Shown here: positions 1 through 36,952 of the stretch, one piece after another
How the letters are laid out: each line of letters begins with the position of its first letter
Numbering within the stretch: the stretch's first letter is position 1
DNA from: a virus
Strand: one strand, 5' to 3'
IMG/VR virus record: IMGVR_UViG_3300035703_002361
Span: 1-36,952 of that record
Length of the DNA: 36,952 bases
Translations under genes and position numbers: made by a program
The notes under the pieces: model-generated
What the model was told of the DNA's origin: nothing
What the model saw: the letters and a program-made list of their open reading frames with translations, nothing else
The model's database searches: none

Positions 1-1
1 T

Positions 2-517
2 TCCACACCTACACCAGTTGTAGAAGTTCCAGCAGATAAACCTCAACCTACCTTTACTGTCGGTGGAATCAATATTAATTTACCTGACCCTTCTCTTGTT
101 GCTACGGCTGGTGCTGTCGCAGTAGTCACAACTGCTGCGACAATTGCATCTACAACTGCACTTAATGCATTAAAAAATGCTGCTGAACCTTTAATTAAGG
201 AAGCAACAAAAAACAAATTCAAAATTAAAATTAAACAAGTAAAACCTGTTCTACATTATGTTCTTGCAGAGGGAGGACATATTGATGTATTTGAATACTC
301 AGCAGATGGAACTCGTCTTGTAGAACAAGTTACAAATGTAGAACAGTACATTCGTGACCAAGTTGAAATCAATGCTCTTTATGAAATTGATAATAAAATT
401 ATTATTGATGATGTGATAAAAGACAAATTCACAAAAGAAGGCAAAGAAAGATTTAAGTCTCTCTTTGCACCCGCCAAAAAGATTGCTAAAAAACTATCTG
501 CAAGATTATCTTTTTAA
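2..517 (+). CDS. Hypothetical phage protein, C-terminal part (cut by window start)
   Basis: An open frame runs from the window edge to TAA at 515-517, giving the last 171 residues of a plus-strand protein. The visible part starts with a proline-rich stretch, then a motif FTVGGININLPDPSL, then an alanine/threonine/valine-rich hydrophobic segment (about residues 34-57) that could span a membrane. A lysine-rich, alpha/beta-looking C-terminal domain ending in KKLSARLSF follows. It is the only plus-strand gene here and converges on the minus-strand genes, overlapping the next by 4 bp. I do not recognise a family. A structural or membrane-associated virion role is possible but not shown. Confidence 0.75.
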   Translation, partial: STPTPVVEVPADKPQPTFTVGGININLPDPSLVATAGAVAVVTTAATIASTTALNALKNAAEPLIKEATKNKFKIKIKQVKPVLHYVLAEGGHIDVFEYSADGTRLVEQVTNVEQYIRDQVEINALYEIDNKIIIDDVIKDKFTKEGKERFKSLFAPAKKIAKKLSARLSF

Positions 518-666
518 AAGTCTAAGTTTGAAATAATCCAAGTAATAATTGCTGCTGGTATGTAAGCAATTATACTATACACGGAATCAAGAAGAAAATT
601 ATTAAATCTTGATTCTTTTTTTTCTTGCTTCTTTTTTTCCTCAGACTTTTGTACTGTTTGAGTCAT
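514..666 (-). CDS. Small single-pass membrane protein, 50 aa
   Basis: The ATG at 664-666 is preceded by GAGG at a normal distance. The product has a very charged N-terminus (MTQTVQKSEEKKKQEKKESR) followed by one hydrophobic segment, about residues 25-46 (LLDSVYSIIAYIPAAIITWI). It overlaps the upstream minus-strand gene by 26 bp and ends 4 bp inside the convergent plus-strand gene. Function unknown. The coding call rests on the ribosome-binding site and the clear domain layout. Confidence 0.6.
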   Translation of the reverse strand: MTQTVQKSEEKKKQEKKESRFNNFLLDSVYSIIAYIPAAIITWIISNLDF

Positions 667-862
667 TTTTTTTCCTCAGATGAAAAGCAGCATCACCAAG
701 AAATGAACCTACGGCAAGAGTTAAAACTTTAGCATATACATCCCTACTTGTACTTTCAAGTTCCACTTGCCCTTCTGTTTTAATAGCAACAGATTCCACA
801 GCAGAAATCATAAGTGCTGCCCAGATAATAATAAAAAGTCTAACGACATTAAAGTAAATCAT
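641..862 (-). CDS. Small membrane-anchored protein, 73 aa
   Basis: The N-terminus carries one hydrophobic segment (IIIWAALMISAVESVAI) with a short polar tail ending in KKNDSNSTKV. The ATG overlaps the TGA of the upstream nuclease gene (ATGA, 859-862), which indicates translational coupling. No family is recognised. Its place between a nuclease and another membrane peptide fits the accessory small-gene blocks usual in cyanomyoviruses. Confidence 0.65.
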   Translation of the reverse strand: MIYFNVVRLFIIIWAALMISAVESVAIKTEGQVELESTSRDVYAKVLTLAVGSFLGDAAFHLRKKNDSNSTKV

Positions 863-1269
863 TTTTTTCTAATTTCTTTAAGAACATCAAAATTCTTATC
901 TTTTGTACCTCCATCATATGCAAGAGCATATCCTTCATTAATCATCTGATTATTCAAAGAAGTTTCTTGTCCATTGATAAACAAATGTCCAATAATACGT
1001 CCATACTTCTCAGTACTATCTGGAAGTTCGGTCTTAATAATAATATCTTTAGCACCTTCAAGTTTTTTCTTCAACCACTCTTTTGATTCGAGACCCATTG
1101 CTTTCTCTTTGAGGTCAGTTGTTCTACTTTCTGGAGTATCAACCCCAGCCAAGCGAATACGTTTTTCTAAACTTATATCAAATCCCAAATCTATCGACGC
1201 ATCTATAGTATCGCCATCAACTACTCTTGCTACAGACTTAATTCTGTAAATATATGGGTCTCTATTCAT
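859..1269 (-). CDS. Thermonuclease-like protein (staphylococcal nuclease fold)
   Basis: This 136-residue protein fits the SNc family: calcium-dependent nucleases that cleave DNA and RNA phosphodiester bonds. VVDGDT (residues 16-21) supplies metal-binding aspartates. RLAGVDTPE (39-47) aligns with Arg35, Asp40 and Glu43 of the staphylococcal enzyme, and EKYGR (87-91) supplies the Arg87 equivalent. All the key catalytic residues are therefore present. There is no obvious signal peptide, so it would act in the cytoplasm, possibly in host nucleic-acid breakdown. It is coupled to the upstream membrane gene by TGATG and to the downstream gene by ATGA. Confidence 0.85.
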   Translation of the reverse strand: MNRDPYIYRIKSVARVVDGDTIDASIDLGFDISLEKRIRLAGVDTPESRTTDLKEKAMGLESKEWLKKKLEGAKDIIIKTELPDSTEKYGRIIGHLFINGQETSLNNQMINEGYALAYDGGTKDKNFDVLKEIRKK

Positions 1270-1481
1270 CAGAATGGTAATTTAAACTTCTCAGTATTTA
1301 GTTTAGGAATAGGTAATTTTTCAAATGCTTTATTAACTTGAGTCTCAACAACCTTTCCAACAAACTGTTCTGGATTGTTTAGAATTGCTTCTGCTTTTTT
1401 ATATGTTACATAAGCACCATAACAAAGTGCTCCACTAATGGTCAGACTCGTTGCTGACAGAATGAGTGCCAGATGTTTCAT
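1269..1481 (-). CDS. Small membrane protein, 70 aa
   Basis: The N-terminal 25 residues (MKHLALILSATSLTISGALC onward) look like a signal anchor, followed by a helical, lysine-containing region and a proline-rich end (LPIPKLNTEKFKLPF). Its TGA and the ATG of the nuclease gene share TGATG. The 5' part overlaps the preceding 50-aa ORF by 47 bp in another frame. No function can be assigned. Confidence 0.6.
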   Translation of the reverse strand: MKHLALILSATSLTISGALCYGAYVTYKKAEAILNNPEQFVGKVVETQVNKAFEKLPIPKLNTEKFKLPF

Positions 1482-1587
1482 CTTTCATTTCCTCGTGTGC
1501 TAATTTTAATATGTAGTAAATTACATATAAAGTAAAGATAAGACCACAACTTAAAAGTATGGTTACTCCCCAAGGAAACTCACTCAT
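1435..1587 (-). CDS. Micro-protein with one membrane segment, 50 aa
   Basis: The ATG is at 1585-1587. The product begins MSEFPWGVTILLSCGLIFTL, has one transmembrane helix (about residues 6-28) and a hydrophilic acidic tail rich in E, D, S and H. Its start overlaps the end of the upstream 66-aa gene by 8 bp, and its 3' part overlaps the next gene by 47 bp. This size and topology are common in cyanophage accessory blocks. Function unknown. Confidence 0.5.
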   Translation of the reverse strand: MSEFPWGVTILLSCGLIFTLYVIYYILKLAHEEMKDETSGTHSVSNESDH

Positions 1588-1780
1588 CCCAACATCCTTC
1601 CTGTTTGTGTATCCATACTTTTAAGTCTTTTACATATTTTCTTAAGATTTCTTGTTGCTGTAAGTGCCATTCATCTCCAGTTTCAAACCACATCATTGTG
1701 TGATTATCTATGGCTTTGAGTATATTATGGATGGGAGCGTTCCACTTTTCTCTGTGGGGAGTATTCCATTCTCTTGGCAT
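1580..1780 (-). CDS. Conserved-looking hypothetical protein, 66 aa
   Basis: A soluble, tryptophan- and histidine-rich small protein (MPREWNTPHREKWNAP at the N-terminus, WIHKQEGCWDE at the C-terminus), predicted mostly helical. No strong Shine-Dalgarno precedes the ATG. The frame overlaps the preceding 57-aa ORF by 73 bp, so one of the two may be longer or shorter than called. No known domain is recognised. Confidence 0.6.
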   Translation of the reverse strand: MPREWNTPHREKWNAPIHNILKAIDNHTMMWFETGDEWHLQQQEILRKYVKDLKVWIHKQEGCWDE

Positions 1781-1881
1781 TTGTATTCAACTGTATAAAG
1801 TTGCCCTTTGTGAATAAAATCAATTGAACATAAATTTGTTCCGATCATTACGTTACCAGCAATAAGAATTTCAAGTAACAT
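1708..1881 (-). CDS. Small hypothetical protein, 57 aa
   Basis: The ATG at 1879-1881 overlaps the TAA of the 34-aa basic gene (TAATG), a strong sign of translational coupling. The protein begins MLLEILIAGNVMIGTNLCSI, continues with a beta-rich stretch (DFIHKGQLYTVEYKCQENG) and ends at TAG 1708-1710. Its C-terminal third overlaps the 66-aa ORF in another frame. Function unknown. Confidence 0.5.
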   Translation of the reverse strand: MLLEILIAGNVMIGTNLCSIDFIHKGQLYTVEYKCQENGILPTEKSGTLPSIIYSKP

Positions 1882-1985
1882 TACTTCTTTTTACCCCCAT
1901 TTTTTGCCTTCTTGGCAGTAGCATTACCTTGATTTTGTTTAGATCCATTAGATCCTTTCTTACCTTTATTTGGAGATTTGGACAT
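1881..1985 (-). CDS. Very basic 34-aa micro-protein
   Basis: The sequence is almost entirely Lys, Gly, Asn, Ser and Gln (MSKSPNKGKKGSNGSKQNQG, then KKAKNGGKKK), with no hydrophobic core. It is probably disordered and nucleic-acid or polyanion binding. Start and stop are both fused to neighbours by TAATG overlaps (1983-1987 and 1879-1883), so it sits in a coupled chain with the holin candidate upstream. Confidence 0.6.
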   Translation of the reverse strand: MSKSPNKGKKGSNGSKQNQGNATAKKAKNGGKKK

Positions 1986-2326
1986 TAGGTTCCTGTGCGA
2001 GGTTGAACTTGGCCTTCTAAAACTTCAACTCTTTCTTCAAGAGAAGGTTCTGAAGTAAAATCTTCAGGTACTGGTGGTTCTGGTGGTGCCTCCACTACCA
2101 CCTCTTCTCTACGTGGCTCTTCTTTTTTCTCATCATCTTCACCACCTTTCTTCATTGTGTTAATACCAAATGTGGCAGCAGATGCAGTAAAAACAGTTGC
2201 AATAAAAGTGGGGTCCATCTTAGATAGAGCACCTGCATAACTTGCAGTAAGAAGAGCTGCAGACCAACTCAAGATGGCAATACGAATAACTTGTCCCATA
2301 CATTTCTCTTTTTTAGTGTTTTCCAT
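1985..2326 (-). CDS. Two-membrane-segment protein, candidate holin
   Basis: 113 residues. Two hydrophobic segments lie close together (about residues 13-33, IRIAILSWSAALLTASYAGA, and 39-57, TFIATVFTASAATFGI), followed by a long, highly charged, proline-rich C-terminal tail (DDEKKEEPRREE, EAPPEPPVPE). Two short helices with a charged cytosolic tail match class II holin topology, and the gene lies 17 bp downstream of a lysozyme gene. The holin role is an inference from topology and position only. The true start may be the internal ATG at residue 10 (MGQVIR). Confidence 0.6.
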   Translation of the reverse strand: MENTKKEKCMGQVIRIAILSWSAALLTASYAGALSKMDPTFIATVFTASAATFGINTMKKGGEDDEKKEEPRREEVVVEAPPEPPVPEDFTSEPSLEERVEVLEGQVQPRTGT

Positions 2327-2343
2327 TTATCCTTAGTTTGAGG

Positions 2344-3015
2344 TTAACCTTTTTTCCAAGCTTCACCTTCTGCTTTTCTTCTACGTGCTAATCCTGCTTC
2401 TACATTTGAACCAGGATTTCTATAGAGATAAAGCGCATCGGGAACCATGTCCCACTCTTTATTCTTCAAGCGTTTAGTAATAGTATTAAAGTTATCACCA
2501 CCGTAAAAACCGGCACCAAGATTATAAGCAAAGCTGAGCAGAGCGCCTCTTTTTCCATCAGACATTTCATTCCAGTGTGGGATTTTACGAAGTGCAGGCA
2601 GAAACTCATTCTTGCACTGCTCAATAAGAAGTGCATCTGCTTCTGCTTGGGTTAGAGTATCACCAAGTTTGAAATGTGATCCATCCTTCTTGCGAGTAGA
2701 ACCCCAACCAATTGTGATTGGAAGTCCACCAGTCAAAGGATCAGGATATGCTTTTAAATGACATCCTTCAAACTCTTTGATTAACTTAATACCCATCTGA
2801 GGAACATCATCACCACCTGTTACAGGAGCTGCAGCAGCGGGTGCGGATGCTGGTGCAGCACTAGACTTTTTTCCTCTATAAATTTCTGCCCAATCAATAT
2901 TATCCTCTAGATACTTAACTGGGAGGTTATCTTCCAACCACTGCACTGCTTTGACATGGTTAGGATTCTTCTCGTCATAAAACTTGAAGAAGTTATGTAG
3001 ATCGATTCTTGCCAT
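2344..3015 (-). CDS. Endolysin: GH24 lysozyme with an N-terminal phage module
   Basis: 223 residues in three parts. Residues 1-50 are a module beginning MARIDLHNFFKFYDEKN that is also found on the neighbouring peptidase. An Ala/Pro/Ser linker follows (51-67). From about residue 74 comes a phage-type muramidase domain (KEFEGCHLKAYPDP, then PITIGWGSTR). By comparison with T4 lysozyme (E11, D20, T26), the catalytic residues would be E83, D92 and T101. It hydrolyses peptidoglycan glycan strands. There is no signal peptide, so it would need a holin, for which the next gene is a candidate. The start overlaps a 48-aa ORF by 23 bp. Confidence 0.85.
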   Translation of the reverse strand: MARIDLHNFFKFYDEKNPNHVKAVQWLEDNLPVKYLEDNIDWAEIYRGKKSSAAPASAPAAAAPVTGGDDVPQMGIKLIKEFEGCHLKAYPDPLTGGLPITIGWGSTRKKDGSHFKLGDTLTQAEADALLIEQCKNEFLPALRKIPHWNEMSDGKRGALLSFAYNLGAGFYGGDNFNTITKRLKNKEWDMVPDALYLYRNPGSNVEAGLARRRKAEGEAWKKG

Positions 3016-3139
3016 TGTTGTCTCCGAAATAACGTTGATAAAGTTCGTTTGCTTCTATATGCTTACCATTATTTGTAAGATCTTTTATCACTTTAAGCAT
3101 TTTTGCTTTAAATCTAGTCGAAGATTCTGCCCCATCCAT
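2993..3139 (-). CDS. Small helical protein, 48 aa, between the two cell-wall hydrolases
   Basis: The ATG at 3137-3139 has a perfect AGGAGG 6 nt upstream, located inside the end of the peptidase gene. The product (MDGAESSTRFKAKMLKVIKD and onward) is hydrophilic and helical, ending at TAA 2993-2995 just inside the lysozyme gene. It overlaps the peptidase gene by 26 bp and the lysozyme by 23 bp, so translation may pass from one hydrolase to the other through it. Function unknown. Confidence 0.6.
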   Translation of the reverse strand: MDGAESSTRFKAKMLKVIKDLTNNGKHIEANELYQRYFGDNNGKNRST

Positions 3140-3785
3140 CGTTGCCTCCTGGACACCAACGGTGCTTAAGAACTGCTTTGGTGTAAATTGTTTTCTTACC
3201 GTTAGTCACAGGACCAGTATAGTTATCATTTAATGAACCATATGGGTCATTGACATAGTAACCTTTACCGTCTGGTGTCTTACCAATCACAACACACATA
3301 TGCCCACCAGTAGGTGCAGAAAGAGAACCCCTATGGAGTATGCCAATAACAACGGGCTTCCCAGCGTCCAGACTTTTATCGATATCAGCAAAAGATAAAT
3401 TGTAACTAAAGTGTGACTTAACACCATAACCTGCCAGAACCTTCGTCTGTACGGCATGGTCAGTTGTATCACCAATTGCGAACACTTTCTTAACGTATTC
3501 ATCGTCGCCTTTGATGCTACCTGGTTTGAGGAAAGCAAGGCACATAGCACAAGATGACGAGTTGCAAGTTCTATGTGCATCTCTGTAGTTATCTACTTGA
3601 TTAAAGTATGGAACATTCAGAACTGCTGGTGTAGGTGGTTTGGTTCTGAAAATTCCAATCCAATCAGTTTCCGCATCATCAAGAAATTGAGCAGGTAAAT
3701 TATCCTCCAACCACTGTACTGCTGCCACATGGTTCTGATTACCATCATCATAAAATTTAAAAAAGTTATGAAGATCTAGTGTCAT
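3114..3785 (-). CDS. C39-like cysteine peptidase with the same N-terminal module as the lysozyme
   Basis: 223 residues. Residues 1-48 (MTLDLHNFFKFYDDGNQNHV onward) match the lysozyme N-terminus almost residue for residue. The remainder resembles papain-like Peptidase_C39_2 domains: an oxyanion Gln in YFNQVDN (Q63), likely nucleophile C74 in TCNSSSCAM, His in GGHMCVVIG (H162) and Asp in VNDPYG (D180). Such domains cleave peptides; on a phage protein beside a lysozyme, peptidoglycan cross-bridges or a virion protein are plausible substrates. There are six cysteines and no signal peptide. A late-like AATAAATA lies about 30 bp upstream of the ATG. Confidence 0.75.
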   Translation of the reverse strand: MTLDLHNFFKFYDDGNQNHVAAVQWLEDNLPAQFLDDAETDWIGIFRTKPPTPAVLNVPYFNQVDNYRDAHRTCNSSSCAMCLAFLKPGSIKGDDEYVKKVFAIGDTTDHAVQTKVLAGYGVKSHFSYNLSFADIDKSLDAGKPVVIGILHRGSLSAPTGGHMCVVIGKTPDGKGYYVNDPYGSLNDNYTGPVTNGKKTIYTKAVLKHRWCPGGNDGWGRIFD

Positions 3786-3816
3786 TTCTTTATTTTAGAT
3801 GCAACTACAATATTTA

Positions 3817-3981
3817 TTAATAAGAGTATTCCTCAATCTTATCTAAAACTTTATTAAGATACTGATGTGCCAACCATTTTGGATCATATCCAGATTTATT
3901 CATCCATTCTTTATCCAAATTATTCTTTATTTTAAGAACTTCACACTTTATAATATCTTTGGTCAGTTGTCCTCTTGGCAT
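3817..3981 (-). CDS. Conserved-looking small hypothetical protein, 54 aa
   Basis: The ATG is at 3979-3981, directly after the terminator hairpin of the redox operon. The product begins MPRGQLTKDIIKCEVLKIKN and is a charged, helical, soluble protein ending EEYSY. The start lies within a few bases of the terminator T-run, so expression probably depends on read-through past it. No family is recognised. Confidence 0.65.
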   Translation of the reverse strand: MPRGQLTKDIIKCEVLKIKNNLDKEWMNKSGYDPKWLAHQYLNKVLDKIEEYSY

Positions 3982-3984
3982 GAC

Positions 3985-4020
3985 ATAAAAAAAACTCTGC
4001 TCAATATTTAGAGCAGAGTT
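3985..4020 (-). terminator. Intrinsic terminator of the redox operon
   Basis: On the minus strand a 10-bp perfect stem (AACTCTGCTC / GAGCAGAGTT, 3993-4002 with 4011-4020) with an 8-nt A/T loop is followed by a run of eight T. It lies 20 bp after the peroxiredoxin stop. Confidence 0.85.
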
Positions 4021-4040
4021 AAGTATTATTTCTTATTGTT

Positions 4041-4568
4041 TCAAACGAGTTCGAGTTCCAACACAGAAGAGCGAATATAGTTCAGAACATTCTCTGGAGT
4101 AGTCTGCTCATAAGGATCGGTGTCTGCATTGTCCCGCTGACCATCCTCAACAAATAGTTTTTGGATGATTCCATTATCAACAACTGCAGCATAACGCCAA
4201 GAGCGACTACCGAAACCAAGGTTAGACTTAGTAACGAGCATACCCATGGAACGTGTGAAATATGCGTTACCGTCAGGGACAAGTTTTACATTCTTGATGT
4301 TCTGGTCTTGTGCCCAAGCATTCATCACAAACCCATCATTAACAGAGATGCAGTAAATATCGTCGATGCCAAGACTACGAAAGTCATCGTATTTCTCTTC
4401 GAATCCAGGTAACTGATAGGCACTGCAAGTAGGAGTGAAAGCACCAGGCAAACTAAACAGGACCACACGCTTTCCATTGAAAAGTTCCGAAGTTGTACGA
4501 TTTACAAACTCTCCGTTCTCACGAAATACAAACTCAACTTGGGGAACTTCATATTGTTCTTTACGCAT
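4041..4568 (-). CDS. Peroxiredoxin, Prx5 type
   Basis: 175 residues from the chosen start. PGAFTPTCSAYQLPGF is the Prx5 signature with peroxidatic cysteine in P-x3-T-x2-C; the downstream Arg in FGSRSWRYA (stabilising the thiolate) is also present. It reduces peroxides in the cytoplasm using thiol donors such as glutaredoxin or thioredoxin. The frame is open further upstream, but the ATG at 4566-4568 has GGAGG 6 nt before it, and the extra upstream residues are the cysteine-rich out-of-frame reading of the Hli gene. It is the last gene of the Hli-ferredoxin operon, before a strong terminator, consistent with protection against photo-oxidative stress. Confidence 0.93.
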   Translation of the reverse strand: MRKEQYEVPQVEFVFRENGEFVNRTTSELFNGKRVVLFSLPGAFTPTCSAYQLPGFEEKYDDFRSLGIDDIYCISVNDGFVMNAWAQDQNIKNVKLVPDGNAYFTRSMGMLVTKSNLGFGSRSWRYAAVVDNGIIQKLFVEDGQRDNADTDPYEQTTPENVLNYIRSSVLELELV

Positions 4569-4579
4569 TTTAACCTCCA

Positions 4580-4699
4580 TCAAAACACACCAGGAATAAT
4601 TTGACCGGTGGCAAGGTAAGAACCAGCAGCAGCAACAAAACCAATCATTGCAAACCAACCATTAATACGTTCTGCTTTTTCAGTAAAGATTTTGTTCAT
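4580..4699 (-). CDS. hli: High-light-inducible protein (single-helix chlorophyll-binding), 39 aa
   Basis: The product begins MNKIFTEKAERINGWFAMIG and contains the chlorophyll-binding ERxNGWxAMIGF motif in one transmembrane helix. Hli proteins sit in the thylakoid membrane near photosystems and dissipate excess light energy; cyanophages carry them as auxiliary genes. AAAGGAG precedes the ATG. It lies 11 bp upstream of the peroxiredoxin start, in the same operon. At 39 aa it is a minimal form, shorter than the 64-aa copy in this window. Confidence 0.93.
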   Translation of the reverse strand: MNKIFTEKAERINGWFAMIGFVAAAGSYLATGQIIPGVF

Positions 4700-4711
4700 T
4701 GTTTTTCTCCT

Positions 4712-4897
4712 TTATTTTACTTTAGAATAGATAGATGTTTCACCATAATCACGATGAATTTTATAACCAACAACCGCACCCTTAGTATTCATAAGTGCAG
4801 GCATAAAAACAATTGTGAAAAATACTGCTGGTGCTCCAATAATAAGAGCAGCAACAATCACATAATAAGTCAACAGTTCAACTAGAGAGTGTTCCAT
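4712..4897 (-). CDS. Small membrane protein in the Hli-ferredoxin operon, 61 aa
   Basis: The N-terminal half is a long hydrophobic region (ELLTYYVIVAALIIGAPAVF and beyond, about residues 7-36), enough for one long or two short helices, followed by a basic/tyrosine tail (VVGYKIHRDYGETSIYSKVK). It overlaps the upstream gene by 20 bp and precedes hli by 12 bp. No known photosystem subunit is recognised. A thylakoid or plasma-membrane role is inferred only from its neighbours. Confidence 0.65.
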   Translation of the reverse strand: MEHSLVELLTYYVIVAALIIGAPAVFFTIVFMPALMNTKGAVVGYKIHRDYGETSIYSKVK

Positions 4898-5144
4898 TAT
4901 AAGGATGTTTTTGTTTTAGTTCAGGATTTGGTTGTGAAGGAACAACTGGGTTCCTTGATTTGTTTTTAATTACAATAAAGGCATCGTTTTGATAACTTAC
5001 AGTTCCAAATGGTTTTGCCCACTTTGGATTTGCTTCTGGACTAGTAGGTGTTCCAGTAACTGCTACCCCACCAATTTCAACTGAGATGTCATCATCTTTA
5101 TCCCACCCAAGGGTTTCAAGAGCAATCGCAAATTGCCCAAGCAT
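4878..5144 (-). CDS. Hypothetical protein downstream of ferredoxin, 88 aa
   Basis: The chosen start MLGQFAIALETLGWDKDDDI places the ATG 8 bp after the ferredoxin stop; a GTG at 5150-5152 is an alternative. The remainder is a soluble domain with a beta-rich part (SVEIGGVAVTGTP, FGTVSYQNDAFIVIKN) and a proline-rich end. No family is recognised. Its position between ferredoxin and Hli suggests a redox or photosynthesis-associated role, without direct evidence. Confidence 0.65.
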   Translation of the reverse strand: MLGQFAIALETLGWDKDDDISVEIGGVAVTGTPTSPEANPKWAKPFGTVSYQNDAFIVIKNKSRNPVVPSQPNPELKQKHPYNGTLSS

Positions 5145-5152
5145 TCCAGCAC

Positions 5153-5446
5153 TCACAGATTTTCCTCTTGTTCGGTAAGAATAACACAATCGCTAGCGGG
5201 ATAAGCAACACAGGTTAAAATAAACCCATCTTCCATTTGTTCATCATCAAGGAATGATTGGTCACTATTGTCTACCTGACCACTGATAAGTTTACCAGCA
5301 CAGGTAGAACAAGCACCAGAACGACAGGAATAAGGAAGGTCAATATCTGCTTCTTCAGCAGCTTCAAGAATATATTCATCGTCAGTACACTGAAAAGTAC
5401 TTTCAGTGCCATCAGGAGAACGAAGAGTGATGTTGTAAGTTTTCAT
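5153..5446 (-). CDS. petF: Plant-type [2Fe-2S] ferredoxin
   Basis: 97 residues, the normal size for photosynthetic ferredoxin. The cluster ligands are C41, C46, C49 and C79 in [15 protein letters not shown] and ILTCVAYP. The N-terminal beta strands ([12 protein letters not shown]) and the acidic ending are typical. It carries electrons from photosystem I to acceptors such as FNR, thioredoxin reductase and bilin reductases; phage copies supply reducing power during infection. The ATG at 5444-5446 was chosen because family members start MKTY-like; seven extra in-frame residues upstream are not needed. It lies 5 bp after the 28-aa peptide gene. Confidence 0.95.
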
Positions 5447-5451
5447 AAAAA

Positions 5452-5538
5452 TCAGTAAGTTTCGCAAACTTTCTCAACAGAATAGCACAGGAGCACCAGA
5501 AACGCAACCCCTGTAATTGTCCAAAGTGTTTCAATCAT
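5452..5538 (-). CDS. 28-aa single-helix membrane peptide
   Basis: The peptide begins [20 protein letters not shown] and is essentially one transmembrane helix with a short polar end. Its ATG shares TGATG with the stop of the upstream Hli gene, and it ends 5 bp before ferredoxin, so it is coupled into the operon. The size resembles the tiny Pet or Psb subunits of thylakoid complexes, but I cannot match it to one. Confidence 0.6.
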
Positions 5539-5732
5539 CAGAAGATACCGAAGAAGAAGTTGCCAGTGATAGCATAAGAAATAACGCCAGCAACAAAACC
5601 GACCATTGCCCAACGTCCATTAGTACGCTCCTTTACTTGATTAGGGGTGAGCATACCGTAGTTTTCGTAGTACATAGTAGGCTCCTTGGCAAACATATTC
5701 TGCTGTCCAAGTTCATTTGTCGTTACAGTCAT
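5538..5732 (-). CDS. hli: High-light-inducible protein, 64 aa
   Basis: The start MTVTTNELGQQNMFAKEPTM was chosen because it lies about 20 bp downstream of the predicted transcription start; the longer frame would need codons inside the promoter. The C-terminal half holds the single-helix chlorophyll-binding motif ERTNGRWAMVGFVAG, followed by a phenylalanine-rich end. It is the first gene of the redox operon (Hli, 28-aa peptide, ferredoxin, two unknowns, Hli, peroxiredoxin). The function is photoprotection in the thylakoid membrane. Confidence 0.93.
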   Translation of the reverse strand: MTVTTNELGQQNMFAKEPTMYYENYGMLTPNQVKERTNGRWAMVGFVAGVISYAITGNFFFGIF

Positions 5733-5759
5733 TGTAAATTCGTTAAGAATTGTTACACA

Positions 5760-5788
5760 ATTATATAGCAAAAATAAAAGGGCGTCAA
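5760..5788 (-). promoter_or_regulatory. Sigma70-type promoter of the Hli-ferredoxin operon
   Basis: On the minus strand: TTGACG (-35, 5783-5788), 17-bp spacer, TATAAT (-10, 5760-5765). Start of transcription is expected near 5753, about 20 nt before the hli ATG. The -35 lies inside the hairpin of the preceding terminator. Confidence 0.8.
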
Positions 5789-5796
5789 GCCCCTTT
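5771..5796 (-). terminator. Intrinsic terminator of the glycan operon, overlapping the next promoter
   Basis: On the minus strand an 8-bp stem with one G-U pair (5789-5796 with 5776-5783) closes a 5-nt TTGAC loop and is followed by TATTTTT. It lies about 40 bp after the stop of the last glycan gene. Confidence 0.7.
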
Positions 5797-5833
5797 GTCA
5801 TGATATTCTGACACTGATAAGTATAAATGCTTA

Positions 5834-6628
5834 CTATTTTTCTTCAAATCCGGGTGGAAGAGTTCCATAGTAAGGATTATAATCAAACATTGAATTCCAA
5901 TCCTCTACATTAATTGCATCAACTTTCCAAAAATTCCAAAGACTTTCATGAGTACTTTTGTGAAATGTATCAATATGATCAGTATGTATTGAAGACCCCA
6001 ATTCAATTTTATACAAAAATAAAGGAATTGCAAAAGTATTACCAGAATTATAAATTAAATCATCAGCAACCGCTCTAGGTTTAACTCCATTATCAATTTT
6101 ATATTTGTCTCCACGTACATGAAGATCTACTAACTTCTGTGCATGATGACGTGTAATTAAATAACAAGCAGTAGAAAAGTCATTCACAAATCTTCGATGA
6201 AGAGACGCATGAACAGGAGTTGTGCTGATAATTGCAAGTTGAACTACATCATAAGCATAAGGAATCTTTGCATAAAAATCTTTCCAAGTAAAAGGCCAAT
6301 ACTGAACTGTACTTAAATCACAATCATCTTCCATGATCAATGCACATGGATAATCAGTATTTTCTAAAAAATATCGAATTGCTTTTAAATGTGATGTAGT
6401 ACATCCAACTTCTCCAGATGACATCATATCAGGGTATCGTCCTTTTAAAATGTCCCCAAGATCATTTCCATCTCTACCATCGTAAGCAGAAATGCGGGTA
6501 TAATTTTCAATTTCCCAATACTTAAATTGTTCTTCCATATATTGTGCTCTATCTGTTTGAGCATCAATGTTAATATAAAAAATTGGAGGAAGTCCTTTGA
6601 GTTTATATACTGCTTTATTTTTGTCCAT
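5834..6628 (-). CDS. Glycosyltransferase family 25 (LPS-type)
   Basis: 264 residues from the chosen ATG (MDKNKAVYKLKGLPPIFYIN); the frame is open 23 codons further but that part looks non-coding. The layout fits GT25/LPS glycosyltransferases: an N-terminal YINIDAQTDRAQYME, EVGCTTSHLKAI (family signature) and the acidic motif LIMEDDCDL, which binds the metal and nucleotide sugar. The reaction is transfer of a hexose to an LPS-type acceptor on the cytoplasmic side; donor and acceptor cannot be read. It is the last gene of the glycan operon, separated from the next upstream gene by a 50-bp gap, with a terminator behind it. Confidence 0.85.
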   Translation of the reverse strand: MDKNKAVYKLKGLPPIFYINIDAQTDRAQYMEEQFKYWEIENYTRISAYDGRDGNDLGDILKGRYPDMMSSGEVGCTTSHLKAIRYFLENTDYPCALIMEDDCDLSTVQYWPFTWKDFYAKIPYAYDVVQLAIISTTPVHASLHRRFVNDFSTACYLITRHHAQKLVDLHVRGDKYKIDNGVKPRAVADDLIYNSGNTFAIPLFLYKIELGSSIHTDHIDTFHKSTHESLWNFWKVDAINVEDWNSMFDYNPYYGTLPPGFEEK

Positions 6629-6678
6629 TATTAATAAGAATGTATGGAAATGTAGGGGTTTAAATATTGTATTTTTAT

Positions 6679-7317
6679 TTAATGATGTACATAACAATCA
6701 ATACCAAGTTTCTTTAAGTGTGCTGTATATACTGCTCGCTCTTTTTGTTTTGCAATTATTCCCTGCTCTCCCTCATGATACCACATTCGTTCATGCCATT
6801 CAACATGCATTTCAACAATATTTTTATAATAATCAGATTCTATAATGCGTGGAAGAACTATAAATTCAGACCCTTCAATATCACACTTTATATAAATTTC
6901 AGCATCTGGATCTTCTGAACATATGCTCTCAAGTATATCTTCAATTGCAACACATTCGACATCATATTGAACAGTATCAAATAGCACACCATTTCCAATG
7001 TCGATGACTGGATTTGTGTCTAATGCATTGGAACCTGTTGTATATCCCTCCCAATACTCACTCTTTTCTTGGTCCTTCCAAGCACCACGATGACAGTTGA
7101 ATGTAACGACGCCGTTTTCGTCCATCACAGCTTTATTATAAAACTCTAAGGACTTATAGTTTTCTCTAATCTTATCAGCAACTTCTTTTGCCTTTTCCTG
7201 AATCAAGATGTTTGGTTCATAAGAATAGACTTTCCATTCTTTATCTATTCCCAACCTTTTTGTAAACTCTTGCAGTCCTTCTAACTTATGGGCACCAAGA
7301 TCCAAAAAGTGTTTCAT
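6679..7317 (-). CDS. FkbM-family SAM-dependent methyltransferase
   Basis: 212 residues. HFLDLGAHKLEGLQEF is SAM-binding motif I, VYSYEPN motif II, and IYIKCDIEGSEF the FkbM signature; a HVEWHERMW segment follows. Proteins of this family O-methylate sugars in polysaccharides, glycolipids and secondary metabolites. The ATG sits in an ATGA overlap with the upstream gene stop (7314-7317). The substrate is probably a sugar added by this operon. Confidence 0.85.
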   Translation of the reverse strand: MKHFLDLGAHKLEGLQEFTKRLGIDKEWKVYSYEPNILIQEKAKEVADKIRENYKSLEFYNKAVMDENGVVTFNCHRGAWKDQEKSEYWEGYTTGSNALDTNPVIDIGNGVLFDTVQYDVECVAIEDILESICSEDPDAEIYIKCDIEGSEFIVLPRIIESDYYKNIVEMHVEWHERMWYHEGEQGIIAKQKERAVYTAHLKKLGIDCYVHH

Positions 7318-8072
7318 TGTAAAATGTCCTCTATAATTTGATTAAAAACGTTAGTTTTATTTACCAATGGATCATTATAATCTCTCCAGTTAGAATGCCA
7401 ATTAGTAGCAGCACGATAATGTAAAAACTTACCGTCTAAATGTAACTCAAAATTGTACCCACATGTAACTTGGTCATTTTGAATCTCAATATCATTAAAA
7501 TGAGTAGGATAAAGTGGAAACTCTTTATCAGTTTTTTTCATTTCAATATTATTTTTCTTAAAGTAATAATAAGTATATCCACCAACATCCGTCATTTCAC
7601 CTTCAACAATACCTTCAGAAAAATCAATATTTAAATCGGTTATTTTAGGCATGTTAAAAAACATAATACCATTCCACATATATGTAACTACTCCTCGTTT
7701 TTGGGGGAGTCCAGCAATAATAGCATTACTCATATAGTCTTTAATATCAAAATCATCAATAAGAAATAAATCAGAATCACAAAAGAAAACAATATCATTT
7801 CTATGATTCTCTTTGATAAGAGTGTCATAAGTCCATTGAACTGTATCAGCACATGCTTGTGCTGGATTCATTTGAACTGTTCTTTCTGGTTTTTTATAAT
7901 ACTCAATATTTCTCAGTTCACATATTTCTTTAAACTGAGATGAAATATTTTCATCGATAGAGTCATCAACTACATGAAACTGATAGTCATTCTTCAAAAA
8001 CTTTTTAAAAAGTTGGTCTTGAAGAACAACAAAATCAGGACGGTTAACGACAGAAGTAAAAATGTGAATCAT
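7314..8072 (-). CDS. Glycosyltransferase-like protein (GT-A fold, DxD)
   Basis: 252 residues from MIHIFTSVVNRPDFVVLQDQ, whose ATG overlaps the upstream epimerase stop as ATGA. FFCDSDLFLIDD carries a DxD-type metal site in the position expected for GT-A nucleotide-sugar transferases. NGIMFFNMPK and the acidic DFSEGIVEGEMTDVGG follow. I cannot assign a CAZy family with confidence. The role as a sugar transferase of the operon is inferred from fold-like motifs and context. Confidence 0.7.
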   Translation of the reverse strand: MIHIFTSVVNRPDFVVLQDQLFKKFLKNDYQFHVVDDSIDENISSQFKEICELRNIEYYKKPERTVQMNPAQACADTVQWTYDTLIKENHRNDIVFFCDSDLFLIDDFDIKDYMSNAIIAGLPQKRGVVTYMWNGIMFFNMPKITDLNIDFSEGIVEGEMTDVGGYTYYYFKKNNIEMKKTDKEFPLYPTHFNDIEIQNDQVTCGYNFELHLDGKFLHYRAATNWHSNWRDYNDPLVNKTNVFNQIIEDILQ

Positions 8073-8965
8073 AAGTGCGATGCAATCCAATCTTCAAGTT
8101 TCATTGTAGGTTCCCAACCAAAAGTTTTACGAAGTTTTTGATTGTTAGCAAGAGTTACTCTTGCTTCACCTGGACGAGGAATAATATTTACAGATTGGTG
8201 ATTAATCATTCTAGCGATTTGATTAATAGAATGATTTGTTCCCGTTCCAACATTATAAACCTGACCAAATGCTTCTGAATCTGGATTAGAGATTGCAGCC
8301 ATAATATTCGCCTTCACAACATCGCCAACGTAAGTAAAGTCACGACGTTGGTTTCCATCTCCAACGATGGTTAAAGGTTCTCCTGCCGCCTTCTGGCGAA
8401 GGAAAATACCAATCACAGGAGCATACTGTCCACGCAAAGGTTGACGCTCACCATAAACATTAAAGTAACGGAAGCAAACAGTTGGAAGACCATAAAGACT
8501 AGTATACATCTTACATAGTTTTTCACCATTTACTTTTGAAACTGAATAAGGATTCAGGCAATCGTCAGGTTGCGTTTCAATATTTGGCGTTTCATTCATT
8601 CCATATGCAGAGGAAGTAGAGGAATACATTACACGATTAACTCCTGCTTCACGAGCACATTGAAGAACCGTACAAGTACCAACTGAATTGATACTAACTG
8701 CCTCAATCGGATTCAAAATTGCAGGTTGGATACGTGCTTCTGCTGCAATATGAAACACATAATCAACTCCATCATAAAGTGGACGTGTATTTTGATAGTC
8801 GCGGATATCGTACTTATAGTTTTGTGCTTTATCATTCCAGTAGAACTGATCGTGAGCATCAGAATACTCATTGTCGATCACAACAACTTCATGACCCATT
8901 TCAAGAAGACGGTCTACAAGGTTTGATCCAATAAATCCAGCACCACCAGTAACTAAACTTTTCAT
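8069..8965 (-). CDS. NAD-dependent sugar epimerase/dehydratase (extended SDR)
   Basis: 298 residues. TGGAGFIGSNLVDRLL is the Rossmann NAD site, STSSAYG and YSVSK supply the catalytic Ser/Thr and the Tyr-x3-Lys pair, and RYFNVYGERQ and GDGNQRRDFTYVGDV are the UDP-sugar-binding elements. It is closest in type to UDP-glucose or UDP-GlcNAc 4-epimerases. It would produce a galacto-configured UDP-sugar in the cytoplasm, which fits the GT6 enzyme two genes away in the same operon. It is coupled on both sides by 4-bp overlaps. Confidence 0.9.
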   Translation of the reverse strand: MKSLVTGGAGFIGSNLVDRLLEMGHEVVVIDNEYSDAHDQFYWNDKAQNYKYDIRDYQNTRPLYDGVDYVFHIAAEARIQPAILNPIEAVSINSVGTCTVLQCAREAGVNRVMYSSTSSAYGMNETPNIETQPDDCLNPYSVSKVNGEKLCKMYTSLYGLPTVCFRYFNVYGERQPLRGQYAPVIGIFLRQKAAGEPLTIVGDGNQRRDFTYVGDVVKANIMAAISNPDSEAFGQVYNVGTGTNHSINQIARMINHQSVNIIPRPGEARVTLANNQKLRKTFGWEPTMKLEDWIASHL

Positions 8966-9672
8966 ACAATTTTTAAAGGATGATATGTACTTGGAGCCCC
9001 GTTTAAATCGGGAACACCTTGCAACCTAGCAAGGTCGTATTTAACACTGTCAAAAAATCTTTGTGAATCACTTACATGGATTCCAACATCAGTTACTTTA
9101 CAAGTAGTAACCGCTTCGTTATATCCATTTTGTTTAAAAAATGGATCATTAACAGAGTATATATTAAAATATTTTTGAACCTCAGCAAATCCAGGATCTT
9201 GATTGTATCCAATAATTTCAGAGGCATGATGAGATATTCTCTGACACATTCTAACATAATCTTTCGTCAAGTACAAGATAGAATGTCCACCCAACATATT
9301 ATAAACACGAACTATCTGATCATCAACAATATCATAATGAACAAATGGTCCTGAGAAAGAAAAATATCGTGCCCACTGAGAAGTCCCCAAATAAACTGCA
9401 TCAGCATCATCGGGAACTTCTATAACTGGTTTAAAGTTATGCAGAAGGCAATCATCCTCAAATAATATAAATGGAGCATCAATTTCAGATAACCCATTAT
9501 AATGAGCACCAGCACATCCAGCAGGAGGATTATGTGGTTTATATGCACCCTCTGTACGAATTATAGTTTCAAAACCACATTCTTTAAGTAGGTTTTGCAT
9601 TTGCTCACTTTTTTCAGTATGCTGTTTAAGATTCATATAAACAGCAGGGACTTTTCTCAAATCAATTTTCAT
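8962..9672 (-). CDS. Glycosyltransferase, GT25-like
   Basis: 236 residues. The start MKIDLRKVPAVYMNLKQHTE resembles GT25 N-termini (Y-x-N-L followed by a charged helix). GCAGAHYNGLSEI is the equivalent of the family GC-x2-SH signature, and LFEDDCLLH is the acidic metal/donor motif. It differs strongly from the other GT25 protein of the window (5834-6628), so they are not recent duplicates. It is coupled to its neighbours by 4-bp overlaps. Substrate unknown. Confidence 0.75.
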   Translation of the reverse strand: MKIDLRKVPAVYMNLKQHTEKSEQMQNLLKECGFETIIRTEGAYKPHNPPAGCAGAHYNGLSEIDAPFILFEDDCLLHNFKPVIEVPDDADAVYLGTSQWARYFSFSGPFVHYDIVDDQIVRVYNMLGGHSILYLTKDYVRMCQRISHHASEIIGYNQDPGFAEVQKYFNIYSVNDPFFKQNGYNEAVTTCKVTDVGIHVSDSQRFFDSVKYDLARLQGVPDLNGAPSTYHPLKIV

Positions 9673-10385
9673 ACTGGATATTGACCCATTTCGATTTTTT
9701 CTTGATTAAAAGAACTTTCCTTTTTTAAAGCAACTATCTTTGGTTCAAAAGGATATTGTGGATGACCCATAAGTTCTTCTGGGAACATATAACTAGGAGA
9801 CAAAGCGGTTGGTGGATTTTCGTTGAAATATTTGTTTAAGTGACTTTCATCATGCCACTTTGCAATGATCCCATTTTTCTCATCTTGATTGACTCTTTCC
9901 GCAATAGTTTTTGCCATCTCTAAAAAAGTAGATGACTTTCCACCAACAAAAGCTGCCGCATAATACTTATCATGGTTTTCATCAGCAACATATGCTGTCG
10001 ATTGCTTCCTTTTTTCATATGGATACACCTGTTTAGATTCCAAGATCTTATATGGATGCAATACACCAACTAAATTCTGTAATACTTCCTCCCCAACGGT
10101 ATCAACAATACCAACATCAGCATCAAACAAATAAAGATAATCAAAATCTTTTAGATATTCGGATTCTGAATTGATGTAGTTATATTTTTTAAGTGCTGGT
10201 TCTGGCCAAGGTTTATGACCTATTTGCGAAACTTTCACATTATCAGAAGTTTCAACTTCATGATCTGTAAAAAGAACACATTGAATCTCATGCCCATTTA
10301 AAAAGTTTTTTTCAACATCATCAAGAAGCCGCTCAACAAACTGCAAATATTTGTTTGTTGCAATAGTTAAAATGCAGATTTTCAT
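9669..10385 (-). CDS. Family 6 glycosyltransferase (ABO / alpha-1,3-Gal(NAc) transferase type)
   Basis: 238 residues, the size of bacterial GT6 catalytic cores and without the stem of animal enzymes. Diagnostic stretches occur in order: KPWPEPALKKYNYI, YLYLFDADVGIVD (DxD motif kept), GVLHPYKILESKQVYPYEKR, STAYVADENHDKYYAAAFVG, and WHDESHLNKYFNENPP with the catalytic Glu in HDESHLN. GT6 enzymes transfer Gal or GalNAc in alpha-1,3 linkage with retention. Here it would act on a phage- or host-made glycan, with UDP-galactose possibly from the adjacent epimerase. It is coupled by 4-bp overlaps. Confidence 0.9.
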   Translation of the reverse strand: MKICILTIATNKYLQFVERLLDDVEKNFLNGHEIQCVLFTDHEVETSDNVKVSQIGHKPWPEPALKKYNYINSESEYLKDFDYLYLFDADVGIVDTVGEEVLQNLVGVLHPYKILESKQVYPYEKRKQSTAYVADENHDKYYAAAFVGGKSSTFLEMAKTIAERVNQDEKNGIIAKWHDESHLNKYFNENPPTALSPSYMFPEELMGHPQYPFEPKIVALKKESSFNQEKIEMGQYPV

Positions 10386-11701
10386 TTGACCAGAACCATT
10401 AAACGATTATCTAGAATGTCATCATCAGTTCCAACCTGAGCACCATGGATTCTCAGTGGATGTTGTAATGCCATTAGTTCTAAGTATTGATATCCAACTA
10501 ATGTAGACATCCACTGTCTAAACTGAGGTATTTCATCATTTTTAATATCTTCAATGATATAGATTCCACCATTCTTCAATTTATGAATTGAGTTTTCAAA
10601 GAAGATTTTATTTGCTTCAAAAGTATGCAAACCATCCTCGATCATAATATCAAATTCAACTTCATACAAATCTGGATGATACCAAAGATCTTCAATCATA
10701 TGAGGATTAGTTTGGTCAACAAGATATGTTTTAATGCGTTGATAGTCGTGAATTAAAGAGTTAGGATCGATATCTGCACCATACAACTCGGCTTTTGAAA
10801 AGTAATCCCTGAATCCCAAAAGTGAACATCCAGGTGCCAATGCTATATCTCCATTATGAATAGAGAGACCTAGTTCAAAAAGATTAATGTTTTCATCTTT
10901 TACCGAAGAAAAAACATGGTCATAAAAAGTTGAGTAATTATGATTATCACCTTTATCAGATCCATACGATGTGAATATTTCACAAAGTTTTGTTGGTTTC
11001 TCATATAAGTGATCATCATTATATGATTTTACTTTTTCAATGATATCATCAAAATATTTAACGACTCCTACTGATTCTCTTTTTTTATTTTTGATGTAAA
11101 GAGCATCTCCCCATTTATATTCATCACTAGGCCAATAAGTTTCAACTCTTTCAAATTTATATTCTGCAAGATAATCATCAAGATCTTCAACTAGTGGATT
11201 ACCTTCATATAGTTCGCCACGATTTACTTCACAGTAAATATAATCAATATTTTTTAATGTCTCAGACGCACCTTTAAAAACTTCAAGTTCATATCCTTGG
11301 ACATCAACATTCATAAAGTTGGCACCACGGAGGTTATAACTATCAAGGAGTTCAACTTCAACTTCTTCGGTTCCATCAAAAGTAACATCTGGGTGATGTT
11401 CTAAATGTTCTTTTGGTTTTAAGATTGAACTACTTTCCCCCTGATTGCTACTCAGATACATGGTAGCAGTTCCTTTTTTACTACCAAGAGCAACTTGATG
11501 TCCATTAATATCAGCATTTACATTTTGAAGACGCTGAGAAAGAACATCAAAGTTTTTAGATAAAGGTTCAAAGACGGTAATTTTTTGAATACCATTATTA
11601 ACATATTCCTGTATTTCTTCACCATAGTGAGCACCAACATGAACAATCCCTTTGATGTTCATGTTATATTTTTTAAATAGATTAGTAAAGTTAATCAGCA
11701 T
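10382..11701 (-). CDS. Two-domain methyltransferase: FkbM fused to a macrocin-type O-methyltransferase
   Basis: 439 residues. Residues 1-210 form an FkbM methyltransferase (IVHVGAHYGEEIQEY as SAM motif I, FMNVDVQGYELEVFKG as family signature). From about residue 230 a second class I methyltransferase begins with TKLCEIFTSYGSDKG; NLFELGLSIHNG and AELYGADIDP follow, then MIEDGLHTFEANKIFFE and GGIYIIEDI, typical of MycE/macrocin-type sugar O-methyltransferases. Both SAM sites look intact, so it may methylate two positions of one sugar. The start overlaps the upstream stop. The fusion is unusual. Confidence 0.85.
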   Translation of the reverse strand: MLINFTNLFKKYNMNIKGIVHVGAHYGEEIQEYVNNGIQKITVFEPLSKNFDVLSQRLQNVNADINGHQVALGSKKGTATMYLSSNQGESSSILKPKEHLEHHPDVTFDGTEEVEVELLDSYNLRGANFMNVDVQGYELEVFKGASETLKNIDYIYCEVNRGELYEGNPLVEDLDDYLAEYKFERVETYWPSDEYKWGDALYIKNKKRESVGVVKYFDDIIEKVKSYNDDHLYEKPTKLCEIFTSYGSDKGDNHNYSTFYDHVFSSVKDENINLFELGLSIHNGDIALAPGCSLLGFRDYFSKAELYGADIDPNSLIHDYQRIKTYLVDQTNPHMIEDLWYHPDLYEVEFDIMIEDGLHTFEANKIFFENSIHKLKNGGIYIIEDIKNDEIPQFRQWMSTLVGYQYLELMALQHPLRIHGAQVGTDDDILDNRLMVLVK

Positions 11702-12570
11702 ACTATTCTCGCAATTGTATTAAGACAACCATCCCAGGTTAAATGTTTTTCGTATATCTCTTGTCCATAATCAATCATATTTTGATATTCTCCACTCTCC
11801 AACAAAGCATCAACTTTTTCAGGGATGGTTTCAATCTCATCTTCTTTGATCAATAGACACATTTTATCCCATTGAATATATTCAGTGAACGGGAGCCAAA
11901 ACTCATCGCTAATATAGATTGGGATACATTGCATTTGGATTGCTTCATACATTCTAAATGAAGCAGGACCAAATCCCCTAGGGGAAAGTGCAAATACAGA
12001 ATTATATAGAATATATCTAAAAGTCTCTGTTTGATTATAATCAAGGTTAACGGCAAATTTATAATCTGGTAGATGAGATAAAAGTTGGTTCATTTTAGCC
12101 CTTAATGGATGTGTATCTCTACCAGCGTATCCAACCTTATATTCTCTCACTTCTCTTGGAGCACCACCATGAGGATCACAAAGAAGTGGAATAGGTTCAT
12201 AAACAGAGTTTTTACCGATAGGAGAACTAAAACTTCCTGATGAAGCAAAGATTCGACAGTTATCAATCGGAACTAATGTTCCACCATCATACTGAACAAC
12301 TGTAAAAAACTTTTCATTGGGATGTTTTTCTGTGAGATTCTGGCAAAAATCAATCAAAGGTTGTGCATTTTGACCATACTCTCCACCTGGATTAACATGC
12401 CAAGAAGTCCATTGAATAGGAATGTAGATGTAGTCAGAAACTAACTCTTCTTTTGTTTTAAAAAATGAATACGCTCTCTCCTCAATCATAGGACTAAATC
12501 CTTGATGTGGAGGATATTGAACTGGCATTTCTGGAAGAAACTCCTGAGGAACTTCTGCAATTCTAATCAT
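11695..12570 (-). CDS. Exostosin-like glycosyltransferase (GT47 type)
   Basis: 291 residues. The C-terminal half carries the exostosin pattern: FALSPRGFGPASFRMYEAIQ, then CIPIYISDEFWLPFTEYIQW, then a helical end (IPEKVDALLESGEYQNM). The N-terminal half (YIPIQWTSWHVNPGGEYGQN, FFTVVQYDGGT) would be the acceptor-binding side. Exostosin-like proteins of bacteria and phages transfer sugars using nucleotide donors with an inverting GT-B-like fold. The specific donor cannot be read. It is linked to both neighbours by short overlaps. Confidence 0.75.
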   Translation of the reverse strand: MIRIAEVPQEFLPEMPVQYPPHQGFSPMIEERAYSFFKTKEELVSDYIYIPIQWTSWHVNPGGEYGQNAQPLIDFCQNLTEKHPNEKFFTVVQYDGGTLVPIDNCRIFASSGSFSSPIGKNSVYEPIPLLCDPHGGAPREVREYKVGYAGRDTHPLRAKMNQLLSHLPDYKFAVNLDYNQTETFRYILYNSVFALSPRGFGPASFRMYEAIQMQCIPIYISDEFWLPFTEYIQWDKMCLLIKEDEIETIPEKVDALLESGEYQNMIDYGQEIYEKHLTWDGCLNTIARIVC

Positions 12571-13289
12571 AGTTGTGCCATCAAACTTTTGTGATATTCT
12601 AAAGAGTCTGTATTTCTATTTCCAGATGAATGAGAATAGCTATTACTTCTCGTTGTATGATTATACCATAAGTTGTCAACAACTTCAATGGTATTTCCTT
12701 TTTTTAACCAGTTATAACAAAATACTACGGCATCTGCTTCAAAATATGGATAGCTTGAATCTTCAAAAACTTCTTTCATAGACTCAATATAATCATCACG
12801 ATGAACAAAGAAGTTTCCAGTATTAATTAACCAACAAAACTCTTCCCAATATTGGGATGCAAATAATCTTTTAGGTTCAGAAGAATCTATTACTTTTACA
12901 TCAAAATCATACTTAATTATTCTACCATTTAAACTAGAATCTAAACCGTCATCAACTAAGTGAAGTTGCGATGGAGAATAGTATCTACCTCTCTGTGGTG
13001 ATATATTTTTTACTATTTCTAACGAGTTATCAAAAAAATAGTTATCACTATCCAAAAGGTATACCCACTCATTTGATGATTTTGAAACTGCAAGGTACTT
13101 ATTTTTAAATGCACCTAGATTTGTATCATTTCTATAAACTTTAATTTTAGGATGATCTGATTCTATTTGACGGTCGGAACAGTCATCATGAATGATGATC
13201 TCAGAAACAAAATCGGACCTCAATGGAAGTTCCAAAACTTTTTCTAAGTATTTTTCATTATTATAATAAGGTATAGCAACAGTAATCAT
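12567..13289 (-). CDS. Family 2 glycosyltransferase
   Basis: 240 residues. MITVAIPYYNNEKYLEKVLE is the classical GT2 N-terminus, IIIHDDCSDR the first Asp pair, NDTNLGAFKNKYLAV the ribose/uracil region and YLLDSDNYFF the DxD motif. A WLINTGNFFVHRDDY segment follows. It is a paralogue of the next gene upstream, with the same order of motifs. The lack of membrane segments suggests a cytosolic enzyme working on membrane-linked glycan or on protein. Confidence 0.88.
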   Translation of the reverse strand: MITVAIPYYNNEKYLEKVLELPLRSDFVSEIIIHDDCSDRQIESDHPKIKVYRNDTNLGAFKNKYLAVSKSSNEWVYLLDSDNYFFDNSLEIVKNISPQRGRYYSPSQLHLVDDGLDSSLNGRIIKYDFDVKVIDSSEPKRLFASQYWEEFCWLINTGNFFVHRDDYIESMKEVFEDSSYPYFEADAVVFCYNWLKKGNTIEVVDNLWYNHTTRSNSYSHSSGNRNTDSLEYHKSLMAQL

Positions 13290-14029
13290 GATAGATCAAT
13301 AATTTTTTGGTGATAATATACTGCAGATGCCATCGAGTTATCGCCACAACTATTCCAATAACTGTCAGATCTACACCTATGATAATATTCCATTCCTGGA
13401 ACTACTTTATAATATCCATCATTTTTCATCCAATGATATGAAAATGCAATACTGCAAGCATATGCTGGTTCATTCTTATCATTGAATCCAGATTCAAGTC
13501 TTTCAAGATATTTTTCACGATTAAATACAAAATTTCCAGTATTTAAAAACCAATCAATATACTTAGTTTTTTTGATCAAAGCATCTTGTGCCTCATCAAT
13601 ACCAATCTTTTCATACTTAAAATTGTAAACAACTTCATCATAATATCCAGTATGGTCATAAACCATGAGTTTTTGAGGAATATAGCAAATATCTGGATCT
13701 GGATTTTCTATTGATTGAATAATATCAAGAGTATTTTCTGCTGGATGATTGTCACTATCCAAAAGATAAATCCACTCAGATGTAGAATTTTTTACAGCAG
13801 TATACTTATTTCTAAATCCACCAAGATTTACTTCGTTTCTGAATAATTTAATCTTATTAGTATTCAGAGTAGAAACAATCTCATTCAGTTTTTCCCATTC
13901 TTCTTTTGTAGATCTATCATCATTTACAACAATCTCTTTGATAAGATCACTATCCAAAGAAAGTTTAACTGCTTCTTCAAAATAACGGGAAGTATTATAA
14001 AATGGTATTGCTAGAGTTATATTGTTCAT
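13286..14029 (-). CDS. Family 2 glycosyltransferase (paralogue of the neighbour)
   Basis: 247 residues. MNNITLAIPFYNTSRYFEEA, IVVNDDRS, NEVNLGGFRNKYTAV and YLLDSDNHPAE match the motifs of the downstream GT2 one for one, and both share the WxLNTGNFxxxRxxY element in the second half. The two were made by tandem duplication and have since diverged, probably taking different acceptors. The start lies 4 bp after the upstream stop. Confidence 0.88.
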   Translation of the reverse strand: MNNITLAIPFYNTSRYFEEAVKLSLDSDLIKEIVVNDDRSTKEEWEKLNEIVSTLNTNKIKLFRNEVNLGGFRNKYTAVKNSTSEWIYLLDSDNHPAENTLDIIQSIENPDPDICYIPQKLMVYDHTGYYDEVVYNFKYEKIGIDEAQDALIKKTKYIDWFLNTGNFVFNREKYLERLESGFNDKNEPAYACSIAFSYHWMKNDGYYKVVPGMEYYHRCRSDSYWNSCGDNSMASAVYYHQKIIDLS

Positions 14030-14033
14030 GATT

Positions 14034-14846
14034 TTATCTTTTCCTTTTATAAGTAAACTTATTTAGATCTACCTCATCCAGTGCTTTAGTATCACATCCG
14101 TTTCCAATGTAGTAAAATCCACCATAATTGCTTGCAAGAGATTGCAAAGCAAACTCCTCAACACAAGCATCAAAAACAAAGAGTTCATTCATAATATCTT
14201 GATTATCACCAAAGAAACTTATAATATTTTCACAAGTATCTCTACCAAAACACATTCCTTCATGCATAGAATGTGCAAAACTCATATTATTTTCTTCAAT
14301 ATATTGATATAATTTTGTGCAACTAAACTTTGGCCACCACCACATATTCACAGCATCTCCTTCCAACAAAACTCTTTCTGGAAGTTTAGAATGTTCAAAC
14401 CACTCAACATGGAAGTTACCCCTATTCTTACAGTAGTTTCCTGCTGGATAAAAATTTGGTTCTCCAAAATCAACATCAATAGATTTAGCAACTCTTTCAT
14501 CAACAATATGATCTAATATTTGTGAAGTAGAAGTCAGTTTCTTACAAAAGAACTCTCTTGAAGACATGACTAAGAAATAATCAAAATCATAATTATTCAA
14601 TGCATGAGACATGTTACAGGCAATGCCATGCATCAATGATCCATGAAATGGTTTTTTATTTAATGGTTCTGGAAAAACTTCAACATCTGGTATATTTTTG
14701 TCACTCATCTGTTCAAACATAAAGTCATTACAGTTAAGTATTATTTTCTTTTTTAAAGAAACATACTCATTAATGTTTTCTATTTGTTTCATTAAATATT
14801 CAGATTTTTCATGAACATTTATTGAAATAATAATATCATATTTCAT
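14034..14846 (-). CDS. Unknown glycan-operon protein, glycosyltransferase-like
   Basis: 270 residues, soluble. The N-terminal MKYDIIISINVHEKSEYLMK and the mid-part DYFLVMSSREFFCKKL have the look of core-2/I-branching-type or GT-A-like proteins in which SSxE replaces DxD, but I cannot place it securely. VNMWWWPKFS and SMHEGMCFGRDTCENII contain conserved-looking Trp, His and Cys. The ATG overlaps the stop of the HAD gene (ATGA). A role in sugar transfer is inferred only from context. Confidence 0.6.
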   Translation of the reverse strand: MKYDIIISINVHEKSEYLMKQIENINEYVSLKKKIILNCNDFMFEQMSDKNIPDVEVFPEPLNKKPFHGSLMHGIACNMSHALNNYDFDYFLVMSSREFFCKKLTSTSQILDHIVDERVAKSIDVDFGEPNFYPAGNYCKNRGNFHVEWFEHSKLPERVLLEGDAVNMWWWPKFSCTKLYQYIEENNMSFAHSMHEGMCFGRDTCENIISFFGDNQDIMNELFVFDACVEEFALQSLASNYGGFYYIGNGCDTKALDEVDLNKFTYKRKR

Positions 14847-15217
14847 TTTAAAAAATCAGTAATATTTTGTTTATCTATATTATGAGAATTTAAAGCTTTA
14901 TCATCGATTAGAACATCATAGTGCATTTTTCCCATCACAAGTTGATGATACTTAACTCCCCAAGACTTAAGTTGATCATTTGTTTGATTATACAACTTAC
15001 TATAAATCTCAATAATATTTCCTGCAAATTGAGTCATTCCTCTTGCAGTGTATATTACAATTCTATAACCATCATCGTGTAATGAATTAATCAATTCTAT
15101 TATTTCTTTATAGGGTTGGCAATATAAGTATTTTTTTGGACCCAGATCTTCATATCCTTCAGGTCTAAAACAAATTACATCATCCAAATCAAACGCAATA
15201 ATCTTTTGTCTGTTCAT
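14843..15217 (-). CDS. Small HAD-superfamily phosphatase
   Basis: 124 residues, a cap-less HAD core. AFDLDDVICFRP holds the nucleophile and acid Asp (DLDD), IVIYTARG the Thr motif II, and YDVLIDDKAL the acidic motif with Lys. Such small HADs in polysaccharide clusters dephosphorylate sugar phosphates. A second, related HAD (19248-19559) shares TARG, W-G-x-K-Y-H-x-L and the DKAL ending, so the two are paralogues. The start lies 29 bp inside the upstream gene. Confidence 0.8.
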   Translation of the reverse strand: MNRQKIIAFDLDDVICFRPEGYEDLGPKKYLYCQPYKEIIELINSLHDDGYRIVIYTARGMTQFAGNIIEIYSKLYNQTNDQLKSWGVKYHQLVMGKMHYDVLIDDKALNSHNIDKQNITDFLK

Positions 15218-16178
15218 TTAATAATTTTAGTTTAGAAGTTATTCTCCTCTGTATTAATTTATCAGCGTTTGGAAAATGTATTTTTACTTTTTCTTTAAAC
15301 TCTATATCTGATAAAACATAATGGCAGCAGGTTATGATAATTTGATCTTTAGAGACTCGATTTACATCCGGTATCCATTTTTTCCATTTACCAGAAGTAT
15401 AGCATATTTTGTAAAGAACATCAAATAAAGAACTCCCTTTACACTGCTCCAAATAAAATTCAGATTCAATTTGTCCAAATTCCGGAGCAATATTAATAGC
15501 ATCAAGTCCCGATGCATATCGAGTTTCAACATCAAATGAATCAATTAAATAATCACCATTGTGTTCTTTACTCATCAAACCAAAGTTTTTTACCACTTCA
15601 ATAAAGTTAAGAAGTCTCCCATTATTGAAGTTACCAGTATTTGTTCGTGTCGATAAGTCAAGTCTTGTTCCAGACTGAACCACAGCATATTTGATCTGAG
15701 CAAACTCCTCTTCAGATAAAAAAACCTTTAAGCAAGTAAGAAACCAACTTAAGTCTTCTGGTTCATATTTAAATATTGCCTCCTCTGTTCCGACCTCATA
15801 AAAAATATTTGGATTTTTTGAGTAACAAATTTTTATATAAGTTACAGTTTTTTCTGCTGCTTCATAGATTGAATTTGAATCTTTAAACGGATCAATATGA
15901 ATTAAATTAAGATATTTACAATCATCTAAAAAAGACTGTATACCATCATCTACTTCTAGACCTTGTTTTGGTCCACCATGATCTCTACACAACAATACAG
16001 CTTTTTTATTGAAGTAGTTTGAAAAACTTTTTGTGTCCCACCCATTCACATAACCACCACAATAATCCACTTGGCGTCTAGATGGTATCAAACCAATAAG
16101 ATGCTTTTGACTATGTTTAACTACACAATCAACCACATTCTTACTCATTGGTCCAATATAATACTTTGGAAATATCAT
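15189..16178 (-). CDS. GatZ/KbaZ-like (tagatose-bisphosphate aldolase subunit family) protein
   Basis: 329 residues. The pattern IGLIPSRRQVDYCGGYVNGW, LLCRDHGGPKQG, then LNLIHIDPFK resembles the GatZ/KbaZ TIM-barrel family (I-P-S-R-x-Q-V-D, GGY, DHxGP, IHxD). Later, FYEVGTEEA and QSGTRLDLSTRTNTGNFNNG add a likely sugar-phosphate site. GatZ is the chaperone-like partner of class II tagatose-bisphosphate aldolases; related proteins in surface-polysaccharide loci may act as aldolases or epimerases on their own. It sits between the nucleotidyltransferase-kinase fusion and a HAD phosphatase, so a dedicated sugar-phosphate pathway is likely. Confidence 0.65.
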   Translation of the reverse strand: MIFPKYYIGPMSKNVVDCVVKHSQKHLIGLIPSRRQVDYCGGYVNGWDTKSFSNYFNKKAVLLCRDHGGPKQGLEVDDGIQSFLDDCKYLNLIHIDPFKDSNSIYEAAEKTVTYIKICYSKNPNIFYEVGTEEAIFKYEPEDLSWFLTCLKVFLSEEEFAQIKYAVVQSGTRLDLSTRTNTGNFNNGRLLNFIEVVKNFGLMSKEHNGDYLIDSFDVETRYASGLDAINIAPEFGQIESEFYLEQCKGSSLFDVLYKICYTSGKWKKWIPDVNRVSKDQIIITCCHYVLSDIEFKEKVKIHFPNADKLIQRRITSKLKLLNEQTKDYCV

Positions 16179-17722
16179 TTAGATAACGCAAGGAATAAAT
16201 TATACTTTCCAAAATAATATAAGAACATATCAAGAGGGTGCTCATGAAGTGGAGACATATTAATCCAAATTAAAGCAGTCAATATTTCAATGCCATTGAA
16301 GTTAATATCATTCTCTTCACAGAATTTTTGAAGAATGCCTTTACAATCAATCAAAGACTTTTTAACGTGGACATCGCAGGTAATACCCTTAGAAAAATCA
16401 ATCTCAAAATAGTTATTATATAACATATCATGATTCAATACTAAGTTATGATTTAACTTAGCAAGATCATAGTTCATATCACCAGACTCAATTATACCAT
16501 TAAAGTCTTGTCTCCAATCAATTAATGTGAATGACTCTGATGTTAAAATATTGTCTAGAATAAAATCACCGTGAAATCCTGTCGGAACCTTACCAATAAT
16601 TTCTTTAAAATCAATTTGAGAGACCAAATCTTTGATTCTTGGAACTTCAATGCCATTGATAAAATCAACCTCATCAGATAGGTTGTGTTTATCCAAAAAC
16701 TTTTCAATTCGAAGTAAAGTTTTATCTTTATAAAAAGACAAAGCATTATCATAAAAGTTTTCTTGTTCCTTTGAAACCCATAGGTTTTCTTTTGCCCAGT
16801 TCAGTAACTTAGAAAACTTAATACGGTTTACGGTATCCGATAGCAAGTCTGCAACAACATACTCATACTTATAAAAGTTTTCTGTGCTGTCTAAAAGATT
16901 AGGAGTCAGTCCACTTAAACTTTTACTTCTAAGAACTCTATCATAGCAAATCTTTTTGTTGTGGAAGAACTTAATTACAAAGTCTTTGAATACAAAGATA
17001 TTTTCATCTTCCTTATCCAAAACTTGGATAGTTCCTTTTATCTTAGAGCGAGTTCTCTTGAGTGCATCAATGTTTCCAATATCATACCACTCATCAAGAG
17101 AAACAACAAAAAAATCTTTCATCTTACGAATGACATGGCAATCACTCAGGTCACTAGTTTTCACTGACTTCAAGATACCTTTACAAGCCTTCCAGAATGA
17201 TTGATAGTCCTTAAATCCAGAGACGCCGACATAAACATAATCAAAGTTTTGCTCACCCTTTTCATTGATGGATGATATCTTTCCATTCAAACAGTTAAGA
17301 GTTCTATATGATTGACTATTATCTCCAACTCCACCTATTGACCAATTTGTAGAGAAATCGATGTTGGAAATGTAGTTTTTTGGAAGTATAGTATCACAAG
17401 CATGAAAAACAAATGGACACTGCAAATGCTCCTCGCATAAGGAAATAGAGTAAAGTAAACTACTCCCTTCACCCATATAGTTGTCTACTTCAACGAAAGT
17501 GATATTACGATCTGAATGTGCAAGAGACAGATATTGTTTAACATGAGATCCATAGTGCCCAAGAGTTACAACAAACTCTACATCTTCTGGATAGGATTCA
17601 ATAATGTGAGAGATGACCGCTTTATCACCAACTCTTACTAAACTTTTATTAGTAAACTTAGATAGATTTCCAAGTCTAGAACCAAGTCCACTAGTTGTTA
17701 AAAGAACCTTATAGTCTACCAT
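16175..17722 (-). CDS. Nucleotidyltransferase fused to an APH/choline-kinase-type kinase
   Basis: 515 residues from the chosen ATG, which has GGAGG 7 nt upstream. The N-terminal ~230 residues are a sugar-phosphate nucleotidyltransferase (LLTTSGLGSRLGN as the G-x-G-x-R loop, then NKSLVRVGDKAVI, and HACDTILP as the metal motif). The C-terminal half is an aminoglycoside-phosphotransferase/choline-kinase-like domain: HGDFILDN (Brenner H-G-D-x4-N, near residue 384) and LIDWRQDF. One chain could thus phosphorylate a sugar or alcohol and activate it with a nucleotide. It overlaps the cupin gene by 14 bp and the GatZ-like gene by 4 bp. Confidence 0.82.
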   Translation of the reverse strand: MVDYKVLLTTSGLGSRLGNLSKFTNKSLVRVGDKAVISHIIESYPEDVEFVVTLGHYGSHVKQYLSLAHSDRNITFVEVDNYMGEGSSLLYSISLCEEHLQCPFVFHACDTILPKNYISNIDFSTNWSIGGVGDNSQSYRTLNCLNGKISSINEKGEQNFDYVYVGVSGFKDYQSFWKACKGILKSVKTSDLSDCHVIRKMKDFFVVSLDEWYDIGNIDALKRTRSKIKGTIQVLDKEDENIFVFKDFVIKFFHNKKICYDRVLRSKSLSGLTPNLLDSTENFYKYEYVVADLLSDTVNRIKFSKLLNWAKENLWVSKEQENFYDNALSFYKDKTLLRIEKFLDKHNLSDEVDFINGIEVPRIKDLVSQIDFKEIIGKVPTGFHGDFILDNILTSESFTLIDWRQDFNGIIESGDMNYDLAKLNHNLVLNHDMLYNNYFEIDFSKGITCDVHVKKSLIDCKGILQKFCEENDINFNGIEILTALIWINMSPLHEHPLDMFLYYFGKYNLFLALSK

Positions 17723-18044
17723 ATTTGTCCTCCAATCTAACAATGTCATCTTCACCAAAATAATATCCTAACTGAACCTCAATAAAAATCAAATCTTCTT
17801 CACCAATATTCGTAACTTGATGTGCTGCCTCAACGGGAATTATAATGATATCCCCAACTGTATTTTTAGTTAAAACATCATTAACTTTAACTTCTGCATT
17901 GCCTTTTACAATAATCCATACTTCACTTCTCTTGAAGTGATATTGATAACTAGGTGATTCACCAGGTTTAATGACGATTTTTTTAACTTTCGTATATTCT
18001 TCGTCTAAAAGATTTGTATACGAACCCCAAGGTTTTAATTCCAT
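17709..18044 (-). CDS. Stand-alone cupin of the type II phosphomannose isomerase family
   Basis: 111 residues. PWGSYTNLLDEEYTKVKKI, SPSYQYHFKRSEVWIIVKG (with Gln, His and Glu metal ligands) and IEVQLGYYFGEDDIVRLEDK are the C-terminal domain of ManC/AlgA-type bifunctional enzymes, here without its guanylyltransferase partner. It would isomerise mannose-6-phosphate or a similar sugar phosphate. The frame continues 4 codons upstream to a TTG, but the ATG at 18042-18044 has GGA at the right distance. It overlaps both neighbours slightly. Confidence 0.85.
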   Translation of the reverse strand: MELKPWGSYTNLLDEEYTKVKKIVIKPGESPSYQYHFKRSEVWIIVKGNAEVKVNDVLTKNTVGDIIIIPVEAAHQVTNIGEEDLIFIEVQLGYYFGEDDIVRLEDKYGRL

Positions 18045-18820
18045 ATTATTTTCCAATTTTCTAACTTTGGCAAAAGTAACATATTTAAAAATGGATTATT
18101 ACAATTTGGTCCATCACATTTACGGTGCGATTCTTTTCTAGCGTAAGCATGAAGATGAACTTTAAAATGATCAAGCAGATTCGCTGCTTGCAAATGATAT
18201 ACAAATAAAGAAACTGTATTTTCTATAAGGTGAATATCATCAGAGTTTTCAAGTATTTTCAATATATCTACCAGGTTTGGAGAGATATTGTGTAGATTGA
18301 CAACCTTTGAATGCTTTACGTACTTTCTATATATAAGGTTTTCACCATAGTCACATACAACAGAATAAGGTTCTTTCAATTCTAAACTATTAAACAAATT
18401 ATTTTCCAAATCCTCTTTTCTAGAAAAAAAAAAATATTTGTTTTTAATGATTGGATCAATACCTAGTTTCAAATAAAAGTTATCAGAGTTTGATGCTGGA
18501 CCAGAATGAACATAGTTTTCAAGTGGATTTTCCGTGGACCAATAACTACGACTCAATACCTTGGGATGCCACTCATTAAATCTCGTATCAATAACATCAT
18601 AATTTGCATTACAGATACTCTCAAACTGATGGTCCATAATTGTTTCAATTTTTGGATCATCACCATATAACAAGTTCACAAAGTTTTTACGTGTCTCATT
18701 ATACTCCAAAACTAAGTAAACTTTTTTATAATGATATTGCTGAATCAGATATCTAACTAGACCATTAATACTCACCCAATCACCAAAAGCATCATAATGC
18801 CTTACAAATATAGTTTTCAT
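18035..18820 (-). CDS. Glycosyltransferase-like protein, paralogue set member 1
   Basis: 261 residues from MKTIFVRHYDAFGDWVSING, whose ATG shares ATGA with the upstream stop. The N-terminal H-x-D-x-F-G-D-W motif resembles GT9 heptosyltransferase openings (G-D-x2). The C-terminal half, VNLHNISPNLVDILKILENS, then HLIENTVSLFVYHL and LHAYARKE, recurs in 20246-21181 and in weaker form in 22952-23827. This end looks like the nucleotide-sugar-binding half of a GT-B enzyme. The substrate is unknown. The family is not one I can name precisely. Confidence 0.65.
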   Translation of the reverse strand: MKTIFVRHYDAFGDWVSINGLVRYLIQQYHYKKVYLVLEYNETRKNFVNLLYGDDPKIETIMDHQFESICNANYDVIDTRFNEWHPKVLSRSYWSTENPLENYVHSGPASNSDNFYLKLGIDPIIKNKYFFFSRKEDLENNLFNSLELKEPYSVVCDYGENLIYRKYVKHSKVVNLHNISPNLVDILKILENSDDIHLIENTVSLFVYHLQAANLLDHFKVHLHAYARKESHRKCDGPNCNNPFLNMLLLPKLENWKIIWN

Positions 18821-19251
18821 AAAGATGCTGGATAGTCTGTACAAACAGCAAAGGGAATTCCATTTAATGGTTGAACTATATCTTCACTGGTTATTAATGG
18901 AATAATTACATTTTCATCAATCTTCATTGAAAGATCATGTAACCAGATTTTTCCAGTTGTTGTATAAGTAAAAGGATCATTAGTATGGCAGAATGAATGA
19001 TATGCCCAACATTCAACTGCTGCTTCAATATTCTTGCAATGCAACCACAAGTAGTCTCTACGCTTATCTAACCAGTTATGATCAATCTTATATTGAGGTT
19101 CATCATGTCCCAACCATAGTTCACCATCGATTGAACGAACATCAATCTCTACGTGATATCCATTACCAATCGCACAATCAATATAACTTGGTCGGTTTTC
19201 TTTTTCAGGTATAGGACCACGAATGTTTCCGCGATGAGATATGATTATCAC
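18817..19251 (-). CDS. Glycerophosphodiester-phosphodiesterase-like small protein
   Basis: 144 residues, about half of a full GDPD. ISHRGNIRGPIPEKENRPSY (His-Arg-Gly near the N-terminus), YHVEIDVRSIDGELWLGHDE (Glu and Asp metal ligands, then GHD) and LWLHCKN (H-x-K) reproduce the conserved residues of the PI-PLC/GDPD TIM barrel. It could hydrolyse a glycerol- or sugar-linked phosphodiester, or have become a sugar-phosphate lyase. It lies between a HAD phosphatase and a transferase with 4-bp overlaps. The barrel seems truncated. Confidence 0.7.
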   Translation of the reverse strand: MIIISHRGNIRGPIPEKENRPSYIDCAIGNGYHVEIDVRSIDGELWLGHDEPQYKIDHNWLDKRRDYLWLHCKNIEAAVECWAYHSFCHTNDPFTYTTTGKIWLHDLSMKIDENVIIPLITSEDIVQPLNGIPFAVCTDYPASL

Positions 19252-19559
19252 AGTTCTTCAATCCTCAATGCTTTATCTTCAATAAACAAATCATAAAATG
19301 GTTTATCTGCTCTTAACTCATGATACTTTGCACCCCACTCAGCAAGTTGTTGACGTGTAAGTTCTGTCCAATCAATTTGCTTTCTGGAACCACGAGCAGT
19401 CCAATAAACTATTGTATGACCTTCATCATAAAGTTTATTGATCTTATCTATGTTCTCCTGGATAGGTTGTGCCTTTGTATAGTCATGAGTTGTACCAAAG
19501 TCAACAGAGGTTTCCCGATGACAGATAGTTTCATCAATATCAACATAAATGACTTTCAT
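19248..19559 (-). CDS. Small HAD-superfamily phosphatase (paralogue)
   Basis: 103 residues. VIYVDIDETICHRE is motif I with both aspartates, IVYWTARGSRKQI motif II, and YDLFIEDKALRIEEL the C-terminal acidic motif. It shares TARG, WGAKYHEL and DKAL with the HAD at 14843-15217. It would remove a phosphate from a sugar phosphate made by the neighbouring aldolase or isomerase. It is coupled to both neighbours by ATGA overlaps. Confidence 0.8.
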   Translation of the reverse strand: MKVIYVDIDETICHRETSVDFGTTHDYTKAQPIQENIDKINKLYDEGHTIVYWTARGSRKQIDWTELTRQQLAEWGAKYHELRADKPFYDLFIEDKALRIEEL

Positions 19560-20227
19560 TGATACATATTTCTCCGATAATTTTCATTTGGGCAGGTATC
19601 AACATCAGCGACTTCTTGTTTAGTCAGAAACTTAACTCCACCCAAGAGTTTTGCTCCTACAAAAATATCAGCAGATTTTTCACACATTAAAGTTGCAGCA
19701 GCGCAATCTTTTTTAGATGCAGATGCTGTGATTATACCATGGTTTTGAAGAAGAATCAACTTTGGGAAAAATCCTTCACGCTCAACAAAAGTAGATACAT
19801 GTTTTTCAACCAGTTTTAGAATTGCCTCTCCTGGAGGTGCATAAGGAACTACACAAGACTTAGTTCCGTTTCTTACAATCTGGTCAGGAAACCATCTGTG
19901 TTCTGCAAAATCATAAAGAACGGGTGGTTCTGAACAAAGTATTTTGGTGGTATGTGGTGGATGAGTATGAGCAATAAAGTTCACTTCTGGAAAGGTCTTC
20001 ATAATCCAAGCGTGAAATGAAGTTTCAATACTTGGCTTTTTATGAAGTAATTCTATTTGTGCTCCATTGGTATTACACAAGGTCAGATCTTCTTCTGATA
20101 GTGTATAAAGACTTGTTCCACTTGCTTTGATTAGAAAAGTATTTTCATTCACTCTTACTGAAACATTACCCTCACCACATATGGTGTAATCACTAATCTC
20201 TCTTGCTAATTCTAGTATTTCTTCCAT
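19556..20227 (-). CDS. Class II aldolase/adducin-family enzyme (FucA/AraD type)
   Basis: 223 residues. GEGNVSVRVNENTFLIKASG is the phosphate/substrate-binding start, HTHPPHT carries two Zn-ligand histidines (with HAWIMKTFPE before it), and LLQNHGIITA the third His region. The family splits or epimerises sugar phosphates such as fuculose-1-P or ribulose-5-P, or dehydrates methylthioribulose-1-P. In this operon, next to HAD and GDPD-like genes, it probably builds or trims an unusual sugar phosphate. The start is preceded by a 19-bp A/T gap without a strong Shine-Dalgarno. Confidence 0.85.
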   Translation of the reverse strand: MEEILELAREISDYTICGEGNVSVRVNENTFLIKASGTSLYTLSEEDLTLCNTNGAQIELLHKKPSIETSFHAWIMKTFPEVNFIAHTHPPHTTKILCSEPPVLYDFAEHRWFPDQIVRNGTKSCVVPYAPPGEAILKLVEKHVSTFVEREGFFPKLILLQNHGIITASASKKDCAAATLMCEKSADIFVGAKLLGGVKFLTKQEVADVDTCPNENYRRNMYQ

Positions 20228-20245
20228 ATTTTTAAATTAAACTAT

Positions 20246-21181
20246 TTAATATATAACTTCCCAATTATCCAATTTTGGGTTCAATAACATATTTAAAAAA
20301 TGAGGGTTAGTTTTATAATCTCTTTTCATTTCTTTTCTAGCATATGCATGAAGTTTTATTGGTACTTTTTTCATCCTAGCACTAATTTGCATAAAATAAA
20401 TGAACAAAGCAACTGAATTTTCTATTAAATGTACCTCCTTTGCATTCTCAACTACTTTCAATATATCTAAGTATTTTTCTGATAAATTATGTAAATTTAC
20501 AGTCACATCTTTCTCATTTAAATATTTTCTGTCTATTAAATTTTCAACAGGATTTGATGTTTGATCTTCAATATTATATTGACTACTATACTCACAAATT
20601 GCCACATAATCAGAATTAATATTCAAACTATCAAACAGTTTATTTTCATCTTCATACAATCTATGAAACATAAAATTTTTATATTTTATATCATGTGGCA
20701 TTCCATTGCAATTATAAAACCAATAAGAACAATTATCATATTCTAAAAGTGCTTGTTTGTATTTTCCCCCAAAAGAAATATTATGAAATCCAAATTCTTT
20801 CCCAATTAATGATGGAGTTCCAATATCATCATGAGCATAAAAAACTTTTCCAGGAAGGTGTTTATCTAAAAATTGAGATACAGAAATATGATGGTTATTT
20901 ACGTTATCCACACGATAAACTAAACTAATAAAGTCAAATGTATTTTCATCGATAGAAAGACCAAAAAACTTTTTATCTTCTATATGACAATTTAAAAAAT
21001 AATCATAAGACACTGGATTTATTGTATCATCATGTGCATACATCAATTCTATAAAACTAATAAAATTCCAATGACATAAAATAATTACCTTATCATAATA
21101 TATTGAAAAAAAATTTATCAATCCATTAGTAGAAAATAAACTCCCATAATCATAATAAGTGGAAACATAAAGAATTTTCAT
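20246..21181 (-). CDS. Glycosyltransferase-like protein, paralogue set member 2
   Basis: 311 residues. The N-terminus MKILYVSTYYDYGSLFSTNG parallels member 1 (aromatic, DYG, then NGLxxxF), and the C-terminus repeats its pattern: VNLHNLSEKYLDILKVVENA, HLIENSVALFIYFM, KLHAYARKEMKRDYK and LLNPKLDNWEVIY. The middle parts have diverged almost completely. The ATG overlaps the stop of the GT61 gene. The coding sequence is markedly AT-rich. Same function class as member 1, probably with another acceptor. Confidence 0.65.
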   Translation of the reverse strand: MKILYVSTYYDYGSLFSTNGLINFFSIYYDKVIILCHWNFISFIELMYAHDDTINPVSYDYFLNCHIEDKKFFGLSIDENTFDFISLVYRVDNVNNHHISVSQFLDKHLPGKVFYAHDDIGTPSLIGKEFGFHNISFGGKYKQALLEYDNCSYWFYNCNGMPHDIKYKNFMFHRLYEDENKLFDSLNINSDYVAICEYSSQYNIEDQTSNPVENLIDRKYLNEKDVTVNLHNLSEKYLDILKVVENAKEVHLIENSVALFIYFMQISARMKKVPIKLHAYARKEMKRDYKTNPHFLNMLLNPKLDNWEVIY

Positions 21182-22263
21182 GGTATTTCTTTTGTAAACA
21201 ATATCAACTTATTTAGATCTACCTTCCAAGGTGAGTTTAATCCACCAGAGATTGATAATGCACCATCACTTTCTACACTTTCTTCTACCTTTTCAACAAA
21301 CTCAGTATCATTGAAGTAATGAAGTTGTGTGTGTATCATTGAATACTCAAAGCGCGTATTAATATCAAAGAACAAAGGGCTGTTGATTGAAATGACCTTG
21401 GTTTCTGGTGGTGAAAAGATTACATTACACATACCACCACCGATAGGACCAGCAACATACTTTGCGGAGTTGAACAGTCCAATCTTCTCTTTCATGGTCA
21501 TATTCTCACAAAAGACCTCTTCATATCCGTAGGACTTGAAGAGTTCTACAACTTCATCCTCGTTTACACAACGACGACGCTCCGTATAGTTCGTACCGAT
21601 ATTTTCAAAGTTATTATGCAACCAAGTTCTGCGTGAGATATAAATCTTTTCTGGTCCTTGATAGTCACTCTTCATGCGGTTGATAATATCAAATACTCCT
21701 GAATGTGGTGGAGTGTTTGATAACCCATTGTGAGTCAACGAAGAACCAACCACAACCGTATTATATAAGGTATCTGGATTAAGAAATACCACATCCTTTC
21801 GACCCACTCCTAAGAGTTCCAAGCACTCCCACACGAAGGGATACAAGTCGTCTTTACCCTCAGGAGGACTTACAAGAAGTTTCAGGTCTGGGTGAATCTC
21901 TTTCTCATTGAAGTATGAATAGAGGTAGGGTAGAGTATCATAGATGAAGTGATAATAGTTCGCCATATTATACACAAAGTAGAATACAGGAACCGAGCAA
22001 AAGTTCTTAAAGTGAAATGGATGATCCACTTCATACGCCATCGTTTCTTCATAAACTGTACCACGCCCAAGAGACATAAAAATCTCTCTAGTGGGAAGAG
22101 TAAGTTTTTGAGTTTGATGAGAGTAAATGAGTGGTTGTGGATAATGCTTTGAGAGACCAGTAAACTGAACTGAAAAGAAGTATGCAACTTCTATATCTCT
22201 ACCATTCTCATCTTTTTCTTTGATCAGTCTTGTTCTTCCAGAGTTCCAGTATCCAATCTTCAT
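21178..22263 (-). CDS. Family 61 glycosyltransferase (DUF563)
   Basis: 361 residues. NYYHFIYDTLPYLYSY is the family's N-x-Y-H-x3-D-x-LP motif, KIYISRRTW and RRCVNEDEVVELFKSYGY the middle signature, and FNSAKYVAGPIGGGMCNVIF the C-terminal nucleotide-sugar element (A-x-G-P-x-G-x-G). GT61 enzymes transfer xylose, GlcNAc or similar sugars and are also found in bacterial polysaccharide loci. Its codons are less AT-biased than those of the flanking genes, which may reflect a separate origin. Confidence 0.85.
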   Translation of the reverse strand: MKIGYWNSGRTRLIKEKDENGRDIEVAYFFSVQFTGLSKHYPQPLIYSHQTQKLTLPTREIFMSLGRGTVYEETMAYEVDHPFHFKNFCSVPVFYFVYNMANYYHFIYDTLPYLYSYFNEKEIHPDLKLLVSPPEGKDDLYPFVWECLELLGVGRKDVVFLNPDTLYNTVVVGSSLTHNGLSNTPPHSGVFDIINRMKSDYQGPEKIYISRRTWLHNNFENIGTNYTERRRCVNEDEVVELFKSYGYEEVFCENMTMKEKIGLFNSAKYVAGPIGGGMCNVIFSPPETKVISINSPLFFDINTRFEYSMIHTQLHYFNDTEFVEKVEESVESDGALSISGGLNSPWKVDLNKLILFTKEIP

Positions 22264-22274
22264 ATATTATAGAT

Positions 22275-22916
22275 TCAATAGGGAGCACAATTAAAAAAGT
22301 TTTTATTATATGCGACAATATTGCACCATCTCCATAAATCATTACGATCTTCTATTGGAGTAAGATTTCCATAGTCTTCAAAGAACATATATCTAAAATC
22401 AACAAATCCATATTTTTCAAGATAAGAAAGCATAATTTCTAAATTATCACCAACTTCTTTTTGTCCAGGACCATATTCAAATTGAATAATTTTTACTTTA
22501 TTTAAGTATTCTCCAAATCCACGAAAAACCTTAGTTTCCATACACTCAACATCTATCTTTAAAAAATCTATCTCTTCAATTTGGTTTTCCTTACAGTACT
22601 CATCACCTCTTCGTAACTCACACTTTACTGGTTCTCCAGTAGAATGAGGTCTCTCTACAAAAGAATAAGTACTAGTCCAAAAATCAAAAAAAGTATTTTC
22701 ATCACTCAAACCAAAACAGTTAAAAAACGATTTTTGGTTGTTGTTTGGAAGTTGTTGCAGTTCACTTAAATATTGTGGATATGGTTCAAAATAATGAACT
22801 TCTCCACCAGTTTGAACATAAGGAGAATCATTATAGGAACCAACATCAAAAATTACTTCAACTTTATCAGTAATCTTATTAAAAAAATTAACTTCAGATT
22901 CTAAAATACAATCCAT
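22275..22916 (-). CDS. FkbM-family methyltransferase
   Basis: 213 residues. VIFDVGSYNDSPYVQTG is SAM motif I (with the second Gly replaced), VHYFEPYP motif II, and IDFLKIDVECMETKVFRGFG the family signature. It is smaller than and divergent from the two other FkbM domains of the operon. A 35-bp A/T-rich gap with a possible weak internal promoter precedes it, one of few real gaps in the operon. Confidence 0.82.
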   Translation of the reverse strand: MDCILESEVNFFNKITDKVEVIFDVGSYNDSPYVQTGGEVHYFEPYPQYLSELQQLPNNNQKSFFNCFGLSDENTFFDFWTSTYSFVERPHSTGEPVKCELRRGDEYCKENQIEEIDFLKIDVECMETKVFRGFGEYLNKVKIIQFEYGPGQKEVGDNLEIMLSYLEKYGFVDFRYMFFEDYGNLTPIEDRNDLWRWCNIVAYNKNFFNCAPY

Positions 22917-22951
22917 TTTATCAAATTAGTATAGTATAATTATAGCACACT

Positions 22952-23827
22952 TTATTCCAAAATATTCCAGTCTCCAGACTGTCTCATTTTTTCGTAGTCA
23001 AAAAACTTTGGTATTTTCATTCGAGCATATTTGTGAAGATATATTTTAGGACCTTTTAATTTTCCCGAAAAATATAAAAAGTAACAAAGAACTCCATATA
23101 AACTATCATAAAGATGTATTTCTTTAGAGTTTTCAAGTATTTTCATCATATCAATTATTTTCGTTGATTTATCATTAAGATAAACTAGTGGGTAATTTGG
23201 AATAGAAAGATCCATACCCTCGACAAAATGAATTACAGAATAATCTTTTTCTGTAACTAAATTTTTATATTGCAGATCCTCATCATCATTATTTCTAATA
23301 ATTTCAAAATAATCAAAAGCAATAGAATGATCTAATCCAGATAAAGTATAAAATGCAATTCTTTCATCAAACACTGGATCAACTTTATCAAGTTCTTTGA
23401 TTCTTAACTTTTCAGATAAATCAAACTTCTTTAATATCTCACAATTTTTTTGTTGGATACTAGTTTTTGGAATTTCATTATGAATATTCATTCTTAAACA
23501 AGCCTGCTCAAAGTTCCAACAATTTTGATGTCCATGCTCACCTGGAAGTCCTTCATTTAAGAAAAGATAGTTATCATCAAAAAGTTTTTTGGCAAGATGA
23601 TCTATATCAGAACTAGATGTTCCATCTGGACATGAAATAAAAAATAAGTCAAAATCTGGATACAAAGATTCCAAAAATTCCCGTTGATGAGGAAGACAAA
23701 TTAATGAAACTGATTTATATTTTTGCTTGTAATATCTAACCATCCCAACATGTTGAAGAAGGTCTGTCCACCCCCAATACAACATCATTGCCGCATCAAT
23801 ATCTTTTTCAGGTGGTAAAATAGTCAT
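22952..23827 (-). CDS. Glycosyltransferase-like protein, paralogue set member 3
   Basis: 291 residues from MTILPPEKDIDAAMMLYWGW; an ATG at 23837-23839 is equally possible (GAG lies 7 nt before the one chosen). YWGWTDLLQHVGMVRYYKQK corresponds to the N-terminal motif of the other two members, and VYLNDKSTKIIDMMKILENS, HLYDSLYGVLCYFLYF and LHKYARMK to their C-terminal motifs, but identity is low. It overlaps the tandem nucleotidyltransferase by 20 bp. Confidence 0.62.
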   Translation of the reverse strand: MTILPPEKDIDAAMMLYWGWTDLLQHVGMVRYYKQKYKSVSLICLPHQREFLESLYPDFDLFFISCPDGTSSSDIDHLAKKLFDDNYLFLNEGLPGEHGHQNCWNFEQACLRMNIHNEIPKTSIQQKNCEILKKFDLSEKLRIKELDKVDPVFDERIAFYTLSGLDHSIAFDYFEIIRNNDDEDLQYKNLVTEKDYSVIHFVEGMDLSIPNYPLVYLNDKSTKIIDMMKILENSKEIHLYDSLYGVLCYFLYFSGKLKGPKIYLHKYARMKIPKFFDYEKMRQSGDWNILE

Positions 23828-25361
23828 TTTGATACTCATAAGGATGCCATTCAACTTTGTTAAAGAACCTCCGCCAATACTGATAAGTCTTTAAATCATT
23901 TGGAGTTCCCCAACAAATATAATTGTCTATCTCAAAGTTTTTAACTTTATATCCCAATGAAATTGCTTCATTGAGCATACTATCGACATAAAACTCACCG
24001 TTAGTTCTTACATCATTTTCATATAATGATTTCAAAGAACTAAAGAACACTTCTCTAGAACGGAAAAACATCGTTCCAGTAATTGCAAACTCTTTTACTG
24101 GATCTGTTCCAGTAAACTTTTTAACGTCTACACGACTTACATTCCCATCTTCATCACATTGAACCCAAGAGTATGCTTCTGGTTGTAAATGACTTGTATA
24201 GTTGTTTCTGTAAGTCCATACTATTATATCATTTTCTTCGTCATTTACCAACTCCAAAAACTTATCAGCATCATAAAACACACCATTATCACAGGCAGAA
24301 ATTAAGATAGACGAGTCTGGATCACATACATTAACTATACGCTCAGTCGTACATGCCTGACCCTCCAATACATCATCAATCCAAACAGTGTTCTGACCAG
24401 GAGATTGATGACCCTTCAAACAAGCGTAGATAATATCATCAGTCTTTGGTAAGCATCGGACTGCTTGATCAACCATATTCTTTCCATTGATTGGAATGAA
24501 TGGTTTTGGTTGCTCATATCCTTCTTTTGAAAAACGACTTCCTGCTCCCGCCATCGGAAGTGCAAGAGTGCAGTTTTCTAACTTAACTTCTTTCTGTCCC
24601 TTGAGTGCTTTACGATAATAGTTTGACCAACTATTATAAACATCAAGATCAAAAGGAGTTCCCCACTGGAGCATGTAGGGAATCTCATAAACTCGGTTAT
24701 CTAAACCATCACGAATGAGTAAGTTGTAAACAAGACTTACATAATACTCACCGTTGATGTTGAGGTCTTCATCCATCAACTGCTTAAAGTATTTCTTAAC
24801 GTAACTTCCTTTCTTGAAGTAGTACGTCCCAGTAGAAGCAAACTCAGACATCTTATCGTCTGTAAATGGTTGCTTCTCACGTATTTCTAATATCTTATTA
24901 TCTTCATCAGTTTTACAGAAAGCATAGTTATCACTACCCAACATATGTGGGTGAAAACCAGTGTAGCAAACTACGCATCCATCACATTCAGTTTCATCGA
25001 CAAAAGATTTAAAATGTCTATAGTCCCAATACATTGAGAAGTCACAGTAATTGACAATGACTTGCTCTTCATCAGCAATGAGTTCATCAAATTCAGACAC
25101 AGAAAATACTGGACCTTTTTTATGCCTAGGTATTGTGACTATTGACTTCTTCTCAACTAGTTTATCTAAAATATCATCAATATTTGTTTCTTCTTTATGT
25201 TTATCATTAATAATAAATATAAATTCAGAATCTTTTGGATAAAGATTTACAATATGTTCAATGACTTTCCTACCATCAACTTCTATAAGATATTTTGGTA
25301 TAGTATACCCGGCATTAGCAAATCTGTTGCTCATGCCAGACATTGGAATAACAATTTTCAT
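23808..25361 (-). CDS. Tandem nucleotidyltransferase (two fused NTP-transferase domains)
   Basis: 517 residues made of two homologous halves. The first opens MKIVIPMSGMSNRFANAGYT with IPKYLIEVDG; the second, from about residue 266, has LALPMAGAGSRFSKEGYEQP with KPFIPINGK. Each half also has an acidic metal motif and an ending (NGEYYVSLVYNLL with LQWGTPFDLDVYNSW; NGEFYVDSMLNEAI with ICWGTPNDLKTYQYW). The family activates sugar phosphates with NTP. In half one, metal motif NYCDFSMY replaces the usual A-x-D, so the halves may have different substrates or one may be regulatory. Confidence 0.88.
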   Translation of the reverse strand: MKIVIPMSGMSNRFANAGYTIPKYLIEVDGRKVIEHIVNLYPKDSEFIFIINDKHKEETNIDDILDKLVEKKSIVTIPRHKKGPVFSVSEFDELIADEEQVIVNYCDFSMYWDYRHFKSFVDETECDGCVVCYTGFHPHMLGSDNYAFCKTDEDNKILEIREKQPFTDDKMSEFASTGTYYFKKGSYVKKYFKQLMDEDLNINGEYYVSLVYNLLIRDGLDNRVYEIPYMLQWGTPFDLDVYNSWSNYYRKALKGQKEVKLENCTLALPMAGAGSRFSKEGYEQPKPFIPINGKNMVDQAVRCLPKTDDIIYACLKGHQSPGQNTVWIDDVLEGQACTTERIVNVCDPDSSILISACDNGVFYDADKFLELVNDEENDIIVWTYRNNYTSHLQPEAYSWVQCDEDGNVSRVDVKKFTGTDPVKEFAITGTMFFRSREVFFSSLKSLYENDVRTNGEFYVDSMLNEAISLGYKVKNFEIDNYICWGTPNDLKTYQYWRRFFNKVEWHPYEYQNDYFTT

Positions 25362-25381
25362 ATCTAAAGTTTTTTTAGTAT

Positions 25382-26116
25382 TTATTGATGTCTAGAAGGA
25401 TCGATTGTATAAGGAGAATTGAAATATTCAATACACAAACCTTTATCATATACATTTTGAGTTACTGATGGTTCAAATGCAATTGGATACAAACCATTCC
25501 AAAGTTTATTCATTTCTATGCAATACTTATATGTTTGAGTATAAGCATCCATAGAAATTCTATTTCCATAAACAATAGCATCAGAAACCCAAGGAGCATC
25601 AATTATTTCTGGAAGTCTCCAATCACCAGGTCCGTTGTAAATTGTGGGTTTTGATCTATCAATCAAAAAAGATGTAGAATTATTCCAAGGTATAACTGAA
25701 AAAAGTTTATATTCTTCACTGACTTGTATATTTGGTAAAGAGTCCGTAATAATATCAGAACGGTATTTCATATAAGCATCATACTCAAAGTTATTATCAT
25801 CAGCATAATGAGTTGCTAGTTCAAATACATTTCTATCATTAAAGAACATTGACATTTGATTATAAGGTAGCGGTTCATTAGTACCACTATTCATATTGAT
25901 AAAAGTATCAATGTAATCTTGTGGAATCAAATATGGACAAATATATTCCCCCCTTAACCACTTTGAAAGACTATTAAGTGCTTTGTTGTGGTATTCATCC
26001 CTTTCGCCATTGATGGAAATGAACAAATCAACATCATAAGAACTCAACTCCAACAATGGAATCAAACAATTCTCATAACACTTGATTCTTCCAGAGATTA
26101 GAACTGCAACTCTCAT
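25382..26116 (-). CDS. Unknown glycan-operon protein, 244 aa
   Basis: The ATG at 26114-26116 (MRVAVLISGRIKCYENCLIP) overlaps the fucosyltransferase stop as ATGA; four codons upstream are open only from a TTG. V-x-V-L-I-S-G-R-I-K-x-Y at the N-terminus and KYRSDIITDSLPNIQVS in the middle are typical of a small group of polysaccharide-cluster proteins with a GT-A-like (R-S-D) metal motif. VSDAIVYGN follows. No CAZy family can be assigned. It is probably a glycosyltransferase by position and motif. Confidence 0.65.
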   Translation of the reverse strand: MRVAVLISGRIKCYENCLIPLLELSSYDVDLFISINGERDEYHNKALNSLSKWLRGEYICPYLIPQDYIDTFINMNSGTNEPLPYNQMSMFFNDRNVFELATHYADDNNFEYDAYMKYRSDIITDSLPNIQVSEEYKLFSVIPWNNSTSFLIDRSKPTIYNGPGDWRLPEIIDAPWVSDAIVYGNRISMDAYTQTYKYCIEMNKLWNGLYPIAFEPSVTQNVYDKGLCIEYFNSPYTIDPSRHQ

Positions 26117-26913
26117 ATTACAATCCAATTAGGCAAATACAAATCGCTGATATCTTTTGTAGCATCAGGTCCAGCAAACCAAATACTAGGGGCAACTGTG
26201 TTCTTACTCTTTGCTAACCAAGCACCCCACCAAGAGAATGATGAGTTAGCAATAATATGATAAGTACATAGAGATTGTAGACATAGATCAACGCCTGTAT
26301 TGTTACCCTCGGCAAAAATGAATCGATCTCCTTGAAACATTTCTTGTTCTTTACACCACTCAATACCATCAGAAAACACCATTACTGGAATATCATCTGG
26401 CATATGAGACAGACCTTGAGCATAATATTCAAGTGTTTGAACAGGATGATGTGGATACTTCAGATAATCTCCTCTGCGAAGATGAATTGCAATCACTTCA
26501 GTTTCGTCAAAATTTGATTTAAAAGCTTCTTCTGTTGGTTGACGAATATCATCTACAAATGTAAATGCTTCACGAATCTGCTTTTCAATGTGTTTGAAAT
26601 ACTTTTCAGTCTGAAAGTACCCATATAAACTGATATTATCTGGGCAGTTATCCCAAAGATTTGGATCTAAACCAAATCTAGATTCCTGAACTCTCGGAAA
26701 GTTACTAACTCTTCTTGGTGCATCAGGAATCTTAAAACATTCAAAAATTGTAATATCTGAACTAACAACATTAGGATCTCTAGTTGCTACAACTGCTCTT
26801 GGAGGTAAGCAATACTCATACCCATGTCTTTGAGCCAGACCACGAAGACCAGTATATTGAAACATCTGGTTTCCAAGTCTTCCCAGATTTCCTAGATCAT
26901 CATTTGCAAGCAT
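26113..26913 (-). CDS. GT11 alpha-1,2-fucosyltransferase-type enzyme
   Basis: 266 residues from [20 protein letters not shown]; longer in-frame starts lie inside fcl and are unlikely. LGRLGNQMFQYTGLRGLA is the family N-terminus, AIHLRRGDYLKYP the GDP-fucose-binding H-x-RRGDY motif, and NSSFSWWGAWLA the C-terminal motif. It transfers L-fucose from GDP-fucose in alpha-1,2 linkage; both enzymes making the donor (gmd, fcl) are directly upstream. It overlaps fcl by 14 bp. This is the best-defined reaction chain of the operon. Confidence 0.93.
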   Translation of the reverse strand: MLANDDLGNLGRLGNQMFQYTGLRGLAQRHGYEYCLPPRAVVATRDPNVVSSDITIFECFKIPDAPRRVSNFPRVQESRFGLDPNLWDNCPDNISLYGYFQTEKYFKHIEKQIREAFTFVDDIRQPTEEAFKSNFDETEVIAIHLRRGDYLKYPHHPVQTLEYYAQGLSHMPDDIPVMVFSDGIEWCKEQEMFQGDRFIFAEGNNTGVDLCLQSLCTYHIIANSSFSWWGAWLAKSKNTVAPSIWFAGPDATKDISDLYLPNWIVI

Positions 26914-27835
26914 TTTCTTTATACCATTGATAAGTTTTTTCAATCCCCTCACGAAGAGAGATCTTTGGTTCCCAACCAAGTGCTTTAATTCGATTGACGT
27001 TCATCACTTTACGGGGAGTTCCATTTGGTTTAGTGAAATCCCAGTTAATATCTCGATCATAACCAACAACATCAGCAATAATATTTGCAAGTTCCCAAAT
27101 TCTAACATCCTCACCTGTTCCAACGTTGATATGTTCTGATTCTTCATACTTCTGCATACAGACGTAACACGCTTCTGCTAAGTCATCAACGTGCAGAAAC
27201 TCACGCATCGCAGAACCATCACCCCAAAGTTTGACTTCCCAGTGCTTGCTATGGTCTAGAGCAGCGTGGAACTTTGCAATCATAGCAGGAAGAACGTGAG
27301 AGGTCTCCAAATCAAAGTTATCATTTGGACCATAAAGGTTCGTAGGCATCAGAGAAATAGCATTAAACCCGTGCTGCTGACGGTATGCCTGGCACATCAT
27401 AACACCAGCAATCTTAGCAATCGCATAAGCATCATTAGTTGGTTCCAAAGGACCAGTCATCAACTGGTCTTCAGTGATTGGTTGAGTTGCAAACTTAGGA
27501 TAGATGCAAGAAGAACCGAGAAATAAAAGTTTTTTAACATTAAAACGATGAGCAGACTCAATAATATTAGTCTGAATACGGAGATTTTCAGTTAAGAAAT
27601 CTGCCTTATAGTTATTGTTTGCCATAATGCCACCAACTTTAGCAGCAGCAACAAAAACATACTCAGGTCTACTAAGTCTAAAAAAAGTATCAGTCTCATC
27701 ATCATCTGTAAAATCTACAACTTGACGAGTTCCTTTAATAATGTATGTGTAACCTTTACTTTCAAGGTTTCTAACGATTGCTGATCCAACCATTCCGTTG
27801 GCACCAGCAACTAATACTCTAGAATCACTGTCCAT
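26900..27835 (-). CDS. fcl: GDP-L-fucose synthase
   Basis: 311 residues from [28 protein letters not shown] is the NADP site, [12 protein letters not shown] holds the catalytic Ser and Cys, and YAIAKIAG the Tyr-x3-Lys pair; [10 protein letters not shown] and GTPRKVMN are further family elements. It performs the 3,5-epimerisation and 4-reduction of GDP-4-keto-6-deoxymannose to GDP-L-fucose. The ATG lies 11 bp inside the end of gmd, so the two pathway enzymes are translated together. The product is used by the GT11 enzyme downstream. Confidence 0.95.
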
Positions 27836-28826
27836 AAATGCACATATCCTCAACAAGTTGTTCAAAGGAAATTTTAGGTTCCCAACCTAATTTTTCCTTT
27901 GCCTTAGTGGCATCACCCAATAAAGTCTCTACTTCAGCAGGTCGAAAATATTTAGGACTTACTTTAATAACGGTTCTTTTGGTAAGTTTATCAATACCAA
28001 CTTCATCAATACCTTCACCTTCCCATACAATACTCATTCCAAAGTATGGTGCTGCTGCCTCAACGAACTCACGAACAGAATATTGTTCTCCTGTAGCAAT
28101 CACATAATCATCAGGTTCATCTTGCTGAAGCATCAACCACATCGCTTCTACAAAGTCCTTAGCGTGTCCCCAGTCACGTTTTGCGTTCAAATTCCCGAGA
28201 TATAATATGTCTTGTTGCCCAGTTGAAATAGATGATAATCCGCGAGTGATTTTTCTTGTGACAAAAGTTTCTCCTCTTCTAGGGGATTCGTGATTGAAAA
28301 GAATTCCAGAACTTGCATGTAGTCCATATGACTCTCTGTAGTTTTTGACGATCCAGTATCCATAAACTTTTGCAACTCCGTAAGGTGAACGAGGATAAAA
28401 AGGTGTTGTTTCTTTCTGTGGAATTTCTTGAACCTTACCAAACATCTCAGAAGTAGATGCCTGATAGATCCTAGTTTTATTCTCCATACCCAGAAGACGA
28501 ACTGCTTCAAGAATACGAAGAGTTCCCAATCCATCAGTTTGACCAGTATACTCAGGCATTTCAAAAGAAACTTTGACATGACTTTGAGCACCAAGATTAT
28601 ATATTTCGTCAGGTTGAACTTGCTGAATAACTCTTACAAGATTTGTAGAATCTGTTAAGTCCCCATAATGTAGTTTAATATCATTGTAAATATGATCAAT
28701 TCTATGAGTATTAATTTGAGAGGCACGACGAATAATACCGTGAACTTCATACCCCTTCTCTAAGAGAAGTTCGCCAAGGTAAGATCCGTCTTGACCAGTA
28801 ATACCTGTAATTAATGCTATTTTCAT
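27825..28826 (-). CDS. gmd: GDP-mannose 4,6-dehydratase
   Basis: 333 residues from [20 protein letters not shown] (the frame is open 16 codons upstream, but those would lie in the promoter). [11 protein letters not shown] is the NADP site with the RxD-type RRAS-x2-N pattern, STSEMFG and SPYGVAK carry the catalytic Thr, Glu, Tyr and Lys, and NHESPRRGE and [10 protein letters not shown] are gmd-specific. It makes GDP-4-keto-6-deoxymannose from GDP-mannose, which the host must supply because no complete ManC is seen here. It is the first gene of the ~23-kb glycan operon, about 20 bp behind a consensus promoter. Confidence 0.95.
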
Positions 28827-28845
28827 AAGCAAAGTACTTTTTACT

Positions 28846-28874
28846 ATTATACTAAAAAAGGTGAGTTTATGCAA
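28846..28874 (-). promoter_or_regulatory. Sigma70-type promoter at the head of the glycan operon
   Basis: On the minus strand: TTGCAT (28869-28874), 17-bp spacer, TATAAT (28846-28851). Transcription should start near 28839, 13 nt before the gmd ATG. The -35 box lies across the stem and loop of the upstream terminator hairpin. Confidence 0.75.
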
Positions 28875-28880
28875 CCCACC
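28854..28880 (-). terminator. Intrinsic terminator overlapping the gmd promoter
   Basis: On the minus strand GGTGGGTT and AACTCACC form an 8-bp stem (one G-U pair) around a 5-nt GCATA loop (28860-28880), followed by six T (28854-28859). Confidence 0.7.
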
Positions 28881-29011
28881 TCTAGTAACTCAGGCTCGCC
28901 ACTTATTTTTTATCTAGAAATAAGAAACTAGGCGGGGTTTCCCCATCCACACCAGTCGGCATATTTTATGTCCAATCCGACGAGGACAAAATGGGTCATT
29001 GACTCCACCAC
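28881..29011 (-). other. Spacer with several possible hairpins
   Basis: 131 bp with no large gene. It holds short inverted repeats (cttattt/aaataag at 28908-28930 region, GGGG-TTT-CCCC at 28934-28944, gtcgg/ccgac and tgtcc/ggaca overlapping near 28957-28987) and one 23-codon ORF. The repeats could form alternative structures in the RNA behind the 79-aa membrane gene. It shows no tRNA features. Confidence 0.35.
28928..28999 (-). CDS. Possible 23-aa micro-protein
   Basis: The ATG at 28997-28999 is preceded by GGTGGAG at a short distance. The peptide contains FVLVGLDIKYADWCGWGNPA, unusually rich in Trp, Gly and Cys for random sequence. It lies 12 bp after the 79-aa membrane gene, before the terminator. 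It is supported only by the ribosome-binding site and composition. Confidence 0.3.
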   Translation of the reverse strand: MTHFVLVGLDIKYADWCGWGNPA

Positions 29012-29251
29012 CTAATTTACAAACAAATTAGGAAAGGATAATTGAATTAATTTTGGAACTTCTATTACAGCATAAAAAGCACACAATACTAAAATATCCC
29101 AAAATTTATACTTGATAGCAAAAGGAACTACAAAAACGTTTCCAATACATTTGACAAGTAATCCAACTTTTGGATCTCCCCATAAAAGGATAAAATATCC
29201 CGACAAGAGGAGAATATTTCCAATGTATCTTAATACATCAGACTTTTTCAT
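29012..29251 (-). CDS. Small integral membrane protein, 79 aa
   Basis: Three hydrophobic segments (about residues 8-24, 30-47 and 51-66) separated by short charged turns (GDPKVG, KYKFW), with very short tails, suggest a three-helix membrane protein; IGNILLLSGYFILLWGD opens it. A TATAAAA box lies 27 bp upstream without a clear -35. No family is recognised. Confidence 0.7.
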   Translation of the reverse strand: MKKSDVLRYIGNILLLSGYFILLWGDPKVGLLVKCIGNVFVVPFAIKYKFWDILVLCAFYAVIEVPKLIQLSFPNLFVN

Positions 29252-29305
29252 AAAGGGGTTGCTCCCGACCAGTGCGCTTTTATAGTCATCCCGAGACTAT
29301 ATTCC

Positions 29306-29521
29306 CTAAACAACTTCAACAGATTCAAGATCACTTTCCAAATATTCCATTAACATTTCATAATCATCAAGTGGTTCTCCAGAAAAAACAACTCCTTCAT
29401 TTTGATAATAACGAAAAACCTTTTTATAAAGTTTCGGATTCTTTACATCAAGGTAGATTTCTCCATTAGCAGCAGAACGAAGAGTGCTAACATCTTTCTT
29501 GAATTTTTCGATCAGAGACAT
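29306..29521 (-). CDS. Conserved-looking acidic hypothetical protein, 71 aa
   Basis: A soluble protein starting MSLIEKFKKDVSTLRSAANG, with mixed alpha/beta composition and an acidic C-terminus (DDYEMLMEYLESDLESVEVV). It has its own consensus promoter 24-52 bp upstream and follows tRNA-Pro. Function unknown. Confidence 0.75.
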   Translation of the reverse strand: MSLIEKFKKDVSTLRSAANGEIYLDVKNPKLYKKVFRYYQNEGVVFSGEPLDDYEMLMEYLESDLESVEVV

Positions 29522-29544
29522 TTTAGTTTTTGAATTACTCAGAT

Positions 29545-29573
29545 ATTATAAAAGTTTGACCTTATTTAGTCAA
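29545..29573 (-). promoter_or_regulatory. Sigma70-type promoter before the 71-aa gene
   Basis: On the minus strand: TTGACT (29568-29573), 17-bp spacer, TATAAT (29545-29550). A 6-bp hairpin (GCCAGT/ACTGGC, 29579-29596) lies between it and tRNA-Pro. Confidence 0.75.
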
Positions 29574-29599
29574 GTGTGCCAGTGAAGTAACTGGCAAGT

Positions 29600-29673
29600 C
29601 CGGATACTTGGATTTGAACCAAGATTTTTCCACTTCCCAAAAGTGGTGCCATGACCAAGTTAGGCGATATCCG
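29600..29673 (-). tRNA. tRNA-Pro (anticodon UGG)
   Basis: It folds as a complete cloverleaf: acceptor CGGATAT/GTATCCG (one G-U), D-stem GCC/GGC, anticodon stem CCACT/AGTGG with loop TTTGGGA (anticodon TGG), T-arm CTTGG-TTCAAAT-CCAAG. The discriminator is G and CCA is not encoded. It reads CCA and other CCN codons. Its 5' end lies directly at the stop of an HNH endonuclease gene. Confidence 0.92.
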
Positions 29674-29674
29674 G

Positions 29675-30166
29675 TTAAAGTTGCAATTCACCAGAATGGA
29701 CTGCTGCGTGGCAACAAGCACATAATAACACACATCCCTGTATTTCGTCAAGTATTCTTTGCCTATTCCATCCCCTCATAGAAGCAAATGCTTTATCTTT
29801 AATAGAAGGATCTAAATGATGGACGTGTAAAGCAGAACGATATTTATTAAAACCACAAGAAGAACATCCACCACCCATTTGTTCTATGACAAACTCTCTT
29901 TTTTTAATTCCCAACTCTGTAGTATATTTATTATGACATTTGCCACAAACTCTTTTTTTATGACCGTAAAATTTCGATGGGTCAGTTTCCCCACAATGAC
30001 CACATTTATGTATTTTTTTAACATTATTAATAGAAGTGTAGTTAGATTTTAATCCATATTTTTTAGACCAATATCTAACAGTAGTTAAACATTTACCAGT
30101 TTTTTTGGAAATATCATTCATAGACATTCCATTAGAAAGCATTTCAAATAATTCTTGTTTATTCAT
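29675..30166 (-). CDS. HNH homing endonuclease with N-terminal HTH
   Basis: 163 residues. A helix-turn-helix opens the protein (LSNGMSMNDISKKTGKCLTT), followed by a zinc ribbon (CGHCGETD, then VCGKC) and an HNH domain (CSSCGFNKYRSALHVHHLDP and CVLLCACCHAAVH). Free-standing HNH enzymes nick or cut DNA to promote their own spread and often sit beside tRNA genes in phages; this one ends 2 bp before tRNA-Pro. A late promoter lies 23 bp before the ATG, and an inverted repeat reaching to the ATG may block translation from read-through RNA. Confidence 0.85.
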   Translation of the reverse strand: MNKQELFEMLSNGMSMNDISKKTGKCLTTVRYWSKKYGLKSNYTSINNVKKIHKCGHCGETDPSKFYGHKKRVCGKCHNKYTTELGIKKREFVIEQMGGGCSSCGFNKYRSALHVHHLDPSIKDKAFASMRGWNRQRILDEIQGCVLLCACCHAAVHSGELQL

Positions 30167-30211
30167 ATAGATTAGGTTAGTATAATATTATTTATAAAAA
30201 ACCTAAACTAT
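30167..30211 (-). promoter_or_regulatory. Late promoter and translation-blocking inverted repeat of the HNH gene
   Basis: TATAAATA (30189-30196, minus strand) matches the T4-type late promoter. Around it, ATAGTTTAGGTT (30200-30211) and AACCTAATCTAT (30167-30178) are complementary with one mismatch; the second arm ends exactly at the ATG. Confidence 0.65.
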
Positions 30212-30237
30212 ATACTACTTCTCGTACCTATTGTCAA
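30209..30237 (-). promoter_or_regulatory. Sigma70-type promoter before the HNH and tRNA-Pro genes
   Basis: On the minus strand: TTGACA (30232-30237), 17-bp spacer, TATATA (30209-30214). The -35 contains the TGA stop of the upstream gene (GCT-TGA-CA). Confidence 0.65.
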
Positions 30238-30668
30238 GCAACTGTTATTGTCAATGTACCACCTTTTGAAAATATTGGTGCATAAAAACTATCATAGTTG
30301 TAAATCAAACTATATTTATTTGTATAAAGTGGGTAAGATTTACCATTCATATTATCCCATATAATACCACCATTAACATCAGTATATAATGTATCATTCC
30401 AAATATCTAAACTTAATCCAGAAGTTGGATGTTGTCCAGGTGGAGTTGTAGATCTCCATGTTACATAATTAACTCCACTACCACTATATCTATTTACACT
30501 ATTTACAGTAAATAAAGAGGGAAGATTTGGAATCGAAGCAGATATAGTGAACCCAGTAGCAGCATTTACTGCAGTTGTACCTTCAACTGAAAACGTTACA
30601 GTCCATGCACTACCATCAGTTATTGCAGTACCTGTCCCAAGGGCCATTGTTACTGTTTTGATCGCCAT
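30234..30668 (-). CDS. Hypothetical protein, beta-rich, possible virion protein
   Basis: 144 residues, rich in Thr, Ser, Gly, Asn and Tyr, without charged helices (MAIKTVTMALGTGTAITDGS, VNYVTWRSTTPPGQHP, WDNMNGKSYPLYTNK). The composition is that of all-beta capsid-decoration or fibre proteins. There is no signal peptide or recognised domain. The gene follows a 40-aa membrane gene by 6 bp. The structural role is inferred from composition only. Confidence 0.65.
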   Translation of the reverse strand: MAIKTVTMALGTGTAITDGSAWTVTFSVEGTTAVNAATGFTISASIPNLPSLFTVNSVNRYSGSGVNYVTWRSTTPPGQHPTSGLSLDIWNDTLYTDVNGGIIWDNMNGKSYPLYTNKYSLIYNYDSFYAPIFSKGGTLTITVA

Positions 30669-30674
30669 ATTTCT

Positions 30675-30797
30675 TTATTTTTTGTCTATATTATGTATAA
30701 AAGCAATTCCCATTATAGGAAGAACAATTATACCAAATCCACAAAGTCCTAACCAAATTGGACTTGATGCAAGTGCTTCTACAGTGTGAAAAATCAT
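30675..30797 (-). CDS. Single-helix membrane micro-protein, 40 aa
   Basis: GGAGAGGAAG lies just before the ATG at 30795-30797, which overlaps the upstream stop (ATGA). The peptide is mainly one transmembrane helix (SPIWLGLCGFGIIVLPIMGI) with a short basic end (NIDKK). Function unknown. Confidence 0.65.
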   Translation of the reverse strand: MIFHTVEALASSPIWLGLCGFGIIVLPIMGIAFIHNIDKK

Positions 30798-31021
30798 CTT
30801 CCTCTCCAGTTTTTATATTCATAGTAAAAGTATTGGTCTACTTCATCCAAACCACTCAGAGGTGCGTGAACATCCCAGTAAGACCATTCAATACAAAACT
30901 GCCTAATGTTCATATCATTCACTGCAGTTTTTACTCCATACATTCTCGAAAATGCAGATGTGGCAAAGTTATATTTTTGTCTAATGTGCGGTTCCATTTC
31001 CCTTATAGTCTTCGGAATCAT
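30794..31021 (-). CDS. Hypothetical soluble protein, 75 aa
   Basis: The start MIPKTIREMEPHIRQKYNFA was chosen because GAGGAGG lies 5 nt before it; the 14 upstream codons overlap another gene. The sequence is aromatic-rich (WSYWDVHAPLSG, YFYYEYKNWRGR). It overlaps the 39-aa upstream gene in another frame and the 40-aa gene by 4 bp. No family is recognised. Confidence 0.65.
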   Translation of the reverse strand: MIPKTIREMEPHIRQKYNFATSAFSRMYGVKTAVNDMNIRQFCIEWSYWDVHAPLSGLDEVDQYFYYEYKNWRGR

Positions 31022-31100
31022 AGTATCCTCCTCGTGTTCCGAAATAGAGTGTAGATAATACAAAAGGAATTGCTACAAATAACAGTGCTTTACCTAACAT
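30981..31100 (-). CDS. Single-helix membrane micro-protein, 39 aa
   Basis: GGAGG lies 5 nt before the ATG at 31098-31100. The peptide begins MLGKALLFVAIPFVLSTLYF (one transmembrane helix), followed by GTRGGYYDSEDYKGN. It overlaps the gnd end by 11 bp and the next gene by 41 bp in another frame. Its good Shine-Dalgarno and topology support coding. Confidence 0.6.
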   Translation of the reverse strand: MLGKALLFVAIPFVLSTLYFGTRGGYYDSEDYKGNGTAH

Positions 31101-32124
31101 GGTGTCCTCCAAACATATAACGCATACCGTTCAGGATTTTTGCCCCGAATGATCCGAGATTGCGAGAATTAAATCTTTCAAATAGTGCCGTAGTAATAAC
31201 AGGAGCGGGAACCCCCAAGTCCACAGCGGCAGAAACAGTCCAACGACCCTCACCGCTATCGGATACGCCTCCAGAGAACTGTTTAAGGCTACCATCCCTG
31301 CGTAGCACATCAGCAGTAAGATCGAGTAACCAACTGCCAACCACGCTACCGCGACGCCATAACTCAGCCACCTCAGCAACATCAATATCATAACAATAAC
31401 TTTCTGGGTCTGCCATCGGCGCAACTTCAGCATCTCCTTCTCTGACATACTGTGCTCCGTTATTGGCATTCTTGAGAATATTGAATCCTTCAGCATATGC
31501 TTGCATAATGCCATACTCAATTCCATTATGAACCATCTTCACAAAGTGTCCTGCACCTGGACCACCACAATGTAACCAACCAAATTCTGCAGAGGTTACG
31601 TCCGAGTCAAATTGAGTCCTTGGGGCAGCGGTGATTCCTGGAGAGAGGGCATCAAAAATGCGCGAACAAGTGGCGACCGCAGTATTTCCGCCACCAACCA
31701 TAAGACAGTATCCACGATCCAAACCATAAACACCGCCGCTAGTACCACAATCAATATATTGGATACCAAGTTTTGCCAGACGTTCTGCTCTTTTCCTACT
31801 GTCTTTAAAATTGCTATTGCCATGATCAATAATAATATCTCCTTCACTACAATATCGTAGTAACTCATTGATTGTCTCCTCTACAGTTTCGGCAGGAACA
31901 ACCATCTGAAAAATTCCTGGTTGAGATCTACCATTTTTATTTTGCTTAACTACTTTAACAAGATTTTCAATAGTAGTTGAAATTCCATCCAGATATCCCT
32001 TTTCGTATGCTTCATTTGCTTTTTCATAATTTCTCCGATAACCCCAGACTTCTATTCCTGCTTTCATCATACGGCGAGACATACCTTCGCCCATTCTTCC
32101 AAGTCCAATTAGTCCTACTTTCAT
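31090..32124 (-). CDS. gnd: 6-phosphogluconate dehydrogenase, decarboxylating
   Basis: 344 residues, shorter than the ~470-aa Gnd of E. coli and nearer the short (GndA-like) form. GLIGLGRMGEGM is the dinucleotide site, IIDHGNSNFKDS and CGTSGGVYGLDRGYCLMVGG the substrate signature, and GHFVKMVHNGIEYG carries the catalytic Lys. It converts 6-phosphogluconate to ribulose-5-phosphate plus NAD(P)H in the oxidative pentose phosphate pathway; cyanophages use it to feed nucleotide synthesis. AGGAG precedes the ATG. GC content is clearly higher than that of the glycan operon, fitting acquisition from a bacterium. Confidence 0.93.
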   Translation of the reverse strand: MKVGLIGLGRMGEGMSRRMMKAGIEVWGYRRNYEKANEAYEKGYLDGISTTIENLVKVVKQNKNGRSQPGIFQMVVPAETVEETINELLRYCSEGDIIIDHGNSNFKDSRKRAERLAKLGIQYIDCGTSGGVYGLDRGYCLMVGGGNTAVATCSRIFDALSPGITAAPRTQFDSDVTSAEFGWLHCGGPGAGHFVKMVHNGIEYGIMQAYAEGFNILKNANNGAQYVREGDAEVAPMADPESYCYDIDVAEVAELWRRGSVVGSWLLDLTADVLRRDGSLKQFSGGVSDSGEGRWTVSAAVDLGVPAPVITTALFERFNSRNLGSFGAKILNGMRYMFGGHHVR

Positions 32125-32132
32125 ATAATCTC

Positions 32133-32225
32133 CTAATTCGGATATGCGTGATTAAGTCCCCAATAGATCCATAATCCAATAGTGGAACAATATATAATAG
32201 TTAGTGCAACAAGTGTTTTAGTCAT
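32133..32225 (-). CDS. 30-aa single-helix membrane peptide
   Basis: MTKTLVALTIIYCSTIGLWI plus YWGLNHAYPN: one transmembrane helix and a short aromatic tail. The start overlaps the upstream gene by 8 bp and the stop is 8 bp before gnd, with the gnd Shine-Dalgarno in the gap. Function unknown. Confidence 0.6.
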   Translation of the reverse strand: MTKTLVALTIIYCSTIGLWIYWGLNHAYPN

Positions 32226-32508
32226 CTTCTTCGTCCTCGTAACTAGAAGGTTCTTCAAATAATTCGTCTATCTTTTGTTGTAAAACTCTTTTTTGGAGTT
32301 GTTCAATGTCCTCTTCGGTGATTCTTAACACAAGTAACGGATCTCCTGCTTTAACATCGTTCATTTCTGGGTGCTTCACTTTTGGATTTTTTGAATATCC
32401 ATGATGAGCATTCATAATCATCCAACCTTGAAAAAACATAGAAACAGCGATCACCAAAAGAACAAACCAAGGAACTAGAAAGATTAGTTCAGAGTAATTT
32501 TGAGCCAT
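32218..32508 (-). CDS. Membrane-anchored protein with acidic tail, 96 aa
   Basis: MAQNYSELIFLVPWFVLLVI opens with one long transmembrane helix (about residues 7-31), then a soluble part (NAHHGYSKNPKVKHPEMNDV) with a helical, very acidic end (IDELFEEPSSYEDEEDD). It overlaps both neighbours (25 and 8 bp). No family is recognised; it may be a membrane adaptor. Confidence 0.7.
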   Translation of the reverse strand: MAQNYSELIFLVPWFVLLVIAVSMFFQGWMIMNAHHGYSKNPKVKHPEMNDVKAGDPLLVLRITEEDIEQLQKRVLQQKIDELFEEPSSYEDEEDD

Positions 32509-32690
32509 GGTAGTAATGGCGGAATTACACCTACAAGTCTCAACAGTCCCTCAGCAAATAAAGCAAGAACCACCCAACCGACGCACATACTAATGATAGA
32601 AGCATTGCGGTTGTGTCGTCGTATTGCTGCATCGATCATCTCCTGTACTTCAGAACGAGTTACATAATCATCGTCAAATGGTTCCATCAT
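32484..32690 (-). CDS. Small membrane protein, 68 aa
   Basis: A hydrophilic N-terminus (MMEPFDDDYVTRSEVQEMID, predicted helical) is followed by a hydrophobic C-terminal half (ISMCVGWVVLALFAEGLLRL, then VGVIPPLLPW). The ATG overlaps the upstream stop (ATGA). Function unknown. Confidence 0.65.
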   Translation of the reverse strand: MMEPFDDDYVTRSEVQEMIDAAIRRHNRNASIISMCVGWVVLALFAEGLLRLVGVIPPLLPWLKITLN

Positions 32691-32836
32691 TTTTCATCTC
32701 CAAGAAACTTTGCAAGAGGATCTCTTCGGGTTTTGACTATTTCAACTGCTCTCTTATAGAACATATTATCCATGTTCCCAGAAGATTCGAAGGTCTCCTT
32801 GATCTTCACCCAATTATCGTAGGTGTGCTGATCCAT
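32687..32836 (-). CDS. Small soluble protein, 49 aa
   Basis: The ATG is at 32834-32836. The product begins MDQHTYDNWVKIKETFESSG and has a charged, helical layout with no membrane segment, ending FLGDEK. It is the first gene of the small-gene chain leading to gnd and is coupled to the next by ATGA. Confidence 0.65.
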   Translation of the reverse strand: MDQHTYDNWVKIKETFESSGNMDNMFYKRAVEIVKTRRDPLAKFLGDEK

Positions 32837-32948
32837 AGGGTTTAGGTTGAATACTACTAGTTATGCTAGTCAGTATTTGGAGAGTGTCAACTTTGTGTTG
32901 ATTTCAAGAAAGTGCTTAAGACAATCTTAAATTTGTAATAATACTAAA
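32837..32948 (-). promoter_or_regulatory. Intergenic region with a possible promoter
   Basis: TTGACA (32885-32890, minus strand) is followed after 16 bp by TAGCAT (32863-32868), a weak -10 match. A start here would lead to the gnd block. The remainder of the 112-bp gap is A/T-rich without genes. Confidence 0.4.
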
Positions 32949-33031
32949 CGGAAAGAACAGGAATCGAACCTGCGAGGGCGTTAACCCCAGCCGCTTTCAA
33001 GGCGGTGTCCTCGACCAACCGGACTCTTTCC
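32949..33031 (-). tRNA. tRNA-Ser (anticodon UGA)
   Basis: Acceptor GGAAAGA/TCTTTCC, anticodon arm CCGC/GCGG with loop containing TGA, a long variable arm (GGGGTTAACGCCC) typical of Ser, T-arm CAGGT-TCGATTC-type stem, and discriminator G. It reads UCA and other UCN codons. Confidence 0.92.
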
Positions 33032-33042
33032 AAAATAAGTCC

Positions 33043-33300
33043 TCAACGGACTTCAAAATCTAATCGTCTAACTTTACGCTGACGACGTGCTTCTTGCCAC
33101 TGAATATCTTCATTGGTAAGAACACCAGATTTTGTTTTTGCATGATAAGAGTTTAGCATAACAACATTAGATAAGTCAACTGCTGAGATCTTATCACCAC
33201 GAATTGTTGCCATATTAGGGCAACCACATGATACAGTTTTACTATGATGCCCTTCAATCTCCTTACCACAGGAGCGACATCTGATTCTTAAATTTTCCAT
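33043..33300 (-). CDS. Zinc-ribbon hypothetical protein, 85 aa
   Basis: CRSCGKEIEGHHSKTVSCGC holds two cysteine pairs separated by a His-containing stretch, a probable zinc ribbon at the N-terminus (residues 8-28). The remainder is basic at the C-terminus (EARRQRKVRRLDFEVR), suggesting nucleic-acid binding. It lies 11 bp before tRNA-Ser. Cyanomyoviruses commonly have such small zinc proteins; the specific role is unknown. Confidence 0.75.
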   Translation of the reverse strand: MENLRIRCRSCGKEIEGHHSKTVSCGCPNMATIRGDKISAVDLSNVVMLNSYHAKTKSGVLTNEDIQWQEARRQRKVRRLDFEVR

Positions 33301-33327
33301 TTCTAATCAATCAATTAAATATCAGTA

Positions 33328-33891
33328 TTATTGAATTTGAGGTTGTACAGGTTGTTCTTGTGGAGGTACTTCAGTTGCAACATCCTCTATAGACATTTTT
33401 TGAGATTTTTCGGTTATTGAACGCAACATCCATACAAACTTACCGTGAGATTCCATTAAATCTTGAAGAATATTTTCGGTTGAATATGACCTTTGTTCTC
33501 CAGCTGCTTCAGATGCTTCCGTTAAAAGTTCCAAAAAGATCAAATTATCTGCAAGAAGTCTTTTAACCATATCTTCCGCTTTCACAACTGGTTTGCCTGG
33601 AACAATTTGTTTTTGTCCAAGTTCATCAATTTGAACAATATCCGAACCTTGACCAACTGTAGAAACCTCTACAATTCTTGTAAGAGTTCCAACTGGGCGA
33701 ATATTCAAAAATCTCATATGTTCTGCAAGACGATCAATCTCTGCAAACATATCCTCATACTGTTGACCAAACAAAGTATGAAGTTGTTGAAAATCAGTAC
33801 CTATAACATTCCAATGAAAAACCCAAGTCTTATGAAATAAGACAAAAAGATTTGAATGAATATCACTTAATAATTTGTATAAACCTTCCAT
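33328..33891 (-). CDS. Dps-like ferritin (DNA/peroxide protection protein)
   Basis: 187 residues, a four-helix Dps core plus a proline/glutamine-rich C-terminal tail (PPQEQPVQPQIQ). FHWNVIGTDFQQLHTLFGQQ and EIDRLAEHMR carry the ferroxidase ligands H26, H38, D53 and E57. The fifth usual acidic ligand (Asp47 in Listeria Dps) is replaced by G42, so iron oxidation may be weakened. Dps proteins bind iron and protect DNA from peroxide. A T4-type late promoter with an inverted repeat lies directly upstream, so it is probably expressed late and may enter virions. Confidence 0.82.
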   Translation of the reverse strand: MEGLYKLLSDIHSNLFVLFHKTWVFHWNVIGTDFQQLHTLFGQQYEDMFAEIDRLAEHMRFLNIRPVGTLTRIVEVSTVGQGSDIVQIDELGQKQIVPGKPVVKAEDMVKRLLADNLIFLELLTEASEAAGEQRSYSTENILQDLMESHGKFVWMLRSITEKSQKMSIEDVATEVPPQEQPVQPQIQ

Positions 33892-33897
33892 CTAACC

Positions 33898-33919
33898 AAA
33901 TACTTTTGAAGTATTTATA
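33898..33919 (-). promoter_or_regulatory. Late promoter and inverted repeat before dps-like gene
   Basis: TATAAATA (33912-33919, minus strand) overlaps an 8-bp perfect inverted repeat AAATACTT-3 nt-AAGTATTT (33898-33916), ending 6 nt before the ATG. A late start near 33905 would remove the first arm. Confidence 0.65.
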
Positions 33920-33920
33920 A

Positions 33921-33992
33921 TGGGCGATACTGGATTCGAACCAGTGACTTCACACTTGTAAGGAGCGCACTCTACCGCTGAGTTAATCGCCC
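33921..33992 (-). tRNA. tRNA-Val (anticodon UAC)
   Basis: Acceptor GGGCGAT/ATCGCCC, D-stem ACTC/GAGT, anticodon stem CGCTC/GTGTG with loop CTTACAA (TAC), T-arm ACTGG-TTCGAAT-CCAGT, discriminator A. One U:U mismatch occurs in the anticodon stem (30:40). Confidence 0.9.
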
Positions 33993-33998
33993 GAAAAG

Positions 33999-34163
33999 TC
34001 AAGATTGACTCATCAGATATTCTACAGTATTTGCTACATCATTCATAGCATCACGAAGATTTTCTCTTTGACCTGACTCTTGTTTAATGATAGGTCTATG
34101 GTCGTCAGTCAAAGTCCAACGCCATTGATTCATATCCTTACAATACCAAAGATTAATTTTCAT
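33999..34163 (-). CDS. Conserved-looking small soluble protein, 54 aa
   Basis: The product begins MKINLWYCKDMNQWRWTLTD, with a compact beta start and helical end (LRDAMNDVANTVEYLMSQS). The ATG lies 11 bp inside the upstream gene, whose end carries its ribosome-binding region. It stops 6 bp before tRNA-Val. Function unknown. Confidence 0.65.
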   Translation of the reverse strand: MKINLWYCKDMNQWRWTLTDDHRPIIKQESGQRENLRDAMNDVANTVEYLMSQS

Positions 34164-34308
34164 TTTTGGAATATTCCAGTTTAATCCAATTAATCAGGGC
34201 ATTCAATTCCATCTTTTTTTCTTCAGTAAAATCAAATTGTTTATTGAAGAGATAAAAATCAAGTGCCTCAAGAGCAACCTGTCTATCACGTTGGGAAATA
34301 AGAGACAT
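34153..34308 (-). CDS. Small helical protein, 51 aa
   Basis: AGGAG lies 4 nt before the ATG at 34306-34308. The product (MSLISQRDRQVALEALDFYL and onward) is entirely helical and charged. Its promoter (34330-34358) is just upstream, making it the first gene of the chain to tRNA-Val and dps. Function unknown. Confidence 0.65.
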   Translation of the reverse strand: MSLISQRDRQVALEALDFYLFNKQFDFTEEKKMELNALINWIKLEYSKNEN

Positions 34309-34329
34309 AAAACTCCTAACTCGTTACTT

Positions 34330-34358
34330 ATAATACAATAAAAAAGGGGGTTTGTCAA
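34330..34358 (-). promoter_or_regulatory. Sigma70-type promoter inside a terminator
   Basis: On the minus strand: TTGACA (34353-34358), 17-bp spacer, TATTAT (34330-34335). The -35 forms the loop and inner stem of the terminator at 34340-34363. Confidence 0.75.
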
Positions 34359-34363
34359 CCCCC
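34340..34363 (-). terminator. Intrinsic terminator of the outer-membrane-like gene
   Basis: On the minus strand GGGGGTT-GACA-AACCCCC (7-bp perfect stem, 34346-34363) is followed by six T. It lies 22 bp after the gene stop. Confidence 0.85.
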
Positions 34364-34385
34364 AATTTACACTATGTAGTGATTA

Positions 34386-34757
34386 TCAGAAGGCGTAACG
34401 AACTTTCAGTTCACCACCAAGAGCAAAGATTTCAGAATCAAAACTATGCTCACCTGCGACTTTGGCTTTGATAGAAACGCTTTCTCCTACAGGAAAAGTA
34501 GCACCGAGTTCGCCAACGGCAACTGCTTCGTTACCGAGACCAACATTATTCCACTCATAACCAGGACCAATCTCAGCAAAGAGAGTGATGCCACTATCAA
34601 GTTTCTGCTCATAACCAACACGCAGTTCAGTTTGAGCGCCAGTATAATCACCATCAACAATGGCACCAGTAGTCTTGCTTTCAACATAAGGGCCAGCAAA
34701 TGCAGCCGAAGCAAGGAAAGGAGTTGCAGCAACAGCTGCGATTGCGGATTTAAACAT
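34386..34757 (-). CDS. Secreted outer-membrane-like beta protein, 123 aa
   Basis: The start MFKSAIAAVAATPFLASAAF was chosen because GAGG lies about 8 nt before it and it begins a standard signal peptide (cleavage likely after AFA-G, near residue 21). The mature ~100 residues alternate polar and hydrophobic residues in strands (TELRVGYEQ, ITLFAEIGPGYEW, VSIKAKVAGEHSF, GELKVRYAF) and end in Phe, as outer-membrane barrels do. It may insert into the host outer membrane, for example to alter receptors or block superinfection; this is inference. It has its own promoter, a hairpin-containing leader and a terminator. Confidence 0.75.
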   Translation of the reverse strand: MFKSAIAAVAATPFLASAAFAGPYVESKTTGAIVDGDYTGAQTELRVGYEQKLDSGITLFAEIGPGYEWNNVGLGNEAVAVGELGATFPVGESVSIKAKVAGEHSFDSEIFALGGELKVRYAF

Positions 34758-34778
34758 AATAGTACCTCTATATTTTCT

Positions 34779-34819
34779 CGCAGAGTTTTCTGCGGATGTA
34801 AGGAGTTTCGACAAACTCC
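34779..34819 (-). promoter_or_regulatory. 5' leader with two hairpins before the outer-membrane-like gene
   Basis: Two perfect inverted repeats: GGAGTTT-CGAC-AAACTCC (34802-34819) and CGCAGA-GTTT-TCTGCG (34779-34794). They lie in the ~110-nt leader between promoter and Shine-Dalgarno. Confidence 0.5.
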
Positions 34820-34872
34820 GTTTAATTCAGTGACTCAACGAGTATTTGAGGTTTCATCACTTGAATATATTT

Positions 34873-34902
34873 ATTTTAACATTATCTTTAGGATTATGTC
34901 AA
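34873..34902 (-). promoter_or_regulatory. Sigma70-type promoter of the outer-membrane-like gene
   Basis: On the minus strand: TTGACA (34897-34902), 18-bp spacer, TAAAAT (34873-34878). A late-like AATAAATA (34868-34875) overlaps the -10, so the gene may be read both early and late. Confidence 0.65.
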
Positions 34903-34929
34903 GGGGATGGTTAACCGAATTTTTTTATA

Positions 34930-35000
34930 AGCGAAATACGGGATTTGAACCCGTGACACCAACTTGGAAGGATGGGATGTTACCACTACACCAATTTCGC
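34930..35000 (-). tRNA. tRNA-Gly (anticodon UCC)
   Basis: Acceptor GCGAAAT/ATTTCGC, D-stem GTGT/ACAT, anticodon stem CCATC/GTTGG with loop CTTCCAA (TCC), T-arm ACGGG-TTCAAAT-CCCGT, discriminator U. One U:U mismatch at 30:40, as in tRNA-Val. Confidence 0.9.
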
Positions 35001-35005
35001 AAGAT

Positions 35006-35021
35006 GGGGGATTTCTCCCCC
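35006..35021 (-). other. Perfect hairpin upstream of tRNA-Gly
   Basis: GGGGGA-TTTC-TCCCCC (6-bp stem) lies 5 bp from the tRNA 5' end, in the leader from the 35049-35077 promoter. There is no T-run behind it, so it is more likely a processing signal than a terminator. Confidence 0.4.
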
Positions 35022-35048
35022 AGCACTTCCTTTCACACGGATAAGGAA

Positions 35049-35077
35049 AGTATAAGACATAATGAGTATTATGTCAA
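35049..35077 (-). promoter_or_regulatory. Sigma70-type promoter before tRNA-Gly
   Basis: On the minus strand: TTGACA (35072-35077), 17-bp spacer, TATACT (35049-35054). The -35 begins 2 bp after the end of tRNA-Thr. Confidence 0.75.
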
Positions 35078-35078
35078 G

Positions 35079-35152
35079 AGCCCCCAGCGAGGATTTGCAC
35101 CCGCGACTATCGCTTACAAGGCGATTATTTTAACTGCTAAAACTATGGGGGC
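35079..35152 (-). tRNA. tRNA-Thr (anticodon UGU), structurally unusual
   Basis: Acceptor GCCCCCA/TGGGGGC and anticodon arm ATCGC-CTTGTAA-GCGAT are perfect. The D-loop (AGCAGTT) lacks the G18-G19 pair, and the T-loop is TGCAAAT instead of TTC-x-A, with a bulged U on the 3' side of the T-stem. Tertiary D-loop/T-loop contacts would be weakened. The 5' end is almost at the predicted transcription start. Confidence 0.75.
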
Positions 35153-35160
35153 AGTAAAGT

Positions 35161-35189
35161 ATTATAAGTAAATAAAATTTATTTGTCAA
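35161..35189 (-). promoter_or_regulatory. Sigma70-type promoter of tRNA-Thr
   Basis: On the minus strand: TTGACA (35184-35189), 17-bp spacer, TATAAT (35161-35166). The -35 lies in the last codons of the HNH gene, and transcription should start within 1-3 nt of the tRNA 5' end. Confidence 0.8.
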
Positions 35190-35775
35190 GAGATCGATGA
35201 TAATCCTTTTTTGCTCTTTCTCTTCTTTCCACTCTACCATTTCCCATATTTTTTCCCTTATATGTAGGAGTTTGGGAATGGCAATTTGGACATAATAAAG
35301 AAAGATTAGTTTCAGAATTATTGTAAGCATTGCCATCAATATGCTCTAGTTCTAAAACTATTGGTTTATTCATCCAGTCAATAATTCCACAATTCCAACA
35401 TCCAGACTTTTGTTCAGACAGATATCTTTTTATCAAAGTTTTTCCTGGATATATTCCAGCATCTTTCCACATAGAAAGACTTATTTGGGTTTTGCGTTTA
35501 GACTGACATTTTGCTCCACAATATGTGGATTTTTTTGATTTACACTCAACTCCACATACTATACATTTAGATTTTGTTTTTCCTCTTTTTTTGTTGTTAT
35601 AAGAAGCAGAGCAACTAGAAGAGCAAAAAACATTTGTATGTCTTTTCTCATAAGGAACTATATTATTACATTCCTTACAATATTTTGGAGCATTTAAATA
35701 CTTTTCAAGATATTTTTGTTTGGTATTTTTTGCCCACTCTTCCATTGCCTTTTTATGTCTATTAGAAGTTCCCAT
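35179..35775 (-). CDS. Zinc-finger HNH homing endonuclease
   Basis: 198 residues. Three cysteine-rich zinc sites in series (YCKECNN with FCSSSC; CIVCGVEC with YCGAKC; CWNCGI with LLCPNC) precede and frame the HNH core LELEHIDGNAYNNSETNLSL and CHSQTPTYKGKN. It would make a site-specific nick or break. It sits between tRNA-Asn and tRNA-Thr, a usual landing place. A late promoter TATAAATA lies 24 bp before the ATG, as in the other HNH gene. The N-terminus is basic and helical (HKKAMEEWAKNTKQKYLEKY). Confidence 0.85.
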   Translation of the reverse strand: MGTSNRHKKAMEEWAKNTKQKYLEKYLNAPKYCKECNNIVPYEKRHTNVFCSSSCSASYNNKKRGKTKSKCIVCGVECKSKKSTYCGAKCQSKRKTQISLSMWKDAGIYPGKTLIKRYLSEQKSGCWNCGIIDWMNKPIVLELEHIDGNAYNNSETNLSLLCPNCHSQTPTYKGKNMGNGRVERRERAKKDYHRSLDK

Positions 35776-35798
35776 AAACTATATCAAGTGCTCATTAT

Positions 35799-35806
35799 TA
35801 TTTATA
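35799..35806 (-). promoter_or_regulatory. Late promoter of the second HNH gene
   Basis: TATAAATA on the minus strand, 24 bp before the ATG. The surrounding TTTTTATAAATAATA is shared exactly with the late promoter of the other HNH gene (30189-30196). Confidence 0.65.
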
Positions 35807-35816
35807 AAAAGGCAAA

Positions 35817-35888
35817 CTCCGAGTGTCAGAATCGAACTGACCTATAACAAATTAACAGTTTGCTCCCACACCTTGTGGGTTACTCGGA
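35817..35888 (-). tRNA. tRNA-Asn (anticodon GUU)
   Basis: Acceptor TCCGAGT/ACTCGGA, D-stem CCCA/TGGG, anticodon stem GCAAA/TTTGT with loop CTGTTAA (GTT), T-arm GTCAG-TTCGATT-CTGAC, discriminator G. It reads AAC and AAU. Confidence 0.92.
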
Positions 35889-35896
35889 ATAAGTGT

Positions 35897-35968
35897 GCCG
35901 CTGGTCGGGAATCGAACCCGAACTCCAAGTGCATTGTCTGCCTGTCCTGACCACTAGACTACCAACGG
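35897..35968 (-). tRNA. tRNA-like gene with unpaired anticodon arm (probably decayed)
   Basis: Acceptor CCGTTGG/CCAGCGG, D-arm GTCT/GGAC with AGTGGTCA loop and T-arm TCGGG-TTCGATT-CCCGA are intact, and the total length (71-72 nt) is right. The 17-nt anticodon arm (GGCAG-ACAATGC-ACTTG) does not pair, so no anticodon can be assigned. This is a pseudo-tRNA or an unusual structural RNA. Confidence 0.55.
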
Positions 35969-35974
35969 AATGGT

Positions 35975-36150
35975 GGTAGGAGGGATCTCTATGTGCCGAC
36001 AGAATCACCTTTACCTTCATCCAGCCACAGAATACTAGACCAGCGAGAGGGTTTGCACTTCCTACTTAATTGATGGAGTAAGCGTGATATACCTCATAAG
36101 GATATAACAGAGGCTTACCCTCTATCAATATTATATATGGAGATAAACTC
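35975..36150 (-). other. Structured spacer in the tRNA array
   Basis: 176 bp without a recognisable tRNA or gene. It holds two structured parts: a ~90-bp element closed by gtaggagg/cttcctac (ends near 35977 and 36064), and at 36071-36127 a 13-bp stem with a 2-nt bulge (tgatggag-taagc with gctta-cc-ctctatca) around an inner hairpin. It may be a remnant tRNA or an unknown small RNA. Confidence 0.4.
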
Positions 36151-36154
36151 CAAG

Positions 36155-36228
36155 CGTCTTGGGAGGGACTCGAACCCCCGACCAACTCATTAGAAGTGAG
36201 TGGCTCTATCCATCTGAGCTACCAAGAC
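36155..36228 (-). tRNA. tRNA-Arg (anticodon UCU)
   Basis: Acceptor GTCTTGG/CCAAGAC, D-stem GCTC/GAGC, anticodon stem ACTCA/TGAGT with loop CTTCTAA (TCT), T-arm GGGGG-TTCGAGT-CCCTC, discriminator G. It reads AGA and AGG, the Arg codons favoured in AT-rich phage genes. Confidence 0.93.
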
Positions 36229-36252
36229 AACAAGACAATCGTAGATTGCCAA

Positions 36253-36324
36253 TAGGACTGGAGGGAATTGAACCCTCTTCACACCGTTATAAGCAGTGGG
36301 CCTTAACCAATAGGCGACAGTCCC
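36253..36324 (-). tRNA. tRNA-Ile (anticodon UAU)
   Basis: Acceptor GGGACTG/CAGTCCT (terminal G-U), D-stem GCC/GGC, anticodon stem CACTG/CGGTG with loop CTTATAA (TAT), T-arm GAGGG-TTCAATT-CCCTC, discriminator A. It would read AUA directly, unlike the usual bacterial lysidine-modified CAU tRNA. Confidence 0.88.
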
Positions 36325-36410
36325 ATAGACCTCCTGGTTTGTGCATCGTTGAGAGGCATAGGAGGGGCGGGTCTTACAGGAGGGTTGGAACCTCGCCTGC
36401 CCATGAGAGT
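36325..36410 (-). other. Leader between promoter and tRNA-Ile
   Basis: 86 bp, GC-rich for this window. It can form a 7-bp stem GGGCGGG/CCTGCCC enclosing a hairpin (GAGGTT/AACCCTC). TTCCAAC inside it resembles a tRNA T-loop, so it may be the remnant of a lost tRNA. No gene is seen. Confidence 0.4.
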
Positions 36411-36439
36411 ATTATAGGGTCTTTGACCCAACTCGTCAA
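36411..36439 (-). promoter_or_regulatory. Sigma70-type promoter of the tRNA array
   Basis: On the minus strand: TTGACG (36434-36439), 17-bp spacer, TATAAT (36411-36416). The -35 contains the TGA stop of the 63-aa gene (GCT-TGA-CG). The spacer holds a GGGTC-AAA-GACCC hairpin. Confidence 0.8.
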
Positions 36440-36627
36440 GCCGTTACTGCCTTACGAGCGTTCTTCTCTTCAGAAATCTCCAACCTACGTGCCTTGACGA
36501 GTTTAGAAATTTCCTGAAGGGCCTTACGAGCGCGTGTACCTGCTGCACCATTCCCATTAACAAACTTTTCATCTTCAGTTTGCCAAGTTTCAAATGCTTC
36601 GGTAATTTGTTGTACTGTAATTGACAT
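36436..36627 (-). CDS. Small basic helical protein, 63 aa
   Basis: The start MSITVQQITEAFETWQTEDE was chosen because GGAG lies 6 nt before it. The C-terminal half is strongly basic and helical (RARKALQEISKLVKARRLEI, then KNARKAVTA), after a Gly/Asn turn. The layout resembles small nucleoid or DNA-binding accessory proteins, but no family is recognised. Confidence 0.7.
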   Translation of the reverse strand: MSITVQQITEAFETWQTEDEKFVNGNGAAGTRARKALQEISKLVKARRLEISEEKNARKAVTA

Positions 36628-36669
36628 AATGTACTCCATTAAAAATTTACTTCTATATGTATACAAGAA

Positions 36670-36692
36670 GGGGAGAGATAGTAATTCTCCCC
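36670..36692 (-). terminator. Intrinsic terminator after the rightmost gene
   Basis: On the minus strand GGGGAGA-9 nt-TCTCCCC (7-bp perfect stem) is followed by TTCTTG, a short T-rich tail. It lies 17 bp after the stop at 36710. Confidence 0.65.
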
Positions 36693-36709
36693 AACTTTAT
36701 TCTATTGTA

Positions 36710-36952
36710 TCAAACTTCTACCGTGATCAGTCGGTTAGCATATTCATGGGCATAAGATGTACGGGCACCATGAATGCCCCAACCAATCCAACTATACGCA
36801 TAGTTCATGTAACGATCAATAGATTTTCCAGGAGTTTTCATTCTATCTTTGATACGTTGCCATTGAACTTCATTTGTCAGATAACGAAGTTGCGTTTGAA
36901 TGTCTGATGGAGAACCACCATACTTCTTAGCAAAATCACCCAATCCATGATA
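36710..36952 (-). CDS. C-terminal end of a larger protein, tail-lysozyme-like (cut by window end)
   Basis: The frame is open to the window edge (reading Y-H-G-L-G-D-F at the border), so this is the last 80 residues of a longer protein. DFAKKYGG, SDIQTQLRYLTNEVQ and IDRYMNYAYSWIGWG fit the C-terminal part of phage tail-lysozyme or peptidoglycan-hydrolase domains, in which a Q-L-x-Y-L-x-E segment is typical. YAHEYANRLITVEV ends it. A virion-associated enzyme used at entry is plausible. The start and main domains are outside the window. Confidence 0.65.
   Translation of the reverse strand, partial: YHGLGDFAKKYGGSPSDIQTQLRYLTNEVQWQRIKDRMKTPGKSIDRYMNYAYSWIGWGIHGARTSYAHEYANRLITVEV

Follow-up and report, generated by a model that had tools for sequence, protein, structure and literature searches.

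Predicted intrinsic terminators and sigma70-type promoters that share the same bases at operon boundaries of cyanobacterial viruses

The DNA analysed here (the window) is a complete viral record from IMG/VR, 36,952 bases long, and is related to freshwater cyanomyoviruses, among them the Synechococcus phages DSL-LC02 and DSL-LC03. Because the window is an isolated contig, counts were made in its relatives. Nearly all of its genes lie on the minus strand, including a glucosyltransferase gene (5834..6697, -; phrog_2835, 5.4e-127) and, downstream of it, a high light inducible protein gene (hli; 5538..5732, -; phrog_178, 1.4e-28). Between these codirectional genes, at 5796-5760 (-), a predicted intrinsic terminator and a sigma70-type promoter are contained within about 37 bases (site 1). 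The terminator hairpin, AAAGGGGC-TTGAC-GCCCTTTT (5796-5776, -), has an 8-bp stem and a folding energy of -10.5 kcal/mol, and its loop (TTGAC, 5788-5784) belongs to the -35 hexamer TTGACG (5788-5783, -), the sixth base of which also closes the hairpin loop. The T-tract ATTTTTGC (5775-5768, -) doubles as part of the promoter spacer, and the -10 element TATAAT (5765-5760, -) follows at a spacing of 17 bp from the -35, giving a sigma70 consensus score of 11/12. A preliminary description of the window had claimed precisely this layout, and a re-reading of the sequence bears out the 8-bp stem, the TTGAC loop that is also the -35, the T-run within the 17-bp spacer and the TATAAT.

Two further sites in the window have a related organization. 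Site 2 lies upstream of a nucleotide-sugar epimerase gene (27825..28826, -; phrog_540), the first gene of the glycan operon. Its hairpin, AGAGGTGGGTT-GCATA-AACTCACCTTT (28883-28857, -), has an 11-bp stem and the loop GCATA; the presumed -35, TTGCAT (28874-28869, -), agrees with the consensus at 3/6 positions and has its first letters, half of the hexamer, in the stem, and a perfect -10, TATAAT (28851-28846, -), begins 17 bp after it. Orthologues of this -35 conserve TTG and read TTGCAT, TTGCAA, TTGCGC or TTGACA. An identity of TTGCAT with a MotA box was rejected on the misfit of both spacing and letters. Site 3 has a codirectional gene of unknown function upstream (34386..34814, -; phrog_417) and, on its other side, a small conserved gene; relatives of the latter start MSLISQRDR. 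Here the hairpin GGGGGTT-GACA-AACCCCC (34363-34346, -) is followed by the T-tract TTTTTT (34345-34340, -), the -35 TTGACA (34358-34353, -) lies partly in the 5' arm and partly in the loop, and the -10 is TATTAT (34335-34330, -), for a consensus score of 11/12.

All three sites have the features of an intrinsic terminator, with stems of 7-11 bp, energies of -10.5 to -16.3 kcal/mol and T-tracts, and those of a sigma70-type promoter (a TTGACA-like and a TATAAT-like hexamer 16-18 bp apart), the latter being weakest at site 2. A fourth strong terminator in the window, with a 10-bp stem (4020-3993, -), has no overlapping promoter. Sites 2 and 3 had been described as repeating the design of site 1. 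The hairpin/promoter layout does recur at both, but neither has TTGAC in the loop, and among the three sites the exact TTGAC loop is found at site 1 only. Since the -35 of site 2 is TTGCAT and half of it is in the stem, and that of site 3 straddles arm and loop, a rule that the loop matches TTGACN is too narrow and fits site 1 alone. More generally, the -35 hexamer occupies the apex of the hairpin, with several registers represented.

The abundance of such elements was measured with a composite detector that rests on arbitrary thresholds: a terminator needed a fully paired stem of 6 bp or longer with 4 or more GC pairs, a loop of 3-8 nt and a T-tract; a promoter needed a -35 with TT and no more than two departures from TTGACA, a spacer of 16-18 bp and a -10 with no more than one departure from TATAAT. 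Among 200 hairpin terminators from 10 complete cyanomyovirus genomes, 26 have a -35 at the apex. The register is sharp, with the -35 of these 26 starting 1-5 nt before the loop centre and other 5-nt bins holding 0-8. Shuffling of the loop and downstream flank predicts 1.85 +/- 1.3 fused elements (maximum 7 in 300 rounds), so that the enrichment over shuffled sequence sought in related genomes was indeed found. Swapping real flanks among terminators, a null that keeps the -10 boxes of other fused elements in play, predicts 6.5 (maximum 13 in 500). In a non-redundant set of 262 hairpins, mainly from IMG/VR loci plus the window and DSL-LC02, the apex bin holds 46 against 2.4 expected.

Fused elements make up 13% of the strong hairpin terminators of the 10 genomes, or 18% of those outside ORFs, and the count varies widely by genome, from 0/13 in the marine phage Syn9 through 1/15 in S-PM2 to 5/25 in a freshwater IMG/VR genome (G001); the isolates S-SRM01, P-SSM2 and DSL-LC03 have several each. 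Using the same detector, no apex-overlap element was found in Syn9, T4 or RB49; Syn9 retains the hli promoter without a hairpin. The proposal of a genome-wide strategy therefore holds to the extent that the design recurs in relatives above chance, but it is not universal. When an intrinsic terminator has a sigma70 promoter next to it, the two usually overlap: 25 pairs do so and 7 are separate, although the thresholds of the two classes were slightly unequal and a score of at least 10 leaves 21/26 overlapping elements. The elements are mostly located between codirectional genes, about 25 nt past the upstream stop codon; the upstream ORF is apparently on the opposite strand in 4/26 cases, possibly through ORF-calling errors.

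Other kinds of promoter also adjoin hairpin terminators in these phages. A T4-type late -10 (TATAAATA, at most one mismatch) occurs within 14 nt of the stem at a further 22% of intergenic terminators; the count is 33/200 against 11.2 expected (maximum 20), a comparison in which the T-tract itself favours matches. These late promoters often begin 4-9 nt past the stem and use the end of the T-tract (DSL-LC02 89852, 128299, 143411 and many others). In addition, about a dozen sigma70-like promoters have their predicted start at the foot of a hairpin plus T-tract (L011:2945, L122:1281, L130:11403 and others), and RNA from promoters of this class would therefore begin with that hairpin.

The hli promoter is informative because its orthologues in IMG/VR vary in the stem (GGGGTG/CACCCC, GGGGC/GCCCC, GAGGGG/CCCCTC, GGGAGG/CCTCCC) while TTGAC, the 17-bp spacing and TATA(A/C)T are kept. 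The invariance of TTGAC is partly by construction, because most of the hexamer was already specified in the search pattern; stem pairing was not imposed by that pattern. Position 6 of the -35 pairs with position -3, and in hli elements of the main register this pair is TA in 7, GC in 4, AT in 2 and CG in 2. All four Watson-Crick pairs thus occur at the sixth base of the -35, arguing that the hexamer yields to pairing there. The T-tract is coupled to the hairpin: at least 7 T residues are present in the spacer window of 30/32 hli promoters with a hairpin versus 3/13 without (Fisher p = 5e-6, which ignores kinship and, as related sequences are not independent, overstates the significance). The three hairpin-less promoters that do have a T-tract resemble decayed hairpins. 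The hli family therefore displays both compensatory stem change and a T-tract coupled to the stem, as a terminator should. Because a T-tract would be pointless for an operator or a cruciform, the evidence favours a terminator. What the sequences themselves show is the structure, its conservation and covariation, the register and the coupling of hairpin to T-tract.

The composite pattern with 17-bp spacing matches 101 IMG/VR viral contigs, and control patterns with the spacing shortened by three (14 bp) or with a scrambled loop gave 0 matches each in IMG/VR. The pattern did not require a stem, yet 75 of the 80 composite matches listed, out of the 101 in total, form a perfectly paired one of 6 bp or longer. 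A survey of 84,980 bacterial and archaeal genomes with the composite pattern gave 8 occurrences, all in Clostridia-type MAGs, and at least 2 of the 8 adjoin chromosomal cell-wall genes; the design is therefore mostly but not exclusively viral. Fused elements sit ahead of at least 30 different gene families. They are also found in apparently non-T4-like phage contigs (L378, L379, L386, L427, L435), suggesting that the fused element may have arisen convergently. A near-identical fused cassette (GGGCTTGACGCCCCCTTTTTTATGC..TATAAT) precedes different genes in marine-type contigs (L383, L399, L401, L403, L406, L412, L415, L417, L418), of which L401 is T4-like by its clamp and clamp-loader genes. These near-identical marine copies hint at a cassette that might be shared or mobile across genomes.

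Site 2 has an additional neighbour. A match to the wcaG RNA (RF01761, 74.9 bits) at 28888..28989 (-) ends 4 nt before the hairpin, and in relatives a fused element follows 3-9 nt after the RNA in 13/14 cases (loci L014, L016, L035, L040, L053, L056, L166, L174, L182, L197, L209, L213 and L230). In its published description (PMC2864571), the wcaG RNA lies ahead of exopolysaccharide genes and is a candidate for regulation in cis from the 5' UTR. The window agrees with that description in having exopolysaccharide genes downstream, with the site 2 hairpin directly after the RNA, but differs from the published 5' UTR reading in that a predicted promoter lies between wcaG and the operon, as in the 13/14 relatives. 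The supposed target operon would therefore usually have its own promoter past the RNA, a prediction that changes the reading of wcaG and questions a simple role as a 5' UTR cis-regulator. Either the wcaG RNA would end there as a short RNA, or it would govern only the read-through that is added to transcription from the downstream promoter. An attenuator in which wcaG pairs with the terminator arm was judged by eye and rejected, as variation of the arm breaks the pairing. Another RNA family is represented elsewhere in the window, where a match to abiF RNA (RF03085, 49.3 bits) lies at 36329-36365 (-) in a tRNA-rich part of the contig.

Each of the three sites is very probably a composite operon boundary, with a predicted terminator and a host-sigma70-type early promoter on the same bases. 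The hairpin and T-tract would end the transcript of the codirectional upstream genes, and the same bases would also supply the next operon with the -35 and spacer of an early promoter of host sigma70 type. The two elements fit because the 3' arm (7-9 nt) and the T-tract (7-9 nt) together span the 16-18 bp that separate a -35 from its -10. Variation in the stem would be tolerated as long as it remained paired, and the hexamer would be held by sigma. The new transcript would begin past the hairpin and so would not contain it, and the upstream RNA would end about 15-20 nt ahead of the next start. With such a short distance between RNA end and start, terminating and promoter-bound polymerases should exclude each other. 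Given the known footprints of RNA polymerase, this DNA should not hold a terminating and a promoter complex at once, and initiation and termination are likely, on steric grounds, to interfere. Because terminator and promoter function are read from sequence, we infer actual termination and initiation at these sites, along with mutual exclusion and any re-use of terminated polymerase.

The nearest known relative of this arrangement is the promoter-early stem-loop (PeSL), described in papers that cite the original work as a composite terminator/promoter motif of T4-like phages (PMC4503421, PMC3950731). PeSLs of RB49/phi1, PST and nt-1 resemble the cyanophage elements in joining a strong early promoter of sigma70-like type to an intrinsic terminator at early-gene boundaries of T4-like myoviruses, and the cyanophage elements likewise hold a terminator and an early promoter in one short unit. 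PeSL cassettes of T4-like phages reportedly mediate shuffling (Arbiol 2010 and Comeau 2014, as cited by later papers), and the PeSL copies of RB49 are said to be repeated and to recombine. The geometry differs, however. In RB49 the promoter follows the T-tract, with a -35 peak about 25 nt past the loop centre (8/31 hairpins), and the same detector found no hairpin with a -35 at the apex among the 31; the cyanophage peak is at the apex, and terminator and promoter overlap base for base. The cyanophage element is therefore a geometric variant and not a PeSL sensu stricto. RB49 also has early promoters on its minus strand (115033, 117409, 121736, 122881, 134549) in which an inverted repeat (e.g. 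GGGGATCGGTGATCCCC) fills the -35/-10 spacer without a T-tract, and this repeat is possibly an operator.

Overlap in a single element is also not described in the available parts of studies on post-termination recycling by bacterial RNA polymerase, where a terminator near a promoter likewise favours re-use of polymerase but terminators and promoters are separate (PMC6978380, PMC11347151), nor in the available part of the LUZ100 paper. A literature search of incomplete coverage found no description of the overlapping geometry. What would be new is this geometry, the composite terminator/promoter kind being already known.

Several explanations can be offered for the overlap itself. Simple economy, in which the overlap would spare intergenic DNA without any part in regulation, is quite possible if doubtful. 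The geometry fits without extra cost, and the median intergenic length is 94 nt at fused elements (n=25) versus 140 nt where the two are separate (n=7). Compaction, as proposed in the preliminary description, is a weak benefit, however, as about three elements per roughly 200-kb genome, at about 46 nt each, save only about 0.06% of the genome, and the same genomes retain many unfused terminators, with Syn9 having no fused element at all.

A coupled hand-off, in which polymerase would stay on the DNA after termination and re-initiate at the fused promoter, thereby linking successive early operons, is unlikely, although it has a physical basis. According to the recycling studies, E. coli polymerase mostly releases the RNA first, diffuses on the DNA and re-initiates at nearby promoters, with an efficiency expected to depend on the terminator-promoter distance (PMC6978380, PMC11347151). 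In the fused elements this distance is effectively zero, and the elements succeed each other on one strand. On the other hand, re-initiation works across hundreds of bp, so overlap would be unneeded; a terminating complex on the -10 could block the promoter instead; and the measurements concern E. coli polymerase. It is quite unlikely that the overlap is a selected coupling device which would leave terminated polymerase on the next promoter, fire early cyanophage operons in relay and let upstream transcription set downstream initiation.

A PeSL-type mobile cassette, in which a portable unit of terminator and promoter, present in repeated copies, would permit gene shuffling by recombination, is very doubtful. 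The PeSLs of T4-like phages are reported, in papers citing the original work, to mediate such shuffling, and fused elements do precede many unrelated genes. However, copies within a cyanophage genome are dissimilar (median identity 0.44, maximum 0.56), unlike the repeated similar copies of PeSLs, and the marine T4-like contigs with near-identical cassettes have one copy per record; repeated mobile cassettes within cyanophage genomes were thus tested and found unsupported.

Finally, a reading of the hairpin as no terminator but an operator or cruciform in the DNA at the -35, with a regulatory effect on the promoter, is highly improbable and was rejected on stem covariation and T-tract coupling: the inverted repeat is indeed centred on the -35, and RB49 has that other, operator-looking promoter class with a spacer inverted repeat and no T-tract, but the stem varies freely with compensatory changes, to the point that one position has all four pairs, in contrast to a sequence-specific site. 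Moreover, hairpin and T-tract are coupled (30/32 versus 3/13), and the gene upstream, usually codirectional, has its stop codon about 25 nt ahead of the element.

The overlap of predicted terminator and promoter in many cyanobacterial viruses is real, conserved and far above chance. Its outcome could be occlusion, neutral economy or hand-off of the terminated polymerase. The same 37 bases can satisfy the geometry of both an intrinsic terminator and a sigma70 promoter, and phages appear to have arrived at the fused design repeatedly, ahead of dozens of different genes. Annotation tools that treat promoter and terminator as separate features may misread such boundaries. In the fused elements nature provides templates on which to ask if a polymerase that terminates blocks or feeds the promoter beneath it.
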